Assembly (NCBI GenBank): GCA_001880285.1
Contig: CP016269.1
Span: forward strand, 620,001-684,000
Source of the DNA: Flavobacteriaceae bacterium UJ101
GTDB taxonomy: Bacteria; Bacteroidota; Bacteroidia; Flavobacteriales; UJ101
Direction of reading: 5' to 3'
Length of the DNA stretch: 64,000 nt
The notes under the pieces are model-generated. The model ran no database searches. It saw nothing but the letters and a program-made list of their open reading frames with translations, and had not been told where the DNA came from. The position numbers and the translations under genes were made by a program. Below are positions 1-64,000 of this stretch, piece after piece (the first letter of the stretch is position 1; each line of letters starts with the position of its first letter).

Positions 1-849
1 TTCATCTACACCTACACCTTTAAACTCAAGTTCAACACCAATCTCATTGAATGCTAATTTCACAAAATCTCTGATTGATGTTGTTTCATTTGTTGCTATA
101 ACCCAATCTTCTGGATCATCTGCTTGTAATATCATCCACATCATCCTTACATAATCTTTAGCATGTCCCCAATCACGTTGAGCATCAAGGTTTCCTAAAT
201 AAAATTTATCTTGTAGTCCCAAACCTATTCTCGATACAGCTCTTGTAATCTTTCTTGTCACAAAGGTTTCTCCTCTAATTGGAGATTCATGATTAAATAA
301 AATTCCATTACATGCATACATATCATATGCCTCTCTATAATTAACTGTAATCCAATATGCATACATTTTGGCCACAGCATAAGGACTTCTTGGATAAAAT
401 GGTGTTTTTTCTGTCTGTGGTACCTCTTGAACTCTACCATAAAGTTCTGAAGTAGATGCTTGGTAAATTCTAGTTTTCTTTTCTAAACCAAGTAATCTAA
501 CTGCCTCTAAAATTCTTAAAGTTCCAATTCCATCTGCATTTGCGGTATATTCTGGAACTTCAAAAGACACATGCACGTGACTCATAGCTGCCAAATTATA
601 AATTTCATCTGGTTGTATTTCCTGAATTAGCCTAATTAAATTAGTACTATCAGTTAAATCTCCATAATGTAAAATAAAATTTCTATCCTCTACATGAGGA
701 TCTTGATATAAATGATCAATACGATCAGTATTAAAAAGAGAAGATCTTCTTTTTAAACCATGAACAATATATCCTTTTTTTAATAAAAATTCACTTAAAT
801 AAGCTCCGTCTTGACCTGTTACTCCAGTAATAAATGCAACTTTTGACAT
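1..849 (-). CDS. gmd: GDP-mannose 4,6-dehydratase, 3' end cut by window edge
   Basis: This cytoplasmic enzyme converts GDP-mannose to GDP-4-keto-6-deoxymannose, the precursor of GDP-fucose, GDP-colitose or GDP-rhamnose. Translation from the ATG ending at 849 gives 283 codons in frame to the window edge, against a usual total of about 370, so the C-terminus lies outside. The NADP-binding glycine motif GVTGQDG is at residues 9-15, the catalytic STSE at 132-135 and YxxxK at Y157/K161, with the family motif [16 protein letters not shown] further on. It follows rmlA by 21 bases on the same strand. The mannose-6-phosphate isomerase upstream in the locus would feed its substrate pathway. The final sugar depends on genes beyond the left edge. 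Confidence 0.95.
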
Positions 850-870
850 CTTTAAATTATTTTAGTATTA

Positions 871-1743
871 TTATTGAGCTATTAAACTTTTCAAATAACT
901 TCCATATCCGCTTTTTCCATATTTTTTAGCAGATTGAAGCAATTGTTCCTTATTTATATAAGCTTTCCTAAAAGCTATTTCTTCTATACATGATATTTTA
1001 AACCCTTGTCTTTTCTCTAAAACTTTCACAAATTCAGCTGCATCATGCAATGAATCTATTGTTCCTGTATCTAACCAGGCTGTCCCACGATCTAAAAAAG
1101 CAACTTTCAATTTCCCTTGCTTTAAATATTCTTTATTCACATCCGTAATTTCATATTCTCCTCTTGCACTTGGTTCTATATTTTTTGCTATTTCCACAAC
1201 GGAATTATCATAAAAATAGAGACCTGGTACTGCAAAATTTGATTTAGGATTTTCAGGTTTTTCCTCAAGAGAAGTTACGTTAAATTTATCTCCAACTTTT
1301 TCAAAACCAACTACTCCATAACGCTCAGGATCTGAAACTCGATAAGCAAAAATAGTGGGATCTTCAGATTTTGCAACATTAGTCAATAATTCATGCATTC
1401 TAGATCCATAAAAAATATTATCACCTAATACTAATGCAACAGAATCATCTCCAATAAACTCTTCACCTAAGATAAAGGCTTGAGCTAGACCATTAGGCAC
1501 TTCCTGAACTTTATATTCAAACTTACATCCTATTTGACTACCGTCACCTAATAATCTTTTAAACCCCTCTATATCGTGAGGTGTAGAAATAATTAGGATT
1601 TCACGTATTCCTGCTAACATTAATGTAGAAAGTGGATAATAAACCATCGGTTTATCATATACTGGTATTAATTGTTTACTAATTGCTATTGTTAAAGGAT
1701 AAAGTCGAGTTCCTGACCCTCCTGCTAAAATAATTCCTTTCAT
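871..1743 (-). CDS. rfbA: Glucose-1-phosphate thymidylyltransferase
   Basis: RmlA/RfbA makes dTDP-glucose from glucose-1-phosphate and dTTP, the entry step to dTDP-deoxysugars. The 290-residue length is typical. The N-terminal nucleotidyltransferase motif [13 protein letters not shown] begins at about residue 7, and [28 protein letters not shown] and WLDTGT follow in the usual order. The start is an ATG, with 30 bases to the upstream Gfo/Idh gene on the same strand. It supplies dTDP-glucose to the RmlB encoded upstream. Unlike most rml clusters, rmlC and rmlD are not beside it, so the dTDP-4-keto-6-deoxyglucose is probably diverted to a sugar other than rhamnose. Confidence 0.96.
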
Positions 1744-1773
1744 ATTTCTTTAATAATCGATTTTATAATTAAA

Positions 1774-2736
1774 TCATGTATTATATTGATTAACTTGATC
1801 AATTAATCTTGCTTGTTCTAAAATTTTATTCCATTCAATATCAAAATTCCCAACTCTACATAAATTAATAAAATAATTTAACATATTAACAAAATGATCA
1901 TCTTTTTGGAGTTTAATTTCCTTTAAAAATCCTTGTTTCTCTAAAATTATTGAAGGAATATAGTCATGCTTTGCTGTAAATGCTCTTGTAGATGTTATCT
2001 TTCCCTTACTTCCCCAAATTTCATAATTACATTGATAAAAATTATCAAACCCAAATGCTACTTCTGAAAAAATATCCTTTTCCTTATTTACAAGAAAAGC
2101 ACCCCCAAACCAATCAACTTTATATTCATCATGATATTTCAAAAAAGAAGACTCAACTTGAAAGCCATTTCCCATTATGAAAGTAGTAGCTTTCAAAACA
2201 TAAGCTCCAGCATCTAACAATGCACCTCCTCCCAAATTTCTTTTATAACGTATATTATCTGATTCAGAAAAAGGGGGAAAACCAAAAGAACTTCTAAAAG
2301 ATCTTATCTCTCCAATCTCTTCACTTTTAATTAATTCTTTGACATATTCATGTTGAGAATGAAACTGAAATTGAAAATTTTCAACCAATGCTAAATTTCT
2401 TGACTTTGCTAATTCTACAAGTAATTTAGATTGTTCAAAATTCATTGTTGTTGGTTTTTCAACTAATACATGTTTCCCTTTTAATAAGGACTTTTTCACC
2501 CATTCAAAATGTAAAGCATTTGGAAGGGGGATATAAACAGCATCAATACTATCATCTTCTAATAATGCTTCATAAGAGGCTGCATAATCACAGTTAAATT
2601 TAATAGCCAACTCTTTTGCTTTATTTATATCTCTACTACTCAAAGTAATTGATCTCTTATCTTTATAAATTCTTTTAAGAGCTGGTATTATATTATTGAT
2701 CGCAATATTGGCACAACTAATAATTCCCCAATTCAT
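1774..2736 (-). CDS. Gfo/Idh/MocA family oxidoreductase, probable NDP-hexose 3-ketoreductase
   Basis: The protein has an N-terminal Rossmann domain starting GIISCANIA and the family motif EKP at residues 93-95, with K94 the usual catalytic lysine. The C-terminal half contains ENFQFQFHSQH, NIRY and LGGGALLDAGAY, which resemble the sugar-nucleotide 3-ketoreductases of 2-deoxysugar pathways (KijD10, SpnN and OleW type). Those reduce the C-3 keto group of the dTDP-3,4-diketo-2,6-dideoxyhexose formed by a 2,3-dehydratase. Such a dehydratase is encoded immediately upstream (10-base gap), which supports this specific role over a generic dehydrogenase. The 320-residue length is normal. The family call is firm; the substrate is inferred from motifs and context. 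Confidence 0.82.
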   Translation of the reverse strand: MNWGIISCANIAINNIIPALKRIYKDKRSITLSSRDINKAKELAIKFNCDYAASYEALLEDDSIDAVYIPLPNALHFEWVKKSLLKGKHVLVEKPTTMNFEQSKLLVELAKSRNLALVENFQFQFHSQHEYVKELIKSEEIGEIRSFRSSFGFPPFSESDNIRYKRNLGGGALLDAGAYVLKATTFIMGNGFQVESSFLKYHDEYKVDWFGGAFLVNKEKDIFSEVAFGFDNFYQCNYEIWGSKGKITSTRAFTAKHDYIPSIILEKQGFLKEIKLQKDDHFVNMLNYFINLCRVGNFDIEWNKILEQARLIDQVNQYNT

Positions 2737-2746
2737 AATTATTTTT

Positions 2747-4168
2747 TTATTTGTAGTTAATTGCTGATATTAAACTTCTTGCCTGAATATTAACATAATT
2801 ATTAAAGACTATAAACCTTTTTAATTGATTTAATGTCATCCAATTATAATTTTCAGGGATATTGTTTAAAGCAAAATTATCATCCGCAAAAACAATCTTA
2901 TTTCTATTTTGTTCTTTATAAAATCTACCTCCTTCTTCAGACTGTAATGAATCTAAAATCACATTATCTTCAGGAGAATCAAGAATAGTATCTAAAAATG
3001 GAATATCTTTACGATTAGATAAATCAACTTTACTACATTGAACTGTTGGAGCAATTTCAATTATATCAAAATTACCAGATTCCATTTTTGCTTGTACTAA
3101 AAAATGTAAGATACCATTTATCTCCTTAACTAAAAAAGCACATAAACCATGAGATACTGGTTCAATCAATGGTTGACCCCATGATTTAACTTCTCTATTT
3201 CCAATCTGAACATCAACTCCAATAATATTAAAATATTTATTTTCTTTATGTTTAATTACATTCTGATCTACAATCCAATCTTCTAAATTAAATATAGATT
3301 TTTTTTCTATTTTCACATCATATTTAACCTTAATTTTAGTAATCCAATGTATTATCTCTTGAAAAGTAAAAAGAGAAGCATCATTAGTAATAGAAGACTC
3401 TAAAAATCTTTTACCAATCGTATTTTTATCTGAATTCAACAAGTTATAAAAAATCACTGTTCTATGACTAAAATTACCAAAAGAAATACCTGAAATAACC
3501 GTTCTCGTATCCATATTAATAATATTATCTATTGCCATAATTTCTTTAATTTGTCCAAGAGTAGCCCACTTAAAATCTTCATAAACAGGAATTTTTTCAT
3601 CTACATTAATTATCATATTTCGATTTCTTTTTTTATAAAATCTTCCCCCTTGTTCTGATTGTAATTGATCCAATAAAATATTATTATTACTGACCTTTGT
3701 AAAATATTCTAAATATTTTGGTTTTGTACCACCATGTACTTGAGTATAATTACTTTTCGTCGCCTGTACAGTTGGTGAAATTTGAACATGATTAACATTT
3801 CCAGGTTCTATTTTAGCTTGTATCAAGAAGTATAATATACCATTAATCTCTTTTGTAATAAATCCTAAATACCCAATTTCTGGTTGACTAATAATAGGCT
3901 GATCCCACTCTTTATGTACATTAAAATTTGATTGCACATTAATTCCAATTATACTAAAAAACTTATTTGATGAATGTCTCAAACAACCCTTTTCCCCATC
4001 CAATATCCAGTCGTCTAATCCCGAAAAACTAACCTTATCAATTCTTACCTTAACTTTATTATTCCTTTCTTTTATCCAATTCAAAATACTCTCAGTTGAA
4101 TTAAATCTATTCTCAGAAGTTAAGGCTGACTTCAAAAAACTTATTTGTATATCTTTTGTTTTAAACAT
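2747..4168 (-). CDS. NDP-hexose 2,3-dehydratase family protein
   Basis: The 473-residue protein consists of two homologous halves, as in EvaA/TylX3/SpnO/OleV dehydratases, which are built from two Nudix-like repeats. The repeat signature is visible twice: SEQGGRFYKKRNRN near residue 175 and SEEGGRFYKEQNRN near residue 413, each preceded by a LVQAK or LIQAK strand and a PTVQ motif. The family removes the C-2 hydroxyl of dTDP-4-keto-6-deoxyglucose to give a 3,4-diketo-2,6-dideoxy intermediate. It lies between a 4-ketoreductase-like SDR and a 3-ketoreductase-like oxidoreductase, the expected partner enzymes. The family is best known from actinomycete antibiotic clusters, so its place in a flavobacterial polysaccharide locus is notable. 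Family assignment is strong; the product sugar is inferred. Confidence 0.88.
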   Translation of the reverse strand: MFKTKDIQISFLKSALTSENRFNSTESILNWIKERNNKVKVRIDKVSFSGLDDWILDGEKGCLRHSSNKFFSIIGINVQSNFNVHKEWDQPIISQPEIGYLGFITKEINGILYFLIQAKIEPGNVNHVQISPTVQATKSNYTQVHGGTKPKYLEYFTKVSNNNILLDQLQSEQGGRFYKKRNRNMIINVDEKIPVYEDFKWATLGQIKEIMAIDNIINMDTRTVISGISFGNFSHRTVIFYNLLNSDKNTIGKRFLESSITNDASLFTFQEIIHWITKIKVKYDVKIEKKSIFNLEDWIVDQNVIKHKENKYFNIIGVDVQIGNREVKSWGQPLIEPVSHGLCAFLVKEINGILHFLVQAKMESGNFDIIEIAPTVQCSKVDLSNRKDIPFLDTILDSPEDNVILDSLQSEEGGRFYKEQNRNKIVFADDNFALNNIPENYNWMTLNQLKRFIVFNNYVNIQARSLISAINYK

Positions 4169-4183
4169 TAGCCATATAATTAA

Positions 4184-5077
4184 TTATATATTTTTAACCC
4201 ATTGTTTAATAGAATGCTTTAATCCTGGTATTAAAGGTGTAATCTTAGCTGAATCAAAGATAGTATCTCCGCTTTCTAGTAATTTAGCTTTCTGGGGCCA
4301 ATTAACAAACCTTATATGACCACCATATCTATTTACTAACACTTCTGCCAATTCTTTTAAAGAATATGTTTCACCTTTTAGGTTAAAAATTTCATTATTA
4401 ATAGATGAATTAAATGTAACCTCCATTATTTGATTACACAAATCTTCTATATGTGTAAAAGTTCTCTTAACTTCTCCTTTACCATAAAGATTAATTACAG
4501 AGTTAGATTTTAACATTTTAAGAAACATCCCTATAGTACCATAAGAATAGTTTTCACTTAAAATATTACCATAGGGTATTCCAATCCTAAATATTAAATA
4601 ATCCAAACCATAATAATCTGAATATATTTTAACAATTTTTTCATTCTGGAATTTATTTAAAGCATAAACGCTCTTAAATTCTTTTTCAGCATCTTCCTTA
4701 AGTAGTTTATTTTCTATACCTTTATATACCAATCGTGTAGAAGGAAGAATAAGACGAGGGCGTTTATTTGATTTCACAATAAAATCCAAAACGTTGGTTA
4801 AACCTATTTCATTTACCATTATATATTTATGAGCTTCTTCTATAGAAGCATTTATTCCTGTTAATCCAGAGAAATAAAAAACATAATCCACATTACTAAA
4901 ATCTATATTTTTAAAACTATCTCTTTTACAATTATCTAAAGAATAATAATCAATTCCTAATACAACAGATTTTTGATGAATATCAAATCCAATCACCTTA
5001 ATCTTTTTTTTATTTAAAAAATATGCAAGATGTCTTCCTATATATCCATTTACTCCAAATATTAAACTTTTTTTCAT
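4184..5077 (-). CDS. NAD-dependent epimerase/dehydratase (SDR), probable sugar-nucleotide 4-ketoreductase
   Basis: This extended SDR of 297 residues has the dinucleotide motif GVNGYIG at residues 8-14, a TR in the usual catalytic Ser/Thr region, and YxxxK (YALNK) near residue 137. The reading frame extends to a TTG nine bases upstream, but the ATG ending at 5077 places the Rossmann strand at the usual distance and is preferred. It precedes the 2,3-dehydratase by 15 bases. By context it would carry out the final C-4 reduction of a dTDP-2,6-dideoxy-4-ketohexose, as OleU- or UrdR-type enzymes do. A different epimerase or dehydratase role cannot be excluded from sequence alone. Confidence 0.78.
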   Translation of the reverse strand: MKKSLIFGVNGYIGRHLAYFLNKKKIKVIGFDIHQKSVVLGIDYYSLDNCKRDSFKNIDFSNVDYVFYFSGLTGINASIEEAHKYIMVNEIGLTNVLDFIVKSNKRPRLILPSTRLVYKGIENKLLKEDAEKEFKSVYALNKFQNEKIVKIYSDYYGLDYLIFRIGIPYGNILSENYSYGTIGMFLKMLKSNSVINLYGKGEVKRTFTHIEDLCNQIMEVTFNSSINNEIFNLKGETYSLKELAEVLVNRYGGHIRFVNWPQKAKLLESGDTIFDSAKITPLIPGLKHSIKQWVKNI

Positions 5078-5134
5078 TAATTTCAATAGTTATCTATTTT
5101 ATTTCTACCTTCTATTAAATTATTCAAATTACTT

Positions 5135-5142
5135 CAAAACTA
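5135..5142 (-). promoter_or_regulatory. Possible -7 promoter box in the 248-bp gap of the polysaccharide locus
   Basis: The minus strand reads TAGTTTTG, matching the Bacteroidota -7 consensus TAnnTTTG, inside the AT-rich gap between rmlB and the SDR gene. No clear TTTG lies 19-21 bases upstream, so this is a weak candidate for a second promoter serving the deoxysugar genes. Apart from a short inverted repeat at 5254-5280 (GGAATA/TATTCC), I see nothing else in 5078-5325. Confidence 0.25.
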
Positions 5143-5325
5143 AATAATTTAATTCATAAATATCTAAAAACCTCCTTAAAGCTCAATCTATTATTATATA
5201 GAATATTATAATCCTCTACCATCATCAATATTAAAAATAATATAGTAAATTGGGGAATACTTATCATACATAGTTATTCCTTCCTTGGTCTTATATAAAA
5301 AATCCTTTTCACTTTTATATTTATA

Positions 5326-6378
5326 TTAAGAATTATATTGTTTTTCATAATATTTCTGATAATCTCCACTAGTTACATTTTCTAACCATTCTTTATTATC
5401 TAAAAACCATTGTACTGTTTTTTCTAAACCTTCTTCAAAAGTAACAGAAGGCTCCCATCCTAATTCTTTATTTAACTTTGTTGCATCAATTGCATAACGT
5501 CTATCATGACCTGGACGATCTTTCACATAAGTAATCAGTTCCTCGCTAATTCCTTTCTCTTTGCCTAATTTCTCATCCATTATCGAACATAACAACTTGA
5601 CCAAATCTAAATTTTTCCATTCGTTAAACCCTCCTATATTATAAGTATCTCCTAATTTTCCATTATGAAAAACCTCATCAATAGCCCTTGCATGATCTAG
5701 CACATACAACCAATCTCGTGTATAATTTCCATCACCATACACCGGTAAAGGTTTATTATTTTGTATATTATGTATAAATAAAGGTATTAATTTTTCTGGG
5801 AAATGATTAGGCCCATAATTATTAGAACAATTGGATATCTTAATAGGAAAACCATATGTATTATGATAAGCTCTAACCATCTGATCTGAAGCTGCTTTTG
5901 AAGCTGAATATGGAGATTGTGGATCATAAGGCGTTGTTTCAACAAAATACCCAGTCTCTCCAAGTGAACCATAAACTTCATCAGTCGAAACATGATAAAA
6001 TAGTTTATTTTCAAAATCATCTTTCCAAATAGCTCTTGCGGCATTCATCAAATTAGCTGTTCCTAAAACATTCGTTTCAATAAAAGCGTTAGGATCAGTT
6101 ATAGAACGATCTACATGACTCTCTGCAGCTAAATGGATAACTGAATCAAATTGATATTTTTCAAAAAGTTTATTCATTACATCTCGATCTCTTATATCAG
6201 CTTTGATAAAGGTATAATTAGTTGCCTTTTCTATATCTCGTATATTTTCTAAATTCCCTGCATAAGTTAAAGCATCCAAATTATAAATTGTATAATTCGG
6301 GTATTGGGTTACAAAATGTCGTACCACATGACTTCCTATAAATCCTGCCCCCCCTGTAATTAATATCTTTTTATTCAT
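5326..6378 (-). CDS. rfbB: dTDP-glucose 4,6-dehydratase
   Basis: RmlB converts dTDP-glucose to dTDP-4-keto-6-deoxyglucose, the common intermediate of dTDP-deoxysugars. The 350-residue extended SDR has GGAGFIGSH near residue 8, the catalytic TDEVYGSLG segment, YSASKAASD with the YxxxK pair, and the family motifs NNYGPNHFPEKLIP and GDGNYTRDWLYV. It sits 5 bases downstream of the mannose-6-phosphate isomerase gene and is almost certainly cotranscribed with it. Its product is the substrate of the 2,3-dehydratase encoded next in the same direction. Confidence 0.96.
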   Translation of the reverse strand: MNKKILITGGAGFIGSHVVRHFVTQYPNYTIYNLDALTYAGNLENIRDIEKATNYTFIKADIRDRDVMNKLFEKYQFDSVIHLAAESHVDRSITDPNAFIETNVLGTANLMNAARAIWKDDFENKLFYHVSTDEVYGSLGETGYFVETTPYDPQSPYSASKAASDQMVRAYHNTYGFPIKISNCSNNYGPNHFPEKLIPLFIHNIQNNKPLPVYGDGNYTRDWLYVLDHARAIDEVFHNGKLGDTYNIGGFNEWKNLDLVKLLCSIMDEKLGKEKGISEELITYVKDRPGHDRRYAIDATKLNKELGWEPSVTFEEGLEKTVQWFLDNKEWLENVTSGDYQKYYEKQYNS

Positions 6379-6383
6379 ATCTC

Positions 6384-7337
6384 TTAAATATATATTTCTA
6401 AAACCTTCCCATCACCTTCAAAGATAATTTCTTCTTTATAAATGGCAGGGAATAAAATAGTTTCTCCTTTTCTTAATATAATATTTCCATTTAGTTTAAT
6501 ATCCCCTTCTACAATCATATAAATTATAAAACTATCAATATCCAACAAGTTTCTTATAAGTCCATTTTGGGCTACATCAAATTTATTTACTATAAAATAC
6601 TCACTATCAACTAAATTAGACTCTTTTTTAATAATTTTACAATTATTTGTTTGCTCATATTTCAAAGCATCTAATGCAAGATCTGTATGCAGTTCTCGTT
6701 CATTTCCATCTACATCTTTACGATTCCAATCATAAACTCTATAAGTTAAATCAGAAGTTTGTTGTATTTCAGCAATCATAACTCCTTTTCCTATTGCATG
6801 AATTAAACCTGCTTCAACAAAAAAAGAATCACCTTTTTTTACTTTTTCATAATTTAAGTATTTTTCAATACTCCCTTCATTTAAAATCTCTTGATATCGT
6901 TCTTTTGAAAGATTCTGGTTAAATCCTAAAATCAAATTTGCATTATCTTCTACATCCATTACATACCACATTTCTGTCTTTCCAAAAGAATTATAACGTT
7001 TTCTAGCTAATTCATCATTAGGATGAACTTGAATAGAAAGATCATCTGCTGCATCAATAAATTTAATTAACAAGGGAAACTGATTCCCAAATCTTTTATA
7101 ATTTTTATTTCCTAAAAAACACTCTTTATATTTTTCTAATAATTCTTGTAAAGTTTTTCCTTTCAAAATTCCATTAGATACTATAGAAACATCATTTTCT
7201 ATAGTAGAAATCTCCCAACTTTCTCCTATTTTTGTTTGACTAAAATCTTTATAAAATATTTCTTTCAGTTTATTACCTCCCCAAATTCTTATTTTAGGAA
7301 TAGGAATAAATCTCATCGGATATATTAACTCTTTCAT
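6384..7337 (-). CDS. manA: Class I mannose-6-phosphate isomerase
   Basis: This zinc enzyme interconverts fructose-6-phosphate and mannose-6-phosphate and so feeds GDP-mannose synthesis. The 317-residue length matches the short Bacillus-type class. Visible motifs are FIRIPKIRIWGG-like FIPIPKIRIWGG near the N-terminus, FIDAADDLSIQVHPND with metal-binding residues, EMWYV, and a cupin-like C-terminal half ending in GEGILFPA-like GETILFPAIY. It lies 20 bases after the Wzz-like gene and 5 bases before rmlB. In this locus it probably supplies mannose for the GDP-mannose 4,6-dehydratase branch. Confidence 0.92.
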   Translation of the reverse strand: MKELIYPMRFIPIPKIRIWGGNKLKEIFYKDFSQTKIGESWEISTIENDVSIVSNGILKGKTLQELLEKYKECFLGNKNYKRFGNQFPLLIKFIDAADDLSIQVHPNDELARKRYNSFGKTEMWYVMDVEDNANLILGFNQNLSKERYQEILNEGSIEKYLNYEKVKKGDSFFVEAGLIHAIGKGVMIAEIQQTSDLTYRVYDWNRKDVDGNERELHTDLALDALKYEQTNNCKIIKKESNLVDSEYFIVNKFDVAQNGLIRNLLDIDSFIIYMIVEGDIKLNGNIILRKGETILFPAIYKEEIIFEGDGKVLEIYI

Positions 7338-7357
7338 AAAGTTCTTAATAAATTGTT

Positions 7358-8365
7358 TTATACAGATTTCTTAATAAAATAACGCAAGATATATAGCCCT
7401 GTAATCAAGATTAATACTATTCCAAAACCAATTAAAATAAACTGAACAAACGTCCATACCAAACTAGATTTTTCAGGCTTCAAATGACTTAAGTCATCAG
7501 AAAATCGAGTCTCACCAGTAAACGACAAATCAGATAACACTTGTAGAGTCTCAGTCTGTCTATCAATTTTTCTTTCTACAGCAGAAAGTTCATTAGATAA
7601 TGATTGATACGCATTAAAAACATCAGCTTCTGAAGTATTTTCAACTAATATACTCCCTGAAGGTGTATTATTAGTAGACTCTAAGTCTTTTTGTATGGTT
7701 TTATTAATATTATTTAAATTATCTTCAATACGTTTTTTTTCCGCATTTAAAATTTCCAGTTCTTCTTTTTGTCTTTTTATAATCAAAGAAGAATTTTCTA
7801 CTGCTGCTATAATTTGACTTTGTACTTTCTTCGTATCAATTTCTTTATCCGAATAAATCGAAATTATATGTTCATTGTATTCAAAATCTTTTATAGAAGC
7901 TATATAATCTTCTATTTTAATCTTTTCTAAAACATCTTTGTTATCTACCCCTAATTTATTTAATAAAATCTCTGTACTTTCTTTATAATCTTTTACTGGA
8001 TTAATAATGATAGTATAATCTTCGTCTTTTTTATTTTCATTATAATATTTGATCTTATCATATAAAAACATACGTGAAATACTGTTAGGAGAAACCACCA
8101 TTTTATAAACTTTTTGAGAAGAAAAGGTAGAATAACTAGCTATACCTAACCCTAACCCTAATAGAGATCCTAACAATAGAAACACAATATTTTTTCTAAA
8201 AAATCTAAAAAGAATTACTAATAAAGAGAGAAACCACTCCCATATATTTATCACTCCTTCTCTAATTAAGCGAAACAACTCCCTTAAATCAATTTCATCA
8301 CTACTTTGGTTATGAGTGTCATTATTTGAAGTACTATTCTCTTTCATACTATGATTTGTATTCAT
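7358..8365 (-). CDS. Wzz-like polysaccharide chain-length determinant, inner-membrane protein
   Basis: The 335-residue protein has a polar N-terminal tail, a membrane segment at about residues 56-78, a large periplasmic part with a strong coiled-coil stretch at about 190-270 rich in Lys, Glu and Asn, and a second membrane segment near 305-330, followed by a short basic end. This layout is that of Wzz-type polysaccharide copolymerases, which set the chain length in Wzy-dependent assembly of O antigen or capsule. There is no C-terminal kinase domain. It is the first gene of the minus-strand polysaccharide operon, with a -7-like promoter box just upstream. Sequence identity within this family is low, so the call rests mainly on topology and context. 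Confidence 0.78.
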   Translation of the reverse strand: MNTNHSMKENSTSNNDTHNQSSDEIDLRELFRLIREGVINIWEWFLSLLVILFRFFRKNIVFLLLGSLLGLGLGIASYSTFSSQKVYKMVVSPNSISRMFLYDKIKYYNENKKDEDYTIIINPVKDYKESTEILLNKLGVDNKDVLEKIKIEDYIASIKDFEYNEHIISIYSDKEIDTKKVQSQIIAAVENSSLIIKRQKEELEILNAEKKRIEDNLNNINKTIQKDLESTNNTPSGSILVENTSEADVFNAYQSLSNELSAVERKIDRQTETLQVLSDLSFTGETRFSDDLSHLKPEKSSLVWTFVQFILIGFGIVLILITGLYILRYFIKKSV

Positions 8366-8381
8366 AATTTAATTTGGTAGG

Positions 8382-8389
8382 CAAATATA
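8382..8389 (-). promoter_or_regulatory. -7 promoter box for the polysaccharide operon
   Basis: The minus strand reads TATATTTG, a full match to TAnnTTTG, ending 16 bases before the Wzz-like start codon. No TTTG is seen at the -33 position. The predicted transcript start is near 8376. Confidence 0.45.
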
Positions 8390-8435
8390 CAGCTTTTTAT
8401 TATTATTTAGTTTTCATTTAACATAATATTCACAA

Positions 8436-8470
8436 AAAAGGATCTCCACAATAATTGTGGAGACCCTTTT
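8436..8470 (-). terminator. Intrinsic terminator after the tRNA-Asp pair
   Basis: A near-perfect hairpin of 17 base positions with one A/C mismatch (arms 8436-8452 and 8454-8470) lies directly after the 3' end of the downstream tRNA-Asp and runs into Ts on the minus strand. Confidence 0.8.
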
Positions 8471-8472
8471 AG

Positions 8473-8546
8473 CGGTCTGGACGGGACTCGAACCCGCGAC
8501 CCCATGCGTGACAGGCATGTATTCTAACCAACTGAACTACCAAACC
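8473..8546 (-). tRNA. tRNA-Asp (GTC), copy 2
   Basis: The minus strand folds as a 74-nt tRNA. The acceptor arm GGTTTGG pairs with CCAGACC including one T-G wobble. The D arm, anticodon GTC in the context CCTGTCACG, and the T arm with GGTTCGAGTCC are all present. No CCA is encoded. It differs by one base in the D arm from the neighbouring copy at 8576-8649. Confidence 0.96.
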
Positions 8547-8575
8547 TAAATTCTTTAATGTAAGATTCAACTTAG

Positions 8576-8649
8576 CGGTCTGGACGGGACTCGAACCCGC
8601 GACCCCATGCGTGACAGGCATGTATTCTAACCAGCTGAACTACCAAACC
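8576..8649 (-). tRNA. tRNA-Asp (GTC), copy 1
   Basis: This 74-nt tRNA on the minus strand has the same acceptor, anticodon (GTC) and T arms as its neighbour. The two are separated by 29 bases and differ at one D-arm position, consistent with a recent tandem duplication. One promoter upstream and one terminator downstream suggest a single transcript. Confidence 0.96.
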
Positions 8650-8711
8650 TTTTTTATAGTAGTTAAATCTTACTTAAAAAATTTAAAGAACTTTATGCTT
8701 TAAAGCGGTTG

Positions 8712-8742
8712 CAAATATAATACTTATTTGATTTTTCCCAAA
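8712..8742 (-). promoter_or_regulatory. Promoter of the tRNA-Asp transcript
   Basis: The minus strand shows TTTG at 8739-8742, a 19-base spacer, and TATATTTG at 8712-8719, a full match to the Bacteroidota housekeeping promoter. Transcription would start near 8706, about 57 bases before the first tRNA. Confidence 0.75.
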
Positions 8743-8780
8743 AAAGATTTTATTTTTTTTCATTTCTTTTTAGAAAAAAT

Positions 8781-8805
8781 AAAGCTACTTAATTTAAGTA
8801 GCTTT
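8781..8805 (-). terminator. Intrinsic terminator of trxA
   Basis: A perfect 10-bp stem (AAAGCTACTT/AAGTAGCTTT) with a 5-base loop lies 8 bases after the trxA stop codon and is followed on the minus strand by ATTTTTTCT. Confidence 0.8.
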
Positions 8806-8813
8806 AAAAGTTA

Positions 8814-9131
8814 TTATACTAGTGCATTTAATTTTGCTGCTAAAACATCTTTTGTAGCAACTCCTACATGTTTATCTACTACCTCTCCTCCTTTAAAAAA
8901 TAAAATAGTTGGGATATTACGTACTCCATAAGAAGCTGCAGATTCATTATTGTTATCTACATCTACTTTTGTCACAATAGCTTTCCCATCAAAATCAGCT
9001 GCTAGAGCTTCAATTGCCGGAGCAATCATTTTACATGGACCACACCAAGTTGCCCAAAAATCTACTAATACTGGTTTGTCTGATTTTAACACCACTTCTT
9101 CAAAAGTTGCATCTGTTACATCTAATGCCAT
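8814..9131 (-). CDS. trxA: Thioredoxin
   Basis: This small cytoplasmic disulfide reductase has 105 residues, the normal size for thioredoxin 1. The active site WCGPCK lies at about residues 29-34, preceded by LVDFWATWC and followed by the cis-proline segment NIPTILFF. It is monocistronic, with its own promoter box upstream and hairpin terminator downstream. An open reading frame on the opposite strand is only a shadow. Confidence 0.97.
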   Translation of the reverse strand: MALDVTDATFEEVVLKSDKPVLVDFWATWCGPCKMIAPAIEALAADFDGKAIVTKVDVDNNNESAASYGVRNIPTILFFKGGEVVDKHVGVATKDVLAAKLNALV

Positions 9132-9168
9132 ATTCTTACTGTTTATTTATTTTAAAATTATTTCTTTT

Positions 9169-9199
9169 CAAAAATACGAACTGTTCTTATTAACTCAAC
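9169..9199 (-). promoter_or_regulatory. Promoter of trxA
   Basis: On the minus strand GTTG at 9196-9199 is followed by a 19-base spacer and TATTTTTG at 9169-9176, a full -7 match and a three-of-four -33 match. Confidence 0.6.
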
Positions 9200-9239
9200 A
9201 ATTATACCATCATATTTAATTATGACATTATATCTTTTT

Positions 9240-12200
9240 TTAATTCAGTTTATATTGTACACCACTAATTGTATGTAATTGATTTATAAAATGTTTATCA
9301 ATTGCAACCTTTTCTTTACGAGAAGGAAGATTCATATAAGTTCCTGAACGCTCATCATGAACAATCAGTTTTATTTGCCCCTCACCTTCGCTATTTTTAA
9401 TTAATTCTGTCAGTTCTAGCGCCATTGTGTCAGTTAAATCATTAATTTCAATAATTAATGAAATTGATTTTGCGTAATTTTCCATTACATCCTGTAATAA
9501 TTGAATTGATTTTATATTAGTATAAAAACCATCTCCATTTCTTTTAGGTGTAACTGTTACTTTAAAATGTAAAAACTTTTCTAAGACTAAAAAATGGCGC
9601 ATTCGTAAATATTCTTCACCAAAAAGCATAAAATCTTTACTTCCTTTATAATCTTCTATTGTTAAAATAGCAAAATCTTTTCCTGTTCTTGCTGAGGTTC
9701 GATGTTGCACATCCGTCACAATACCTGCAAAAGTCATTTCTTTACCAACTAACATTGCTTCATTCCCATCTAACTGATCTAATGTCATATTAGTAAAATG
9801 CTCAATTTCATGCTTATAATCATCTAATGGATGTGAAGTAATATAAATTCCAACTACTTCCTTTTCTTTACTCAATCGAAGCATGGTAGGCCAATCATCA
9901 CATTTAGGAATTACAGGTTCAGCAATAGAATCATCTAAAGCTTCTCCAAATAAGGAAGACTGTGCCATCAATTTACTTTCCTGATATTTTTGTCCAAACT
10001 TGATAATTTTTTCTAATGTAGTTGTTTCCTTTTCAATATGGAAAAACTGTGCTCTAGTAATATTACCAAACCCTTCAAAAGCTCCTGCATAAGCTAGATT
10101 CTCAAATGCTCTTTTATTCGCAGCACGTAAATCAATCCTCTTTACAGCATCTACTACAGAGTTATACAAACCATTTTCTTTCCGTTCTTTTACAATAGCC
10201 GCTACAGCACCTTCACCTACTCCTTTTACAGCACCCATTCCAAAACGAATAGCTCCACGATCATTTACAGTAAATCGATAATTACTTTCATTAATATCCG
10301 GACCTAAAACTTCAATACCCATTCGTTTACATTCTTCCATAAAAAAGGTAACCGATTTAATATCATTCATATTATTAGATAGTACAGAGGCCATATATTC
10401 TGATGGGTAATGTGCTTTAAAATAAGCTGTTTGATACGCAATCCATGCATAACATGTTGAATGTGATTTATTAAAGGCATAAGAGGCAAATGCTTCCCAA
10501 TCTTTCCAAATTTTATTTAACGTTTTCTCATCATGACCATTAGCTTTTCCTCCATTTACAAACTTAGGTTTCAATTCTTCTAGTAAAGAAAGTATTTTCT
10601 TTCCCATCGCTTTACGTAACACGTCAGCTTCACCTTTTGTAAAATTAGCTAACTTCTGAGAAAGAAGCATTACTTGCTCCTGATAAACCGTAATACCATA
10701 CGTTTCTTCTAAATACTCTTTACTCGCTTCTAAATCATATACAATTTCTTCATCTCCATGTTTACGCTTAATAAAACTCGGAATATATTCTATAGGACCT
10801 GGACGATACAAAGCATTCATGGCAATTAAATCTGCAAAAACAGAAGGTTTTAACTCCCTCATATACTTTTGCATTCCAGCGGATTCATACTGAAATATTC
10901 CTACGGTTTCTCCTCGCTGGAATAATTCATAGGTTTTTTCATCATCTATCGGAATCTCATCTGGAATAATTTCTATTCCATGACGTTCTTTTACAAACTG
11001 TACAGCATCTTTAATTAACGTCAATGTTTTTAATCCCAAAAAATCCATTTTCAATAAACCAGCACTTTCGACCACTGAGTTATCAAATTGGGTTACATAT
11101 AAATCAGAATCCTTTGCACGAGCAACAGGGACAAATTTTGTAATATCATCAGGTGTAATAATAACTCCACAAGCATGAATTCCTGTATTTCGAAGTGACC
11201 CTTCTAATACTCGAGCCTGATTAACGGTTTCTACTTCTAATGAACTCCCCTGGCCTTTTGATATATTAATTAATTCATTTGCATTTTGTAATAGATCAGG
11301 ACTTGTTTTTAGTTTAGTTTCTAGTTCTTCTTTACTAAAGCCAAATAGTTTTTTTAACTTCATATCAGGAACTAACTTTGCTAAACGATCTGCACTTCCT
11401 AAATCCAAATCTAGCGCACGAGCTGTATCACGGATAGCGGATTTAGCTGCCATAGTTCCATAAGTAATAATTTGAGCTACTTGACTTGCTCCATACTTAT
11501 CAATTACATAATCAATTACTTTTTGACGTCCTTCATCATCAAAATCAATATCGATATCAGGCATGGATACACGGTCTGGATTTAAAAACCGCTCAAATAA
11601 TAAATCATATTGAATAGGGTCTAAGTTGGTTATCCATAAACAATAGGCTACAGCTGATCCTGCAGCAGACCCACGACCTGGCCCAACAGAAACACCCATT
11701 TTACGAGCTTCTCGAATAAAATCTTCTACAATTAAAAAGTATCCTGGATATCCTGTTTTTTCAATTACTTCTAGTTCAAAATCCAATCGCTCGCGAATTT
11801 CTTCAGTAATTTCACTATAGCGAATTTTAGCTCCTTCATACGTTAGATGTCTTAAAAAAGCATTTTCTCCTCTTTTCCCTCCATCTAGCTGGTCTTCTTT
11901 TGAGATGAATTCTTCTGGAATATCAAATGCTGGTAATAAAACATCTCGAGCTAAAATAAAGGGTTCTATTTTATCTACAATTTCTTGAATATTCAAAATC
12001 GCTTCAGGTAAATCTTTGAACAAATCCTTCATTTGATCTTGAGATTTAAAATAATATTCCTGATTAGGCAATCCATAACGATATCCTCGACCTCGACCAA
12101 TAGGAGTATCTTTTTTTTCTCCATCTTTTACACACAACAAAATATCGTGCGCTTCTGCATCCTTTTTATCTAAATAATATGTATTATTCGTCGCTATTAA

Positions 12201-13613
12201 TTTAACATTGTGTTCTTTAGAAAAACGCAATAGCGTTTCATTCGCACGTTTCTCATCGTCTTGATTATGACGCATGATTTCAATGTACAAATCTTCCCCA
12301 AATTGTTCTTTCCACCAAAGCAATGCTTCTTCAGCTTGTTTTTCTCCTACATTTAAAATTTTACTAGGTATCTCTCCATATAAATTACCTGTTAAAACTA
12401 TAATATCTTCTTTATATTGTTCAATTATTTTACGATCAATTCGAGGCACATAATAGAAACCTTCTACATAAGCAATAGATGACATTTTAGCCAAATTATG
12501 ATAGCCATTCTTATTTTTAGCTAACATAACCACCTGATAACCATTATCTTTTTTAGTTTTATCTAAATGATTCTCACATACAAAGAATTCACATCCTACA
12601 ATAGGTTTTATAGTTTGTTCATTAAATGCCTCACCATTTTCCTCTGCTTGTTTTTTCTTTTCTAAAACCTTTTTATTATGACCTGAGACTGCCTTTACAA
12701 AGTGAAAAGCTGCCATCATATTTCCGGTATCCGTCATGGCTACGGCAGGCATTTTTTCTTCTACAGCTTTGTCTACAATCGCTCCAATTTGAATAGTAGA
12801 TTGTAATATAGAAAATTGTGTATGATTATGTAAATGAGCAAATTGAGACTCTTTTAACCGTGCAATATTATCTTTTAAATCTTCCTTAGAAATATCAGAA
12901 TCAGAAGAAGTAGCTAATTTCGCACTCTCTTTCTTTAGATTTAAGTGTTTTAAACCAACTGTATTAAATTCTTCTGTATTTCTCTGACGGAATTCTACTA
13001 AATATTGCGGTCCATTTTGTAATTCTTCAGGAGCATAAACTTCTGTTACGCGCATCAATTCGAAAAAACAACGTGTTGTTGCTTCCACATCGGCTGTAGC
13101 GTTATGTGCTTCTGAAAAAGGTTTATGAAACAAATGTTGATGTAATTCTGTTAGAGTAGGTAACTTATAACGACCTCCTCGCCCTCCAGGTATTTTACAT
13201 AAGTTGGCTGTATCTTCATTACAAGTATCTAAAACAGGAAGGCTTGTCATGGAAGTTTCTGTATTCATTCTAAAATACTCACACCCCATTACATTGACAT
13301 CAAAGCCAACATTTTGTCCTACTACAAATTTAGAACGGGCTAAAGCATCATTAAATTCTTTCAAAACCTTTTCTAAATCAACACCTTGTTCTTGTGCCAG
13401 AGCCGTTGAGATACCATGAATTTGCTCTGAATCGTAAGGGATATCAAAACCATCTGGTTTAATTAAAAAATCTTTATGTTCAATTAATTGTCCCCATTCA
13501 TCATGTAATTGCCATGCAATTTGAATCGCACGAGGCCAATTATCGGTATCCGTTATTGGTGCATTAAAATCTTTTGGTAATCCTGTTGTTTCAGTATCGA
13601 AAATTAAATACAT
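9240..13613 (-). CDS. dnaE: DNA polymerase III alpha subunit with N-terminal DnaQ-type exonuclease
   Basis: This is the replicative polymerase subunit, 1457 residues, longer than the roughly 1160 of E. coli DnaE because of a fused 3'-5' exonuclease domain. The exonuclease (about residues 1-190) shows all DEDDh elements: FDTETTGLP, NVGFDVN and HNATADVEATTR. The PHP domain starts near residue 260 with HLHNH. The polymerase core shows VGPGRGSAAGS near 646 and the catalytic PDIDIDFDDEGR near 685. An OB-fold segment lies near 1300. The PHP second motif reads TDTGNM where many proteins have TDHGNM. Such fusions are known in Bacteroidota. The start is preceded by a strong Shine-Dalgarno site. Confidence 0.97.
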   Translation of the reverse strand: MYLIFDTETTGLPKDFNAPITDTDNWPRAIQIAWQLHDEWGQLIEHKDFLIKPDGFDIPYDSEQIHGISTALAQEQGVDLEKVLKEFNDALARSKFVVGQNVGFDVNVMGCEYFRMNTETSMTSLPVLDTCNEDTANLCKIPGGRGGRYKLPTLTELHQHLFHKPFSEAHNATADVEATTRCFFELMRVTEVYAPEELQNGPQYLVEFRQRNTEEFNTVGLKHLNLKKESAKLATSSDSDISKEDLKDNIARLKESQFAHLHNHTQFSILQSTIQIGAIVDKAVEEKMPAVAMTDTGNMMAAFHFVKAVSGHNKKVLEKKKQAEENGEAFNEQTIKPIVGCEFFVCENHLDKTKKDNGYQVVMLAKNKNGYHNLAKMSSIAYVEGFYYVPRIDRKIIEQYKEDIIVLTGNLYGEIPSKILNVGEKQAEEALLWWKEQFGEDLYIEIMRHNQDDEKRANETLLRFSKEHNVKLIATNNTYYLDKKDAEAHDILLCVKDGEKKDTPIGRGRGYRYGLPNQEYYFKSQDQMKDLFKDLPEAILNIQEIVDKIEPFILARDVLLPAFDIPEEFISKEDQLDGGKRGENAFLRHLTYEGAKIRYSEITEEIRERLDFELEVIEKTGYPGYFLIVEDFIREARKMGVSVGPGRGSAAGSAVAYCLWITNLDPIQYDLLFERFLNPDRVSMPDIDIDFDDEGRQKVIDYVIDKYGASQVAQIITYGTMAAKSAIRDTARALDLDLGSADRLAKLVPDMKLKKLFGFSKEELETKLKTSPDLLQNANELINISKGQGSSLEVETVNQARVLEGSLRNTGIHACGVIITPDDITKFVPVARAKDSDLYVTQFDNSVVESAGLLKMDFLGLKTLTLIKDAVQFVKERHGIEIIPDEIPIDDEKTYELFQRGETVGIFQYESAGMQKYMRELKPSVFADLIAMNALYRPGPIEYIPSFIKRKHGDEEIVYDLEASKEYLEETYGITVYQEQVMLLSQKLANFTKGEADVLRKAMGKKILSLLEELKPKFVNGGKANGHDEKTLNKIWKDWEAFASYAFNKSHSTCYAWIAYQTAYFKAHYPSEYMASVLSNNMNDIKSVTFFMEECKRMGIEVLGPDINESNYRFTVNDRGAIRFGMGAVKGVGEGAVAAIVKERKENGLYNSVVDAVKRIDLRAANKRAFENLAYAGAFEGFGNITRAQFFHIEKETTTLEKIIKFGQKYQESKLMAQSSLFGEALDDSIAEPVIPKCDDWPTMLRLSKEKEVVGIYITSHPLDDYKHEIEHFTNMTLDQLDGNEAMLVGKEMTFAGIVTDVQHRTSARTGKDFAILTIEDYKGSKDFMLFGEEYLRMRHFLVLEKFLHFKVTVTPKRNGDGFYTNIKSIQLLQDVMENYAKSISLIIEINDLTDTMALELTELIKNSEGEGQIKLIVHDERSGTYMNLPSRKEKVAIDKHFINQLHTISGVQYKLN

Positions 13614-13621
13614 TTCGCCTT

Positions 13622-13631
13622 TCCTCCTTTT
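13622..13631 (-). promoter_or_regulatory. Strong Shine-Dalgarno site of dnaE
   Basis: The minus strand reads AAAAGGAGGA eight bases before the dnaE ATG. Near-complete anti-SD complementarity is uncommon in Bacteroidota, where most genes lack it. It fixes the dnaE start. Confidence 0.7.
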
Positions 13632-13765
13632 GTTTTTTTATATCAAAATGAAGGGTAAAGATACGGATTTTCAATGATGATTTAAATATTATAAATTATA
13701 AGTTATAAACACTTTTTTCAAATCGTATATTAGCTCATTTTTTCTATTTTTATAAAAAATATTTT

Positions 13766-14185
13766 ATGAAAAAGGCATATTGTGCTATTAGTTATTCTAA
13801 CAGAAAAAATTTTAATCAAGAAATTGAAGTATTAACTCATTTACTTTCTGAATTAGAAATAAACCTTTTTGTATTTGTAGATCATTATAATTTCGCATTT
13901 AACCAAGAACAAGAAATGATGAAAACAGCTTTCAAAGAGATTGATTCTTGTGATTTTCTTATTGCTGAATTGACAACCAAATCAATTGGTGTAGGCATAG
14001 AAATAGGTTATGCTTATGCTACCCAAAAACCCATCATCTATTTAAAAAAAGATCATGCTGAATACTCAACTACAGCCTCTGGATGCTCTCAACATATAAT
14101 TGAATATCAAAGTACTAATGATTTAATAAATAAAATTAAAACATTATTTTCTTTACCCCAATCTAATTTATTTCTTAAAAAATAG
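13766..14185 (+). CDS. Nucleoside 2-deoxyribosyltransferase-like protein
   Basis: The 139-residue cytoplasmic protein has an N-terminal strand (AYCAISYSN), the segment CDFLIAELTTKSIGVGIEIGYAYATQKPIIYL and a short C-terminal helix. The GVGIEIGYA motif after an AE-containing strand is the hallmark of the nucleoside 2-deoxyribosyltransferase/DNPH1 superfamily, whose conserved glutamate is catalytic. Family members transfer or hydrolyse deoxyribose from deoxynucleosides or deoxynucleotides. The substrate cannot be told here. It is divergent from dnaE and upstream of the DUF5993-dsbB pair on the same strand, with 85 bases between. Confidence 0.65.
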   Translation: MKKAYCAISYSNRKNFNQEIEVLTHLLSELEINLFVFVDHYNFAFNQEQEMMKTAFKEIDSCDFLIAELTTKSIGVGIEIGYAYATQKPIIYLKKDHAEYSTTASGCSQHIIEYQSTNDLINKIKTLFSLPQSNLFLKK

Positions 14186-14201
14186 GCTCATTTATTTTTA
14201 A

Positions 14202-14217
14202 TATGATCAATATCATA
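14202..14217 (+). promoter_or_regulatory. FNR/CRP-like palindrome upstream of the DUF5993-dsbB pair
   Basis: TATGATCAATATCATA is a perfect palindrome of 6-base arms around CAAT. Its core TGAT-N4-ATCA matches the CRP/FNR family half-site arrangement. A TATCTTTA box at 14247-14254 could be the -7 element, which would put the palindrome centre about 50 bases before the transcript start. The regulator is not in the window. Confidence 0.45.
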
Positions 14218-14270
14218 ACACTAGTTCATAAAAAAAACAACATTTGTATCTTTAATCAAAATAAAGCATT

Positions 14271-14423
14271 ATGAGTATTTTATTTACATTTTATTTTCTA
14301 ACCTTTTTCACCATTTATAAAAAGAAAAAAACATTATCTTATTTATTTTTCACAATTAGTACTTTAATAAGTATTGGAATGTTTTTTTATCACACCACTT
14401 CTTCTTTAAATTTAAATTTTTAA
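14271..14423 (+). CDS. Small membrane protein, DUF5993-like
   Basis: The 50-residue protein starts at the ATG at 14271 and ends four bases before dsbB. It has a hydrophobic segment, a basic KKKK turn, a second hydrophobic segment and a C-terminus reading FFYHTTSSLNLNF. Two short membrane helices with an H-x-T-x-x-L-N-L-x-F tail, placed directly before a DsbB-type gene, is what I recall of the DUF5993 family. Tight spacing implies cotranscription with dsbB. Its function is unknown; a role as a DsbB accessory subunit is inference only. Confidence 0.7.
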   Translation: MSILFTFYFLTFFTIYKKKKTLSYLFFTISTLISIGMFFYHTTSSLNLNF

Positions 14424-14427
14424 TATT

Positions 14428-14964
14428 ATGAAAGAAAAAGTATTATCGATATTTAATAGTTGTGCTATTTTAATCGTTTGTTCTATTTTAATGGGGGCCT
14501 TTTATTTTCAATTTGGATTACATGAAGACCCATGCCCTCTATGTTTATTACAACGTATGGGAATGATTGGTGTTATTTTAGGGTTAGCCATGAACATCCA
14601 ATTTGGTTTCAGTTCCAAACATTTTGGAATTGTTATTATAGCAGCCTTAGTCGGCTTAACTTTCTCTACCCGACAAGTGCTATTACATATTTGCCCTTCT
14701 CCCGATGAACCCGGAGGCTATGGCTCACCTATTATGGGAATGTATTTATATTCTTGGGGTGTTTTAATCTTCTTAGCTAGTATCTTGGGCTCAGCTATTT
14801 TTTTATTTTTTATTGATACTCAAAAAAGTGAAACACAAAAAAAAGTTTTTCCTTTTGAAAAAATCGTCTTTTTTATTGCTGCAACTATTACGTTTGTTAA
14901 CATTATCGCTACCTATTTTGAGTGTTTTCTAGGACCTTGCTGTGAAAATGGACCTTGTCCTTAA
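14428..14964 (+). CDS. dsbB: Disulfide bond formation protein DsbB
   Basis: This inner-membrane quinone-dependent oxidoreductase re-oxidises a periplasmic thiol oxidase. The 178-residue protein has four membrane segments and the first redox pair CPLC at residues 36-39 followed by LLQRMGM, as in DsbB. The second periplasmic loop carries only one cysteine (HICPSPDEPGG). Further cysteines are clustered at the extreme C-terminus (ECFLGPCCENGPCP), so the second redox pair is not arranged as in E. coli. It forms a pair with the DUF5993-like gene behind an FNR-like palindrome. No DsbA homologue is adjacent. Confidence 0.88.
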   Translation: MKEKVLSIFNSCAILIVCSILMGAFYFQFGLHEDPCPLCLLQRMGMIGVILGLAMNIQFGFSSKHFGIVIIAALVGLTFSTRQVLLHICPSPDEPGGYGSPIMGMYLYSWGVLIFLASILGSAIFLFFIDTQKSETQKKVFPFEKIVFFIAATITFVNIIATYFECFLGPCCENGPCP

Positions 14965-15005
14965 AACACACTCATCATACTATCTGTTTTCAATAAATTA
15001 TTCCT

Positions 15006-15013
15006 TACTTTTG
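15006..15013 (+). promoter_or_regulatory. -7 promoter box very close to the rsmB start
   Basis: TACTTTTG matches TAnnTTTG and ends only four bases before the ATG at 15018. If used, the transcript would start at or next to the start codon and be leaderless. Confidence 0.4.
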
Positions 15014-15017
15014 CAGC

Positions 15018-16226
15018 ATGAAATTACATAAAAATTTGTGTCAAGCTGTTGTTGATGCATTAGAAGAAATATTTTTCGAAGATCGCTACGCTGATAAAGT
15101 AGTTCAATATACATTAAAAAAAGACAAACGCTGGGGAAGCAAAGATCGTGCTTTTATAGCTGAAAACATATATGATATTGTACGTTGGAAACGTTGGATT
15201 ATGTCAGTTTCAGACATTGCGTTAGAACGTAAAAATTTATGGCGTTTTTTAGGAACTTGGCTGGTTTTAAATGAAGTTCGATTACCTTATGATTGGAAAG
15301 AATTTAATCAAATCGATTTTAAAAAAATTCAACAAAAGTCAAAACGCTTATTATCGAATCGAAAAGTTCGAGAATCTATTCCTGATTGGTTAGATGAAAT
15401 GGGAGTTCAAGAACTAGGTGTTAAAATATGGGAAAAGGAATTACATGCTCAAAACGAAAAAGCAGAAATTGTCTTACGAGCCAATCGTTTAAAAGGAAGC
15501 GTTCGTCAATTACAACGTGAATTAAAACAAATTGATTTACAAACAGAATTTATTGAGGGTTATGATGATGCACTACAATTAGAACGAAGACGAAATGTTT
15601 TTGTTACAGAAGCTTTCAAAAAAGGACTATTTGAAGTTCAAGATGCTTCATCTCAATTGGTTGCTCCTTTTTTAGATTTAGAGCCTGGAATGCGTGTTAT
15701 TGACACTTGTGCTGGAGCTGGTGGAAAAACCTTACACATTGCTTCTTTAATGAAAAACAAAGGAAAAATCATTGCAATGGACATTCATGAATGGAAATTG
15801 GGCGAACTTAAAAAGCGTGCTAAGCGTAATGGAGCTAACAATATTGAAACAAAAGTTATTGATTCTAATAAAGTTATCAAACGTTTAAAGGAAACTGCAG
15901 ATCGTGTCTTAATTGATGCTCCTTGTTCAGGAATTGGGGTTTTAAAACGTAACCCTGATACTAAATGGAAACTTCAACCTGAATTTATAGATCGTATTAA
16001 AAAAACTCAAGAAGATATTTTAGAGTCTTATTCTAGATTAGTAAAACCAACAGGTAAACTGGTTTATGCTACGTGTTCTATTTTCCCTTCTGAAAATGAA
16101 AAGCAAATAGAAAAATTTTTAGAAAAGCATCCTGAATTTCAATTAGAAGATGAAAGAAAGATTTTAGCCTACGAAACAGGTTATGATGGTTTTTACATGG
16201 CTCGTCTTAAGCGGGTTGACAGTTAA
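15018..16226 (+). CDS. rsmB: RsmB/NOP family 16S rRNA cytosine-5 methyltransferase
   Basis: The 402-residue protein has an N-terminal NusB-like helical part (about 1-130) and a C-terminal SAM-dependent RNA m5C methyltransferase domain. Motif I is TCAGAGGKTLHIAS near residue 230, motif IV is DAPCSGIGVLKRNPD with the PC cysteine, and motif VI is YATCSIFPSENE with the catalytic TC cysteine. Methylation of 16S rRNA is the usual role of bacterial members; the exact target base is assumed from family. It stands alone between dsbB and a convergent gene. Confidence 0.88.
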   Translation: MKLHKNLCQAVVDALEEIFFEDRYADKVVQYTLKKDKRWGSKDRAFIAENIYDIVRWKRWIMSVSDIALERKNLWRFLGTWLVLNEVRLPYDWKEFNQIDFKKIQQKSKRLLSNRKVRESIPDWLDEMGVQELGVKIWEKELHAQNEKAEIVLRANRLKGSVRQLQRELKQIDLQTEFIEGYDDALQLERRRNVFVTEAFKKGLFEVQDASSQLVAPFLDLEPGMRVIDTCAGAGGKTLHIASLMKNKGKIIAMDIHEWKLGELKKRAKRNGANNIETKVIDSNKVIKRLKETADRVLIDAPCSGIGVLKRNPDTKWKLQPEFIDRIKKTQEDILESYSRLVKPTGKLVYATCSIFPSENEKQIEKFLEKHPEFQLEDERKILAYETGYDGFYMARLKRVDS

Positions 16227-16362
16227 TAGTTGTTGGTTCATAGTTGGTAGAATGAGTTATAGGTTTCGAATTATGAGCTAAATCTAATAATATACCACTG
16301 TAAGTAAGAGAGTTATTAAAAACACATACAACTCGCAACTTCTAACTCACAACCCAAAACTA
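16222..16362 (+). repeat. Imperfect inverted repeat of degenerate GTT-rich sequence
   Basis: The left flank (from 16222) reads along the lines of TTAATAGTTGTTGGTT, and the reverse complement of the right flank (to 16362) reads TTAATAGTTTTGGGTT. Both continue as GAGTT/AGTTG-type low-complexity sequence. The two arms could fold into a long imperfect hairpin between the convergent genes rsmB and the GNAT-like gene. It may act as a bidirectional terminator or be a dispersed repeat. Confidence 0.45.
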
Positions 16363-17487
16363 TTAAAGTGTTTTTATATAACTTCGTCGTGTTTTGTTTT
16401 GAACAGGATCATATGCACTCCAGAGTGCCTGAACATTTTTATTATCTTCTAACTCAGGGTTGGTTTCCATAAATTTGATACCATATTTTTCAAATGTTTT
16501 CCCCATTTCATTAAATAATATAGCTGTTACACCTTTACTTTGATGTTCTGGTTTTACACCTACTAAATAAAATGCTACTTTATCATTTTTTCTATTCGCT
16601 TTCAACAAATGATACCATCCAAAAGGGAACAATTTACCTCTCGCTTTTTGTAATGCTTTTGAGTAAGAAGGCATAGTAATAGCAAAAGCAATCATTTCTC
16701 CATCTTCATCAACTACTGCTGAAACATAATCAGGGTTAATAAAATTAATATACTTTTCGCGGTAATAATCAATTTGTTTTCGTGTAATAGGAACGTAAGA
16801 AGGAAGTACACTATACGTTGCATCTAGCAATTCAAACATAGGATCAACCAATTGTTTAAGCTCTGATTTATTTTTAAATTTCTTTGCCTTAAAGTTATAT
16901 CGTTTAGAAATTACCTCAGAAAACTTCACAATTTTTGGTGGTGTTACACCTCCTGGTAAGTCTATGGTATATTCTACCCAATCCAAATGTTTTCCATAAC
17001 CTAATTTTTCGAGGTGTTCAGCATAATAGGGATGATTATATAAAGTAACCATTGTTCCTATTTCATTAAATCCTTTAATTAAAAGCCCTGCTTTATCTAA
17101 ATTAGAAAACCCTACAGGACCTTCTACTTGTTTTAAATCATGTTGTTTTGCTATTTTTTCAACCTCAGCAATTAATGCCTTTGAAACATCAAGATCATCG
17201 ATAACATCATACCATCCAAACCGCATTTTAGAACGCCCTTGTTCTTTAACTTCTACCCAATTAATAATCGCAGCAATACGCCCAACAATCTTCCCTTTTT
17301 TATATGCTAAAAACAATCGAGCTTCTGCATTTTCAAAAACAGGATTTTTAGTTTCATCCAACGCTTCCATTTCATCTGAAATTAACGGTGGAATATAATA
17401 AGGGTTATCTTTATATAAATCTAACTGAAACTTTATAAATGCTTTTTTATCTTTTTTATTTTTAACTTCTCTTATTTCGATTCCCAT
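16363..17487 (-). CDS. GNAT-like N-acetyltransferase of unknown substrate
   Basis: With the ATG ending at 17487 the protein has 374 residues. It begins GIEIREVKNKKDKKAFIKF and contains NPYYIPPL, GRIAAI and a later segment FYLVGVKPEHQSKGVTAILFNEMG, which resembles the acetyl-CoA-binding motif of GNAT proteins. The family is widespread in Bacteroidota and, as I recall, is sometimes labelled GTP cyclohydrolase without support from sequence. An upstream ATG at 17520 exists, but a promoter -7 box (17508-17515) lies inside that extension, so the downstream start is preferred. Substrate unknown. Confidence 0.7.
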   Translation of the reverse strand: MGIEIREVKNKKDKKAFIKFQLDLYKDNPYYIPPLISDEMEALDETKNPVFENAEARLFLAYKKGKIVGRIAAIINWVEVKEQGRSKMRFGWYDVIDDLDVSKALIAEVEKIAKQHDLKQVEGPVGFSNLDKAGLLIKGFNEIGTMVTLYNHPYYAEHLEKLGYGKHLDWVEYTIDLPGGVTPPKIVKFSEVISKRYNFKAKKFKNKSELKQLVDPMFELLDATYSVLPSYVPITRKQIDYYREKYINFINPDYVSAVVDEDGEMIAFAITMPSYSKALQKARGKLFPFGWYHLLKANRKNDKVAFYLVGVKPEHQSKGVTAILFNEMGKTFEKYGIKFMETNPELEDNKNVQALWSAYDPVQNKTRRSYIKTL

Positions 17488-17507
17488 ATAAGTACTTCTT
17501 CCAACCA

Positions 17508-17515
17508 CAAAGATA
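17508..17515 (-). promoter_or_regulatory. -7 promoter box of the GNAT-like gene
   Basis: The minus strand reads TATCTTTG, a full match to TAnnTTTG, 20 bases before the preferred ATG. It argues against the longer reading frame start at 17520. No -33 TTTG is visible. Confidence 0.45.
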
Positions 17516-17730
17516 ATCATTTGTTCATAAAAAGCCAGTTTAAGTATTGATACTTCAAAAGTAATTTTTTTAACCGTTTACTTATAAAGGTTATACCTTT
17601 TATAGGGTACTTTTATTTCTCATTATATCCTTGAATTTATAACTTTTGAATCTCCATTTAAAAACTTTTCTTTTTATTCTATATCTAAAAAAGATTCTAT
17701 ATCTTTATGAAAACCATAAATAATTAAACT

Positions 17731-19257
17731 ATGCTTATTAAAACATACGGAAGTACTACTCATGGTGTAGATGCTATTACAATTATCATTGAAGTAAATA
17801 TCAACCAAGGAATTGGATATCATCTTGTCGGTCTTCCTGACAATGCAGTTCGAGAAAGTAGTTATCGTATCACATCTGCACTTGAAAATTGTGGTTACAA
17901 AATGCCTCGTAAAAAAATTATCATCAACATGGCTCCTGCCGATTTAAGAAAAGAAGGTGCTTCTTATGATTTAACTTTAGCTATTGGAATTCTTGCTGCT
18001 TCTGGACAAGTATTATCCGATCAACTTGATCATTATATTATTATGGGAGAATTATCATTAGACGGAAGTTTACAACCCATCAAAGGAGTTCTACCCATTG
18101 CTGTTCAAGCTAGAAAAGAAGGTTTTAAAGGTTTCATTTTACCAAAACAAAATGCTCAAGAAGCCGCCATAGTTAATGATTTAAATATTTATGGCGCTCG
18201 AAACATTCAAGAAGTTGTTGATTTTTTAAATAATGACTCCAATGCCATTCAACCTATTCAATTTGATACTCGAAAAGAATTTTATAAAAATTTAATACAA
18301 ATAGAGCATGATTTTTCTGATGTAAAAGGACAAGAAAACGTTAAAAGAGCTATGGAGATTGCCGCAGCAGGAGGTCATAACATCATTTTAATCGGACCAC
18401 CAGGATCTGGTAAAACCATGCTTGCAAAACGTATGCCCTCTATTTTACCTCCTCTTAGCTTACAAGAAGCACTAGAGACAACTAAAATTCATTCTATCAT
18501 TGGAAAAACAAATGATAAAGGGCTCATAACTACACGTCCTTTCAGAAGTCCTCATCATACTATATCAGATGTTGCACTTGTTGGTGGAGGTAGCTATCCA
18601 CAACCTGGAGAAATTTCTTTGGCTCATAACGGTATTTTATTTTTGGATGAACTACCTGAATTTAAGCGTACAGTATTAGAAGTTATGCGTCAGCCTTTAG
18701 AAGATCGTGAAGTGACCTTATCTCGAGCAAAATTTACTATTACATATCCCGCTAGTTTAATGTTAGTTGCTTCTATGAACCCTTCTCCTTCTGGCTATTT
18801 TATTGATGATCCTAAAAACACTTCTACTCCTATAGAAATAGAACGTTATCGAAACAAAATTTCAGGGCCCTTATTAGATCGTATTGATTTACATATTGAA
18901 GTTACACCTGTTCCTTTTGACAAATTATCAGAGGAACGAAAAGGTGAAAAAAGTATTGAAATTCGAAAACGTGTTACAAAAGCTCGAAACATACAAAATA
19001 AACGCTTTGACAAACTGAATCAAATCCATTATAATGCTCAAATGGGTCCTAAACAGTTAGACCAATTTTGTAAATTGGATGAAACAAGTATTCAATTACT
19101 TAAAATAGCTATGGAACGCTTAAATTTATCAGCACGAGCTTACGATCGTATTTTGCGTGTCGCACGAACCATCGCCGATTTAGCTGAGGAAAAAGATTTA
19201 CAATCCAATCATATTGCAGAAGCCATTCAATATCGTAGTTTAGATCGGGAAATATAA
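17731..19257 (+). CDS. comM: ComM/YifB family magnesium chelatase-like AAA+ ATPase
   Basis: The 508-residue protein has an N-terminal Lon-like ChlI domain (about 1-170), a central AAA+ ATPase domain with Walker A GPPGSGKTMLAKR near residue 229 and Walker B-like ILFLDELPEF near residue 305, and a C-terminal magnesium-chelatase-type domain. ComM is a hexameric helicase that promotes branch migration during natural transformation in Vibrio and Haemophilus. Its role in non-competent bacteria is not settled. It stands alone on the plus strand. Confidence 0.92.
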   Translation: MLIKTYGSTTHGVDAITIIIEVNINQGIGYHLVGLPDNAVRESSYRITSALENCGYKMPRKKIIINMAPADLRKEGASYDLTLAIGILAASGQVLSDQLDHYIIMGELSLDGSLQPIKGVLPIAVQARKEGFKGFILPKQNAQEAAIVNDLNIYGARNIQEVVDFLNNDSNAIQPIQFDTRKEFYKNLIQIEHDFSDVKGQENVKRAMEIAAAGGHNIILIGPPGSGKTMLAKRMPSILPPLSLQEALETTKIHSIIGKTNDKGLITTRPFRSPHHTISDVALVGGGSYPQPGEISLAHNGILFLDELPEFKRTVLEVMRQPLEDREVTLSRAKFTITYPASLMLVASMNPSPSGYFIDDPKNTSTPIEIERYRNKISGPLLDRIDLHIEVTPVPFDKLSEERKGEKSIEIRKRVTKARNIQNKRFDKLNQIHYNAQMGPKQLDQFCKLDETSIQLLKIAMERLNLSARAYDRILRVARTIADLAEEKDLQSNHIAEAIQYRSLDREI

Positions 19258-19326
19258 AATACTCCAAATTAATCTGTACCTTTATATGCAAAACAAACCT
19301 CTTTATCACAATTTTAATAAAAACGT

Positions 19327-19806
19327 ATGGAATATTTAGCTTTAGCAAGAGTTATTCATGTATTAGCTGTTGTTTTATGGATTGGTGGAGTAGCTATGGT
19401 TACAACTGTCATTATTCCTTCTGTAAAAAAAATGAAATCCAAAGAAGAACAAATCAAAACCTTTGAGCAAATTGAAGGAAGATTTGCTTTACAAGCCAAA
19501 ATCACAACCTTGCTTACAGGCTTATCTGGACTCTATATGCTATATTATCTGAATGCTTGGGATCGATTTTTTGATGCTAGCTATTGGTGGATGCATGCTA
19601 TGGTATTCGTTTGGTTTATCTTTACATTGGTTTTGTACGTTCTTGAACCTTTAGTGTTACACAAATTATTTAAACAATATGCTATAGAAAATCCAAAAAA
19701 AACTTTTGATTTCATACATAAAGCACATTGGTTTTTATTAATATTAAGTTTGCTTACAATAGCTGGTGCTATTGCTGGATGTCATGGTTGGTTCTTTTTT
19801 CATTAA
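19327..19806 (+). CDS. Four-helix membrane protein, CopD-like
   Basis: The 159-residue protein has four predicted membrane helices, the first beginning LARVIHVLAVVLWIGGVAM. The RVIHVLAVVLWIGG motif with a helix-embedded histidine resembles CopD/DUF2269-type membrane proteins, in which histidines may bind haem or metal. Further helix-associated histidines are at HAMVF, HKLF, HKAHWF and GCHGW. No function can be assigned. Its stop codon overlaps that of the convergent PLP-binding protein gene by four bases. Confidence 0.55.
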   Translation: MEYLALARVIHVLAVVLWIGGVAMVTTVIIPSVKKMKSKEEQIKTFEQIEGRFALQAKITTLLTGLSGLYMLYYLNAWDRFFDASYWWMHAMVFVWFIFTLVLYVLEPLVLHKLFKQYAIENPKKTFDFIHKAHWFLLILSLLTIAGAIAGCHGWFFFH

Positions 19807-20474
19807 ACAGCATAATTCCGAGCCCCAAAAATTGAGCTTCCTACTCGCACCATAGTACTCCCTTCTTCTATTGCTATTGGATAATCACCACTCATACCCA
19901 TTGAAATGGTTTTTAATTGTTTATCTTTAAGAATTAGTTGTTCATTTAACCCATCAAAAATCGTTTTGAGTGTTTTAAATTCATTTCGTATCTGATTTTC
20001 ATCATCAGTAAAAGTTGCCATTCCCATAACGCCTTCTATAGAAATATTTTCCATCTGATTAAATTCTTGTGAATCTAAAATCGTAATAGCCTCTTCCTGT
20101 GATAATCCAAATTTAGAATCTTCTTCAGCAATTTTAATTTGTAATAAACATTTTATAATACGATTGTGTCTTTGGGCTTGTTTATTAATTTCTTGTAGTA
20201 GCTTTAAATTATCAACCCCATGAATTAAATCTACAAAATGCGCCATATATTTTACTTTATTACGTTGTAAATGCCCAATCATATGCCACTCAATATCCTG
20301 AGGGAGCACTTCATATTTACCACACATTTCTTGTACCTTATTTTCTCCAAAAACTCTTTGTCCTGCTTCATAAGCTTCTTCAATAGCTTCGACAGGTTTT
20401 GTTTTAGAAACCGCTACTAATGTTACATTCTCTGGAAGGGTATTCTCTATATGCTGTAGATTTTCTTTAATCAT
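19803..20474 (-). CDS. YggS/PLPBP family pyridoxal-phosphate-binding protein
   Basis: This cytoplasmic single-domain TIM-barrel protein of 223 residues contributes to vitamin B6 homeostasis. The PLP lysine is in LVAVSKTKPVE near residue 24. The family signatures FGENKVQE, WHMIGHLQRNKVK, SIEGVMGMATF and SMGMSGDYPIAIEEGSTMVRVGSSIFG are all present. It is convergent with the CopD-like gene. The start ATG is followed by IKENLQHIE and gives the normal length. Confidence 0.93.
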   Translation of the reverse strand: MIKENLQHIENTLPENVTLVAVSKTKPVEAIEEAYEAGQRVFGENKVQEMCGKYEVLPQDIEWHMIGHLQRNKVKYMAHFVDLIHGVDNLKLLQEINKQAQRHNRIIKCLLQIKIAEEDSKFGLSQEEAITILDSQEFNQMENISIEGVMGMATFTDDENQIRNEFKTLKTIFDGLNEQLILKDKQLKTISMGMSGDYPIAIEEGSTMVRVGSSIFGARNYAV

Positions 20475-20588
20475 CGTATCCTATTTTCTATTTTCAAAGG
20501 TATTAAATTCTAACACAACCTTTCAAAAATACACTTCTACTTTTATTTTTTTACAAAAAATAGTATCTTTCTACTTTATAGAAAACTT

Positions 20589-23147
20589 ATGAAATTAAAT
20601 TTATTCCATGCCGTATTGGTTGTATTGTTCTTGGTATCTTGTAAAAAAGAACCTCAGCAAATAACATATGAAGAAGGTATTTCATCACAACTAGCTGAAA
20701 AACGTTTTAAAACTATTTCAAACGTAGTATATCAATACACTTTTGATATCCCTGAAAAAAAAGAAATTCCTATTGAAGCCTCCGCTACAATACAATTTAA
20801 TGTATCAGATACCTCAGAAGATCTAGCACTGGATTTCACTGAAAAGACTATCCATTCAATTCATGTAAATTCTAAAAAAGTTACAACTCAATTAAAATCT
20901 CAACATCTTATTCTTCCAAAAGAACAATTAAAATTAGGACAAAACTCCATTGACATACAATTTACAGCAGGGAATTTATCGCTGAATCGAAATGATGAAT
21001 TTTTATATACCTTATTAGTTCCTGCTCGAGCTTCTTCTGTTTTTCCTTGCTTTGATCAACCTGATATTAAAGCACGTTATAAATTAACTTTGTTAGTTCC
21101 TCAAAAATGGGAAACTATTGCTAATGGTAAAAAGGTTTCTACAACTATACAAAATAATAGGAAAGAAGTTATTTATTCTAAAACTAAACCCATTTCAACC
21201 TATTTATTCGCTTTTGCAGCAGGAAAATTTAATTCTATTGAACGAGAAATAGATGGGCGAAAATTTGTCTTATATCATCGTGAAACTGATCTAGAAAAAG
21301 TAAATCGTAATTTGGATGCTATTTTTAATTTACATGCTAAAGCTTATAACTGGTTAGAAGATTATACAGATATAAAAAATCCCTATCAAGATTATGAATT
21401 CGTTGCTATCCCTTCTTTTCAATATGGAGGAATGGAACATCCTGGATCCATTTGGTATCGAGCTAGTAGTTTGTTTTTAGAAAAAGATCCTACACGCATG
21501 GCTCAAATGAATCGTGCTAATTTAATTGCTCATGAAGTAGCTCATATGTGGTTCGGGAATCTCGTTACCATGAAATGGTTTGACGATGTATGGTTAAAAG
21601 AGGTTTTTGCTAATTTTATGGCGGGAAAAATCATTCAACCTGATTTTAAAGATATTGACCATCAATTATTATTTATTGAATCTAATTATCCTTCTGCTTA
21701 TCGAGTTGATCGTACTGAAGGAACACATCCTGTTCAACAAAAATTAGATAACTTAAACAATGCGGGATCTTTGTACGGGCGTATTATCTACAATAAAGCT
21801 CCTATTTTAATCAATCATCTAGAAAATAAAATCGGAGAGAAAAACTTACAAAAAGGATTACAAGAGTATTTAAAAACGTATCAAAATTCTAATGCTACGT
21901 GGGATAATTTAATCACAATCCTAGGTGAAGTCTCAAATCAAGATTTATCATTATGGAATCAATATTGGGTAAAATCCTCAGGAATGCCTCACTATACAAT
22001 TAATCTAGATGATAAAAATAATTTGACTATTAATCAAATTGGAACTATATATGAACAACAATTAAACATTGAGGTTATAAAAGATTCTAAAATTGTGGAA
22101 ACACAATCTATTTTAGTCAATCAAAAAACACAACAAATTCCTCTTAACACAACGCAACCTGATTTTATTAATCTTTTTGGGAATCATGATGAATATGGGT
22201 ATTATGAATTAGATTCTAAATATATTAATTGGTTATTAAGTCACATCAATCAAGAGGTTCATGATGCTAAAAGATATGTTTATTGGCTTATATTAAATGA
22301 GAATTTTTTACATGCTAAAATTCCTCCAACACAATTATTAAATACAGCTTTGGAAACTATACAATACGAAAAAAATTCATTTATTCTTAACAAAGCTCTT
22401 TCAATAGTTAATTCTATTCATAAAATATATTTAAATTCCCCTAAAGAACAATCCTCTTTAGAAAATAGTGAAAATATTATTTGGGATCGCTTAATAAATG
22501 AATCTAACACTAGTTTAAAACGTTCTTTATGGAATACCTATCGATCTTTAGCTTCTAGCCCAAACGGTTTAGACAAAGTATATAAAATTTGGACTAAAGA
22601 GGAAAAGATTGAAGGACTTGACTTTTCAGAAAATGATCAAATAGCCATGAGTCAAAGTTTAATTTTAAACCAACACCCTAATTGGGAACTTATTTTAAAT
22701 GAGCAATCAAAAAAAATACAAAATCCTGACCGTAAAAAAAGATATGAGTTCCTGTCAGACGCTCTTGCTAATGATGCTTCAAAAAACGATATCTTTTTCA
22801 AGAAAATCCAACTTGCTAAAAATAGAGAAATAGAAAATTGGGTTAGTGACGGACTGGCTTTTCTTCATTATCCAAATCACAATACAAATTCGGTCAACTA
22901 TTTAATCCCAACTCTCGAACTTCTAGAAGAAATACAACAAACAGGTGATATATTCTTTCCTAATGCTGTATTAAGAAGTTCTTTTGGATATCATTCAAGC
23001 AATGAAGCAGTTGAAAATATTGAACAATTTTTACAAAATCACCCTGATTATCCAGAGAAATTAGAAAAGAAAATCCAACAAAATGCTGATTTAGTCATTC
23101 GAAATAACATGATTTATAATCAATATATAAAAGAGAAGAAAGACTAA
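20589..23147 (+). CDS. M1 family metallopeptidase, lipoprotein
   Basis: The 852-residue protein starts with a lipoprotein signal (lipobox LVSC, cysteine near residue 18) followed by KKEPQ, so it is anchored to a membrane. The M1 aminopeptidase catalytic site is visible: a GGMEHPG exopeptidase motif near residue 280 and the zinc motif HEVAHMWFGN near 314, with the third ligand in LKEVFANF near 337. An N-terminal beta-sandwich and a long C-terminal helical region are implied by length. The lysine- and acid-rich residues after the lipid cysteine could act as a surface-export signal. It likely degrades peptides in the envelope or outside. Confidence 0.9.
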   Translation: MKLNLFHAVLVVLFLVSCKKEPQQITYEEGISSQLAEKRFKTISNVVYQYTFDIPEKKEIPIEASATIQFNVSDTSEDLALDFTEKTIHSIHVNSKKVTTQLKSQHLILPKEQLKLGQNSIDIQFTAGNLSLNRNDEFLYTLLVPARASSVFPCFDQPDIKARYKLTLLVPQKWETIANGKKVSTTIQNNRKEVIYSKTKPISTYLFAFAAGKFNSIEREIDGRKFVLYHRETDLEKVNRNLDAIFNLHAKAYNWLEDYTDIKNPYQDYEFVAIPSFQYGGMEHPGSIWYRASSLFLEKDPTRMAQMNRANLIAHEVAHMWFGNLVTMKWFDDVWLKEVFANFMAGKIIQPDFKDIDHQLLFIESNYPSAYRVDRTEGTHPVQQKLDNLNNAGSLYGRIIYNKAPILINHLENKIGEKNLQKGLQEYLKTYQNSNATWDNLITILGEVSNQDLSLWNQYWVKSSGMPHYTINLDDKNNLTINQIGTIYEQQLNIEVIKDSKIVETQSILVNQKTQQIPLNTTQPDFINLFGNHDEYGYYELDSKYINWLLSHINQEVHDAKRYVYWLILNENFLHAKIPPTQLLNTALETIQYEKNSFILNKALSIVNSIHKIYLNSPKEQSSLENSENIIWDRLINESNTSLKRSLWNTYRSLASSPNGLDKVYKIWTKEEKIEGLDFSENDQIAMSQSLILNQHPNWELILNEQSKKIQNPDRKKRYEFLSDALANDASKNDIFFKKIQLAKNREIENWVSDGLAFLHYPNHNTNSVNYLIPTLELLEEIQQTGDIFFPNAVLRSSFGYHSSNEAVENIEQFLQNHPDYPEKLEKKIQQNADLVIRNNMIYNQYIKEKKD

Positions 23148-23150
23148 AAG

Positions 23151-23184
23151 AAAAAAGAGTAAGAAGGTTATCTTACTCTTTTTT
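23151..23184. terminator. Bidirectional terminator between M1 peptidase and NhaC genes
   Basis: A perfect 14-bp stem (arms 23151-23164 and 23171-23184, core AGAGTAAGA/TCTTACTCT) with A and T runs on both sides lies between the two convergent genes. Confidence 0.85.
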
Positions 23185-23205
23185 CTTATATTAAAAACTC
23201 CATTT

Positions 23206-24675
23206 TTAGCTTTCCTTCAATTTTCGAATCTTATATCCTATTGCTGCTATTAACAAAGTCATGAATGGACTTATTAAATTAAAAAATGCATAAGGTAAAT
23301 AAGCCATAACATCAACTGTTAGAACAGTACTTTGATAGGCTCCACAGGTATTCCAAGGAATCAATACAGAAGTTACTGTACCCGAATCTTCTAAAGTTCT
23401 TGATAGATTTTCTGGAGCTAACCCTTTTTCTCTATAAGCCTCTTTAAACATTCTTCCTGGTACTACAATAGCCAAATATTGATCAGAAGCTAACACATTC
23501 AATCCTATGCAGGAAGCTACAGTACTTGCAAATAATCCAAAAACACCTTTAGCAACCCTTAATAATTCATAACTTAATTTTTCTAATGCTCCAATAGCTT
23601 GCATTGCTCCTCCAAAAATCATTGCACTTACAATCAAAAATATGGTATTTAACATTCCTGCCATTCCACCCGATGAAAACAATTGTCTATCATCTAAAAC
23701 AGCATTTCCTGTTTCAATATATAAATCTCCTGTAATGGTTTGCATACTCAATTGATAGATTGATTTTACATTTAATGAAGCATCTCCTGTTTCACCTGCT
23801 GCTATTTTAATTAAATCACTCATTAATTCTTGTTGAAAAATAAGAGCGAACAAGACCCCTAATAAAACACCTATTAATAGTGCAACAAAAGGTTTTATTT
23901 TTCTAATTATTAAACCTACCACAACAATAGGAACTACAAAAAGCCATGGTGTAATATTAAATCTTCCCGCCATAGCTTGTAACATTTCATCTGATGAAAC
24001 TCCTCCATTCGTTTCTAAAGAAAACCCTAAAAACAGGAAAAGTATTAATGTTATCACAATAGAAGGAAATGTTGTAATTGTCATATATTTAATATGTGTT
24101 ATCAAATCTGTCCCAGCCATCGCAGGGGCTAAATTGGTAGTATCTGACATGGGAGACATTTTATCTCCAAAATAAGCACCTGAAATAACAGCTCCTGCTG
24201 TCATTGCAGAATCAATTCCTAATGAATTTCCAATTCCAATTAATGCTATACCAATCGTTGCGCTTGTCGTCCACGAACTCCCTGTAGCAATTGAAACCAA
24301 CGCTGCTATAATAACCGAAGCAAAAAGAAAAATGGTTGGATTCAAAATTTGCATTCCATAATAAATCATTGCGGGAACAATTCCACTTAACATCCAGGTC
24401 CCTGCTAAAGCCCCTACTAATAATAATATAAGTATCGCAGGAACTGTTTCTCTAATATTTTCACTAATTCCCTCTAAAATTTTAGAAAAAGGAATTTTAA
24501 TAAAATACGCTATAATCATTGCTGTTCCTGCTCCTAAAATTAAACCAAATTGATTCGGACCTTCAGCAGCTCCATCACCAAAAACTTGATAATTGACAGC
24601 TAAAAAAAAGATTAAAACAACAATAGGTATTAGGGATTCTATTAAAGATATAGGTCTTTCTTGTCTCATATGCAT
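23206..24675 (-). CDS. nhaC: Na+/H+ antiporter, NhaC family
   Basis: This polytopic inner-membrane protein has 489 residues and roughly a dozen membrane segments. Characteristic segments include ATGSSWTTSATIGIALIGIG, SGAYFGDKMSPMSDTTNLAPA and SVLIPWNTCGAYQ, all typical of NhaC antiporters, which exchange Na+ (in some members malate or lactate) for protons. Two ATGs lie two codons apart at the start (24675 or 24669). It is convergent with the M1 peptidase gene and has no obvious operon partner. Confidence 0.9.
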   Translation of the reverse strand: MHMRQERPISLIESLIPIVVLIFFLAVNYQVFGDGAAEGPNQFGLILGAGTAMIIAYFIKIPFSKILEGISENIRETVPAILILLLVGALAGTWMLSGIVPAMIYYGMQILNPTIFLFASVIIAALVSIATGSSWTTSATIGIALIGIGNSLGIDSAMTAGAVISGAYFGDKMSPMSDTTNLAPAMAGTDLITHIKYMTITTFPSIVITLILFLFLGFSLETNGGVSSDEMLQAMAGRFNITPWLFVVPIVVVGLIIRKIKPFVALLIGVLLGVLFALIFQQELMSDLIKIAAGETGDASLNVKSIYQLSMQTITGDLYIETGNAVLDDRQLFSSGGMAGMLNTIFLIVSAMIFGGAMQAIGALEKLSYELLRVAKGVFGLFASTVASCIGLNVLASDQYLAIVVPGRMFKEAYREKGLAPENLSRTLEDSGTVTSVLIPWNTCGAYQSTVLTVDVMAYLPYAFFNLISPFMTLLIAAIGYKIRKLKES

Positions 24676-24784
24676 GATTTATTGCTGGAAAGTACAAAAA
24701 TCCTTTTGCTTATACAATTATTAAATATTTTTTGTGAAATACTTAAGAAAGTGCTATATTACTTTGACTCAAACTATTTAAATT

Positions 24785-25342
24785 ATGAAATTTCTATTGT
24801 TACTTTTATTCTTCCCTCATTTTTCTTTTACTCAAGAGCTATTTTTTCAAGAAAATTTTGATCAAATGACCTTTGGAAATTCATTTAACCATAATTGGGT
24901 TGTGAAAAATATTGAAGGGAAAAATTCATGGCGCATTTCTTCTCATAAGAATTCTAAAACAAAACTTTATGCCAAAATATCAGGCTATAAAGGTTCTGAA
25001 AAAGAAGAAGATTGGCTTATATTAAAACAAGATCTAACTCATTGTTATAACGCTTCATTACAATTTGAAACTGCTACAGGATTTTATCAACACCATGGGT
25101 TAAGTGTATGGATCCATGATTCAGAAAATATTTCTCAAGGGGAAAAAATAGATTCTATAAAATTAGCTTCTGAAGAAAATATAAAAGCATATTCTTTTTC
25201 TCCTTTTGTATCCTCTCAGAGAATAAATGTATCAGCGTTTTGTGGTGGCATGTTTTATTTGGGCTTTCGTTATTTAGGAAATAATTCTAATGAATCTACC
25301 GTGTTTGAACTCGATAATATCCAGATCTGGATTAATGAATAA
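24785..25342 (+). CDS. Secreted protein with choice-of-anchor J-like jelly-roll domain
   Basis: The 185-residue protein has a signal peptide (KFLLLLLFFPHFSF, cleavage near residue 16). The mature part begins FFQENFDQ, continues NHNWVVKNIEGKNSWRISS, DWLILKQDL and CYNASLQFETATGF, and ends TVFELDNIQIWINE. That order (E-x-F near the start, a W-x-I segment, DWLI, and a closing D-N-I strand) is characteristic of choice-of-anchor J/cleaved-adhesin carbohydrate-binding-like domains in Bacteroidota. There is no type IX sorting domain at the C-terminus. Function unknown. Confidence 0.6.
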   Translation: MKFLLLLLFFPHFSFTQELFFQENFDQMTFGNSFNHNWVVKNIEGKNSWRISSHKNSKTKLYAKISGYKGSEKEEDWLILKQDLTHCYNASLQFETATGFYQHHGLSVWIHDSENISQGEKIDSIKLASEENIKAYSFSPFVSSQRINVSAFCGGMFYLGFRYLGNNSNESTVFELDNIQIWINE

Positions 25343-25408
25343 AAATCCTTAAACCACCCCGTTAAAATTTATAGTTCTTGAAAAGGTAGTTTAAGAATTA
25401 GCCCTTTA

Positions 25409-25927
25409 TTATTTTCCTAGATCTAAATCAATGGCTTCAATCAATTTAGGATCATCCGCATGAATGGCTCTAAACAATTTAATTGAACCATCTTTACCTA
25501 CAACCATATATCGTGGAATCCAATCTAAATCAATATCACTAGTAAAAGCATGCTTTTTCCAATCTTTCAACCCTTTAAACCAAAAGTGGTTTCCTTTTAA
25601 ACCGTATTTTTCAATAGCAGCTTTCCATTGGTTCTCGTTTCGATCTAAAGATAAAAAAGCATACCCAATCTGGTCTCCATACTTAGTTTGTAAAGCTTGA
25701 ACTTTAGGCATTCCTTTAATACAATCACCACACCATGCTGCCCATAAATCAATAAAAGTAGTTTGACCTTTTGTTTGATCTAAAACCTCTTGAATAGTTA
25801 CTTCTTTTCCTTGTCCATCAAATAAAGTAGCTTGTAAAGCTTCGTTGGAAAAAGCAGTCTTATCTTGTGTTTTACAAGAAACTAAAGCTAATAGACTGCA
25901 TACTATACCTAATATTATTCTTTTCAT
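25409..25927 (-). CDS. TlpA-like thioredoxin-fold lipoprotein
   Basis: The 172-residue protein has a lipoprotein signal peptide with lipobox LVSC (cysteine near residue 19) and a thioredoxin fold with active site WCGDC in LWAAWCGDCIKGMPKVQ. TlpA/ResA-like members are extracytoplasmic thiol-disulfide reductases acting on apo-cytochromes or oxidised proteins. The middle portion FWFKGLKDWKKHAFTSDIDLDWIPRYMVV includes the cis-proline segment. It is monocistronic, and its redox partner cannot be identified in the window. Confidence 0.85.
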   Translation of the reverse strand: MKRIILGIVCSLLALVSCKTQDKTAFSNEALQATLFDGQGKEVTIQEVLDQTKGQTTFIDLWAAWCGDCIKGMPKVQALQTKYGDQIGYAFLSLDRNENQWKAAIEKYGLKGNHFWFKGLKDWKKHAFTSDIDLDWIPRYMVVGKDGSIKLFRAIHADDPKLIEAIDLDLGK

Positions 25928-25982
25928 ATTCTTTTTCTTTTATTAGACAGTTAAATCTTGATAAACTTACATTATACAAGAA

Positions 25983-26011
25983 AAAAAGGATTGAAAAAAT
26001 CAATCCTTTTT
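25983..26011 (-). terminator. Intrinsic terminator of icd
   Basis: A perfect 12-bp stem (AAAAAGGATTGA/TCAATCCTTTTT) with a 5-base loop lies 20 bases after the icd stop and is followed by Ts on the minus strand. Confidence 0.8.
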
Positions 26012-26030
26012 AATTTATTTTATACAAAAA

Positions 26031-27257
26031 TTATGCGAATTTTGCTTGTAACCCTTGATCTAGAGCGTTTAAAAATTCCATAGTAGTTAGATAATGATCT
26101 TTTGTCATATCTTTTCCATGAATTAATAAAGCTAAATCTTTTGTCATTTTCCCTTCTTCAACCGTTTCGATACAAACTTCTTCTAACTTATGACAGAAAT
26201 CAATCAATTCTTGATTTCCATCTAACTTCCCTCTATGCTCTAGACCTCTTGTCCATGCAAAAATAGAAGCAATAGGATTTGTAGAAGTTTCTTTTCCTTG
26301 TTGGTGTTGACGATAATGACGTGTAACCGTACCATGGGCTGCTTCAGCTTCCATTACTTCTCCATCTGGAGTTAATAAAGTAGAAGTCATTAAACCTAAT
26401 GAACCAAAACCTTGAGCTACAGTATCCGATTGAACATCTCCATCATAATTTTTACATGCCCAAACAAAGGCTCCATTCCACTTCATAGCCGCAGCTACCA
26501 TATCATCAATTAAACGGTGTTCATATGTAATACCTAATTCTTCAAATTTTGCTTTGAATTCATTATCATATACTTCTTGGAAAATATCTTTAAAACGACC
26601 ATCATATGCTTTTAAAATGGTATTTTTTGTTGATAAATATAAAGGCCATTTTTTTGAAACTGCACGGTTCATACAAGAACGAGCAAATCCATAAATCGAT
26701 TCATCTGTGTTATACATAGACATCGCAACTCCTCCTGCTCCTTCGTATTCATAAACGTCCCAAGTTACTGCTTCACCATTTTCTGGAGTGAAAGTCATGG
26801 TTAATTTACCTTTTCCTTTAATTACAGTATCGGTTGCTTTATATTGATCTCCAAAAGCATGACGTCCAATACAAATAGGTTGAGTCCAACCCGGTACTAA
26901 ACGGGGAACATTACTCATAATAATAGGCTCACGAAAAACTGTTCCTCCAACAATATTACGAATGGTTCCATTAGGTGATTTCCACATTTTTTTCAATCCA
27001 AACTCTTCTACACGAGCTTCATCAGGTGTAATTGTAGCACATTTAATTCCTACTTTATATTTTTTAATAGCTTCTGCAGAGTCTATGGTAATTTGATCAT
27101 TCGTTTCATCACGCTTTTCAATTCCTAAATCATAATATTTTATATCTAAATCTAAATAAGGAAAGATCAATTTGTCTTTGATAAATTGCCAAATAATTCT
27201 TGTCATTTCATCTCCATCCAATTCAACTACTGGATTTGCTACTTTAATTTTTTGCAT
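26031..27257 (-). CDS. icd: NADP-dependent isocitrate dehydrogenase, IDH1-like
   Basis: This TCA-cycle enzyme converts isocitrate to 2-oxoglutarate with NADP reduction. The 408-residue protein is of the eukaryote-like homodimeric type. It starts [19 protein letters not shown] and shows [28 protein letters not shown] with the substrate-binding serine and arginines, [16 protein letters not shown], and [12 protein letters not shown], as in human IDH1. The start ATG matches that family's usual N-terminus. It is monocistronic with a terminator just downstream. Confidence 0.97.
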
Positions 27258-27394
27258 AATAGTAATCTGTAAAAATTTTTATTTAAAATCGAGCGTAAAA
27301 GTTATGACTTTTTTTTGAGTTAGTAAAGCCTTTTTTGTGAAATGTGTGACTAAAACAATAAGTGTAATAAGTCCTTTCAGGCATAAAATTTGTT

Positions 27395-27402
27395 TATATT
27401 TG
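27395..27402 (+). promoter_or_regulatory. -7 promoter box for the secreted protein at 27422
   Basis: TATATTTG is a full match to TAnnTTTG, 19 bases before the ATG. The -33 element is not a clear TTTG. Confidence 0.45.
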
Positions 27403-27421
27403 AAGGAACAAATTTTTTAAA

Positions 27422-27844
27422 ATGAAAAAAATACTATTTATCCTTTTTACTATTCCTCATTTCTTTTTTGCTCAAGAATGTGAAAAAACAGTTGTAAATA
27501 AGGTAATTTATGATTGTTTTTATGATGGTCCTTGGGATATATCTGAAGGAAATTTAGCTATGATTGAATATGTTAAGAGTCGATCAACAGGACAATCACA
27601 TATTGAGTATACAACAAAAGATTTTTTAGATCAATCATTTTATACATTTAGTAAAAATTATAATGTTGATTGGGGAAAATATAGCACTCATTTTAGTTTA
27701 AAAGATTTTAAAATTTATATTAACGGTGAAAAATTCAAATTTCCCTATACATATGAACAAATATTTGAATTAGGGGATTTTAAAAACATTACTTCTATCA
27801 ACAGAAAACGTAAAAAATTATACATTACAACTCGTTCATTTTAA
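27422..27844 (+). CDS. Hypothetical secreted protein
   Basis: I do not recognise this 140-residue protein. It has a signal peptide (KKILFILFTIPHFFFA, cleavage near residue 17) and an aromatic-rich mature part with two cysteines near its start (QECEKT and YDCFYDGPW), which could form a disulfide. The basic end reads NRKRKKLYITTRSF. It is flanked by divergent icd and convergent rplS, and stands alone. Nothing in the sequence gives a function. Confidence 0.5.
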   Translation: MKKILFILFTIPHFFFAQECEKTVVNKVIYDCFYDGPWDISEGNLAMIEYVKSRSTGQSHIEYTTKDFLDQSFYTFSKNYNVDWGKYSTHFSLKDFKIYINGEKFKFPYTYEQIFELGDFKNITSINRKRKKLYITTRSF

Positions 27845-28026
27845 ATAATTGGAATAAGAATAAAGACGAAAAGAGTAAAGATTTTTTGTTTTCTATGTGT
27901 TGCTTGTTTGAGTACGAAGCGTATCAAAATTTTATTCTACTTACACTAAATAATTTTGGAACATTTGGATTTAATAAAATATAGTCAAATTACATAGTGA
28001 GTATTAAAAAATTATTATAAATAAAA

Positions 28027-28050
28027 AAATCCCGATAAAAATCGGGATTT
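28027..28050 (-). terminator. Intrinsic terminator of rplS
   Basis: A perfect 10-bp stem (AAATCCCGAT/ATCGGGATTT) with an AAAA loop (TTTT on the transcribed strand) lies 20 bases after the rplS stop, followed by Ts on the minus strand. Confidence 0.85.
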
Positions 28051-28069
28051 ATATGATATTAAAGATATT

Positions 28070-28426
28070 TTATTTTTTATAAACTCTTTCTTTAATTCTC
28101 GCTTTTTTACCTGTAAGGTTTCTAAAGTAATAAATACGAGCTCTACGTACTTTACCTCTTTTATTCACTTCAATCTTTTGAATTGCAGGTAAGTTTATTG
28201 GAAAAATTCTTTCAACTCCTACAGTTCCAGACATTTTACGAATTGTAAAAGTTTCTGTCAAACCTGTTCCTCTTCTTTGAATTACAACACCTCTAAAAAA
28301 CTGAGTACGTGTTTTATTTCCTTCTTTAATTTCGTAATAAACAGTGATTGTATCTCCTGCTCCAAATTCTGGTAATTCGTTTTTTGTAACATACGTATCT
28401 TCTACGTATTGAATTAATGAATCCAT
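28070..28426 (-). CDS. rplS: 50S ribosomal protein L19
   Basis: The 118-residue protein contains the L19 signatures PEFGAGDTITVYYEIKEG, FRGVVIQRRGTGLTETFTIRKMS, VGVERIFPI and RARIYYFRNLTGKKARIKE. L19 sits at the interface of the 30S and 50S subunits. Here rplS is monocistronic, not linked to rpsP-rimM-trmD as in many bacteria. It has a well-formed promoter upstream and a strong terminator downstream. Confidence 0.97.
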   Translation of the reverse strand: MDSLIQYVEDTYVTKNELPEFGAGDTITVYYEIKEGNKTRTQFFRGVVIQRRGTGLTETFTIRKMSGTVGVERIFPINLPAIQKIEVNKRGKVRRARIYYFRNLTGKKARIKERVYKK

Positions 28427-28498
28427 TATTTAATAATTATTGATTATAAATCGAGACAACATTCACGATTTTCGCCAGAGGTTAACTCAATTGAAGTG

Positions 28499-28529
28499 CA
28501 AATTTACAATCTTTTCTATAACTGGCAAA
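28499..28529 (-). promoter_or_regulatory. Promoter of rplS
   Basis: The minus strand shows TTTG at 28526-28529, a 19-base spacer and TAAATTTG at 28499-28506, a full consensus match. Transcription would begin near 28492, leaving a leader of about 65 nt. Confidence 0.75.
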
Positions 28530-28542
28530 AGGTTTTTCTTTT

Positions 28543-30489
28543 TTAATTAACATCAATATTAACTTTTACACCTTTTTTCTCCAATCGATCTTCAATTTTC
28601 TTCTCTAAATCTTTTAACTCTTCATTTGTCATATCACCATCAATATTAATAACCTCCTTTCCGTTCTCTTTTATATTGATACCTTCATCACCGATAATAA
28701 CTTGATCACCTCCATTTGAAATACGAACTCTATCTTTGTTATTTTTTGTTGCATCACCATCAATATTAATAATCTCCTTTCCATTAGCTTTTATATTGAT
28801 ACCCTCATCACCGATAATAACTTGATCACCTCCATTTGAAATATGAATTCCATTTTCATTAATTTGAATAACACCACTTCCTGTATTATAAGTCCCATAA
28901 TCATCATTATCTAAATCATCTACATTTTGAATACAATCTAAACAAACAAATCCTTCTTCTGTCATTTGCCAGGTACGCATTTCACCTTCATCCCAGTAAT
29001 CAAAATTCACCAAGTCTCCACCTAAATGAAAATCAGAACTTAACAATACTTTCTGACCCACTGGTAAATATAAACTAGATTCTACTTCTTGCATTCTCCA
29101 TTTTGCATCTTTCGGAATTGAAATATGGTTTCCTACTGTAATTTTTGTAGAGTCAATATTTGTTTTGTACTCAATTGCTTTTGCATTTTTTAAAGCCTCC
29201 TCTCTATTCCTACCTGACGCTTCAAATCGATTTACAAAATGAATTTCATCATCTATTGATTTTTTAATATCCAAATCAACGTATTCCATTTGATAAACTA
29301 ATGCTCCATTTTCATCAAAAAAATAATTTCTTTCAATATCTCCCATTTGAACAAAACCTCTATAATCTGCTAATCCTTTATGATCTCCTTCTAAAAAGTT
29401 ACTTACTTCAATTGGAATAGCCACACTATCGGTTGCTGGAATGGTATATTCTTTTTCTAAATCGTATTCGTAAGAATAATAACTCCATTGATTTAATCCT
29501 AAACTAAACAACGTAAATCCTCCTACAAATAATGCGATTAGTCCTATAACAAATCCTTTATACCACTTAAAATTTCTTTTAATTAATGATATTCCTAATG
29601 TTATTAAAAATATTATCGATCCTGTAACCGTAATAATCATTGCAAAAAACCACAGATAATACTGCCAAGAATATTCTACTATTCGGTCAAAAAATTGTAG
29701 GTATTCAAATTCTCCAAAAATTAATCCTGATAATGCTGTTAATAAAGCAACCAATAAACTAAAGGCCCATATTAAAAACATCACTCCAAAGAATATTAAA
29801 ATAATTTTCCCTATTATTTTAACCATTCTTACAATAAAATCACCTAGATTTCGAATATGTGGCTCTGAATTTCGTACTCCATTTTGAATATTCTGTCCTA
29901 ATTCTTCAGCAGATTCTTTGATGTTCTCTAGATTAATGGGTTTCCCATGCATTTGAAGACGTTCTGTAGTTGTCTTTGCTTCAGGAACTACAATCCAAAG
30001 GATTATATATGCAATGATAGTTGTCCCTCCAAAATCAATCCATCCAATTCCTACTATCAATAAGACAACCAAAAGACGAATCCACATACGATCTATCGAT
30101 ACATAATTTGCAATTCCAGCGCAAACACCTCCAATCATACCGTATTCTGTATCACGAAATAACTTTCGAACACCTGTAGTCTCTGTTTTTGAGGTATAAG
30201 CTTTTGAAGATTCTTCTGTTTCTCCTTCATCTACTAAATAATCCTCTGGACGACCTAATAATTCTTGAACTTTTTCTACTTCAGTTTTTCCAATTACTTC
30301 TCCTGATCGTTTCCATTCTCTAAACAATTCGGCAATTCTTGATTCAATATCCTGCATTATTTCTACAGAACCCTCTTCATTTTTCAAATAGGATTTTATT
30401 TTTGATAAATAGGCTTCTAAATTCTTATAAGCTTCTTCATCAATATGAAAAACCAATCCTCCTAAATTTATATTTAATGTCTTATTCAT
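28543..30489 (-). CDS. PspC domain membrane protein with C-terminal tandem repeats
   Basis: The 648-residue protein has an N-terminal conserved region (about 1-95, NINLGGLVFHIDEEAY...), a PspC domain near 105-175 (LFRDTEYGMIGGVCAGIANYV), several further membrane helices to about residue 320, and a long extracytoplasmic C-terminal region. The C-terminal part contains two near-identical 40-residue units with ISNGGDQVIIGDEGINIK and NIDGD. PspC proteins take part in envelope stress responses. It overlaps the upstream PadR gene by four bases (ATGA), so the two are translationally coupled and PadR probably controls the operon. Confidence 0.85.
   Translation of the reverse strand: MNKTLNINLGGLVFHIDEEAYKNLEAYLSKIKSYLKNEEGSVEIMQDIESRIAELFREWKRSGEVIGKTEVEKVQELLGRPEDYLVDEGETEESSKAYTSKTETTGVRKLFRDTEYGMIGGVCAGIANYVSIDRMWIRLLVVLLIVGIGWIDFGGTTIIAYIILWIVVPEAKTTTERLQMHGKPINLENIKESAEELGQNIQNGVRNSEPHIRNLGDFIVRMVKIIGKIILIFFGVMFLIWAFSLLVALLTALSGLIFGEFEYLQFFDRIVEYSWQYYLWFFAMIITVTGSIIFLITLGISLIKRNFKWYKGFVIGLIALFVGGFTLFSLGLNQWSYYSYEYDLEKEYTIPATDSVAIPIEVSNFLEGDHKGLADYRGFVQMGDIERNYFFDENGALVYQMEYVDLDIKKSIDDEIHFVNRFEASGRNREEALKNAKAIEYKTNIDSTKITVGNHISIPKDAKWRMQEVESSLYLPVGQKVLLSSDFHLGGDLVNFDYWDEGEMRTWQMTEEGFVCLDCIQNVDDLDNDDYGTYNTGSGVIQINENGIHISNGGDQVIIGDEGINIKANGKEIINIDGDATKNNKDRVRISNGGDQVIIGDEGINIKENGKEVINIDGDMTNEELKDLEKKIEDRLEKKGVKVNIDVN
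28633..28842 (-). repeat. 120-bp tandem repeat inside the PspC gene
   Basis: Two copies with an exact 120-base period (28633-28722 and 28753-28842, conserved over about 90 bases each) encode the segment ISNGGDQVIIGDEGINIK plus NGKE and NIDGD. Only a few substitutions separate them, so the duplication is recent or homogenised. The unit is in frame (40 codons). Confidence 0.85.
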
Positions 30490-30821
30490 AATTCAGTCGT
30501 TTTCGTAATACTATTTACTGCAATGTATAATTCTTTCCAAGTCGTGGCTAATTCTTCTTTAAACCCTTCTCCTTTTTCGGTCAATGCATAATATTTTCTC
30601 GGCGGACCTGAACTTGATTCTTCCCATCGATAGGTTAATAAATCTGCATTTTTCAACCTTGTTAACAAAGGATATAGTGTTCCTTCAACCACTAACATTT
30701 TATTACGCTTTAAAGCCTCAATAATATCTGAAGCATAAGCATCTCCTTTTTCTATCACACTCAAAATACAGTATTCTAAAATACCTTTACGCATTTGAGC
30801 TTTTGTATTTTCAATCTTCAT
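30486..30821 (-). CDS. PadR family transcriptional regulator
   Basis: This 111-residue winged-helix DNA-binding protein has the PadR signatures MRKGILEYCILSVI, DAYASDIIEAL, VEGTLYPLLTRLKNADLLTYRWEES and GPPRKYYALTEKG. It lacks the longer C-terminal dimerisation domain of PadR subfamily 2. It is cotranscribed and translationally coupled with the PspC gene, a common arrangement in Bacteroidota, so autoregulation and control of the PspC gene are likely. Confidence 0.92.
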   Translation of the reverse strand: MKIENTKAQMRKGILEYCILSVIEKGDAYASDIIEALKRNKMLVVEGTLYPLLTRLKNADLLTYRWEESSSGPPRKYYALTEKGEGFKEELATTWKELYIAVNSITKTTEL

Positions 30822-30925
30822 ACGCTCTCTTTTTTAAAAGTTTGAAATAATCCACATAATGAATAGTAGTAAGCTCATAATATTTATTGTTTCGTTGTTA
30901 AATTCATTACAAATATATAAATAAT

Positions 30926-30983
30926 ATAGTAATATGCAATACAAAGTACTATTTTTTATTTAGATACTTTTTATAAAAAGTAT
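30926..30983 (-). promoter_or_regulatory. Candidate operators upstream of the PadR-PspC operon
   Basis: Two symmetric elements lie 105-165 bases upstream of the PadR start: ATAGTA-N15-TACTAT at 30926-30952 and the perfect 20-base palindrome ATACTTTTTATAAAAAGTAT at 30964-30983. Both share ACT/AGT half-sites. The palindromes could be operators for PadR. Otherwise 30822-31114 is AT-rich with nothing else visible. Confidence 0.35.
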
Positions 30984-31114
30984 TATATAGATAATTTAAA
31001 CATCTTACAATCAATACATTAAGATCAAATTGCTTATGTATGAAAAATTGAAAATAAATTTAATTTATGAAATATTTAAAACTTATATAAGGATTATATA
31101 TCAATACAAATAGT

Positions 31115-32464
31115 TTAATAAATTGCTTTTTTATCTGTAATAAGAAGATTAGATAGCCCTGCAATTATTAAAGATAATCCTGCCACAATCATTGCATTAA
31201 TTGTTTGATTCCCCAACAATTGATATGAAAGGTTCACTCCTCCTAAAGCAGCTACTATTTGAGGTAGTACTATAAAAATATTAAATAATCCCATATATAA
31301 ACCCATTTTTGTAGGATCTATTGAACTTGAAAGCATAGCATAAGGCATTGATAAAATACTTGCCCAGGCTATTCCTATCAAAACGAAAGAAAGTATTAAC
31401 CATTCTGGAGAAGGAATAATATACATGATTAAAAAACCTATTCCACCTAATATTAAAGAGGATAGATGTATCCTTTTTCTATTAATTCGTTTTTTTGATG
31501 TATAAAAAGTCAACAATAAAGCAAACGCCATCGAAGACAATCCATAAATCCCCATGTACGAACCTACTGAATCTGCTGCGTTTTGATAGTTTTGATTTGC
31601 TAAATCAAATACTTCTTTTTCTTTAATATTCTCTAAATTAAAATTCTCTTCTACAGGAATGGGAGCTTTAAAAACATGTTCTGTTAAAGCAGGTGTTGCC
31701 ATACTCCACATGCTAAAAAATGCAAACCATGAAAAAAATTGAATAACACCTAATTTTTTCATAGTATTGGGCATTTTTAATAAACCTTCTCCAATTTCTT
31801 TAAAAAAAGAATTCTGAATTTTCGTTTTATCATCTTCTATTGGAGGATATTCGGAGGTTGTGAAAATAGTGTATAAAATAGAGGTCATAAAAACAAAAGC
31901 TCCTATAGCAAATGCTATTTTAATAGATGGTGGTATAACCCCCGGAGCAGCTGTATTTTGAATTCCTAATTGCGTAACAAACCAAGGTAGGTTACTTGCT
32001 ACCCAAGTTCCAATACCTATAATTAAAGTTTGAACTACAAAACCATATGAACGTTGTTCTTCATTTAATTTATCTGCTACTAATGCTCTAAAAGGCTCCA
32101 TCGATACATTAATAGAAGCATCTAAAATCCATAAAAAGCCTGCTGCCATCCATAAAGTAGAGGAATAAGGCATAAAAAATAATGCTAAAGAACTTAAAAT
32201 AGCTCCTACTAAGAAATAAGGTCGACGCCTTCCTAAAAAGGAGTGCCACGTTCGATCACTAAAATAACCAATAATAGGTTGAATAATTAACCCAGTAAGT
32301 GGGGCGGCAATCCATAAAAACGGAATTTCTTCTTTTCCAGCTCCTAATGTTTGAAAAATACGCGACATGAATCCTCCTTGCAAAGCAAATCCAAATTGAA
32401 TTCCTAAAAATCCAAAACTCATATTACATATTTGCCAAAAACTTAACTTGGGTTTATTTTCCAT
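31115..32464 (-). CDS. MFS sugar transporter, maltose/sucrose (SLC45-like) type
   Basis: From the ATG ending at 32464 the protein has 449 residues and about 12 membrane helices. The N-terminus LSFWQICNMSFGFLGIQFGFALQ, the loop GYFSDRTWHSFLGRRRPYFLVGA and the internal WILDASINVSMEPFRALVAD are typical of the SLC45/GPH-related transporters that import maltose or sucrose in Bacteroidota. An upstream in-frame ATG (32500) would place the start inside the cysH terminator hairpin, so the shorter form is preferred. It could import maltose released by the GH13 lipoproteins at 40790-44646, though they are not in one operon. Confidence 0.82.
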   Translation of the reverse strand: MENKPKLSFWQICNMSFGFLGIQFGFALQGGFMSRIFQTLGAGKEEIPFLWIAAPLTGLIIQPIIGYFSDRTWHSFLGRRRPYFLVGAILSSLALFFMPYSSTLWMAAGFLWILDASINVSMEPFRALVADKLNEEQRSYGFVVQTLIIGIGTWVASNLPWFVTQLGIQNTAAPGVIPPSIKIAFAIGAFVFMTSILYTIFTTSEYPPIEDDKTKIQNSFFKEIGEGLLKMPNTMKKLGVIQFFSWFAFFSMWSMATPALTEHVFKAPIPVEENFNLENIKEKEVFDLANQNYQNAADSVGSYMGIYGLSSMAFALLLTFYTSKKRINRKRIHLSSLILGGIGFLIMYIIPSPEWLILSFVLIGIAWASILSMPYAMLSSSIDPTKMGLYMGLFNIFIVLPQIVAALGGVNLSYQLLGNQTINAMIVAGLSLIIAGLSNLLITDKKAIY

Positions 32465-32486
32465 TATCGATTCGATATTTATTAAA

Positions 32487-32515
32487 AAAGCGATTGACAA
32501 AAAATCAATCGCTTT
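32487..32515 (-). terminator. Intrinsic terminator of cysH
   Basis: A perfect 11-bp stem (AAAGCGATTGA/TCAATCGCTTT) lies after cysH and before the MFS gene, followed by TTTTTAAT on the minus strand. Confidence 0.75.
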
Positions 32516-32562
32516 AAAATTAAGTATTTTATATCATTATTTAGCTAAAATCAGCTATGATT

Positions 32563-33261
32563 TTAACCATGTAGTCCACATTCTTTTTTAGAAATTTCCC
32601 ACCACCAACGTCCAGAACGAATATCTTCTCCTTCCTTTACCGCTCTTGTACAAGGAGCACATCCTATTGAAGGAAAACCTTTGTCATGTAAAACATTATA
32701 AGGAATTCCATTTTTAGCAATAAAGGATTTCATTTCATCATATTTCCAGTCAATAATAGGGTTGTATTTTATACAATCAAATTTACTATCATATTGAAAT
32801 TTTCCCATATCATGACGATTTTCTGACTGCTCTGCACGAAGCCCAGTAATCCAAATATCCACATCTTTTAAAGCACGTCCTAATGGTTCCATTTTACGAA
32901 TTCCACAGCATTCTTTTCGTGCTTCAACAGAATCGTAAAAACTATGCGATCCTTTCGTTGTCATCAATTCTTGAACACTTTCTGTCTTTGGGAAAAAAGT
33001 TTCAATATTCTTTTTATATTTTAAAGTTGTTTTATAGAATACATCGTATGTTTCTTTGAATAATCGTCCTGTATCCAATGTAAAAACTTTTATAGGTAAA
33101 TCATTTTTAAAAATAAAATCGCTTACCACTTGATCTTCTTCTCCAAAAGAGGTTGAAAATGCTACACGGCTGGGATATTTACTTGCTAAATAAGAAAGCG
33201 TTTCTTCAATTGACATCCCTTCTGTTTCGTTCTGTATATTATGTAATTGTGATTCTAACAT
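32563..33261 (-). CDS. cysH: Assimilatory adenylyl-sulfate (APS) reductase
   Basis: This cytoplasmic enzyme of sulfate assimilation reduces activated sulfate to sulfite using thioredoxin. The 232-residue protein carries FSTSFGEEDQVV, ETFFP and TGLRAEQSENR. It also has both cysteine pairs that bind a 4Fe-4S cluster, ECCGIRK near residue 117 and CAPC near residue 205, plus the C-terminal catalytic ECGLH. The cluster ligands point to APS rather than PAPS as substrate. No other sulfate-assimilation genes (cysDN, sir) are in the window. Confidence 0.9.
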   Translation of the reverse strand: MLESQLHNIQNETEGMSIEETLSYLASKYPSRVAFSTSFGEEDQVVSDFIFKNDLPIKVFTLDTGRLFKETYDVFYKTTLKYKKNIETFFPKTESVQELMTTKGSHSFYDSVEARKECCGIRKMEPLGRALKDVDIWITGLRAEQSENRHDMGKFQYDSKFDCIKYNPIIDWKYDEMKSFIAKNGIPYNVLHDKGFPSIGCAPCTRAVKEGEDIRSGRWWWEISKKECGLHG

Positions 33262-33328
33262 ATCATTTAAGTGAAAAATTAAAAATGAAAAACTAATATC
33301 TAGTTTCTCTACTCTACAAAGGTAAAAA

Positions 33329-33358
33329 AAAGCCTTGAATTTATAAATTCAAGGCTTT
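33329..33358 (-). terminator. Intrinsic terminator of the Xaa-Pro peptidase gene
   Basis: A perfect 30-base palindrome with 15-base arms (33329-33343 and 33344-33358; outer core AAAGCCTTGAA/TTCAAGGCTTT) lies 22 bases after the stop codon and is followed by TTTTTACC on the minus strand. Confidence 0.85.
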
Positions 33359-33380
33359 ACATCTTATTAAGTTTTTATTT

Positions 33381-34673
33381 TTATGAATTCATTAATTCTT
33401 CTATTTCTTCCACTTCTTCTGGAATATCACGCATTAAATTAAAAGGTTCTCCTGAATTTTTCACAACATAATCATCTTCAATACGAATTCCCATATTTTC
33501 TTCAGGAATATAAATTCCAGGCTCAATAGTAAAAACCATATTTTCTTTAAAAGGCATTCTTAAATCACCATAATCGTGTGTATCTAATCCCATGTGATGG
33601 GAAGTTCCATGCATAAAATATTTTTTATATGCTGGCCAATCTGGATTTTCATTTTGAACATCTGCTTTATCTAACAAACCTAATCCTAATAACTCAGAAG
33701 TCATCATTTTACCTACTTCAACATGATAATCGTACCAATTATTTCCTACAGTTAAAATTTTAGCAGCTTCATGTTTCACATGTAAGACTGCATTATACAC
33801 TGCTTTTTGTCTTTCTGTAAATTTTCCTGATACAGGGACCGTTCGTGTCATATCAGAAGAATAATTCGCATATTCTGCTCCTACATCCATTAAAATTAAA
33901 TCTCCCGCTTTACATTCTTGATTATTTTCAATATAGTGAAGTACACAAGCGTTATACCCACTACCAATAATTGGTGTATAAGCAAATCCTTTTGATCGAT
34001 TTCGTAGAAATTCATGTGCAAACTCTGCTTCAATTTCATACTCCATTACACCTGGTTTTATAAAACCAAGCACTCTTCTAAAACCTTTATTTGTAATATC
34101 ACATGCATGTTGAATCAAATCAATTTCCTGTTGTTCTTTAATTCCTCTTATCTTTTGTAAGATAGGATTACTTCGTTGAATTTCATGCAAAGGATACTGA
34201 GCTTTAAATTTTTTAATAAATCGATCTTCTCTTGTTTCTACTTCACTTGAAGCCCGGTAGTGTTCATTAATATTAAAATAGATGCTAGAAGCCTCTCTCA
34301 TCAATCCATACATCACTTTATCAAAATCCTCTAACCAGTATACTGTTTTAATACCTGAGGTTTCATATGCTTTTTCTTTCGTTAATTTTTCACCTTCCCA
34401 AATAGCAATATGTTCATTTGTTTCTCTTAAAAACAGTATTTCACGATGTTTTTCATCTATAGAATCTGGGAATAATACTAAAATTGATTCTTCCTGATCA
34501 ACCCCTGATAAATAAAAAATATCACGGTGTTGTTCAAAAGGTAATGTACTATCAGCACTTACAGGATAAATATCATTTGAATTAAAAATAGCGATTGACT
34601 TTTCTTTTAATTCTTTGATAAATTTAGCTCTATTTTGCACAAATAATGAGCTATCTATTGGTGCGTATTTCAT
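33381..34673 (-). CDS. pepP: Xaa-Pro aminopeptidase (M24B, aminopeptidase P)
   Basis: This cytoplasmic metallopeptidase removes N-terminal residues before proline. The 430-residue protein has an N-terminal creatinase-like domain (YLSGVDQEESILVL) and a C-terminal pita-bread domain. The metal ligands are visible: the two aspartates in LMDVGAEYANYSSDMTRT, the histidine in HGTSHHMGLDTHD, and the two glutamates in TIEPGIY and IRIEDDYVV. It is monocistronic with a terminator downstream and the sRNA-like array upstream. Confidence 0.93.
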   Translation of the reverse strand: MKYAPIDSSLFVQNRAKFIKELKEKSIAIFNSNDIYPVSADSTLPFEQHRDIFYLSGVDQEESILVLFPDSIDEKHREILFLRETNEHIAIWEGEKLTKEKAYETSGIKTVYWLEDFDKVMYGLMREASSIYFNINEHYRASSEVETREDRFIKKFKAQYPLHEIQRSNPILQKIRGIKEQQEIDLIQHACDITNKGFRRVLGFIKPGVMEYEIEAEFAHEFLRNRSKGFAYTPIIGSGYNACVLHYIENNQECKAGDLILMDVGAEYANYSSDMTRTVPVSGKFTERQKAVYNAVLHVKHEAAKILTVGNNWYDYHVEVGKMMTSELLGLGLLDKADVQNENPDWPAYKKYFMHGTSHHMGLDTHDYGDLRMPFKENMVFTIEPGIYIPEENMGIRIEDDYVVKNSGEPFNLMRDIPEEVEEIEELMNS

Positions 34674-34762
34674 TTTATGTTTTTTTGATATTAATAATTC
34701 ATTAAAGATAGAAAATATAGTCTAAAAAAAACATTAGAAAACTAGAAAAAAGTCACAAAAAA

Positions 34763-34841
34763 ACTCCGCGAGTGAGAATCACGGAGTAAAAACCTAATAA
34801 ACTTAATAATGAAAAAAAGTTATTTTTCTATAATAGAACTT
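34763..34841 (-). ncRNA. Small RNA candidate, array unit A
   Basis: On the minus strand a -7-like box CAAATTTG (34847-34854, one mismatch) is followed by GAAGTTCTATTATAG, CTTTTTTTCAT, TTATTAGG and a hairpin with ACTCCG/CGGAGT arms (34763-34768 and 34782-34787), then TTTTTTT. It is the most diverged of four tandem units with the same order of elements and the same predicted length of about 80 nt. No protein-coding frame of note is present. Confidence 0.45.
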
Positions 34842-34958
34842 CACTTCAAATTTGCGTCATTTATTACATAAAAATATAATAGTTTCGATGTATCAACTTA
34901 TTGTATCGACCAAATATCCAAATTTTACTATGAATTGTAAATTTTAATTACACCAAAA

Positions 34959-35041
34959 ACTCCGTAAACAATTAAATGTTTACGGAGTAAAACCTAACTA
35001 ATTTAAACCATGAAAAAGTTACCTTACTGTTGTATAACTTC
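34959..35041 (-). ncRNA. Small RNA candidate, array unit B
   Basis: The minus strand has the -7 box TAGGTTTG at 35046-35053, then GAAGTTATACAACAG, GGTAACTTTTTCATGG, AATTAGTTAGG and a perfect 12-bp hairpin (arms 34959-34970 and 34977-34988) followed by TTTTTGG. The predicted transcript is about 83 nt. No TTTG is found at the -33 position. Confidence 0.5.
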
Positions 35042-35143
35042 ATATCAAACCTAATCATTTTAACTTGTTCTATTACATATTATTAGACGAACATCAAATT
35101 AGCTTCGATAAAAATCAACTTAAAAACTTTATCGTAAAAAAAA

Positions 35144-35226
35144 TCTCCGCAAGAAAACCTGCGGAGAAACCCTAACTAATCTAAACTATGAAAAAGCTAC
35201 CTTATATAGAACTTTTATGCTAAATT
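35144..35226 (-). ncRNA. Small RNA candidate, array unit C
   Basis: The minus strand has the -7 box TAGGTTTG at 35231-35238, then AAAGTTCTATATAAGG, TAGCTTTTTCATAG, GATTAGTTAGGG and a perfect 8-bp hairpin (TCTCCGCA/TGCGGAGA, 35144-35167) followed by eight Ts. This is the best terminator of the four units. The predicted transcript is about 80 nt. Confidence 0.5.
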
Positions 35227-35312
35227 AAAACAAACCTATTTCATATACAATCCACTTCGTTGTTTTTAACTGTTTTTAACACATTTTTATACATAATTAT
35301 ATATAAAACAAA

Positions 35313-35389
35313 CTCCGCAAGCATAAATATGCTTACGGAGAAAAACTCTAACTAACTTAAACCATGAAAAGCTATACCTACATAGCCTT
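35313..35389 (-). ncRNA. Small RNA candidate, array unit D
   Basis: The unit has a full promoter, a body with GTAGGTATAGCTTTTCATGG and GTTAGTTAGAG, and a 13-position hairpin with one mismatch (CTCCG and AAGCATA arms, 35313-35340). On the minus strand the hairpin is followed by TTTGTTTT. The predicted transcript of about 77 nt matches the other units in length. Confidence 0.55.
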
Positions 35390-35394
35390 TGAAG

Positions 35395-35427
35395 CAAAGA
35401 TATAACATAATTATGTAATAAAACAAA
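35395..35427 (-). promoter_or_regulatory. Promoter of array unit D
   Basis: On the minus strand TTTG at 35424-35427, a 21-base spacer and TATCTTTG at 35395-35402 give a complete Bacteroidota promoter. It points into the array, with no protein gene before pepP, 720 bases further on. Confidence 0.7.
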
Positions 35428-35519
35428 ATTTTACATGTTTTTTTAATAAAAAAAACACACTAAATTATAGTTCTTTTGAATAAAATTCTAAAAATATTGG
35501 TTTTGTGCTTAGCAGATTT

Positions 35520-36458
35520 CTAATCATTAAAATCTCTGATTGACTTCATTAATTCTTTACCACCATTTGTAATACAAGTTTCTCCTGCTTCTATTCCAAA
35601 AGACTTGTAATTCTTTACATCTGATTTTAAATCTAGTCGATTACATATTTTTCCATCTAATGAATATAAGCTGGTGGTTAAATCAACTATATTATTTCTT
35701 ACGGTAGCTTTTGCACCAATTGGAGCAGTACATCCTCCTTCTAACTTTTTTAGGAAATCTCTTTCAACAGTAGCTTCTATTTCAGAAGTAGGATTATTTA
35801 TTTTTTGACAAGCTTCAAAAAGCTCTTTATTTTCTTCTAGACACGTTACGGTTACAATACCTTGAGCAGGTGCTGAGATCATCCAATCTAATGTTCGATA
35901 ATTCAATCCCATCTCTGGTAATTTTTCTAATAAATGAATTCTTTCTAAACCTGCTTTTGCAAAAACAGCTCCTTTCCAATTACTAGCCTGCAATTTTTTA
36001 AGTCTAGAATTCACATTCCCTCTTAGATTTTCAATGGTATAATTTGGAAATTTATTAAGCCAAGCTGCTTTTCTTCTTAGACTACTCGTCGCTATAGTTC
36101 CTTTTGACTCATAATCTTTTAAAAAATCATCATTTCCTTTATAAACAATTATATCTTCATAGCTACCTCTTTCTAAAAAAGCTCCATAAACAGTTCCTTT
36201 CGGTAAAGCAGTTGGCACATCTTTAAGAGAATGAACTGCTATATCAATTCTTTTTTCTAATAAAGCTATATCTAAAACTTTTGTAAAAACACCGGTAATT
36301 CCCATTTCATATAAAGGTTTAGTCAACTCTTTATCTCCCTGAGATTTTACAGCTACTATTTGGGTTAGATATCCTAAATTTTCTAGTTTTTTCTGTACTG
36401 TTTCTGCTTGCCACATAGCCAATTGGCTATCACGGGTTCCTATTCGTATTGTTTGCAT
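35520..36458 (-). CDS. hemC: Hydroxymethylbilane synthase (porphobilinogen deaminase)
   Basis: This haem-pathway enzyme joins four porphobilinogens into hydroxymethylbilane. The 312-residue protein shows IGTRDSQLAMWQA, HSLKDVPT, TSSLRRKAAW, LRGNVNSRL, APAQGIVTV and the dipyrromethane cofactor cysteine in EGGCTAPIGA near residue 240. It follows hemA by two bases and is cotranscribed with it. The remaining haem genes are outside the window. Confidence 0.96.
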   Translation of the reverse strand: MQTIRIGTRDSQLAMWQAETVQKKLENLGYLTQIVAVKSQGDKELTKPLYEMGITGVFTKVLDIALLEKRIDIAVHSLKDVPTALPKGTVYGAFLERGSYEDIIVYKGNDDFLKDYESKGTIATSSLRRKAAWLNKFPNYTIENLRGNVNSRLKKLQASNWKGAVFAKAGLERIHLLEKLPEMGLNYRTLDWMISAPAQGIVTVTCLEENKELFEACQKINNPTSEIEATVERDFLKKLEGGCTAPIGAKATVRNNIVDLTTSLYSLDGKICNRLDLKSDVKNYKSFGIEAGETCITNGGKELMKSIRDFND

Positions 36459-36460
36459 TA

Positions 36461-37702
36461 TTAAATCTGTACTTTAAAAACTTTATTGATTAACTCCATT
36501 GTATCTTTTGCATCCCCTTTATTTTCAAGTAGATGATTGGCTAAATGATTGGTTAATTTTTGAATTACTTTTTCTGCTAAAACAGTATTATCGGTTTCTA
36601 TTACTTCTTTTTTCTTTAAAGTAGTATGTTCTATATGATGAATATCTTCTAATCGCTCTTTAAAGGCTTGGATAAAAGGCACATATTTTCTTGTTTCTAA
36701 CCAATCTTTAAATTCATTCATCATTTCAGAAATAATTCTCTCTGCTTCAGGAACTTGTTCTTTTCTTTTCTCAATACTTTTTGCTATAATAGATGATAAT
36801 TCATCTACTCCTAAAACCGTAACATTTGACAATTCTTTTATTGATCTATCAACATTTGCTGGTATGGATAAATCTATAAACAACAATTCTTTATCTGTAC
36901 GGATATGTTCTTTCAATACGGTTGGAGTTTGCGCTCCAGTCGCCACAATAATAATATCTGATAAATTAATTTCGTTTTCTAATTCATCAAAACTTTTACT
37001 GTTTACTTCATATTTTTTAGCAATTCGTTCCGCTTTTTCTTCTGTTCTATTTATTAGTGTTACATGTGTATGATCGGTATGCTTAATCAAATTTTCACAT
37101 GTATTACGCCCTATTTTACCTGTTCCGAAAAGAAGAATTTTTTTAGAAGATGGTTTTTCAACTTGAGTTAAAATATAATTAACTGCTGCATACGATACTG
37201 AAGTCACTCCTGAGCTTAGTGTCGTATTTTGTTTAATTTTTTTACTAACTTGAATTGCTGTATTAATCAAACGCTCTAAAAAGGCGTTAGTGGTTCCCAT
37301 TTTTTTGAATCTACTGAACCATGTTTTCATTTGTCCAATAATTTCAAAATCACCAACAATTTGACTTTCTAATCCAGAACCTACCCTAAATAAATGATTA
37401 ATGGCATCGAAGTCTTTTTTAATAAAGGATATAGATTCCAATTCCTCTTTATTACCTTTTGTCACAGCACATAGCGCATCAATAACTTGACTGTAATCAT
37501 CTGCAAAGGCATAAACTTCCGTTCGATTACATGTAGAGACAACAAAGAAATGATGAATTCGATTTCTTTTTGCTTCTCTTACTAATTCTGGAACAGTATC
37601 AGGGAAAATAGTATATTTTCCTCTCACTTTTTCATCTGCCTTTTTATATGATACTCCTAATAAATAGAAGTGTTTAGATTCCGTTACATTATATTCAGTC
37701 AT
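36461..37702 (-). CDS. hemA: Glutamyl-tRNA reductase
   Basis: The first committed enzyme of the C5 haem pathway reduces glutamyl-tRNA to glutamate-1-semialdehyde. The 413-residue protein has the catalytic cysteine in VSTCNRTEVYAF at C58, GLESQIVGDFEIIGQMK, and an NADP-binding domain with LLFGTGKIGRNTCENL. The C-terminal dimerisation helix follows. It is first in a hemA-hemC operon and divergent from an AraC-family regulator, with 12-base direct repeats in between at the -33 position of its promoter. Confidence 0.96.
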   Translation of the reverse strand: MTEYNVTESKHFYLLGVSYKKADEKVRGKYTIFPDTVPELVREAKRNRIHHFFVVSTCNRTEVYAFADDYSQVIDALCAVTKGNKEELESISFIKKDFDAINHLFRVGSGLESQIVGDFEIIGQMKTWFSRFKKMGTTNAFLERLINTAIQVSKKIKQNTTLSSGVTSVSYAAVNYILTQVEKPSSKKILLFGTGKIGRNTCENLIKHTDHTHVTLINRTEEKAERIAKKYEVNSKSFDELENEINLSDIIIVATGAQTPTVLKEHIRTDKELLFIDLSIPANVDRSIKELSNVTVLGVDELSSIIAKSIEKRKEQVPEAERIISEMMNEFKDWLETRKYVPFIQAFKERLEDIHHIEHTTLKKKEVIETDNTVLAEKVIQKLTNHLANHLLENKGDAKDTMELINKVFKVQI

Positions 37703-37725
37703 TACATAATCATTCTATGTGGGTA

Positions 37726-37733
37726 CAAAGTTA
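37726..37733 (-). promoter_or_regulatory. -7 promoter box of hemA
   Basis: The minus strand reads TAACTTTG, a full match to TAnnTTTG, 23 bases before the hemA ATG. The -33 position falls in the direct repeat at 37751-37762 instead of a TTTG. Confidence 0.5.
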
Positions 37734-37750
37734 TTTCAATGATTAGAATA

Positions 37751-37781
37751 AAAATAACGCTATTAGAAAAAAATAACGCTA
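37751..37781. promoter_or_regulatory. Direct-repeat operator candidate between hemA and the AraC regulator
   Basis: AAAATAACGCTA occurs twice, at 37751-37762 and 37770-37781, with a 19-base period. AraC-family proteins bind direct repeats about two helical turns apart. The hemA-proximal copy overlaps the -33 position of the hemA promoter, fitting activation of hemA by the adjacent regulator. Confidence 0.5.
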
Positions 37782-37873
37782 AAAATTAATTATATTTACA
37801 TTCTGTTACAAAAGATACTATATAGTTAAAGCACTATATTACAATATATTAAAAATAAACATTGTTATTTATA

Positions 37874-38758
37874 ATGATTCTAAATTTTCTAAAAAATACC
37901 TTTAAAAGTAAAATACACGATATTAAGGTCAATGATGAAACTTATTTTGCCTACATCCATAACCACACTGATTCTACTGAAACTATTAATAAACCTATTA
38001 GCAAAAAATACATTCAGTTTTATTTTTGCACAAAAGGAGGTGCCACTTTAAATTTTAATGAGGGTTCATATAAGTTACCCATTATGCATCATAAGGCTTT
38101 CTTATTATACAATCCCAACAATGAACTCCCTATTAATCTTAATATAAATGAAAAATCTAAAGTCTTTATTTTATTAATTACAGTAGATCATTTTCATTCT
38201 ATATTCATGAAAACAGGTGAAGAAATTCCTTTTTTGACGAATGAAAATATCAACAATAAGTTTTATAAAGATTTTGATATAACTTCTAATCTTCTTTCTA
38301 TTTTAAAAGATTGTGAAAAATACCAATTAAATGAGAATTTTAAATCCATTTATTATCAAGCAAAGATTCATGAACTTTTTGTTAATTTTTTCTATACACC
38401 AGAGGTTAAAACAGAAACTCATTGTCCTTTTTTAAATAATGAAGAAACTGTTTTAAAAATCAAAAGAGCCAAAGATATTTTAATTGAAAATTTAACAACA
38501 CCTCCTACCATTAAAGAATTATCACAGAAAATTGAACTAAGTGAATATAAATTAAAGGAAGGATTTAAACGAATCTATGGGACTACTTTATTTTCTTATT
38601 TGTTAGATTATAAACTTGAATTAAGTAAAAATCTTTTAAAAAACGAAAAAATGAGTGTTCAAGATGTTGCTTATGAAATTGGGTATGATAATCCGAGTCA
38701 TTTTATTAGTGCCTTTAAAAAGAAGTACAATATTACTCCTAAGAAATACAGTCAATGA
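37874..38758 (+). CDS. AraC family transcriptional regulator
   Basis: The 294-residue protein (ATG at 37874; a TTG 12 bases upstream is less likely) has an N-terminal cupin-like sensing domain and a C-terminal double helix-turn-helix (about 200-294). The latter carries IKELSQKIELSEYKLKEGFKRIYGTTLFSYL and VQDVAYEIGYDNPSHFISAFKKKYNITPKKY. It is divergent from hemA-hemC. The direct repeats between them suggest it controls hemA and perhaps itself. The signal it senses, possibly iron or haem related as in some AraC siderophore regulators, cannot be told. Confidence 0.88.
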   Translation: MILNFLKNTFKSKIHDIKVNDETYFAYIHNHTDSTETINKPISKKYIQFYFCTKGGATLNFNEGSYKLPIMHHKAFLLYNPNNELPINLNINEKSKVFILLITVDHFHSIFMKTGEEIPFLTNENINNKFYKDFDITSNLLSILKDCEKYQLNENFKSIYYQAKIHELFVNFFYTPEVKTETHCPFLNNEETVLKIKRAKDILIENLTTPPTIKELSQKIELSEYKLKEGFKRIYGTTLFSYLLDYKLELSKNLLKNEKMSVQDVAYEIGYDNPSHFISAFKKKYNITPKKYSQ

Positions 38759-38882
38759 TACAAAATGCTATTAAATTATCTAAAAAAGCATTTTTTTGTT
38801 AATTTTTTTTGGATTTCATGATATTTATCATATTTTTGAATCGAAAAGTAAAATAGAATTTTTCATAGTGTTTTAAAAGGTT

Positions 38883-38910
38883 GTAGGCTCTGAATAAAAT
38901 TAGAGCCTAC
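38883..38910. terminator. Terminator between AraC gene and der
   Basis: A perfect 9-bp stem (GTAGGCTCT/AGAGCCTAC) with a 10-base loop is followed by seven Ts on the plus strand and lies between convergent genes. Confidence 0.75.
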
Positions 38911-38915
38911 TTTTT

Positions 38916-40226
38916 TTATTTTCTTCTAAACCAAATATGAATAGGTACACCTGTAAAATTCCAGTTTTTTCGAATCTGATTTTCAATATAACGTTTATAA
39001 GGTTCTTTTACATATTGAGGTAAATTTGCAAAAAAAGCAAATTGTGGTGCATGTGTTGGTAACTGTGTACAATATTTAATTTTAATATACTTTCCTTTAA
39101 TCGCTGGAGGCGGTCTACGTTCAATAATCGGAAGCATCACTTCATTGAACTCACTTGTTTTAATTCTACGAGTTCTATTTTTAAACACTTCAATTGCTGC
39201 TTCTACTGCTTTAAAGACCCTCTGCTTGGTTAAAGCGGATACAAAAATAATAGGAACATCATTAAAAGGAGCTAGTTTATGGCGAATTTCTTCTTCAAAC
39301 TTTTTCATTGTATGCGTATCCTTTTCAATTAGATCCCATTTATTCACTAAAATCACAATTCCTTTTCGATTTTTTTCGGCTAATGAAAAAATACTGAGAT
39401 CCTGCCCTTCAAAACCTCGTGTAGCATCAACCAACATCACACAAACATCAGAATGCTCAATTGCTCGAACGGAACGCATAACAGAGTAAAACTCTAAATC
39501 TTCATTTACTTTTGATTTTTTACGCATTCCTGCTGTATCAACCATCACAAAGTCAAAACCAAATTGGTTGTAACGTGTTTCTAAAGAGTCACGTGTAGTA
39601 CCGGCAACATCCGTTACAATATTTCGTTCTTCACCTAATAAGGCATTAATAAAGGTCGATTTACCTGCATTGGGTCTACCAATTACGGTTAAACGAGGAA
39701 GCCCTTCAAATTCATCTACAAATTCTGTTTCTGGAAACGATTCGATGACATCATCTAATAATTCTCCTGTACCAGCACCTGACATTCCTGATACACAATA
39801 GTAATCTCCTAAACCTAAAGCATAAAATTCAACAGCTAGGTCTTGTTTTTGACCACTATCTACTTTGTTAACCATTAAAAAGACAGGTTTTTCGGTTCTA
39901 CGAAGTAAGTTGGCTACTTCTTGATCCATATCGGTTATTCCGTCGTTAACATCTACCACAAAAATAATGGATGTGGCTTCTTCAATGGCTAAAATCACTT
40001 GTTTACGAATTTCTTCTTCGAAAACATCATCAGAGCCGATGACATATCCTCCTGTATCAATAACAGAGAATTCTACACCATTCCAATCGCTTTTTCCATA
40101 TTGACGATCGCGGGTTACGCCACTTACCGAATCTACAATAGCTTCACGACGCTGTAGTAATCGATTAAAAAATGTGGATTTCCCCACATTTGGGCGCCCT
40201 ACAATGGCTACCATATTATTTTTCAT
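38916..40226 (-). CDS. der: Ribosome biogenesis GTPase Der
   Basis: This essential 50S-assembly GTPase has two G domains in tandem and a C-terminal KH-like domain in 436 residues. The first G1 motif [13 protein letters not shown] is at about residues 9-21, and the second [16 protein letters not shown] near 182. DTGG and DTAGMRKK switch II motifs, NKVD and NKWD G4 motifs, and the C-terminal [13 protein letters not shown] ending are present. It is monocistronic. Confidence 0.97.
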
Positions 40227-40247
40227 CTTTCAAAACTTTTACTTTTG

Positions 40248-40255
40248 CAAAAGTA
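40248..40255 (-). promoter_or_regulatory. -7 promoter box of der
   Basis: The minus strand reads TACTTTTG, a full match to TAnnTTTG, 21 bases before the der ATG. No clear -33 box. Confidence 0.45.
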
Positions 40256-40380
40256 GGGAATAATGTGTAATTAATATGTAATGAGTAAGTAGTAATTAGA
40301 AATTAACTTCATACACTCTTTGTATATTTTGATTATAAATCACTTATAAAACTCTTATTTTACTCTATTACTATTTACAA

Positions 40381-40612
40381 ATATCATAGCAATATCTTCT
40401 TTTGTACTTAAAGAATCTAACTTTACATTGCTACTTTCTTAAATGGTATCGCTTGTTTCTCCTCTTGTATCATTACTTTTAACAAATGTTATGGCTATAT
40501 CTTCTTTTACATTCAAAGAATTTAACTTTGCACTACTACTTTCTTAAATGATATCGCTTATTTTTTCTTTGGTATCATTACTTTTAACAAATGCTATGAC
40601 AACATCCTCTCA
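40381..40612 (-). pseudogene. 105-bp tandem repeats in a decayed reading frame
   Basis: The gene-free stretch 40227-40789 contains just over two copies of a 105-base unit (units begin at 40392, 40497 and 40602). On the minus strand one frame reads EDIAxxFVKSNDT, then SDxI, a TAA stop, ESSxxKLxSL, repeated with the same stop at the same codon in each copy. The 35-codon period, exact in frame, suggests descent from a repeat-containing protein. The shared stop means the unit was already closed, or not coding in this frame, when it was duplicated. I do not recognise the family. Confidence 0.4.
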
Positions 40613-40789
40613 AACGCATTTATTATTAATGGAAACACTAACTTAAGTCTAAGTTCTCGATATGTTTTGCACTCCAACAAGTAACACATATAAAAACTAA
40701 TATCCTATCTGAAACAAATTCAGTACAGATATTCTCAATAGGAGAAGTTTTTTCTTTTGATTCTTTTCTCTTTTTTCTAAATCATATTA

Positions 40790-42211
40790 CTAAAAAGAAA
40801 CAATCCTACCCTCATATTTTGGAACATAAAAATTTCCTTTCTCTGTTATAAAATCTCCTCCAAATAAAATATTTACACCTACATCTTGAGGAATGATTTG
40901 ATTGGCTACCTCAGCAGGCATCCAATAATCTTTATATCCAAAGTTTAATATAACGGTTACGGGGCTTTGTTGTGAAGCTTCTCTTTGATAGATCAAGACA
41001 TTTTTACTTTTTGAATCAATGAATTCAATGGTTCCTTTATTTTCACCTGTCCAAAAAGCAGGTGTCTCTTTATAAACTTTAATTAAATCTTTATAAAAAG
41101 TTTGTAAACTATCAGGATCCGATTTCCAATTAATGATATCTTTTTCAAAAAATTGTAATTCTTTTTTATTCCCTACTTCTTGTCCTGAGTATATTAAAGG
41201 CATTCCATCTAATGTAAATGCTAAGGTTGCAAAGTTTTTATGGTTACGTCCATAACGTTGAAAAACCGTTTTGTTCCATGAATTTTCATCATGATTGGTC
41301 GTAAAATACATTAAAACATCTTCTTTTTGATATAAACTATCTCGTTTTGCTATATAATCTTGAACTTCTGTAATTCGTTTCTTTCCTTTTGCAACATCAT
41401 TCATCAAATGAAGAAAATCCCAAGCATATGACATATTAAATGCTTGATGAATTTGAGGCTCACCATCCTCTGCTAACATAAAAACAGGTTTAATTTCATC
41501 TAACTTAGGTCGTAATGTTGTCCAAAAATCTAATGGAACCATTCCTGCCACATCACAACGGTATCCATCAATATCGGTTTCTTTTACCCAGTATAGCATG
41601 GCGTCTTCCATCTCTTCTCGAGTAGATGGATTACTATAATCTAAATCAGCCGTATCCTCCCAATCGGTTCCTTCGGGAACAATAGGACGATTCCCTAGAC
41701 TGTCTGCAGTATAGCGATTGATATCTTCTTTAACCCAAACATTATCCCAAGCGGTATGATTGGCTACCCAATCTATAATCACTTTCATATCCATTGCATG
41801 AGCCTTTTTAACCAAGTTTTTAAAATCATCTAAGGTTCCAAATTCTGGATTCACTGCTTTATAATCTTTAACTGAATAATAGCTTCCCATAGATCCTTTT
41901 CGATTTTTCTTTCCAATAGGATGAATGGGCATCAACCAAATTACATCGACTCCAAGGTCTTTAATTCGTTGTAAATCAGCTGTTACCTTATTAAAAGTTC
42001 CTTCAGGAGAATATTGACGAATGTTTACTTCATAAATGACTGCATTTTTTGCCCATTCGGGTTGTTTAAAATTTATTTTTTCCAAATCTGTATGATGTTT
42101 AACATGTACGACTTCTGGTATTTGAGCTTCATTTTTTACTTCTTCAGCTGTCTTTCCTTTGCAGGAAAAAACAATAAAACAAGCAATTCCTATTATAATA
42201 CTATTTTTCAT
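40790..42211 (-). CDS. GH13 alpha-amylase family lipoprotein
   Basis: From the ATG ending at 42211 the protein has 473 residues (a GTG nine bases upstream is less likely). A lipoprotein signal (IVFSC) is followed by a GH13 TIM barrel. The catalytic triad is visible: nucleophile aspartate in DGYRCDVAG near 215, acid/base glutamate in LAEDGEP near 244, and the third aspartate in TNHDENS near 307. MKVIIDWVANHTAWD is the first conserved region. It degrades alpha-1,4-glucans at the cell surface or in the periplasm. It follows a second GH13 lipoprotein gene by 26 bases, so both probably form an operon. Confidence 0.9.
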   Translation of the reverse strand: MKNSIIIGIACFIVFSCKGKTAEEVKNEAQIPEVVHVKHHTDLEKINFKQPEWAKNAVIYEVNIRQYSPEGTFNKVTADLQRIKDLGVDVIWLMPIHPIGKKNRKGSMGSYYSVKDYKAVNPEFGTLDDFKNLVKKAHAMDMKVIIDWVANHTAWDNVWVKEDINRYTADSLGNRPIVPEGTDWEDTADLDYSNPSTREEMEDAMLYWVKETDIDGYRCDVAGMVPLDFWTTLRPKLDEIKPVFMLAEDGEPQIHQAFNMSYAWDFLHLMNDVAKGKKRITEVQDYIAKRDSLYQKEDVLMYFTTNHDENSWNKTVFQRYGRNHKNFATLAFTLDGMPLIYSGQEVGNKKELQFFEKDIINWKSDPDSLQTFYKDLIKVYKETPAFWTGENKGTIEFIDSKSKNVLIYQREASQQSPVTVILNFGYKDYWMPAEVANQIIPQDVGVNILFGGDFITEKGNFYVPKYEGRIVSF

Positions 42212-42237
42212 TGCAATCACTTTTAAAGTAGTTCCTC

Positions 42238-44646
42238 TTATTTTTTATTATCAGTTAAAATTTCAAAAGAATTCCCTTTTAAAATCAGTTCTAACTGATT
42301 TTCATTAATTTTAAATCCTTGACCAAAATTGGTCTTCAGTTTTCTGTAGGATTTTGTTTGTGGTAATGTTATACTTACCTTTTCAGTTGATTCTCCGGCA
42401 TTAAGAGCCGTAATCACAGTATTATCCATATAGTGACGCATAAACACTAACACATTCTGATCTGCATATAGAATTTTAGTATCCCCATAAATTAACGCCA
42501 TATTATTTTCACGCAAATGTGTTAATTTTTTGGTTTTCTCTAACAACTCTTTTCGTTCTGAAATAACCCATGGACGTTGGTCTGAACCATTTGCAATATC
42601 AAATTCCATCATACGACGATTATCAGGATCATCTGCTCCTGGCATTCCAAATTCATCTCCTTGATAGATTACTGGAACTCCTGGAGCTGTCAAATTAAAT
42701 GCCATTACAATTCCTGTCTTTTTAAAGCCTAATGGATTCTTATTCAATGTTTTCTTAATCCAAGCTGTCTTATGTGTATCTTCTCCATCTGCAAAGGAGC
42801 CATCACCCATTGAAGTAATTCTAATTTTATCATGATTTCCTGAAATCGTTCCCATAATATTATGAGATCCATAATAAAATAGATTTTCTTCTAAAGCTAT
42901 TTTTAAATCTTTCATAGAAATTTTAGGATTCGTAACCGAATTACTCAAATGATGGTATAAACTAAATTCAAATTGTGCATCTAACATTCCGTTGTTTACA
43001 TATGAATTCACCATTTCATGAGAGCCATAGGTTTCTCCTATCTGATAAATACTCCTATTTTCGGGCAATATAACTTGTTCTTTTAATTTTTTAGTTAATG
43101 TTCTCCAAAATTCATTTTGAATATGCTTAGTAGCATCATGACGGAAACCATCAATTTCATAATTTTTAAACCAATATACTGCACTATCCGTCATTTGATC
43201 TACTACTTCAGGTTTTGAAAAATCTAAGGAAGGAATATGTTTATCAAACCATGTTGTAAAACGCTGTGCATCAAATTTTCGAATATTATCCGTTCCATCA
43301 GGTAATTTTGCTTTGGTAATCCAATCAGGATGTTCTTTTAAAACAGGATGATTTAAATGAACATGATTGGCTACATAATCTACTAAAATATTGATATTAC
43401 GCTTATGCGCTTCTTCTATTAATTCTTTGAAGTCTTCTTCTGTACCAAAACGAGGATCAATCTTTGAAGAGGAAACAGGCCAATAACCATGGTACCCTGA
43501 AAATTTGGTTTTAATATAATCGGTATCCAGCAAACCGTATCCTTCATCAGGGTTTTGAACTACTGGGGATAACCAAATGGTATTCACCCCTAAATTTGTA
43601 AAGAAACCTTCTTTTACTTTTTCTGTAATTCCTTTTAGGTCTCCTCCTTGAAAATCGGCTTCGGGTTTTACTTCAGGTTCCCCTACTTGAAAATTATTAG
43701 ATGGATCAGCATCTTTAAAACGGTCTATCATTAAAGAATACATGATGTATTTTCTTTTATCAGTACGAGGTAGCTCATCTACCTTTTCAATTGGAATTCC
43801 TTTGTGTAACGGAATCAATATATCATTGGCTACACCTGATTTATTATTATAAGCATAAACACGTATAAAAGAACGTGTTGCTTCTTCTGCTTCTTGAGGT
43901 ACTTTCCCTTGTAATTCTTTTCCTTTGGATAATGAAATAAATTGATTGTTATAAAAAGCTAAAAAATTCACTTCTTGATCGGCTATAATTTTCCATTTCT
44001 TTTGATTTCCAACTGTCGTAATAAAAGGTTTTATTGCATCTAAATCTCCTACAGAAAAAGTAGAATTATAACCTCCTACTCCATTACTAACCTTTTTAGG
44101 GTTGGTTGGATCAATAAATTCTTTATCTCCTTCTACAAAACAATATTGATAGTTTCCTGGATTTAACATCACAGTGAATTGGTATTTTCCATCCTTTAAA
44201 ACCAAGGGATTTGCATTAACATCCCATCCATTAAAGGATCCCTTAACTTGTAATTTTTTATATTTTTTATCAGGTGTAAAACTAAAGGTATAAGGTATAC
44301 GAGATGTATTTCTAACTGGAATATCATAATGCTGTTGATCAAATTCTACAGAAACATAATCGATCGAATTATTCATTTTCCCTGAGAAAGTAATTATTCC
44401 ACTATCATTTTTAATCAGTTTTAAACCTTCGGGAAGACGAATAATTTTAGCTTTACTTCCTTCAATAAAATAATCACTTAGATTAACGGTTGTTTCTTCT
44501 GTCCCTAACTGAATCAATGAAGCCAAATCTTGTAAAACTGGATTTTCTTTTGATTCTCCTGCATGTTCTCTCTCTAATTGTGTTTTGTTAGCTTTACAAG
44601 CTATTACAATAACACCTAATAATATGCTTAGAATAATCTTTCTCAT
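42238..44646 (-). CDS. GH13 glycoside hydrolase lipoprotein with N-terminal CBM48-like domain
   Basis: The 802-residue protein starts at the ATG ending at 44646, which puts the signal peptide (RKIILSILLGVIVIAC) at the N-terminus. A carbohydrate-binding E-set domain follows (KLQVKGSFNGWDVNANPLVL...GNYQYCFVEG, about 130-200). The GH13 domain from about 310 has the nucleophile in DGFRHDATKHI near 502, the acid/base in GETYGS near 538 and the third carboxylate in SGNHDKIR near 605. The pattern fits cyclomaltodextrinase/neopullulanase or SusA-like alpha-glucan hydrolases. It is cotranscribed with the GH13 gene downstream. Confidence 0.9.
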   Translation of the reverse strand: MRKIILSILLGVIVIACKANKTQLEREHAGESKENPVLQDLASLIQLGTEETTVNLSDYFIEGSKAKIIRLPEGLKLIKNDSGIITFSGKMNNSIDYVSVEFDQQHYDIPVRNTSRIPYTFSFTPDKKYKKLQVKGSFNGWDVNANPLVLKDGKYQFTVMLNPGNYQYCFVEGDKEFIDPTNPKKVSNGVGGYNSTFSVGDLDAIKPFITTVGNQKKWKIIADQEVNFLAFYNNQFISLSKGKELQGKVPQEAEEATRSFIRVYAYNNKSGVANDILIPLHKGIPIEKVDELPRTDKRKYIMYSLMIDRFKDADPSNNFQVGEPEVKPEADFQGGDLKGITEKVKEGFFTNLGVNTIWLSPVVQNPDEGYGLLDTDYIKTKFSGYHGYWPVSSSKIDPRFGTEEDFKELIEEAHKRNINILVDYVANHVHLNHPVLKEHPDWITKAKLPDGTDNIRKFDAQRFTTWFDKHIPSLDFSKPEVVDQMTDSAVYWFKNYEIDGFRHDATKHIQNEFWRTLTKKLKEQVILPENRSIYQIGETYGSHEMVNSYVNNGMLDAQFEFSLYHHLSNSVTNPKISMKDLKIALEENLFYYGSHNIMGTISGNHDKIRITSMGDGSFADGEDTHKTAWIKKTLNKNPLGFKKTGIVMAFNLTAPGVPVIYQGDEFGMPGADDPDNRRMMEFDIANGSDQRPWVISERKELLEKTKKLTHLRENNMALIYGDTKILYADQNVLVFMRHYMDNTVITALNAGESTEKVSITLPQTKSYRKLKTNFGQGFKINENQLELILKGNSFEILTDNKK

Positions 44647-44689
44647 TATATATACTATTTGATCTCTCATTAATTCCTTTTAAAAAAAC

Positions 44690-44716
44690 AAAACCGCTTT
44701 AAAGTTAAGCGGTTTT
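44690..44716 (-). terminator. Intrinsic terminator of the BadF-type kinase gene
   Basis: A perfect 10-bp stem (AAAACCGCTT/AAGCGGTTTT) lies between the kinase stop and the GH13 gene, followed by GTTTTTTT on the minus strand. It separates the two transcripts. Confidence 0.8.
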
Positions 44717-44736
44717 TATTAATTTTCATATCATTT

Positions 44737-45612
44737 TTATGCTTTTACTTGATCTAAATCAGGTAAAATATATAATTTATGGTATTGTACTAAACTATCG
44801 ATCGGTTTTCGAACTACAACTCCAATATTTAAATGGAATTCAGCAGCTACAGACTTTAATGTTTCTTCATAATAATAGGCAACTGATCCTATAAAATTAA
44901 TCTCTGAACTACGTGCTTCTGGATATGGTAATACTTGATTCACAAAAAATTCACGTAAAGACTCATATACTAATTTTTGAATAAATGGTTCGTATTTATG
45001 ATCTGCTACGAAGCGACTAAAAGATGCTAAATATTTATTAGCAAATTTATTTTTATAAACATTTTCATTTAAATCATCAATGGTAATTCCGTAACGTTCA
45101 TCAAATGCTCTTCTTAAATGTTTAGGCATTTTTTTGAGAAAATAAGCTTGCAATAATCGTTTCCCCAAATTATTTCCACTTCCCTCGTCTCCTAAAATAA
45201 AAGCAAGTGAAGGTGTTTCTTCTCTCAATGTATTTCCATCAAAATAGCAAGAATTTGAACCTGTTCCTAAAATACATACTACAGCTGGCTTACCATTATA
45301 AGCGGCATAAGCTGCTGCTAATAAGTCATGATCTACAATAGACTTTGTTTTTGGGAAGACAGTGGTTAATGCATTTTTAACTACCTTGTTTAAATGAGGG
45401 GCAGAACATCCAGCTCCATAAAAAAATATGTGCGTAAGGCTATCAGCCACTTCCATTAACGATTCACTCTTCTTTAATTCTTGAATAATATCTTCTGAAC
45501 TTATAAAATAAGGATTAAACCCTATTGTATTTGTTCTGAAAACTTCTGTTCCTTCTTTTTCAAGTACAATCCAGTCACTTTTAGTGGAACCGCTATCAAC
45601 TATTGCTATCAT
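44737..45612 (-). CDS. BadF/BadG/BcrA-type N-acetylglucosamine kinase-like protein
   Basis: The 291-residue protein of the ASKHA ATPase fold begins IAIVDSGSTKSDWIVLE, the phosphate-1 motif, and has CILGTGSNSCYF (phosphate-2), LGDEGSGNNLGKRLL and NFIGSVAYYY near the C-terminus (adenosine region). This set is typical of the bacterial relatives of human N-acetylglucosamine kinase. They phosphorylate amino sugars such as GlcNAc released during cell-wall recycling. The exact substrate is assumed from family. A terminator separates it from the GH13 genes. Confidence 0.82.
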   Translation of the reverse strand: MIAIVDSGSTKSDWIVLEKEGTEVFRTNTIGFNPYFISSEDIIQELKKSESLMEVADSLTHIFFYGAGCSAPHLNKVVKNALTTVFPKTKSIVDHDLLAAAYAAYNGKPAVVCILGTGSNSCYFDGNTLREETPSLAFILGDEGSGNNLGKRLLQAYFLKKMPKHLRRAFDERYGITIDDLNENVYKNKFANKYLASFSRFVADHKYEPFIQKLVYESLREFFVNQVLPYPEARSSEINFIGSVAYYYEETLKSVAAEFHLNIGVVVRKPIDSLVQYHKLYILPDLDQVKA

Positions 45613-45714
45613 AATGTATTATTGGCTGTATATTTTTCTATTTTGTAAATATAAAAAGATCACTTTTATAAAGCAAACTTTTTTCGTGTACATATCACAC
45701 TAATTTTACTACAA

Positions 45715-46224
45715 CTATATTTCAGGATACTTAACACATTCTATATGCATATAATTTACGACTTTATAAAAGGCATTTAAAATACACTCTTCATCGCTTG
45801 TTAACATCACTATTTCTATTTGTTGAAATAGGTCGATTAGATTAATCGGAAGCATGAAAAAAAATCTTGAGAACTGATTTAAATCATCCAATGTTATAGA
45901 CAAAGGATTAGACACTTTATAAAACCATTTTTGATCTTCATTTTCAATTAATTTGGGCGTTATAAATTGATAGCTTTCTTTTTGATTTAAAGACTCATCT
46001 ATTAAAATTTTTTTATACACCTTCATTAATTTCAAATAAGCTTCATTCTCTAAATATTGCGTATGCAAACAATTTTCAAGACATTGAACTATAAACAACC
46101 GCTTCTCTTTTAGAGACAACATTTTAATTTTTCTTACTAAATCTTTATTAGGAAAGGTTTTCTCAAATCGTATATTTTCTTCCTCCAAAGGTGTTTTCTT
46201 CTTAAAAAAGGACTTTATATTCAT
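45715..46224 (-). CDS. Hypothetical protein
   Basis: I do not recognise this 169-residue protein. The ATG ending at 46224 (NIKSFFKKKTPLEEE) is preferred to one 16 codons upstream, because the extension overlaps a palindromic repeat region and would add only a short hydrophobic tail. The protein is soluble, rich in Lys, Glu, Leu and Ile, probably helical, with no signal peptide. Four cysteines are scattered. It sits alone between the kinase gene and a dispersed palindromic repeat. Confidence 0.5.
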   Translation of the reverse strand: MNIKSFFKKKTPLEEENIRFEKTFPNKDLVRKIKMLSLKEKRLFIVQCLENCLHTQYLENEAYLKLMKVYKKILIDESLNQKESYQFITPKLIENEDQKWFYKVSNPLSITLDDLNQFSRFFFMLPINLIDLFQQIEIVMLTSDEECILNAFYKVVNYMHIECVKYPEI

Positions 46225-46265
46225 GATCTTTTCTATTATTATAAATTGCGGGTTATGGATTATAA

Positions 46266-46350
46266 ATGTCATTCCGAATTTATTTCGGAATCCAGTTTAG
46301 TCACTTTTATAATAAAATAATAAGATTCCAAATCAAGTTTGGAATGACAT
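46266..46350. repeat. Palindromic repeat element of the ATTCCGAA type
   Basis: An 85-base element is bounded by ATGTCATTCC (46266-46275) and its reverse complement GGAATGACAT (46341-46350). Inside lie two smaller hairpins, ATTCCGAA/TTCGGAAT at 46271-46291 and ATTCCAA/TTGGAAT near 46325-46345. Similar GTCATTCCGAA palindromes are dispersed in many Bacteroidota genomes. It may work as a terminator or be a non-autonomous mobile repeat. Confidence 0.6.
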
Positions 46351-46468
46351 TTTTTATTCATCACTATGTATCCTGAATACCTAATAATTTCTTTTTTTTC
46401 TTCCTGTCTTTTTTCTTTTTCTTACGACAAACTAATATTATGTTATACAAAAATACTTATTTTAGCCT

Positions 46469-47122
46469 ATGTTTTTTCATCAACACCCATATAAACCGTA
46501 TTTATATCCTGGAGTTCAAAAAATTATAGTAGGAACGCTACCTCCTCCACGTTTTTCAACAGGTATATTGAAACCTCATGATGTTGATTTTTGTTACGGA
46601 AGTCAAGATGGTTTATTATGGAAAATATTGGATCATATTTATAATCTAAATTTATCTTTTGAAAATACATTTCAAGCTATTGAGGAACGAAAATTATTTT
46701 TAAAAACCAGAAAATTAGGTATTTGTGATATAGTAGCGAGTTGTGAGCGTGATAAAATAGATGCTTCTGATTTGGGCATGAAAAATATTCAACTTCGTAA
46801 TCTCATTCGCTATCTTCATGAATATCCTAGCATTAAAACACTACTTTTTACAGGGGGAAATTCAAAAAATGGTCCAGAATATTTTTTCAGAAAACATTTA
46901 AAGAAACATACAATACCACTTCATTTGGTTTCTGATCAAATTCCACGAATTCATACATTTTCTTTAAATAATAGACAAATTGAAACTGTTTCATTAACGG
47001 CACCTTCTGGATCTGCTAATCGGGCTATTGGAAGCTATCCTGAATATAAAGCAAAAAAAGTATTGAACCCCACATACAATACTTTTGATTTTCGCATAGA
47101 CCAGTATACACCTTATTTTTAG
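46469..47122 (+). CDS. Uracil-DNA glycosylase superfamily protein
   Basis: The 217-residue protein has the superfamily order of motifs: KIIVGTLPPPRFS near residue 19, the following DVDFCYGSQDGLLW, GICDIVASCERDKIDASD, and a C-terminal TAPSGSANRAIGSY in the position of the H-P-S-P/L loop. This is the UDG-like family common in Bacteroidota, whose substrate is not established. Action on uracil or other damaged bases is inferred from fold only. It converges with the VOC gene with a four-base gap. Confidence 0.65.
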   Translation: MFFHQHPYKPYLYPGVQKIIVGTLPPPRFSTGILKPHDVDFCYGSQDGLLWKILDHIYNLNLSFENTFQAIEERKLFLKTRKLGICDIVASCERDKIDASDLGMKNIQLRNLIRYLHEYPSIKTLLFTGGNSKNGPEYFFRKHLKKHTIPLHLVSDQIPRIHTFSLNNRQIETVSLTAPSGSANRAIGSYPEYKAKKVLNPTYNTFDFRIDQYTPYF

Positions 47123-47126
47123 CCCC

Positions 47127-47501
47127 TTATTTCATGGAATGCAATCCAATTACATTTCCTTCTGTATCTCTAATCATTGATACAAACCCATGTTCTCCAA
47201 TACTCATTTTAGGATTCACAATTTCACCTCCATTTTCAGAAGCTCGTTTTTCTTCTACAGCGCAATCTTCACAATTAAAATAAACAAGAGTTCCATTTCC
47301 TGAAGGTTTATTGAAATCAGCTTTTACTAACGCTCCTGCAGCCGAGGGAGCATTTTCTTCCCATGGGAAAGCAAACATTTGTAAATGTTCATTTGATAAA
47401 TCCATAAACTCTTTAACCTCAAATACGTTTTGATAAAACGTTTTGGCCCGATCCATGTCATCTACATAAATTTCAAACCAGCCAACCATATTTTTCTTCA
47501 T
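47127..47501 (-). CDS. VOC (glyoxalase/bleomycin resistance) family protein
   Basis: The 124-residue single VOC domain shows GWFEIYVDDMDRAKTFYQNVF at the N-terminus and the paired GFVSMIRDTEGNVIGLHSMK at the C-terminus, the classic beta-alpha-beta-beta-beta ends of the fold. Family members bind a metal and include glyoxalases, dioxygenases and antibiotic-binding proteins. The substrate is unknown. It lies beside, but opposite to, the arsenic operon. Confidence 0.85.
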   Translation of the reverse strand: MKKNMVGWFEIYVDDMDRAKTFYQNVFEVKEFMDLSNEHLQMFAFPWEENAPSAAGALVKADFNKPSGNGTLVYFNCEDCAVEEKRASENGGEIVNPKMSIGEHGFVSMIRDTEGNVIGLHSMK

Positions 47502-47705
47502 AATTAAATATTTTTAAATTGATCTCTTAATATACTCCATTTTTCTATCTTATTAAAAAAAATAATTATAAACTTAATGTAATAACATCTTCAAAATCAT
47601 ACTTTATTTTAGAAGAATCTATTATGTCTTTCTATTATAAAATCCGTTCCAATTAACAAAATATACAACGAACGGATTAAAAGAATAAAATTTTATACTT
47701 TAAAT

Positions 47706-47740
47706 TTTGCTATAAAAATTATTCATCGTAATATTGCGAT
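47706..47740 (+). promoter_or_regulatory. arsR promoter overlapped by an ArsR operator
   Basis: TTTG at 47706-47709, a 19-base spacer and TAATATTG at 47729-47736 form the promoter. The near-palindrome ATCGTAATATTGCGAT (47725-47740) covers the -7 box entirely, so bound ArsR would block polymerase. Confidence 0.7.
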
Positions 47741-47754
47741 AATAAATTATATAA

Positions 47755-48084
47755 ATGGGTATCACAAAGACTGAAATATATAAGTCAAAACACAACGAAA
47801 TGGCTAAAATGCTTAAAGCAATAGCTCATCCGGCTCGTTTAGCGATTATTGAATATATAAGCCAACAAGATTCTTGTATTTGTGGAGACATTGTAGAACA
47901 ATTAGATTTGGCTCAAAGTACGGTTTCTCAACATTTAAAGGAACTAAAAAAAGTAGCCATCATAAAAGGTGATGTTGGTTCTAAATCTCCTTGTTATTGC
48001 CTTAATGAAGAAGTTTTAATTCAATATAGAACTATCTTTGATCAATTATTTAACATAGAAGTATGTAAAAATCAAAACTGTTAA
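47755..48084 (+). CDS. arsR: ArsR family metalloregulator
   Basis: This 109-residue winged-helix repressor has LKAIAHPARLAIIEYI, the cysteine pair SCICGDIVEQL in the sensing helix region, and the recognition helix LAQSTVSQHLKELKKV. It ends with further cysteines (SPCYC and KVCKNQNC-like KNQNC). The CxC in this position is the usual As(III)/Sb(III) site. Two matching palindromes, before arsR and before the next gene, support autoregulation and control of the whole operon. Confidence 0.93.
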   Translation: MGITKTEIYKSKHNEMAKMLKAIAHPARLAIIEYISQQDSCICGDIVEQLDLAQSTVSQHLKELKKVAIIKGDVGSKSPCYCLNEEVLIQYRTIFDQLFNIEVCKNQNC

Positions 48085-48101
48085 AAAATTTAAAATACAA
48101 C

Positions 48102-48117
48102 ATCGTAATATTACGAT
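48102..48117 (+). promoter_or_regulatory. Second ArsR operator, upstream of the DUF6428 gene
   Basis: ATCGTAATATTACGAT is a perfect 16-base palindrome, differing from the arsR operator by one base. It lies 19 bases before the DUF6428 start codon and implies a second ArsR-controlled promoter inside the operon. Confidence 0.7.
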
Positions 48118-48136
48118 AATATAAAAAATACACATC

Positions 48137-48616
48137 ATGAAAACAACTAATGAATTTTTAAATGTATTAATTGAAAATCCTAATAAAATATTAGAGTTTG
48201 AATATACAGAAGGAAAATTTGCTCGAAAAGATTATCATTTAACTGAATTTAAAAATGTGACTTTTGACACTGTAGATTGTGGCGGTGTTGCAAATAAGTG
48301 GGAAGAAACTCATATTCAAATATGGGAAAATGAGGAATTTGAAGCTAATCATAGTGTTGACACAACAAAAGCTTTAAAAATATTTGAAATTGTTGAAAAA
48401 ACACGTCCAACTTTTAAGGAGACGGAAATCAAATTTGAATACGGGAATGCTGAGTTTCATACTGCTGTGATGGGAATAAAAGGGATTGCTATTCATGCTG
48501 ACAAAGTAGTTGTAAAATTGTTTAATGAGAACACTACTTGTAAGGCTAAAGATCGAGCAACAACGAAGGAAGAAAAAGAAGCAGCTTGTTGTGCTCCTGC
48601 TTCAGGATGTTGTTAA
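48137..48616 (+). CDS. DUF6428 family protein with cysteine-rich tail
   Basis: The 159-residue soluble protein starts TTNEFLNVLIENPNKILEFEY and contains VDCGGVANKWEETHIQIWEN. It ends with ACCAPASGCC, four cysteines in two pairs. I recognise it as the DUF6428 family found between arsR and arsC in Bacteroidota. The function is not known. The vicinal cysteine pairs at the very end would suit binding of trivalent arsenic, so a chaperone or buffering role is a reasonable guess. Confidence 0.8.
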   Translation: MKTTNEFLNVLIENPNKILEFEYTEGKFARKDYHLTEFKNVTFDTVDCGGVANKWEETHIQIWENEEFEANHSVDTTKALKIFEIVEKTRPTFKETEIKFEYGNAEFHTAVMGIKGIAIHADKVVVKLFNENTTCKAKDRATTKEEKEAACCAPASGCC

Positions 48617-48625
48617 AAATATTCC

Positions 48626-49237
48626 ATGAAAGTTAACACCAATCATTGGAATAAAATTCGATATACTTTTTACCAGCCATTTTATGATATAATGACTGGT
48701 ATCTTCAAATCGTATCGTAAAAAATCTATTAATCAACTTGCCTTAAACTCTAATGATAAAATTTTAATATTAGGTGCGGGTACGGGACTAGATTTACCTT
48801 TTTTAAAGAATCAAAAAAATATAACTGCCATAGATATCACTCCTTCTATGTTAAAAAAATTAGATAAAAGGGGCAAAAAATATCAACTAAATGTTGATTC
48901 ACATGTAATGGATGGTCAAAATCTAGCTTTTGAAAACAATACCTTTGATTGTGTTATCTTACATTTGGTTATTGCTGTCATTCCAGATCCTGTTAAAACG
49001 ATACAAGAAGTAGAACGTGTTTTAAAACCGAATGGTAAATATACCATTTTAGATAAATTCATTTCTAAAAATTCTCATCCCAGTTTCATACGAAAATTAT
49101 TAAATCCTATCACCAATTTTTTATTTTCAAATATAAACCGTGATATACATAAAATTATATCAAATACTAACCTAATCATAAAAAATGAACAAAACTTAAA
49201 CTTAAGTTTTAAAATTATTCAAGGAATTAAACCTTAA
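48626..49237 (+). CDS. Class I SAM-dependent methyltransferase in arsenic operon
   Basis: The 203-residue protein has motif I ILGAGTGLDLPFL, followed by AIDITPSMLKKL, HVMDGQNLAFENNTFDCVILHLV and EVERVLKPNGKYTILDKF, a typical UbiE/phospholipid-type methyltransferase. It lacks the conserved cysteines of ArsM arsenite methyltransferases; the only cysteine is in FDCVIL. It lies 9 bases after the DUF6428 gene and 6 bases before arsC, so it belongs to the operon. Whether it methylates arsenic, a lipid or a small molecule cannot be decided. Confidence 0.8.
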   Translation: MKVNTNHWNKIRYTFYQPFYDIMTGIFKSYRKKSINQLALNSNDKILILGAGTGLDLPFLKNQKNITAIDITPSMLKKLDKRGKKYQLNVDSHVMDGQNLAFENNTFDCVILHLVIAVIPDPVKTIQEVERVLKPNGKYTILDKFISKNSHPSFIRKLLNPITNFLFSNINRDIHKIISNTNLIIKNEQNLNLSFKIIQGIKP

Positions 49238-49243
49238 AATTAT

Positions 49244-49870
49244 ATGTTATTTAAAAAAATCAATCAAAACATTGAGTCTTTTAATGAAAATTTCGATTCT
49301 ATTTCTAAAGATCGAAAAGAAAAACTCAATACTTTAACACAGTATATTCAAGAAAAATTAGATCAAAATCAACTACCGAAATTGATTGTAATTTGTACTC
49401 ATAATTCTCGAAGAAGTCATTTAGGACAATTATGGTTGGCTGCTGGTGCTGATTATTATGGTTTACAAATCGAAACCTATTCTGGTGGGACTGAAGCAAC
49501 AGCATTTCATCCTAATGCGATAAAAGCTATGCAAAATTTAGGTTTTGAAATCTTAACTGAAAATAAAGAAAATTCAAATCCTACTTACCAAATTAAATGG
49601 AAAGAAGACCAACTTCCTTATCATGCTTTTTCAAAACGTTTTGAAGACACCCCTAATCCAACTGAAAAATTTTCAGCGATTATGGTTTGTTCAGAAGCTG
49701 ATGAAGGTTGTCCTTTTGTTCCTGGTACTGATTTTAGAATTGCTTTACCTTTTGACGACCCTAAGGCATTTGATAATACAGAATTAGAATCAGATAAATA
49801 CATTGAACGTGCTCGACAAATAGGTACTGAAATGATGTATGTATTGTATAACGTAACAAAAAAATCATAA
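49244..49870 (+). CDS. arsC: Arsenate reductase, low-molecular-weight phosphatase type
   Basis: The 208-residue protein has the CX5R phosphatase loop as CTHNSRRS near residue 51, followed by YSGGTEATAFHP, and a later FSAIMVCSEADEGCPFVPG. It is longer than the roughly 140-residue thioredoxin-coupled ArsC, matching the Bacteroidota form annotated as protein-tyrosine-phosphatase. In this operon it most likely reduces As(V) to As(III). Its stop overlaps the next ATG by one base. Confidence 0.85.
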   Translation: MLFKKINQNIESFNENFDSISKDRKEKLNTLTQYIQEKLDQNQLPKLIVICTHNSRRSHLGQLWLAAGADYYGLQIETYSGGTEATAFHPNAIKAMQNLGFEILTENKENSNPTYQIKWKEDQLPYHAFSKRFEDTPNPTEKFSAIMVCSEADEGCPFVPGTDFRIALPFDDPKAFDNTELESDKYIERARQIGTEMMYVLYNVTKKS

Positions 49871-50922
49871 TGAAAAATAAGAAACAAATTGCTTTTTTTG
49901 AGCGCTATTTAACGTTATGGGTTATACTTTGTATAATTCTTGGAATTGGATTAGGCAAGTTTGCTGGCGAAGCTATTATTCCTCTAAGTGACTGGAATAT
50001 CAATTCAATTAATATTCCTATTGCTATTTTAGTTTTCTTCATGATCTTTCCGATGATGGTTCAAATTGATTTTAATTCTTTGAAAAACATCAGAAAAAAT
50101 AGTAAAGGACTAGGGCTTACTTTAGCAATCAATTGGTTGATCAAACCTTTTACCATGGCTTTTTTTGCATGGTTGTTCTTTAGTAATATATATGATGCTT
50201 TTCTAACGCCAGAACAAGCATCAGAATATATTGCAGGAGCTATTATATTAGGCGCAGCACCCTGTACTGCAATGGTTTTTGTTTGGTCTTACTTATCGGA
50301 TGGAGATCCTAACTACACATTAGTACAAGTATCTGTAAACGATCTTATTTTATTAGTCGCTTTTATTCCTATTGTAAAACTTTTATTAGATGTAACGAAT
50401 GTTGAAATTCCTTTTGATGTTCTTTTTACTTCTGTCATTGTTTTTGTTGTAATTCCTTTAGTTAGTGGTTTTTTAGTCAATCAATTATTAATTAAGCTAA
50501 AAGGAGAAGCTTGGTTTAAGAGTACTTTCCTACCAAAATTAAAGCCATTTTCAATTTTTGCTTTATTAACCACTTTAATTTTAATTTTTGCTTTTCAAGG
50601 AAATCAAATTGTAGAAAATCCTTTTCATATCTTACTCATCGCAATACCTTTAACGATTCAAACTTATTTTATTTTCTTTATTTCGTGGTATATAGGAAAG
50701 AATTGGTTAAAAATACCTTACTGTATTAATGCTCCTTCTGGAATGATTGGAGCCAGTAATTTCTTTGAATTAGCTGTTGCCGTTGCAATTTCTTTATTTG
50801 GATTAAACTCTGGAGCAACACTAGCTACGGTTGTAGGAGTTTTAATTGAAGTTCCGATTATGCTTTCTTTAGTTTCTTTTGCTAATCGAAATCATTATAA
50901 AATAAAAAGTCCTAAAAACTAA
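49870..50922 (+). CDS. acr3: ACR3 family arsenite efflux transporter
   Basis: This inner-membrane transporter of 350 residues has about ten membrane segments. The Acr3 features FFMIFPMMVQIDF, ILGAAPCTAMVFVWSYL with the essential cysteine, SVNDLILL and GASNFFELAVAVAISLFG are present. It exports As(III), the product of the arsC encoded upstream, completing a detoxification pathway. One-base overlap with arsC shows translational coupling. A terminator overlaps its stop codon. Confidence 0.95.
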   Translation: MKNKKQIAFFERYLTLWVILCIILGIGLGKFAGEAIIPLSDWNINSINIPIAILVFFMIFPMMVQIDFNSLKNIRKNSKGLGLTLAINWLIKPFTMAFFAWLFFSNIYDAFLTPEQASEYIAGAIILGAAPCTAMVFVWSYLSDGDPNYTLVQVSVNDLILLVAFIPIVKLLLDVTNVEIPFDVLFTSVIVFVVIPLVSGFLVNQLLIKLKGEAWFKSTFLPKLKPFSIFALLTTLILIFAFQGNQIVENPFHILLIAIPLTIQTYFIFFISWYIGKNWLKIPYCINAPSGMIGASNFFELAVAVAISLFGLNSGATLATVVGVLIEVPIMLSLVSFANRNHYKIKSPKN

Positions 50923-50936
50923 TTTTAGGACTTTTT
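50904..50936 (+). terminator. Intrinsic terminator of the arsenic operon
   Basis: A perfect 14-bp stem (arms 50904-50917 and 50923-50936, core AGTCCT/AGGACT) ends in five Ts. Its left arm lies inside the last codons of acr3, and the acr3 stop codon is in the loop. Confidence 0.8.
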
Positions 50937-50945
50937 CCACAAACT

Positions 50946-51485
50946 TTATAAACTCACTTTGGGAAAATCTACTTCAGTTTTAGCAATATGATTTGCATAA
51001 TTGGTGAGTGTATTGATCACCACAACTAAAATAGTTTCCATTACGTCCCCATTTGTATAACCAGCTGACTTAAACTTTTCTATTTCTTCTTTTGACGGCA
51101 GTCCTTTTGTTTTAACAACTTCTTGAGCAAATTTCAAACCAGCTGCTGTTTTGGAATCCAAAGAATCTCCTTTTCTATTCAATGTCATTTCTTCTTCTGA
51201 AAGCCCTGCTCCTTTTCCTATTGTAGTATGAGCTGACAAACAATATTCACATTGATTTTCTTGAGCTATCGCTATTGCTAATTGTTCACGATACTTTGCA
51301 GAGAAGTTTCCCTTTCCTGCTATTTGACCTAATGTAAAATAAGCTTCTAATAATTCTGGACTATGTGCTAATACACCAAATACATTTAATTCTTTGCCCA
51401 CATTTTTTTTAGCATTTTCTAATAATTCTTTTGCTTTTCCTTCACTCGTTGAAATTGTCAACGGATCTATTCTAAATTCATTCAT
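50946..51485 (-). CDS. Carboxymuconolactone decarboxylase (AhpD-like) family protein
   Basis: The 179-residue all-helical protein has the AhpD core ECEYCLSAHTTIGKGAGLSEEEM near residue 80, where the C-x-x-C and the following histidine form the peroxidatic thiol site of the family. It probably reduces peroxides or acts as a thiol oxidoreductase. A diverged paralogue lies 77 bases upstream on the same strand. It converges with the arsenic operon. Confidence 0.87.
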   Translation of the reverse strand: MNEFRIDPLTISTSEGKAKELLENAKKNVGKELNVFGVLAHSPELLEAYFTLGQIAGKGNFSAKYREQLAIAIAQENQCEYCLSAHTTIGKGAGLSEEEMTLNRKGDSLDSKTAAGLKFAQEVVKTKGLPSKEEIEKFKSAGYTNGDVMETILVVVINTLTNYANHIAKTEVDFPKVSL

Positions 51486-51562
51486 TTGATAATATTTTTT
51501 TATAATGTCTACTTACTCAGACTAACTGAAATATATTTCCTTACAAATTATTATTTTTTATT

Positions 51563-52081
51563 TTAAACTACGGCTCTATCATTAGATTTCGTACGGCAAA
51601 AAGATTGGCATAAATTATCCATATACAATACGTTAAGAACTACAAACAAAATTGTTTTCATGATATCTTCATTATCATGATCGCCCGCTAATTTAAATTC
51701 TTTTATAATTTGTTCAGAAAGTGCCCCTTTTTTTCTTACCAACTCTTGCACAAGTTTCAACCTTACAGCTGTTTTCGAATCTAATGAAACACCTTTTATA
51801 TTCATTACAATTTCCTCTTTTGATAATCCTGCCATTTTTCCTAAACAAATGTGATATGACAAGCAGTCGGGACAACCTTTTTCTTGAGCAATAGTTATAG
51901 CAAGCTGTTTTCTGTATTTTAAAGGAACGTTTATAAAACTTGTAATATCATCCAATTTTAAATAGGCTTCAAACAATATTGGGTTTTCTTTAAAGACATT
52001 CCTTTCATTTAATTTTTCCTTAATAATTCTATCAATCATCATTATTCCTCCATCATAAACTCCTTCCATCATTAAAATCAT
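51563..52081 (-). CDS. Diverged carboxymuconolactone decarboxylase (AhpD-like) paralogue
   Basis: This 172-residue protein aligns along most of its length with its neighbour: CPDCLSYHICLGKMAGLSKEEI matches the redox motif and VSLDSKTAVRLKLVQELVRKKG matches the middle. It keeps the CxxC-x3-H site but has a changed C-terminus with two extra cysteines (LCQSFC). It arose by tandem duplication and is diverging. Two or more in-frame starts are possible within the first 15 codons. Function as for its neighbour, if active. Confidence 0.7.
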   Translation of the reverse strand: MILMMEGVYDGGIMMIDRIIKEKLNERNVFKENPILFEAYLKLDDITSFINVPLKYRKQLAITIAQEKGCPDCLSYHICLGKMAGLSKEEIVMNIKGVSLDSKTAVRLKLVQELVRKKGALSEQIIKEFKLAGDHDNEDIMKTILFVVLNVLYMDNLCQSFCRTKSNDRAVV

Positions 52082-52283
52082 TAATTAGTTTATTAAATCC
52101 ACTTTATTATGTTCTCACTTTGAATTAGACTATTTGATGTCCAATACCTTACAATTTCTAAACTATAAATATTTTCATTGAACTTTTTTTATATTCATAA
52201 AAGATCTCTATTCTTATCCTTTTTTTACTCTTTTTCATTGAATAATTCAGTCTTTACTCTTACTTTAGCCACAAATAGATCAC

Positions 52284-53348
52284 ATGGCAGGAAATACTTT
52301 TGGAAATATTTTTAGAGTTACTACTTTTGGAGAATCACATGGAATTGCATTAGGAGGTGTTATTGATGGTTGTCCAGCAGGAATTGAATTAGATTTTCAG
52401 GCTATCACAAAAGATTTACAACGTCGAAAACCAGGACAATCTTCTATTGTAACTCAAAGAAAAGAAGAAGACGAAGTTGAATTCTTATCGGGAATCTTTG
52501 AAGGAAAAACAACAGGAACACCCATAGGTTTTCAAATTCGTAATACCAACCAAAAATCAAAAGATTATACACACATCAAAGATAATTATCGCCCGAGTCA
52601 CGCTGATTATGTTTTTGATCAGAAGTATGGTTTTCGAGATTATCGTGGTGGAGGTCGTTCTTCTGCAAGAGAAACTGCAAGTCGTGTTGTAGCAGGAGCC
52701 ATTGCAAAACAATTTTTAAATACCATTTCTATTCAAGCTTTTGTTTCTTCTGTAGGTGATATTTTTATTAACAAACCTTATCAAGAACTCGATCTATCTA
52801 AAACGGATGAAAATATTATCCGTTGTCCTGACCATGAAACAGCTGAAAAAATGATTCAACGTGTAAAAGAAATTAAAAAACAAGGTGATACGATTGGTGG
52901 TACTATTACTTGCGTAATAAAAAATGTTCCTGTGGGATTAGGAGAGCCTGTTTTCGATAAACTCCATGCTGAATTAGGAAAAGCTATGCTTTCCATTAAT
53001 GCTGTGAAAGGATTTGAATATGGAAGTGGATTCTGTGGTGCTAAAATGAAAGGATCAGAGCATAACGATCAGTTTAATACTGATGGTACTACTAAAACTA
53101 ATCTTTCAGGAGGAATTCAAGGAGGTATATCAAACGGAATGGATATTTATTTTCGAGTAGCATTTAAACCTGTTGCAACTATCATGCAAAAACAAACATC
53201 AATTAATAATCAAGGAGAAGAAATTACACTTGATGCTAAAGGACGCCATGATCCATGTGTCGTTCCACGTGCCGTACCTATTGTTGAGGCTATGGCTGCT
53301 TTAGTTTTAGCAGACTATATGTTAATTAATCGAACAGTTCAACTATAA
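52284..53348 (+). CDS. aroC: Chorismate synthase
   Basis: The last shikimate-pathway enzyme makes chorismate from EPSP using reduced FMN. The 354-residue protein shows [17 protein letters not shown] at the start, [55 protein letters not shown] and the C-terminal [18 protein letters not shown]. It stands alone with a terminator downstream. The 200 bases upstream show nothing beyond AT-rich spacer. Confidence 0.97.
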
Positions 53349-53374
53349 TTTAAAATTTATTTATCATAAAAACA

Positions 53375-53406
53375 CCTTATCAAGGCTCCAAAAACTTGAT
53401 AAGGTA
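53375..53406 (+). terminator. Intrinsic terminator of aroC
   Basis: A perfect 11-bp stem (ACCTTATCAAG/CTTGATAAGGT) with a 10-base loop is followed by a run of Ts. Confidence 0.85.
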
Positions 53407-53461
53407 TTTTTTTTATTCTTAAGAAAATTCTTAACTTCAAACAAGTTTTAAAAACAAGTAT

Positions 53462-54160
53462 ATGATTAATAAAAAAATAGAAAATGTACAACAGGCTCTC
53501 AAGGGAGTTCAAGACGGTATGACTTTTATGTTAGGTGGTTTTGGGCTTTGTGGGATTCCTGAAAATAGTATTGCAGAATTAGTTCGATTAGGAATAAAAG
53601 ATATTACCTGCATTTCAAATAATGCGGGAGTAGATAACTTTGGATTGGGTTTACTACTTCAAAATCATCAAATTAAAAAAATGATTTCTTCTTATGTAGG
53701 AGAAAATGATGAATTTGAACGCCAAATGCTTTCTGGAGAATTAGAAGTTGAATTAACCCCTCAAGGAACATTAGCAGAAAAATGTCGTGCTGCACAAGCT
53801 GGCATCCCTGCATTCTACACTCCTGCAGGTTATGGAACTGAAGTTGCAGAAGGAAAAGAATCGCGTGAATTTAATGGTAAAATGCACATTATGGAAGAAG
53901 CTTTTAAGGCTGATTTTAGTTTTGTTAAGGCATGGAAAGGTGATACAGCAGGAAATTTAATTTTTAAAGGAACTGCTCGAAATTTTAATCCTGTAATGTG
54001 TGGTGCTGCCAAAATAACAGTTGCTGAAGTAGAAGAATTAGTTCCTGCCGGAACATTAGACCCTAATCAAATTCATATTTCAGGAATTTTTGTTCAACGA
54101 ATTTTTCAAGGTGAAAAATTTGAAAAAAGAATCGAACAACGAACTGTTAGACAAAAGTGA
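53462..54160 (+). CDS. 3-oxoacid CoA-transferase subunit A
   Basis: This is the alpha subunit of succinyl-CoA:3-ketoacid CoA-transferase, 232 residues. Motifs include [31 protein letters not shown], the [11 protein letters not shown] segment, [16 protein letters not shown] and [19 protein letters not shown]. It moves CoA from succinyl-CoA to acetoacetate or related acids, linking ketone bodies to central metabolism. The beta subunit gene follows 24 bases later, and the two proteins form the enzyme. Confidence 0.94.
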
Positions 54161-54184
54161 TTTAATTTGAATAATTTATAAAAG

Positions 54185-54841
54185 ATGAGTTTAGGAAAAA
54201 CAGATATAGCAAAAAGAATTGCACAAGAATTAAAAGATGGCTACTTTGTTAATTTAGGAATAGGAATCCCTACCCTTGTTGCCAATTATATTCCTAATGG
54301 GATTGAAGTTGAATTCCAAAGTGAAAATGGGGTTTTAGGCATGGGGCCTTTTCCTTATGAAGGGGAAGAAGATGCTGATATCATAAATGCAGGGAAGCAA
54401 ACTATTACAACTTTAGATGGCGCTTCATTTTTTGATTCTTCAACAAGTTTTGGAATGATTAGAGGGCAACATGTTGATTTAACCATTTTAGGAGCTATGG
54501 AAGTTGCTGAAAATGGAGATATTGCCAATTGGAAAATTCCTGGTAAAATGGTAAAAGGTATGGGTGGAGCTATGGATTTGGTTGCTTCAGCAGAAAATAT
54601 CATTGTAGCTATGATGCATACCAACAAAAAAGGAGAATCAAAACTTTTAAAAAGATGTTCTCTTCCTTTAACTGGTGTTCATTGTGTAAAAAAAATTGTA
54701 ACGAATCTAGCAGTTTTAGAAATTGTACCTGATGGATTCAAACTATTAGAAAGAGCTCCAGGGGTTACAGTAGAAGAAATACAAAATGCAACAGAAGGGC
54801 ACTTAATCATAGAAGGTGAAATACCTGAAATGCGTCTATAA
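54185..54841 (+). CDS. 3-oxoacid CoA-transferase subunit B
   Basis: The 218-residue beta subunit carries the catalytic glutamate in FQSENGVLGMGPFP near residue 46, preceded by VNLGIGIPTLVANY. GGAMDLVASAENIIVAMMH and CVKKIVTNLAVLE follow. It pairs with the alpha subunit encoded just upstream. A long-looped inverted repeat (54843-54854 and 54897-54908) lies between it and the convergent PNPOx-like gene and may serve as a weak terminator. Confidence 0.94.
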   Translation: MSLGKTDIAKRIAQELKDGYFVNLGIGIPTLVANYIPNGIEVEFQSENGVLGMGPFPYEGEEDADIINAGKQTITTLDGASFFDSSTSFGMIRGQHVDLTILGAMEVAENGDIANWKIPGKMVKGMGGAMDLVASAENIIVAMMHTNKKGESKLLKRCSLPLTGVHCVKKIVTNLAVLEIVPDGFKLLERAPGVTVEEIQNATEGHLIIEGEIPEMRL

Positions 54842-54922
54842 AAAATTAAGAGATGAAAAAATAATCGTAAAAATTATACATAATCGATTATAATTTATCT
54901 CTTAATTTATCCCCACTTTATA

Positions 54923-55573
54923 TTAACCTTTCCTTACATCATAATATTGCAATATATGATCTGGAATTGGCATCTTTTCTATTAAAAAATCATTATGAAT
55001 AGAAACCTCCGTTTTTTGTTCTGAAGGAATAATCCCTGCCCAAATAGGTAACTCTAAATCCGCCCTTACATCCTCAACTTCAGTATCACTAGTTTTTACA
55101 GAAATGCTATCTATCGTCATCCCAATTACCAAAATAGTATTTAATTCTTTTTCATATATAGAGCACAATTCTTCCCATCTCCCTTCTATATTTTCTTGAT
55201 CGACAATACTTTTTAAAGCATTTTTCTTTAATTCAACATCTTCAACTTTTAACACTTCCCCTGATACCGTAACGGAATGATAATTTAAGGAATCATACAG
55301 TCCTGACCTACCTAAAATCAACGCATCCATATGTGTCACCGTTATACTCATTACTTTTGATTCAATTAAAGAGCATAACATTTTATTTTTTAAAGAACCA
55401 TGTAAATATAGTGTGTTATCAATTCTTCCATAAGACATAGGTAAACATATAGTATTGTTTACGTACCCCACAGAACCCGCATCTAAAATCAAATTAATTT
55501 TATCTTTATCATAAATGGTTCTATCGGCTCCCCTGTTCATCTTATTCAGATTTGAAGCTCCATATTCACTCAT
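54923..55573 (-). CDS. Pyridoxamine 5'-phosphate oxidase-like FMN-binding split-barrel protein
   Basis: The 216-residue protein begins NLNKMNRGADRTIYDKDKINLILDAG and shows GYVNNTICLPMSYGRIDNTLYLHGSLKNKML and SVTVSGEVLKVED, the pattern of the NimA-like branch of the PNPOx superfamily. Members bind FMN and are flavin reductases or nitroimidazole reductases, not usually true PdxH. It is divergent from a MocR/GntR-aminotransferase regulator, a common pairing, so its expression is probably controlled by that neighbour and pyridoxal phosphate or a related ligand. Confidence 0.82.
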   Translation of the reverse strand: MSEYGASNLNKMNRGADRTIYDKDKINLILDAGSVGYVNNTICLPMSYGRIDNTLYLHGSLKNKMLCSLIESKVMSITVTHMDALILGRSGLYDSLNYHSVTVSGEVLKVEDVELKKNALKSIVDQENIEGRWEELCSIYEKELNTILVIGMTIDSISVKTSDTEVEDVRADLELPIWAGIIPSEQKTEVSIHNDFLIEKMPIPDHILQYYDVRKG

Positions 55574-55655
55574 AACATTTTAGTTTTCGCATCAAATGTA
55601 TTATTTTTAGAAATTATTATTTTCATCCAGAATTCATTTAGCAAGTAGTCCAGTT

Positions 55656-57128
55656 ATGATTCCATATAAAACTATTATACAACTAGATAGAAAAAATAAG
55701 CAACCTTTATATATACAGATTTCAAATCAAATTATAGCTTTAATAAAGGATCATACATTACCGCCTTGTTCTTCTTTACCTAGCAGTAGAAAATTAGCTG
55801 AACTTTTAAATGTTCATAGAAAAACAATTATTGCTTGCTACGATGAATTAAATATGCAAGGATGGATTGAAACTGTACCAAAAAAAGGAACTTTTGTTAA
55901 TGCAGAGCTTCCTCTTTTCAATAGCACTCAGGCTCCTGAAAAAATACGCACAAAAGAAAAAGCAAGCTTCTCTTTTAACAAAAACCCTATTTTTGATATT
56001 GTGCCTTCTTCTGACAGTATTCAATTAACTCATTTAAATGAAGGTGTATCTGATGAACGGTTAGCTCCTGTTGAAGATTTAGTTAAAATTTATAGAAGCC
56101 TTATTAAAAAAAAGACCACTCTTCCTTATTTGTCTTATCATTCAACTCATGGAAACCCTGAATTGCGCGAAACTTTAGCTCAATATTTAAATGAAACTCG
56201 AGGGCTTACAATTTCAAAAGATAATGTATTGATTACACGTGGAAGTCAAATGGGGATTTATTTAGCTACTCAACTTCTACTCAATCAAGATGAGTATATT
56301 ATTGTTGGAGAATCTAATTATTTAACTGCTGATATAACTTTTCAACATTCAGGAGCTAAAATTTTACGTGTTCCTATTGATCAAAATGGTTTAAACACTA
56401 AAGAAATTGAACGTTTATGTAAAATCTATTCTATTAAAGCTGTTTATGCAACACCTCATCACCATCATCCCACGACAGTTATACTATCTGCCAAACGAAG
56501 AATACATCTCTTAAACCTTGCCCAGACTTACCGTTTTGCTATAATTGAAGATGATTATAATTATGATTTCAACTATAATCATGCTCCTATATTACCATTA
56601 GCTACTCACGATCAAAATAGTAATGTAATTTATATTGGATCTGTATGCAAAACTGTTGCTCCTGTTTTTCGAGTGGGATATTTAATTGCAGCTAAGGAAT
56701 TTGTGGACGAATGTGCTCAATTGCGACGTTATATTGATCGTCAAGGAGATTCTATTTTAGAATTAACGTTTGCCCATTTTATTAAAAATGGAGACTTAGA
56801 TCGTCATATTCGCAAGATTTTAAAAATTTATAAAGTTCGAAGAGATCTCTTTTGTAGTTTATTAAAAAAAGAATTAAATGATTATTTTGAATTTGACATT
56901 CCACATGGAGGAATGGCTGTATGGGTCAAATTAAATAACAAATACACTTGGGATAAAGTAGCAAAAATTGCTTCCCAAAATAATTTAAGTATTGAAAATG
57001 CACAACAGTACGATATTATAAACAAAGGTCATAATGGAATTCGAATGGGATTTGCTAGCTACACTGAAGAGGAAATCCATGAGATTATTCAAAAACTTAA
57101 AACAACCATGAACGCTTTAAAAAAATAA
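55656..57128 (+). CDS. MocR/PdxR family regulator (GntR wHTH with aminotransferase domain)
   Basis: The 490-residue protein has an N-terminal GntR winged helix (about 10-80: QPLYIQISNQIIALIKDHTLPP, SSRKLAELLNVHRKTIIACYDEL). A fold-type I aminotransferase domain follows, with YATPHHHHPTT, IIEDDYNYDF and the PLP lysine in GSVCKTVAPVFRVGY near residue 333. Such regulators sense PLP, aminobutyrate or other amines. It is divergent from the PNPOx-like gene with 82 bases between, so that gene is the most likely target. Confidence 0.92.
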   Translation: MIPYKTIIQLDRKNKQPLYIQISNQIIALIKDHTLPPCSSLPSSRKLAELLNVHRKTIIACYDELNMQGWIETVPKKGTFVNAELPLFNSTQAPEKIRTKEKASFSFNKNPIFDIVPSSDSIQLTHLNEGVSDERLAPVEDLVKIYRSLIKKKTTLPYLSYHSTHGNPELRETLAQYLNETRGLTISKDNVLITRGSQMGIYLATQLLLNQDEYIIVGESNYLTADITFQHSGAKILRVPIDQNGLNTKEIERLCKIYSIKAVYATPHHHHPTTVILSAKRRIHLLNLAQTYRFAIIEDDYNYDFNYNHAPILPLATHDQNSNVIYIGSVCKTVAPVFRVGYLIAAKEFVDECAQLRRYIDRQGDSILELTFAHFIKNGDLDRHIRKILKIYKVRRDLFCSLLKKELNDYFEFDIPHGGMAVWVKLNNKYTWDKVAKIASQNNLSIENAQQYDIINKGHNGIRMGFASYTEEEIHEIIQKLKTTMNALKK

Positions 57129-57457
57129 CACTTTAACTATTCTAAAGTATATATTTATCTACTCATTTATTATTTTTCATCGTACTTATAAGCGATATTA
57201 CCGTATCAATGATACCTACAAACCAAAAAAGACACATCTCAAGGTAAAAAGAATGTATTTTGGTTATATAACAGGAATTGATTGCGTCTAGTCAATTCAT
57301 TGGTAAATTTGAAAATTAAGCGAAGAAGATTTATACTTTTAGTATTTTACTCTAAAAGTCATATGTGGAGGGATTTATTTCAAGGATACCACATAAGTAT
57401 AATAATGTCATTGATGGAGAGACCCTGAAATGAATATTTAACTTGAAAACTGTTACA

Positions 57458-57488
57458 AAAAATCACACTTGCAATAAGTGTGATTTTT
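57458..57488. terminator. Terminator beside the small conserved protein gene
   Basis: A perfect 13-bp stem (arms 57458-57470 and 57476-57488, core TCACACTT/AAGTGTGA) with a 5-base loop and T runs on both strands follows the minus-strand gene at 57494. The rest of 57129-57457 holds no clear gene; one plus-strand frame has peptide-like fragments broken by stops, and a 7-base inverted repeat (GAATTGA/TCAATTC) lies at 57275-57298. Confidence 0.75.
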
Positions 57489-57493
57489 GTTTT

Positions 57494-57760
57494 TTATAAT
57501 TTATTCACTCTTTCTAATAATGAGCCTACTGATTCTTTCAAATCTTTAACAATAGCTCGAAAGTGTACTTTTTTATTTTCAACTCCTTTTTCATTGATTC
57601 GTACAATCATTTGATCAAAGGTATCAATTGAATCAGAAATAATTTTTTCAGATTCTTCTGCATCCTTTTTAGGATTTTCTAGTTGCCAAATTAAACAATC
57701 TTCAATAATATCTGCTAAAATAAAATTGACATCTTTTTTTAAATTTTTAATACTTGCCAT
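57494..57760 (-). CDS. Small conserved helical protein of unknown function
   Basis: The 88-residue acidic protein is predicted to be nearly all helical (NLKKDVNFILADIIEDCLIWQLENPKKDAEESEKII...). It lacks a signal peptide. It lies 22 bases downstream of coaD and is in the same transcription unit as ddl and coaD. I recall that small proteins of this sort occur beside coaD in flavobacteria, but I know of no function. Its real status as a gene is supported by its place in the operon and the terminator directly after it. Confidence 0.7.
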   Translation of the reverse strand: MASIKNLKKDVNFILADIIEDCLIWQLENPKKDAEESEKIISDSIDTFDQMIVRINEKGVENKKVHFRAIVKDLKESVGSLLERVNKL

Positions 57761-57782
57761 AATACTATTTCTTCTTTATTTT

Positions 57783-58244
57783 TTAAATTCTAACTGAATC
57801 AGGTACAAATCCAGTATAATCTCCTCCATTCTTCATAACATCTCGAACAATACTTGAACTAATATAAGATTTTCCTGAGGAAGTCAACAAAAACACCATT
57901 TCTATTTTATTATTCATTTTTCGATTAGCATGTGCTATTGCTTTTTCAAACTCAAAATCGGCAGGATTTCGTAATCCTCTTAAAATAAATTGAGCTCCAA
58001 TCTCATCACAAAAATCAACCGTTAAGCCTTCATAAGGTGTTACCTCAACGGTATCATATTCTTTAAAAGCTTCTTTAATGAATTCTACTCGTTTTTCAAT
58101 TGAAAACATATATTTTTTACTCACGTTTGTTCCAATTCCTATAACGATCTTATCGAATAATGGAATGGCTCGCTTTACGATATCATAATGACCTAATGTA
58201 ATAGGATCAAAAGATCCTGGAAAAAGTGCTATTCTTTTCTCCAT
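57783..58244 (-). CDS. coaD: Phosphopantetheine adenylyltransferase
   Basis: CoaD makes dephospho-CoA from 4'-phosphopantetheine and ATP. The 153-residue protein shows ALFPGSFDPITLGHYDIVKRA with the HxGH-like T/GH motif, FILRGLRNPADFEFE, and the C-terminal SGKSYISSSIVRDVMKNGGD with the ISS(S/T) motif. It lies 4 bases after ddl and before the small helical protein, forming a three-gene operon. Confidence 0.96.
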   Translation of the reverse strand: MEKRIALFPGSFDPITLGHYDIVKRAIPLFDKIVIGIGTNVSKKYMFSIEKRVEFIKEAFKEYDTVEVTPYEGLTVDFCDEIGAQFILRGLRNPADFEFEKAIAHANRKMNNKIEMVFLLTSSGKSYISSSIVRDVMKNGGDYTGFVPDSVRI

Positions 58245-58248
58245 AACT

Positions 58249-59223
58249 TTATGAATTTAATGCATTTTGAATCATATCTTCAAATAAATCATTCAAAGAA
58301 ATACCCGCTATTTTTACCTGCTGCGGTAAAATACTTTGTAATGACATACCTGGATTTGTATTCATTTCTATAAAATGAGGAACCCCATCTACTAAAATAT
58401 ATTCTGATCGTGACAAACCTTTCATTTTAATAATTTCATAGGCTTTTTTTGCCACTCTTCTCACTTCTTGTTCTTCTTGTTCTGATAGTCGCGCAGGTGT
58501 AATTTCTTCAGATTGTCCTTCATATTTTGCTGCATAATCGAAAAAATCATTTTCTGTCACAATCTCTGTAATACCCAACACTTGAGTTTCTCCTTTATAA
58601 TCTACTACTCCTACAGAAACTTCTACTCCATCTAAAAACGTTTCAATAATCACTTCATCATCTTCTTGAAAAGCATACGAAATAGCTTTTGCTAAATCTT
58701 CTTTTTTAGTCACTTTTGAAGCTCCCAAACTAGAACCCGATTTATTAGGCTTTACAAAACAAGGAATTCCTACTTTTTTTATAATTTTTTCTAGAGAAAT
58801 AGGATCCCCATGATGTAAAAAATATGATTCAGCAGATGGTATACCATATGAATTTAAAACCGCTAAACTATCTTTTTTATTAAAAGTTAAAGCAGATTGA
58901 TAAAATGGACACGAAGTATGTTTAATTCCTAATATATCAAAATAGGCTTGGATATTACCATCTTCACCAGGAGTTCCATGAATAATGTTAAATACTGCAT
59001 CGAATACAATTTTTTCATTATCAAAATCAAAGCTAAAATCTCCTTTATCTATAGAATATTTTTGTTCATTAACTAAAGCATACCAACCTTCATTTAAAAT
59101 ATGTACTTTATAGACATTATATTTTTCTTGATCAATATGATCATAAACAACTTGACCACTTTTTAATGAAATCACACTCTCATCAGTGTAACCTCCCATT
59201 AAAACTGCTATATTTTTTTTCAT
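58249..59223 (-). CDS. ddl: D-alanine--D-alanine ligase
   Basis: This ATP-grasp enzyme of peptidoglycan synthesis has 324 residues. KKNIAVLMGGYTDESVISLKSG is the N-terminal motif, followed by HGTPGEDGNIQ, FVKPNKSGSSLGASKV, VDGVPHFIEMNTNPGMSLQSILP and the ATP-binding EVSVGVVDY segment. It is first in the ddl-coaD operon and divergent from a PASTA-domain protein gene. Confidence 0.96.
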   Translation of the reverse strand: MKKNIAVLMGGYTDESVISLKSGQVVYDHIDQEKYNVYKVHILNEGWYALVNEQKYSIDKGDFSFDFDNEKIVFDAVFNIIHGTPGEDGNIQAYFDILGIKHTSCPFYQSALTFNKKDSLAVLNSYGIPSAESYFLHHGDPISLEKIIKKVGIPCFVKPNKSGSSLGASKVTKKEDLAKAISYAFQEDDEVIIETFLDGVEVSVGVVDYKGETQVLGITEIVTENDFFDYAAKYEGQSEEITPARLSEQEEQEVRRVAKKAYEIIKMKGLSRSEYILVDGVPHFIEMNTNPGMSLQSILPQQVKIAGISLNDLFEDMIQNALNS

Positions 59224-59294
59224 TGTATATTTATACTACATCTACAAATTTAATCTAAAAATACTCATTTCACACAATAGTAGTGATTAATTTA

Positions 59295-59302
59295 TATCTT
59301 TG
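59295..59302 (+). promoter_or_regulatory. -7 promoter box of the PASTA-rluD operon
   Basis: TATCTTTG is a full match to TAnnTTTG, 21 bases before the ATG of the PASTA gene. A TTTC at 59268-59271 could be a weak -33 box with a 23-base spacer. Confidence 0.5.
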
Positions 59303-59323
59303 CATGTAATCTAATCAAAAGGT

Positions 59324-60169
59324 ATGAATTTTTTACGATTTTTAATAAGTTGGAAATTTTGGTTAAGTATTATTTTAATGCTTGCTATTAGTATTGGAAT
59401 ATTATATTGGTCACAAGGTTATTTAAATTCTATAACCCATCATAATGAAAAAGTTGAAGTTCCCAATGTTGATAGTTTAACCATAATGGAAGCTGAAAAA
59501 CTATTGGCTGAACATAATTTAAACCTTACCATTGATTCTATCAAATTTGAAGAAAAATATAAACCTTTTCAAATTTATAAGCAAGAACCTTTGGCTGGTA
59601 ATTTTGTTAAAAAAGGACGCTCTATTTCTGTTAAAGCCAATCCTAAAACTTTTAGACCTGTTAAAATGCCCAACTTAATTGATCGTTCTATTCGTTTAGC
59701 TCGTCAACATTTAGACTTAGTCTCTTTAAAAGTAGGAAACATAACCTATGAACCTCATATTGCTAAAGACGTTGTACTAAAAGTAACATATAATGGTCAA
59801 GAAGCCTTTCCTGGTCAAGAATTACCTAAGTACGCAACAGTTGATTTAGTTTTAGGGGAAGGTTATCGAGAAAACGTTGAGATCCCTAATTTAAGAGGTC
59901 TTACCACTTCTGAAGCTTTAGCCATTTTAGATCAGGTAGAACTCTCTTTAGGATCAGTAGTTAAAAATGAGGTAACGGATTCATTATCTGCTCGTATATA
60001 CGATCAACTTCCAAGTGCTGGAACTATGATAGAAATGGGACAACCTATTAATATTTGGATTACTAATGCTAAGGTAGAAGCTGATGAAGAGCATCAATTG
60101 GCTGAGTTCCCTGATAGTTTAAGAATTCAATCAAATTCTGATATTATAATTGATAGTTTGACAAAGTAA
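59324..60169 (+). CDS. PASTA domain membrane protein
   Basis: The 281-residue protein has one N-terminal membrane segment (about 10-33, FWLSIILMLAISIGILYW) and three extracytoplasmic PASTA repeats. The repeats are at about 45-110 (VEVPNVDSLTIMEAEKLL), 113-180 (VKMPNLIDRSIRLARQHL) and 187-252 (VEIPNLRGLTTSEALAIL). There is no kinase domain. PASTA repeats in Gram-positive kinases bind peptidoglycan fragments, so a cell-wall-related role fits its place beside ddl. It precedes rluD by 9 bases. Confidence 0.88.
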   Translation: MNFLRFLISWKFWLSIILMLAISIGILYWSQGYLNSITHHNEKVEVPNVDSLTIMEAEKLLAEHNLNLTIDSIKFEEKYKPFQIYKQEPLAGNFVKKGRSISVKANPKTFRPVKMPNLIDRSIRLARQHLDLVSLKVGNITYEPHIAKDVVLKVTYNGQEAFPGQELPKYATVDLVLGEGYRENVEIPNLRGLTTSEALAILDQVELSLGSVVKNEVTDSLSARIYDQLPSAGTMIEMGQPINIWITNAKVEADEEHQLAEFPDSLRIQSNSDIIIDSLTK

Positions 60170-60178
60170 AACTATATC

Positions 60179-61213
60179 ATGGAGGAAAACAATAATCAAT
60201 CTACACCTAATGAAGAGGATTTATTTGAACATTATCGATTCGTAGCTAGCCCTGGACAAGAACCACTACGAATTGATAAATATTTAATGAATTATGTCGA
60301 AAATGCTACTCGTAATAAAATTCAACAAGCAGCTAAGGATGGAAATATTTTTGTGAATGATCAAACTGTAAAATCAAATTACAAAGTAAAACCCCATGAT
60401 ATAATTCGCGTTTTACTATCACATCCTCCTTATGAAAACACTATTATCCCTCAAAATATTCCACTAGATATTATATATGAAGATGCAGATATCTTAATTG
60501 TAAATAAAAAACCTGGCATGGTCGTACATCCAGGTCATGGTAATTATGATGGGACACTCGTTAATGCGTTAAAATATCATTTTGAGAATCTTCCATCTAT
60601 GGATTCTGATTTAGAGCGTCCTGGATTGGTTCATCGAATTGATAAAGACACTAGTGGTTTACTAGTTGTTGCTAAGAATGAACATGCAATGAATCATTTA
60701 GCAAAACAATTTTTCAACAAAACAACTCAACGAAAATATGTAGCCCTAGTTTGGGGAAATATTGAGGAAGATCAAGGAACAATCGAAGGTAATATTGGTC
60801 GCCATCCAAAAAATAGAATGTGGATGACCGTATATCCCGATGGAGAGGATGGTAAACATGCTGTAACACATTATAAGGTTATAGAACGATTTCGATATGT
60901 TACGCTAATAGAATGCCAATTAGAAACTGGTAGAACACATCAGATACGGGTTCATATGAAATATAAAGGTCATACACTTTTTAATGATGATCGTTATGAA
61001 GGAGATCGTATTTTAAAAGGGACTACTTTTTCAAAGTACAAACAATTTGTTGAAAACTGTTTCAAAGTATTACCCAGACAAGCTTTACACGCTAAATCAT
61101 TAGGCTTTGAACATCCTACAACTGGAAAGCAAATGTATTTTGAAACTCCTATTCCAGAAGATATGATTCAAGCTATAGAGAAATGGAGAACCTATACACA
61201 TGCTAATTCATAG
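60179..61213 (+). CDS. rluD: RluA/RluD family 23S rRNA pseudouridine synthase
   Basis: The 344-residue protein has an N-terminal S4 RNA-binding domain (about 25-90, LRIDKYLMNYVENATRNKIQQAAKDGNIFVNDQ). A catalytic domain follows with the active aspartate in RPGLVHRIDKDTSGLLVVAKN near residue 155. GRTHQIRVHMKYKGHTLFNDDRYEG is the second signature. RluD modifies helix 69 of 23S rRNA in E. coli; the exact targets here are assumed from family. It is cotranscribed with the PASTA gene. Confidence 0.93.
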   Translation: MEENNNQSTPNEEDLFEHYRFVASPGQEPLRIDKYLMNYVENATRNKIQQAAKDGNIFVNDQTVKSNYKVKPHDIIRVLLSHPPYENTIIPQNIPLDIIYEDADILIVNKKPGMVVHPGHGNYDGTLVNALKYHFENLPSMDSDLERPGLVHRIDKDTSGLLVVAKNEHAMNHLAKQFFNKTTQRKYVALVWGNIEEDQGTIEGNIGRHPKNRMWMTVYPDGEDGKHAVTHYKVIERFRYVTLIECQLETGRTHQIRVHMKYKGHTLFNDDRYEGDRILKGTTFSKYKQFVENCFKVLPRQALHAKSLGFEHPTTGKQMYFETPIPEDMIQAIEKWRTYTHANS

Positions 61214-61231
61214 TTTTACCCAATTCAAATT

Positions 61232-61642
61232 ATGATAACACAATTTAATATCAGAGTTTATGCTTTAGCAGAACATCATGGTAAAATTTTAATCTTAAAA
61301 GAACCTTTTATGAATCAAATGATTTATAAATTTCCCGGAGGGGGATTAGAATTTGGTGAAGGAACCCTAGATTGTTTAAAAAGAGAATTTAAAGAAGAAC
61401 TTAATTTAGAAATCGAAGAAATCGAACATCTTTATACGCAAGAAGATTTTATTGAAACTCAAATGAAGCCTGACAAACAACTATTTCTAGTCTATTATAA
61501 AGCCAAAATAAAAAACATTCAAGATTTAAAAATATTAGACTCCAATATTGAAGAAATAAAATGGGTTAAACCCAAAGAGCTTAACCCTAATCTATTTAGT
61601 CTACCAGTGGATAAAGTAGTTTTAAAAAAACTATTTTTTTAA
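61232..61642 (+). CDS. NUDIX hydrolase
   Basis: The 136-residue single-domain protein has the Nudix box G-x5-E-x7-REFKEELNLEIEE, beginning at GGGLEFGEGTLDCLKREFKEEL near residue 36. It hydrolyses a nucleoside diphosphate linked to some other moiety; the substrate cannot be told. It lies 18 bases after rluD, and its last 12 bases overlap the end of the convergent oxyR. Confidence 0.9.
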   Translation: MITQFNIRVYALAEHHGKILILKEPFMNQMIYKFPGGGLEFGEGTLDCLKREFKEELNLEIEEIEHLYTQEDFIETQMKPDKQLFLVYYKAKIKNIQDLKILDSNIEEIKWVKPKELNPNLFSLPVDKVVLKKLFF

Positions 61643-62578
61643 TTGTAATTTAGGACTCACCACTGTATTTTTTGATTCTAATGATAATTTTCCTCTAATA
61701 ATAGATTGAACGGTATCCTTTAATGAATTCACAAAATTCATTCGTAACATTGATTTATGAAAAATCAAACTCACTTCTCTAGTTGGAACAGGTTCTAAAA
61801 AGTATCGTAAACGGCTTTTTTCAGTCTTCTCAATTTCTTCAGCTTGTAATAATGGTAATAATGTCATACCAAAGCCATCTCGTGCTAAATTAACCAACGC
61901 ATCTAAACTTCCACTTTCAAAAGTCACTTTTTTATCCATATCATTCTCAATATCACAGATATTCAAAATATTATTTCGAAAACAGTGCCCTTCTTCTAAA
62001 AGTAATAAATCACTACCTTCCAAATCTTTACGTGTTAAAATTGATTTTTGCATCAATTTATGATTCTCAGGTATAAAAGCAACAAAAGGCTCATAATACA
62101 ACGGAACTTCAACCATACCTTCTTCTTCTAACGGAGTAGCAGCAATACCTATATCAATCATACCTTCACGAATTTGTCTTAAAATTTCATTGGTAGGTAA
62201 TTCTTTTATCACCAATTTTATCAAAGGATATTTTTTTAGATATGACTTTAAAAATAATGGAATCAAATTAGGAAAAACCGTTGGGATTACCCCAATTGTA
62301 AATTCACCTTCTAAAGTTCCTTTTTCTTCTTGAACAATACTCTTTATTTTCTTCGATTCATTTACAATAAATTTAGCCTGTTCAATAATTTGAAGACCTA
62401 TTTTTGTTGCCTTTATAGGATGTGCAGAACGATCAAAAATCTCTATATTTAATTCATCTTCCAGCTTTTGTATCTGCATACTTAACGTAGGCTGCGTTAC
62501 AAAACAATTTTCGGCTGCTGCGGTAAAATTTTTATATTTATGTACGGCTAAAACATATTGTAATTGAACTATAGTCAT
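61631..62578 (-). CDS. oxyR: OxyR hydrogen-peroxide-sensing LysR-type regulator
   Basis: The 315-residue LysR-type regulator has an N-terminal HTH (FTAAAENCFVTQPTLSMQIQKLEDEL) and a C-terminal sensing domain. LLLLEEGHCFRNNILNICDI places cysteines at 199 and 208, exactly the spacing and positions of the peroxide-sensing pair in E. coli OxyR. The EGHC context also matches. It is divergent from dps, a classic OxyR target, with 80 bases between that hold a double 9-mer. Confidence 0.93.
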   Translation of the reverse strand: MTIVQLQYVLAVHKYKNFTAAAENCFVTQPTLSMQIQKLEDELNIEIFDRSAHPIKATKIGLQIIEQAKFIVNESKKIKSIVQEEKGTLEGEFTIGVIPTVFPNLIPLFLKSYLKKYPLIKLVIKELPTNEILRQIREGMIDIGIAATPLEEEGMVEVPLYYEPFVAFIPENHKLMQKSILTRKDLEGSDLLLLEEGHCFRNNILNICDIENDMDKKVTFESGSLDALVNLARDGFGMTLLPLLQAEEIEKTEKSRLRYFLEPVPTREVSLIFHKSMLRMNFVNSLKDTVQSIIRGKLSLESKNTVVSPKLQLKK

Positions 62579-62605
62579 TATCTATCACATTTAAATAGTA
62601 AATAT

Positions 62606-62626
62606 ATTGTAATTATTGTAATTTTG
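62606..62626 (+). promoter_or_regulatory. dps promoter with tandem 9-mer operator candidate
   Basis: ATTGTAATT occurs twice back to back (62606-62614 and 62615-62623). A -7 box TAATTTTG (62619-62626) overlaps the second copy. The start codon of dps is 33 bases further. The repeat is a candidate operator for OxyR or a Fur/PerR-type repressor. Confidence 0.5.
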
Positions 62627-62658
62627 AAAAATAAACGATTAAAAAATAACATAACATT

Positions 62659-63132
62659 ATGAAATTGTTCAATATTGGGTTAAACCCTACTGAATCAGAA
62701 AAGCTGGCTACTGAATTAAATGAGTTATTAGCTAATCTTCAAATTTATTATCAAAACTTAAGAGGTTTACACTGGAATATTCAAGGTGAAAACTTTTTTG
62801 AGTTACATGTTAAATTTGAAGAATTATATAATGATTCTCAAGAAAAGATTGATATGGTAGCAGAGCGTATTTTAACATTAGGTCATACTCCATTACATAC
62901 TTTTGAGGATTATCAGAATTTAGCGAATGTACCTGTTGGGAAGAACATTAGTCAAGATCGTGATGCTTTGGAATTAATTGTAAACTCTTTATCTATTTTA
63001 TTAGAAAAAGAACGTTTAATTTTAAACTTGTCTGATGAAGCAGATGATGAAGGAACGAATTCAATGATGAGTGATTTTATTTCAGAACAAGAAAAATTAG
63101 TTTGGATGTTTAGTGCATGGTTATCTAAATAA
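62659..63132 (+). CDS. dps: Dps family DNA-binding ferritin-like protein
   Basis: The 157-residue protein forms a 12-subunit shell that oxidises and stores iron and protects DNA from peroxide. The ferroxidase residues are in place: H38 (GLHWNIQG), H50 (ELHVKFEEL), D65 and E69 (KIDMVAERI), with the same 12/15/4 spacing as other Dps proteins. The N-terminus is short, without a lysine-rich DNA-binding tail. It is divergent from oxyR, consistent with peroxide induction. Confidence 0.95.
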   Translation: MKLFNIGLNPTESEKLATELNELLANLQIYYQNLRGLHWNIQGENFFELHVKFEELYNDSQEKIDMVAERILTLGHTPLHTFEDYQNLANVPVGKNISQDRDALELIVNSLSILLEKERLILNLSDEADDEGTNSMMSDFISEQEKLVWMFSAWLSK

Positions 63133-63140
63133 TAATACAT

Positions 63141-63174
63141 AAAAAACTCTTCATAACATTATGAAGAGTTTTTT
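63141..63174. terminator. Bidirectional terminator between dps and rsmG
   Basis: A perfect 14-bp stem (arms 63141-63154 and 63161-63174, core ACTCTTCAT/ATGAAGAGT) with T runs on both strands separates the two convergent genes and touches the rsmG stop codon. Confidence 0.85.
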
Positions 63175-63812
63175 TAACCTCTTACTTTAATTGGAAGATA
63201 AACCACCTTCTTTGTTTCATAAAAATCTTCTTCATAAAAGTCTTTAATATTATATATCTCTACAGAAGTATACTCTTTTAATTCTTCTACTAAATCACCT
63301 CCTTTCAAATACAAAATTCCATTTCGAAGTTCATGCACGGAATCTTTCTTAATCTTTTTACGAACCCATGCTACAAACTGAGGCATTTGTGTAACCGCAC
63401 GACTTACAATAAAATCAAATTCTTGCTTTACTTTTTCAGCACGAACCTGTTCTGCAATAACATTTTCTAAATTTAAAGCCTCTTTTATTCCTTTAACCAC
63501 TTTAATTTTTTTCCCAATTGAATCAATCAAGTAAAAATTTGTCTCAGGGAATAATATAGCCAATGGAATACCTGGAAAACCACCTCCTGTACCCACATCC
63601 ATAACAGATGCACCTGGTTTAAAATCAATCACTTTAGCAATAGCCAAAGCATGTAAAACATGTTTTTCATATAAAAAATCAATATCTTTTCGTGAGATAA
63701 CATTTATTTTATCATTCCATTCTTTATACAAAGATTCTAATTGAGTAAACTGATCGACTTGTTCTTCAGTTAAATTTTCAAAATATTTTAGAATTAAATC
63801 TCTTCCTTTCAT
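63174..63812 (-). CDS. rsmG: 16S rRNA (guanine-527-N7)-methyltransferase
   Basis: The 212-residue protein has the RsmG signatures KWNDKINVISRKD-like EWNDKINVISRKDID, HVLHALAIAK and motif I MDVGTGGGFPGIPLAILFP, with SRAVTQMP further on. It methylates G527 of 16S rRNA with SAM. The ATG ending at 63812 is preferred to an upstream ATG at 63830, because a -7 promoter box lies within that extension. It converges with dps. Confidence 0.93.
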   Translation of the reverse strand: MKGRDLILKYFENLTEEQVDQFTQLESLYKEWNDKINVISRKDIDFLYEKHVLHALAIAKVIDFKPGASVMDVGTGGGFPGIPLAILFPETNFYLIDSIGKKIKVVKGIKEALNLENVIAEQVRAEKVKQEFDFIVSRAVTQMPQFVAWVRKKIKKDSVHELRNGILYLKGGDLVEELKEYTSVEIYNIKDFYEEDFYETKKVVYLPIKVRG

Positions 63813-63819
63813 AGATCCA

Positions 63820-63827
63820 CAAAAATA
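63820..63827 (-). promoter_or_regulatory. -7 promoter box close to the rsmG start
   Basis: The minus strand reads TATTTTTG, a full match to TAnnTTTG, ending seven bases before the preferred rsmG ATG. The transcript would have almost no leader. Confidence 0.4.
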
Positions 63828-63886
63828 CATTATTTTTTCTTCTGATTTTTAATAAATTCCGTTGTTTATATTCCCAATTCTTTTAT

Positions 63887-63894
63887 TAGATTTG
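63887..63894 (+). promoter_or_regulatory. -7 promoter box of the aminotransferase gene
   Basis: TAGATTTG is a full match to TAnnTTTG, 19 bases before the ATG at 63914. A GTTGTT near 63861-63866 with a spacer of about 20 bases could be the -33 element. Confidence 0.5.
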
Positions 63895-63913
63895 TTACTT
63901 AAAATTTACAAGA

Positions 63914-64000
63914 ATGTCACAAGTTTCACAAAGAGTTCAAAAAATGAGTTTTTCGGCTACTCTAGCAATGACTCAAAAAGCACGCGAATTAAAAGCCAAA
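63914..64000 (+). CDS. Pyridoxal-phosphate-dependent aminotransferase, N-terminus only
   Basis: Only 29 codons lie in the window, from the ATG at 63914 to the right edge. The peptide contains QRVQKMSFSATLAMTQKAREL, which matches the N-terminus of class I aspartate aminotransferases (typically S-x-T-L-A-M-x-x-K-A-x-E-L-K). The catalytic lysine and the remainder are outside. The frame is open and a promoter box precedes it. Confidence 0.7.
   Translation, partial: MSQVSQRVQKMSFSATLAMTQKARELKAK

Follow-up and report, generated by a model that had tools for sequence, protein, structure and literature searches.

What occupies the 846-bp gap (34674-35519) between hemC and pepP in Flavobacteriaceae bacterium UJ101, and what might several copies of one sequence be doing there? 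Coordinates without a contig prefix refer to the window, the 64,000-nucleotide stretch of DNA that was analysed. The flanking genes, hemC (35520-36458, minus strand; porphobilinogen deaminase in Pfam) and pepP (33381-34673, minus strand; AMP_N/Peptidase_M24), enclose a gap with no listed ORF of 40 or more amino acids. As the first-pass annotation had it, four diverged copies of one unit (U1-U4) lie here on the minus strand, at the positions given there. Each unit reads, on that strand, as a TAnnTTTG-like box, a 5' segment with short stem potential, a body, a strong hairpin and a run of T's:

35395..35402, minus strand: U1 promoter -7 box TATCTTTG, 6/6 to TAnnTTTG, with TTTG 21 nt upstream
35305..35390, minus strand: U1 sRNA gene, predicted transcript about 85 nt, with 5' stem, seed and terminator (69.8 bits, z -5.0)
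35348..35371, minus strand: U1 seed CTTTTCATGGTTTAAGTTAGTTAG, start-region antisense (alignment and sequence)
35313..35340, minus strand: U1 terminator hairpin, then TTTGTTTT (sequence and fold)
35231..35238, minus strand: U2 promoter -7 box TAGGTTTG, 6/6; alternative TAATTTAG at 35220-35227
35136..35214, minus strand: U2 predicted sRNA gene, the unit with a sub-threshold Rfam FopS match (83.2 bits, fold)
35171..35196, minus strand: U2 seed CTTTTTCATAGTTTAGATTAGTTAGG (alignment and sequence)
35144..35167, minus strand: U2 terminator hairpin, then a T run (sequence and fold)
35046..35053, minus strand: U3 promoter -7 box TAGGTTTG, 6/6
34952..35042, minus strand: U3 predicted sRNA gene, 5' stem GAAGUUA/UAACUUU (79.9 bits, fold)
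34993..35018, minus strand: U3 seed CTTTTTCATGGTTTAAATTAGTTAGG (alignment and sequence)
34959..34988, minus strand: U3 terminator hairpin (sequence and fold)
34847..34854, minus strand: U4 promoter box CAAATTTG, five of six fixed positions
34756..34842, minus strand: U4 predicted sRNA gene, most diverged of the array (65.8 bits, fold)
34793..34819, minus strand: U4 seed CTTTTTTTCATTATTAAGTTTATTAGG (sequence)
34763..34787, minus strand: U4 terminator hairpin, then T's (sequence and fold)

The boxes sit where they had been reported, three of them perfect and one at 5/6. T-rich tracts follow all four hairpins, that of U1 as TTTGTTTT, and not three of the four as first described. The conserved body described earlier likewise needs adjustment: whilst CTTTTTCAT(A/G)GTTTAAATTAGTTAGG is common to the array, AAGTTCTAT is confined to U2 and U4. 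Against a covariance model of the family the four units score 65.8-83.2 bits (E 1e-9 to 1e-13 per genome), values that are partly circular in that all four were among the nine model-building sequences, which is not true of six other copies found. Given these scores and E-values, the array is not chance. Fold z-scores are -5.0 for U1 and -4.1, -4.1 and -2.7 for the other three units.

Seen beyond the window, the array represents four of about 15 copies genome-wide. When the plus-strand motif was run as a pattern against the UJ101 genome (one contig of 3.07 Mb), further intergenic units came up, for a total of nine once U4 is counted. From these nine copies we built a covariance model, a step that the first-pass annotation had proposed for the four units; the model finds paralogues across the genome, 13 of them strong (E<=2e-5) and two fair (E about 0.003-0.004). 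Six of these 15 were absent from the training set. No ORF of at least 70 amino acids overlaps any copy, whether among the eleven outside the window or the four inside it. Two copies form a second tandem at C1:879622-879866, and all the remaining copies outside the array are single. The earlier proposal of four paralogous sRNAs is thus the best reading of these predicted genes, by virtue of their boxes, terminators, covariation and intergenic paralogues elsewhere, and from sequence and structure it is very likely that the copies make up a family of sRNAs.

Two observations concern the surroundings of individual copies. A palindrome, TTTTGAATTTCAAAA, lies upstream of three of them (C1:879731, C1:879889 and C1:2787809), and the UJ101 genome has just seven occurrences of its core, TTGAATTTCAAAA; the palindrome is possibly a regulator site, an alternative-sigma site or the trace of a recent duplication. 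The copy at C1:2787849-2787970 lies just upstream of a same-strand gene whose own start, ATAAATCATGAAAAAGTTAT, resembles the seed complement, and this is possibly a local target or origin.

The direction of transcription is indicated by signals at both ends of the unit. Perfect TAnnTTTG boxes, beginning 32-51 nt before the seed TTTTCAT, are found in 9/15 copies compared with 3.5% of random stretches, although these counts are not independent trials since the copies are paralogues. No perfect -7 box is present in the other six copies, and few of the 15 show a -33 TTG element. Only on the minus strand is the hairpin followed by a T tract. Perfect boxes are also present in relatives from other genomes (L125, L127 and L180).

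Stem sequences had been noted to differ whilst pairing is kept, and the hairpin arms do co-vary strongly. In an alignment of nine sequences, 86% of pair cells are standard and changes on both sides are present at 8/13 pairs, a number reached in none of 500 shuffles. When looser relatives are included (19 sequences), both-side changes are seen at 13/13 pairs; pairing in the terminator stem reaches 94%, each of its nine pairs shows double changes, and the covariation score is 0.67 compared with 0.21 when shuffled and no more than 0.13 when the partner is slid by one to three columns. Because this larger alignment was fitted to the structure, we regard the nine-sequence count as the cleaner of the two. 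Pairing is weaker in the 5' stem (77-83%).

The body CUUUUUCAU(A/G)GUUUAAAUUAGUUAGG has as its plus-strand counterpart CCTAACTAATTTAAACT-ATG-AAAAAG, an ordinary translation start region to which the body is antisense. Its best-conserved segment, UUUUUCAU(A/G)GUU, is antisense to the start codon and Lys-Lys codons, and UUAGUUAGG to positions of about -17 to -9 within that region; in U4 and C1:2355497 the seed has diverged around CAU. The segment TTAGTTAGG, which the first-pass annotation had tentatively picked out as the acting part, does lie within this seed but is too narrow, being only part of the anti-start segment. Initiation in F. johnsoniae is tuned by A residues at -3, -6, -12 and -13 and by low structure between -20 and +20 (PMC6847099); by analogy, the seed would cover an initiation-tuning zone of this type. 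A looser version of the seed pattern, run against public genome contigs, mostly retrieved the antisense of real signal-peptide gene starts. Many of these matches (L095-L132) are Bacteroidota signal-peptide genes with a common leader, CCTAACTAA..AACYATGAAAAA, which suggests a common start-region motif.

Might the information instead lie on the other strand, or the repeat be no gene at all? The plus strand does offer what looks like an ordinary start region, CCTAACTAA..ATGAAAAAG, together with mini-ORFs of the MKK type such as MKKLPYCCITSYQT and MKKLPYIELLC, as would be expected if it encoded short leader peptides (ATGAAAAA...) preceded by a hairpin. We nevertheless regard this as highly improbable and disfavour it: neither length nor sequence of the mini-ORFs is conserved outside the seed, the copy at C1:2355497 has no ATG, and the promoter boxes and T tracts sit on the minus strand. 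Scarcely more credible is a dispersed palindromic mobile element of the REP/BIME kind with no functional RNA genes, for whilst the copies are multiple, intergenic and equipped with a hairpin, it is the hairpin that has diverged most (yet stays paired) and the body that is most conserved, and promoter boxes recur upstream of the copies.

Which mRNAs might such a seed meet? Predicted pairing was compared between signal-peptide genes, assigned by a crude rule, and other genes, with gene starts taken as the first ATG, in two samples of 20 stretches (0.4 Mb each) plus the window. Among 333 sampled genes the predicted pairing of the seeds is stronger at signal-peptide starts than at other starts (means of -14.0 and -12.3 kcal/mol; p=1.3e-5). 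The preference repeats more weakly in 326 held-out genes (p=0.016), where 22/75 signal-peptide genes reach -16 kcal/mol or lower compared with 40/251 others, and in neither gene set did any set of dinucleotide-shuffled seeds give p<0.2. The preference is modest and comes largely from ATGAAAAA, itself enriched in signal-peptide starts; upstream, in-register matches of at least 11/16 are slightly enriched in these starts (9% vs 3%). The best extended match is to the gene at C1:901973, encoding a porin-like beta-barrel outer membrane protein (OMP_b-brl_2), where the perfect 16-nt complement TTAAACTATGAAAAAG spans the start and 16 contiguous complementary bases give a predicted -22 kcal/mol or so. 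It is the one gene start genome-wide with such a match, the chance expectation being roughly estimated at 0.06, which is not very improbable. PorP/SprF, at C1:1889215, is another candidate target among the outer-membrane and exported proteins. For 28 TonB plug genes the predicted pairing has a mean of -13.5 kcal/mol, with 6/28 at -16 or lower; TonB/SusC starts are thus predicted to pair no better than other signal-peptide genes, and SusC-type targeting is disfavoured.

In Rfam, no family fits the units, either at the gathering threshold or at E<=10, and from these searches the UJ101 family is not catalogued there. The scan had been proposed together with a tentative mention of Flavo-1, a motif that like the array is found in Flavobacteria; the window has no match to it at threshold and the array none to E=10. 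Elsewhere in the window, Rfam recognises an L19-Flavobacteria ribosomal protein leader (RF03130; 28457-28484, minus strand, 47.5 bits).

The closest known system is FopS (RF04319) of the Bacteroidaceae, with 12-15 paralogues per genome, a 71-nt model, sigma-ABfr promoters and an intrinsic terminator (PMC11697453). Its single-stranded R1 seed, UUUUUCAUgGU, pairs across the start codon of the leading gene in polysaccharide-utilisation operons; FopS-10 blocks translation, and the RRM protein RbpB antagonises FopS (PMC11697453). Like FopS, the UJ101 family is multicopy (13 strong and two fair copies compared with 12-15), has sigma-ABfr-type boxes (perfect in 9/15 copies) and in most copies carries CUUUUUCAU(A/G)GU followed by a terminator, U4 and C1:2355497 deviating. 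It differs in the body that follows the seed (UUUAAAUUAGUUAGG), in having four copies in tandem and a 5' stem-loop, and in seeds that show no predicted TonB/SusC preference. The best FopS match, at 35200-35133 in U2, scores 26.8 bits against a cut-off of 56, and no other copy and no looser relative matches RF04319 at threshold. No RbpB-type RRM_1 domain (PF00076) was found in the UJ101 genome, which is 99.95% complete, whilst an RRM_1 protein is present in 66 of 148 sampled genomes of the same order. With a sub-threshold score, no RRM protein and no SusC preference, we class the UJ101 family as FopS-like in working and not as a member of FopS.

GibS of Bacteroides thetaiotaomicron also pairs across start codons, through a 5' single-stranded seed, R1, that it has in common with FopS (PMC7366714). 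The UJ101 seed is similarly antisense to the start codon region, but GibS is about 145 nt long with a second seed, R2 (PMC7366714), compared with about 85-95 nt predicted for the UJ101 RNAs. The Rfp sRNAs of F. psychrophilum are, like the UJ101 units, intergenic and from a flavobacterium; Rfp18 is strongly structured and pairs with metalloprotease mRNAs through its third stem-loop, and the part of the report drawn on here describes no multicopy anti-start family among them (PMC9723704).

Strict homologues did not turn up in about 670 other genomes sampled at the level of order or class, a sample without other species of UJ101's family and searched with strict filters that may miss weak matches. 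Nor did the strict seed pattern match public genome contigs or viral contigs, or blastn match phages and plasmids. An order-wide search with query R1 (296 genomes) gave weak matches in nine other genomes: L086, L088 and L091 seem to be homologous coding sequence and L087, L089, L092 and L094 chance, leaving L090 and L093, which from their sequences look like genuine relatives. A class-wide search with query R2 (395 genomes) gave three weak relatives, L178-L180, one of which, L179, is possibly the 3' end of a protein-coding gene. Looser relatives, with seed and terminator, are scattered, occurring singly or, in a Cryomorphaceae-like genome, three in tandem. This tandem (L093/L191; G177 contig C44 at 2852, 3291 and 3591) has near-identical AGTAGTAGAGTTTTTCATAGTTAAGC...ATCCCGG hairpins.

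Two further readings grant the sRNAs and differ on their action or their ancestry. Rather than masking starts, the RNAs could activate or stabilise targets, bind coding regions or sponge proteins or RNAs, the likeness to a start being a by-product of low complexity. Operon activation by GibS is known (PMC7366714), protease mRNA levels in F. psychrophilum need Rfp18 (PMC9723704), and the target signal of the seeds is modest. Yet the seed is the most conserved part of the unit and stays in register with start regions, including A-3 and A-13 of the F. johnsoniae tuning positions (PMC6847099), and we consider this action unlikely, if worth keeping in mind. Slightly better placed, though still doubtful, is that the copies are distant FopS members by descent and not look-alikes, which would be compatible with start masking. 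The genome's best RF04319 score (E 0.086 per genome) falls on U2, the order of parts is alike and 15 copies compare with 12-15 in Bacteroides; against this, the U2 score is far under the gathering score, the other copies are not among the RF04319 matches, the common string UUUUUCAURGU is expected of any anti-start seed, and the RRM protein is missing.

We return to start masking as the reading we favour: the array probably comprises four tandem members of a family of some 15 trans-acting anti-start sRNAs that block translation of exported proteins, with targets that are predicted. From its own sigma-ABfr-type promoter, each array unit would be read on the minus strand as far as its own intrinsic terminator, giving an RNA of about 85-95 nt in which a single-stranded seed lies between a short stem-loop at the 5' end and the terminator hairpin. 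Being antisense to about -17 to +12, the seed would base-pair with mRNAs for exported or outer-membrane proteins over the start codon and the initial lysine codons and so block initiation, the many copies providing dose and redundancy. The analysis itself shows the anatomy of the units, their paralogy and covariation, their antisense relation to a start region and a statistical preference for the starts of signal-peptide genes. Expression, the identity of the targets and the direction of regulation are what we infer here; that the family probably switches off translation of exported proteins follows from its shared sequence being the antisense of their typical start signal. More tentatively, this may be a lineage-specific, RbpB-independent family in which some 15 near-redundant RNAs act as a general brake on envelope and secreted protein synthesis.

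To our knowledge, Bacteroidota have neither Shine-Dalgarno sites nor classical sRNA chaperones, and descriptions of FopS are, as far as we know, confined to Bacteroidaceae. If another order has a second multicopy anti-start family, seemingly separate from FopS, this would suggest that start-region masking is recurrent in the phylum. If the UJ101 family acts in this way, Kozak-like masking of the start region could work without RbpB, and the predicted targets make its proposed action directly testable.
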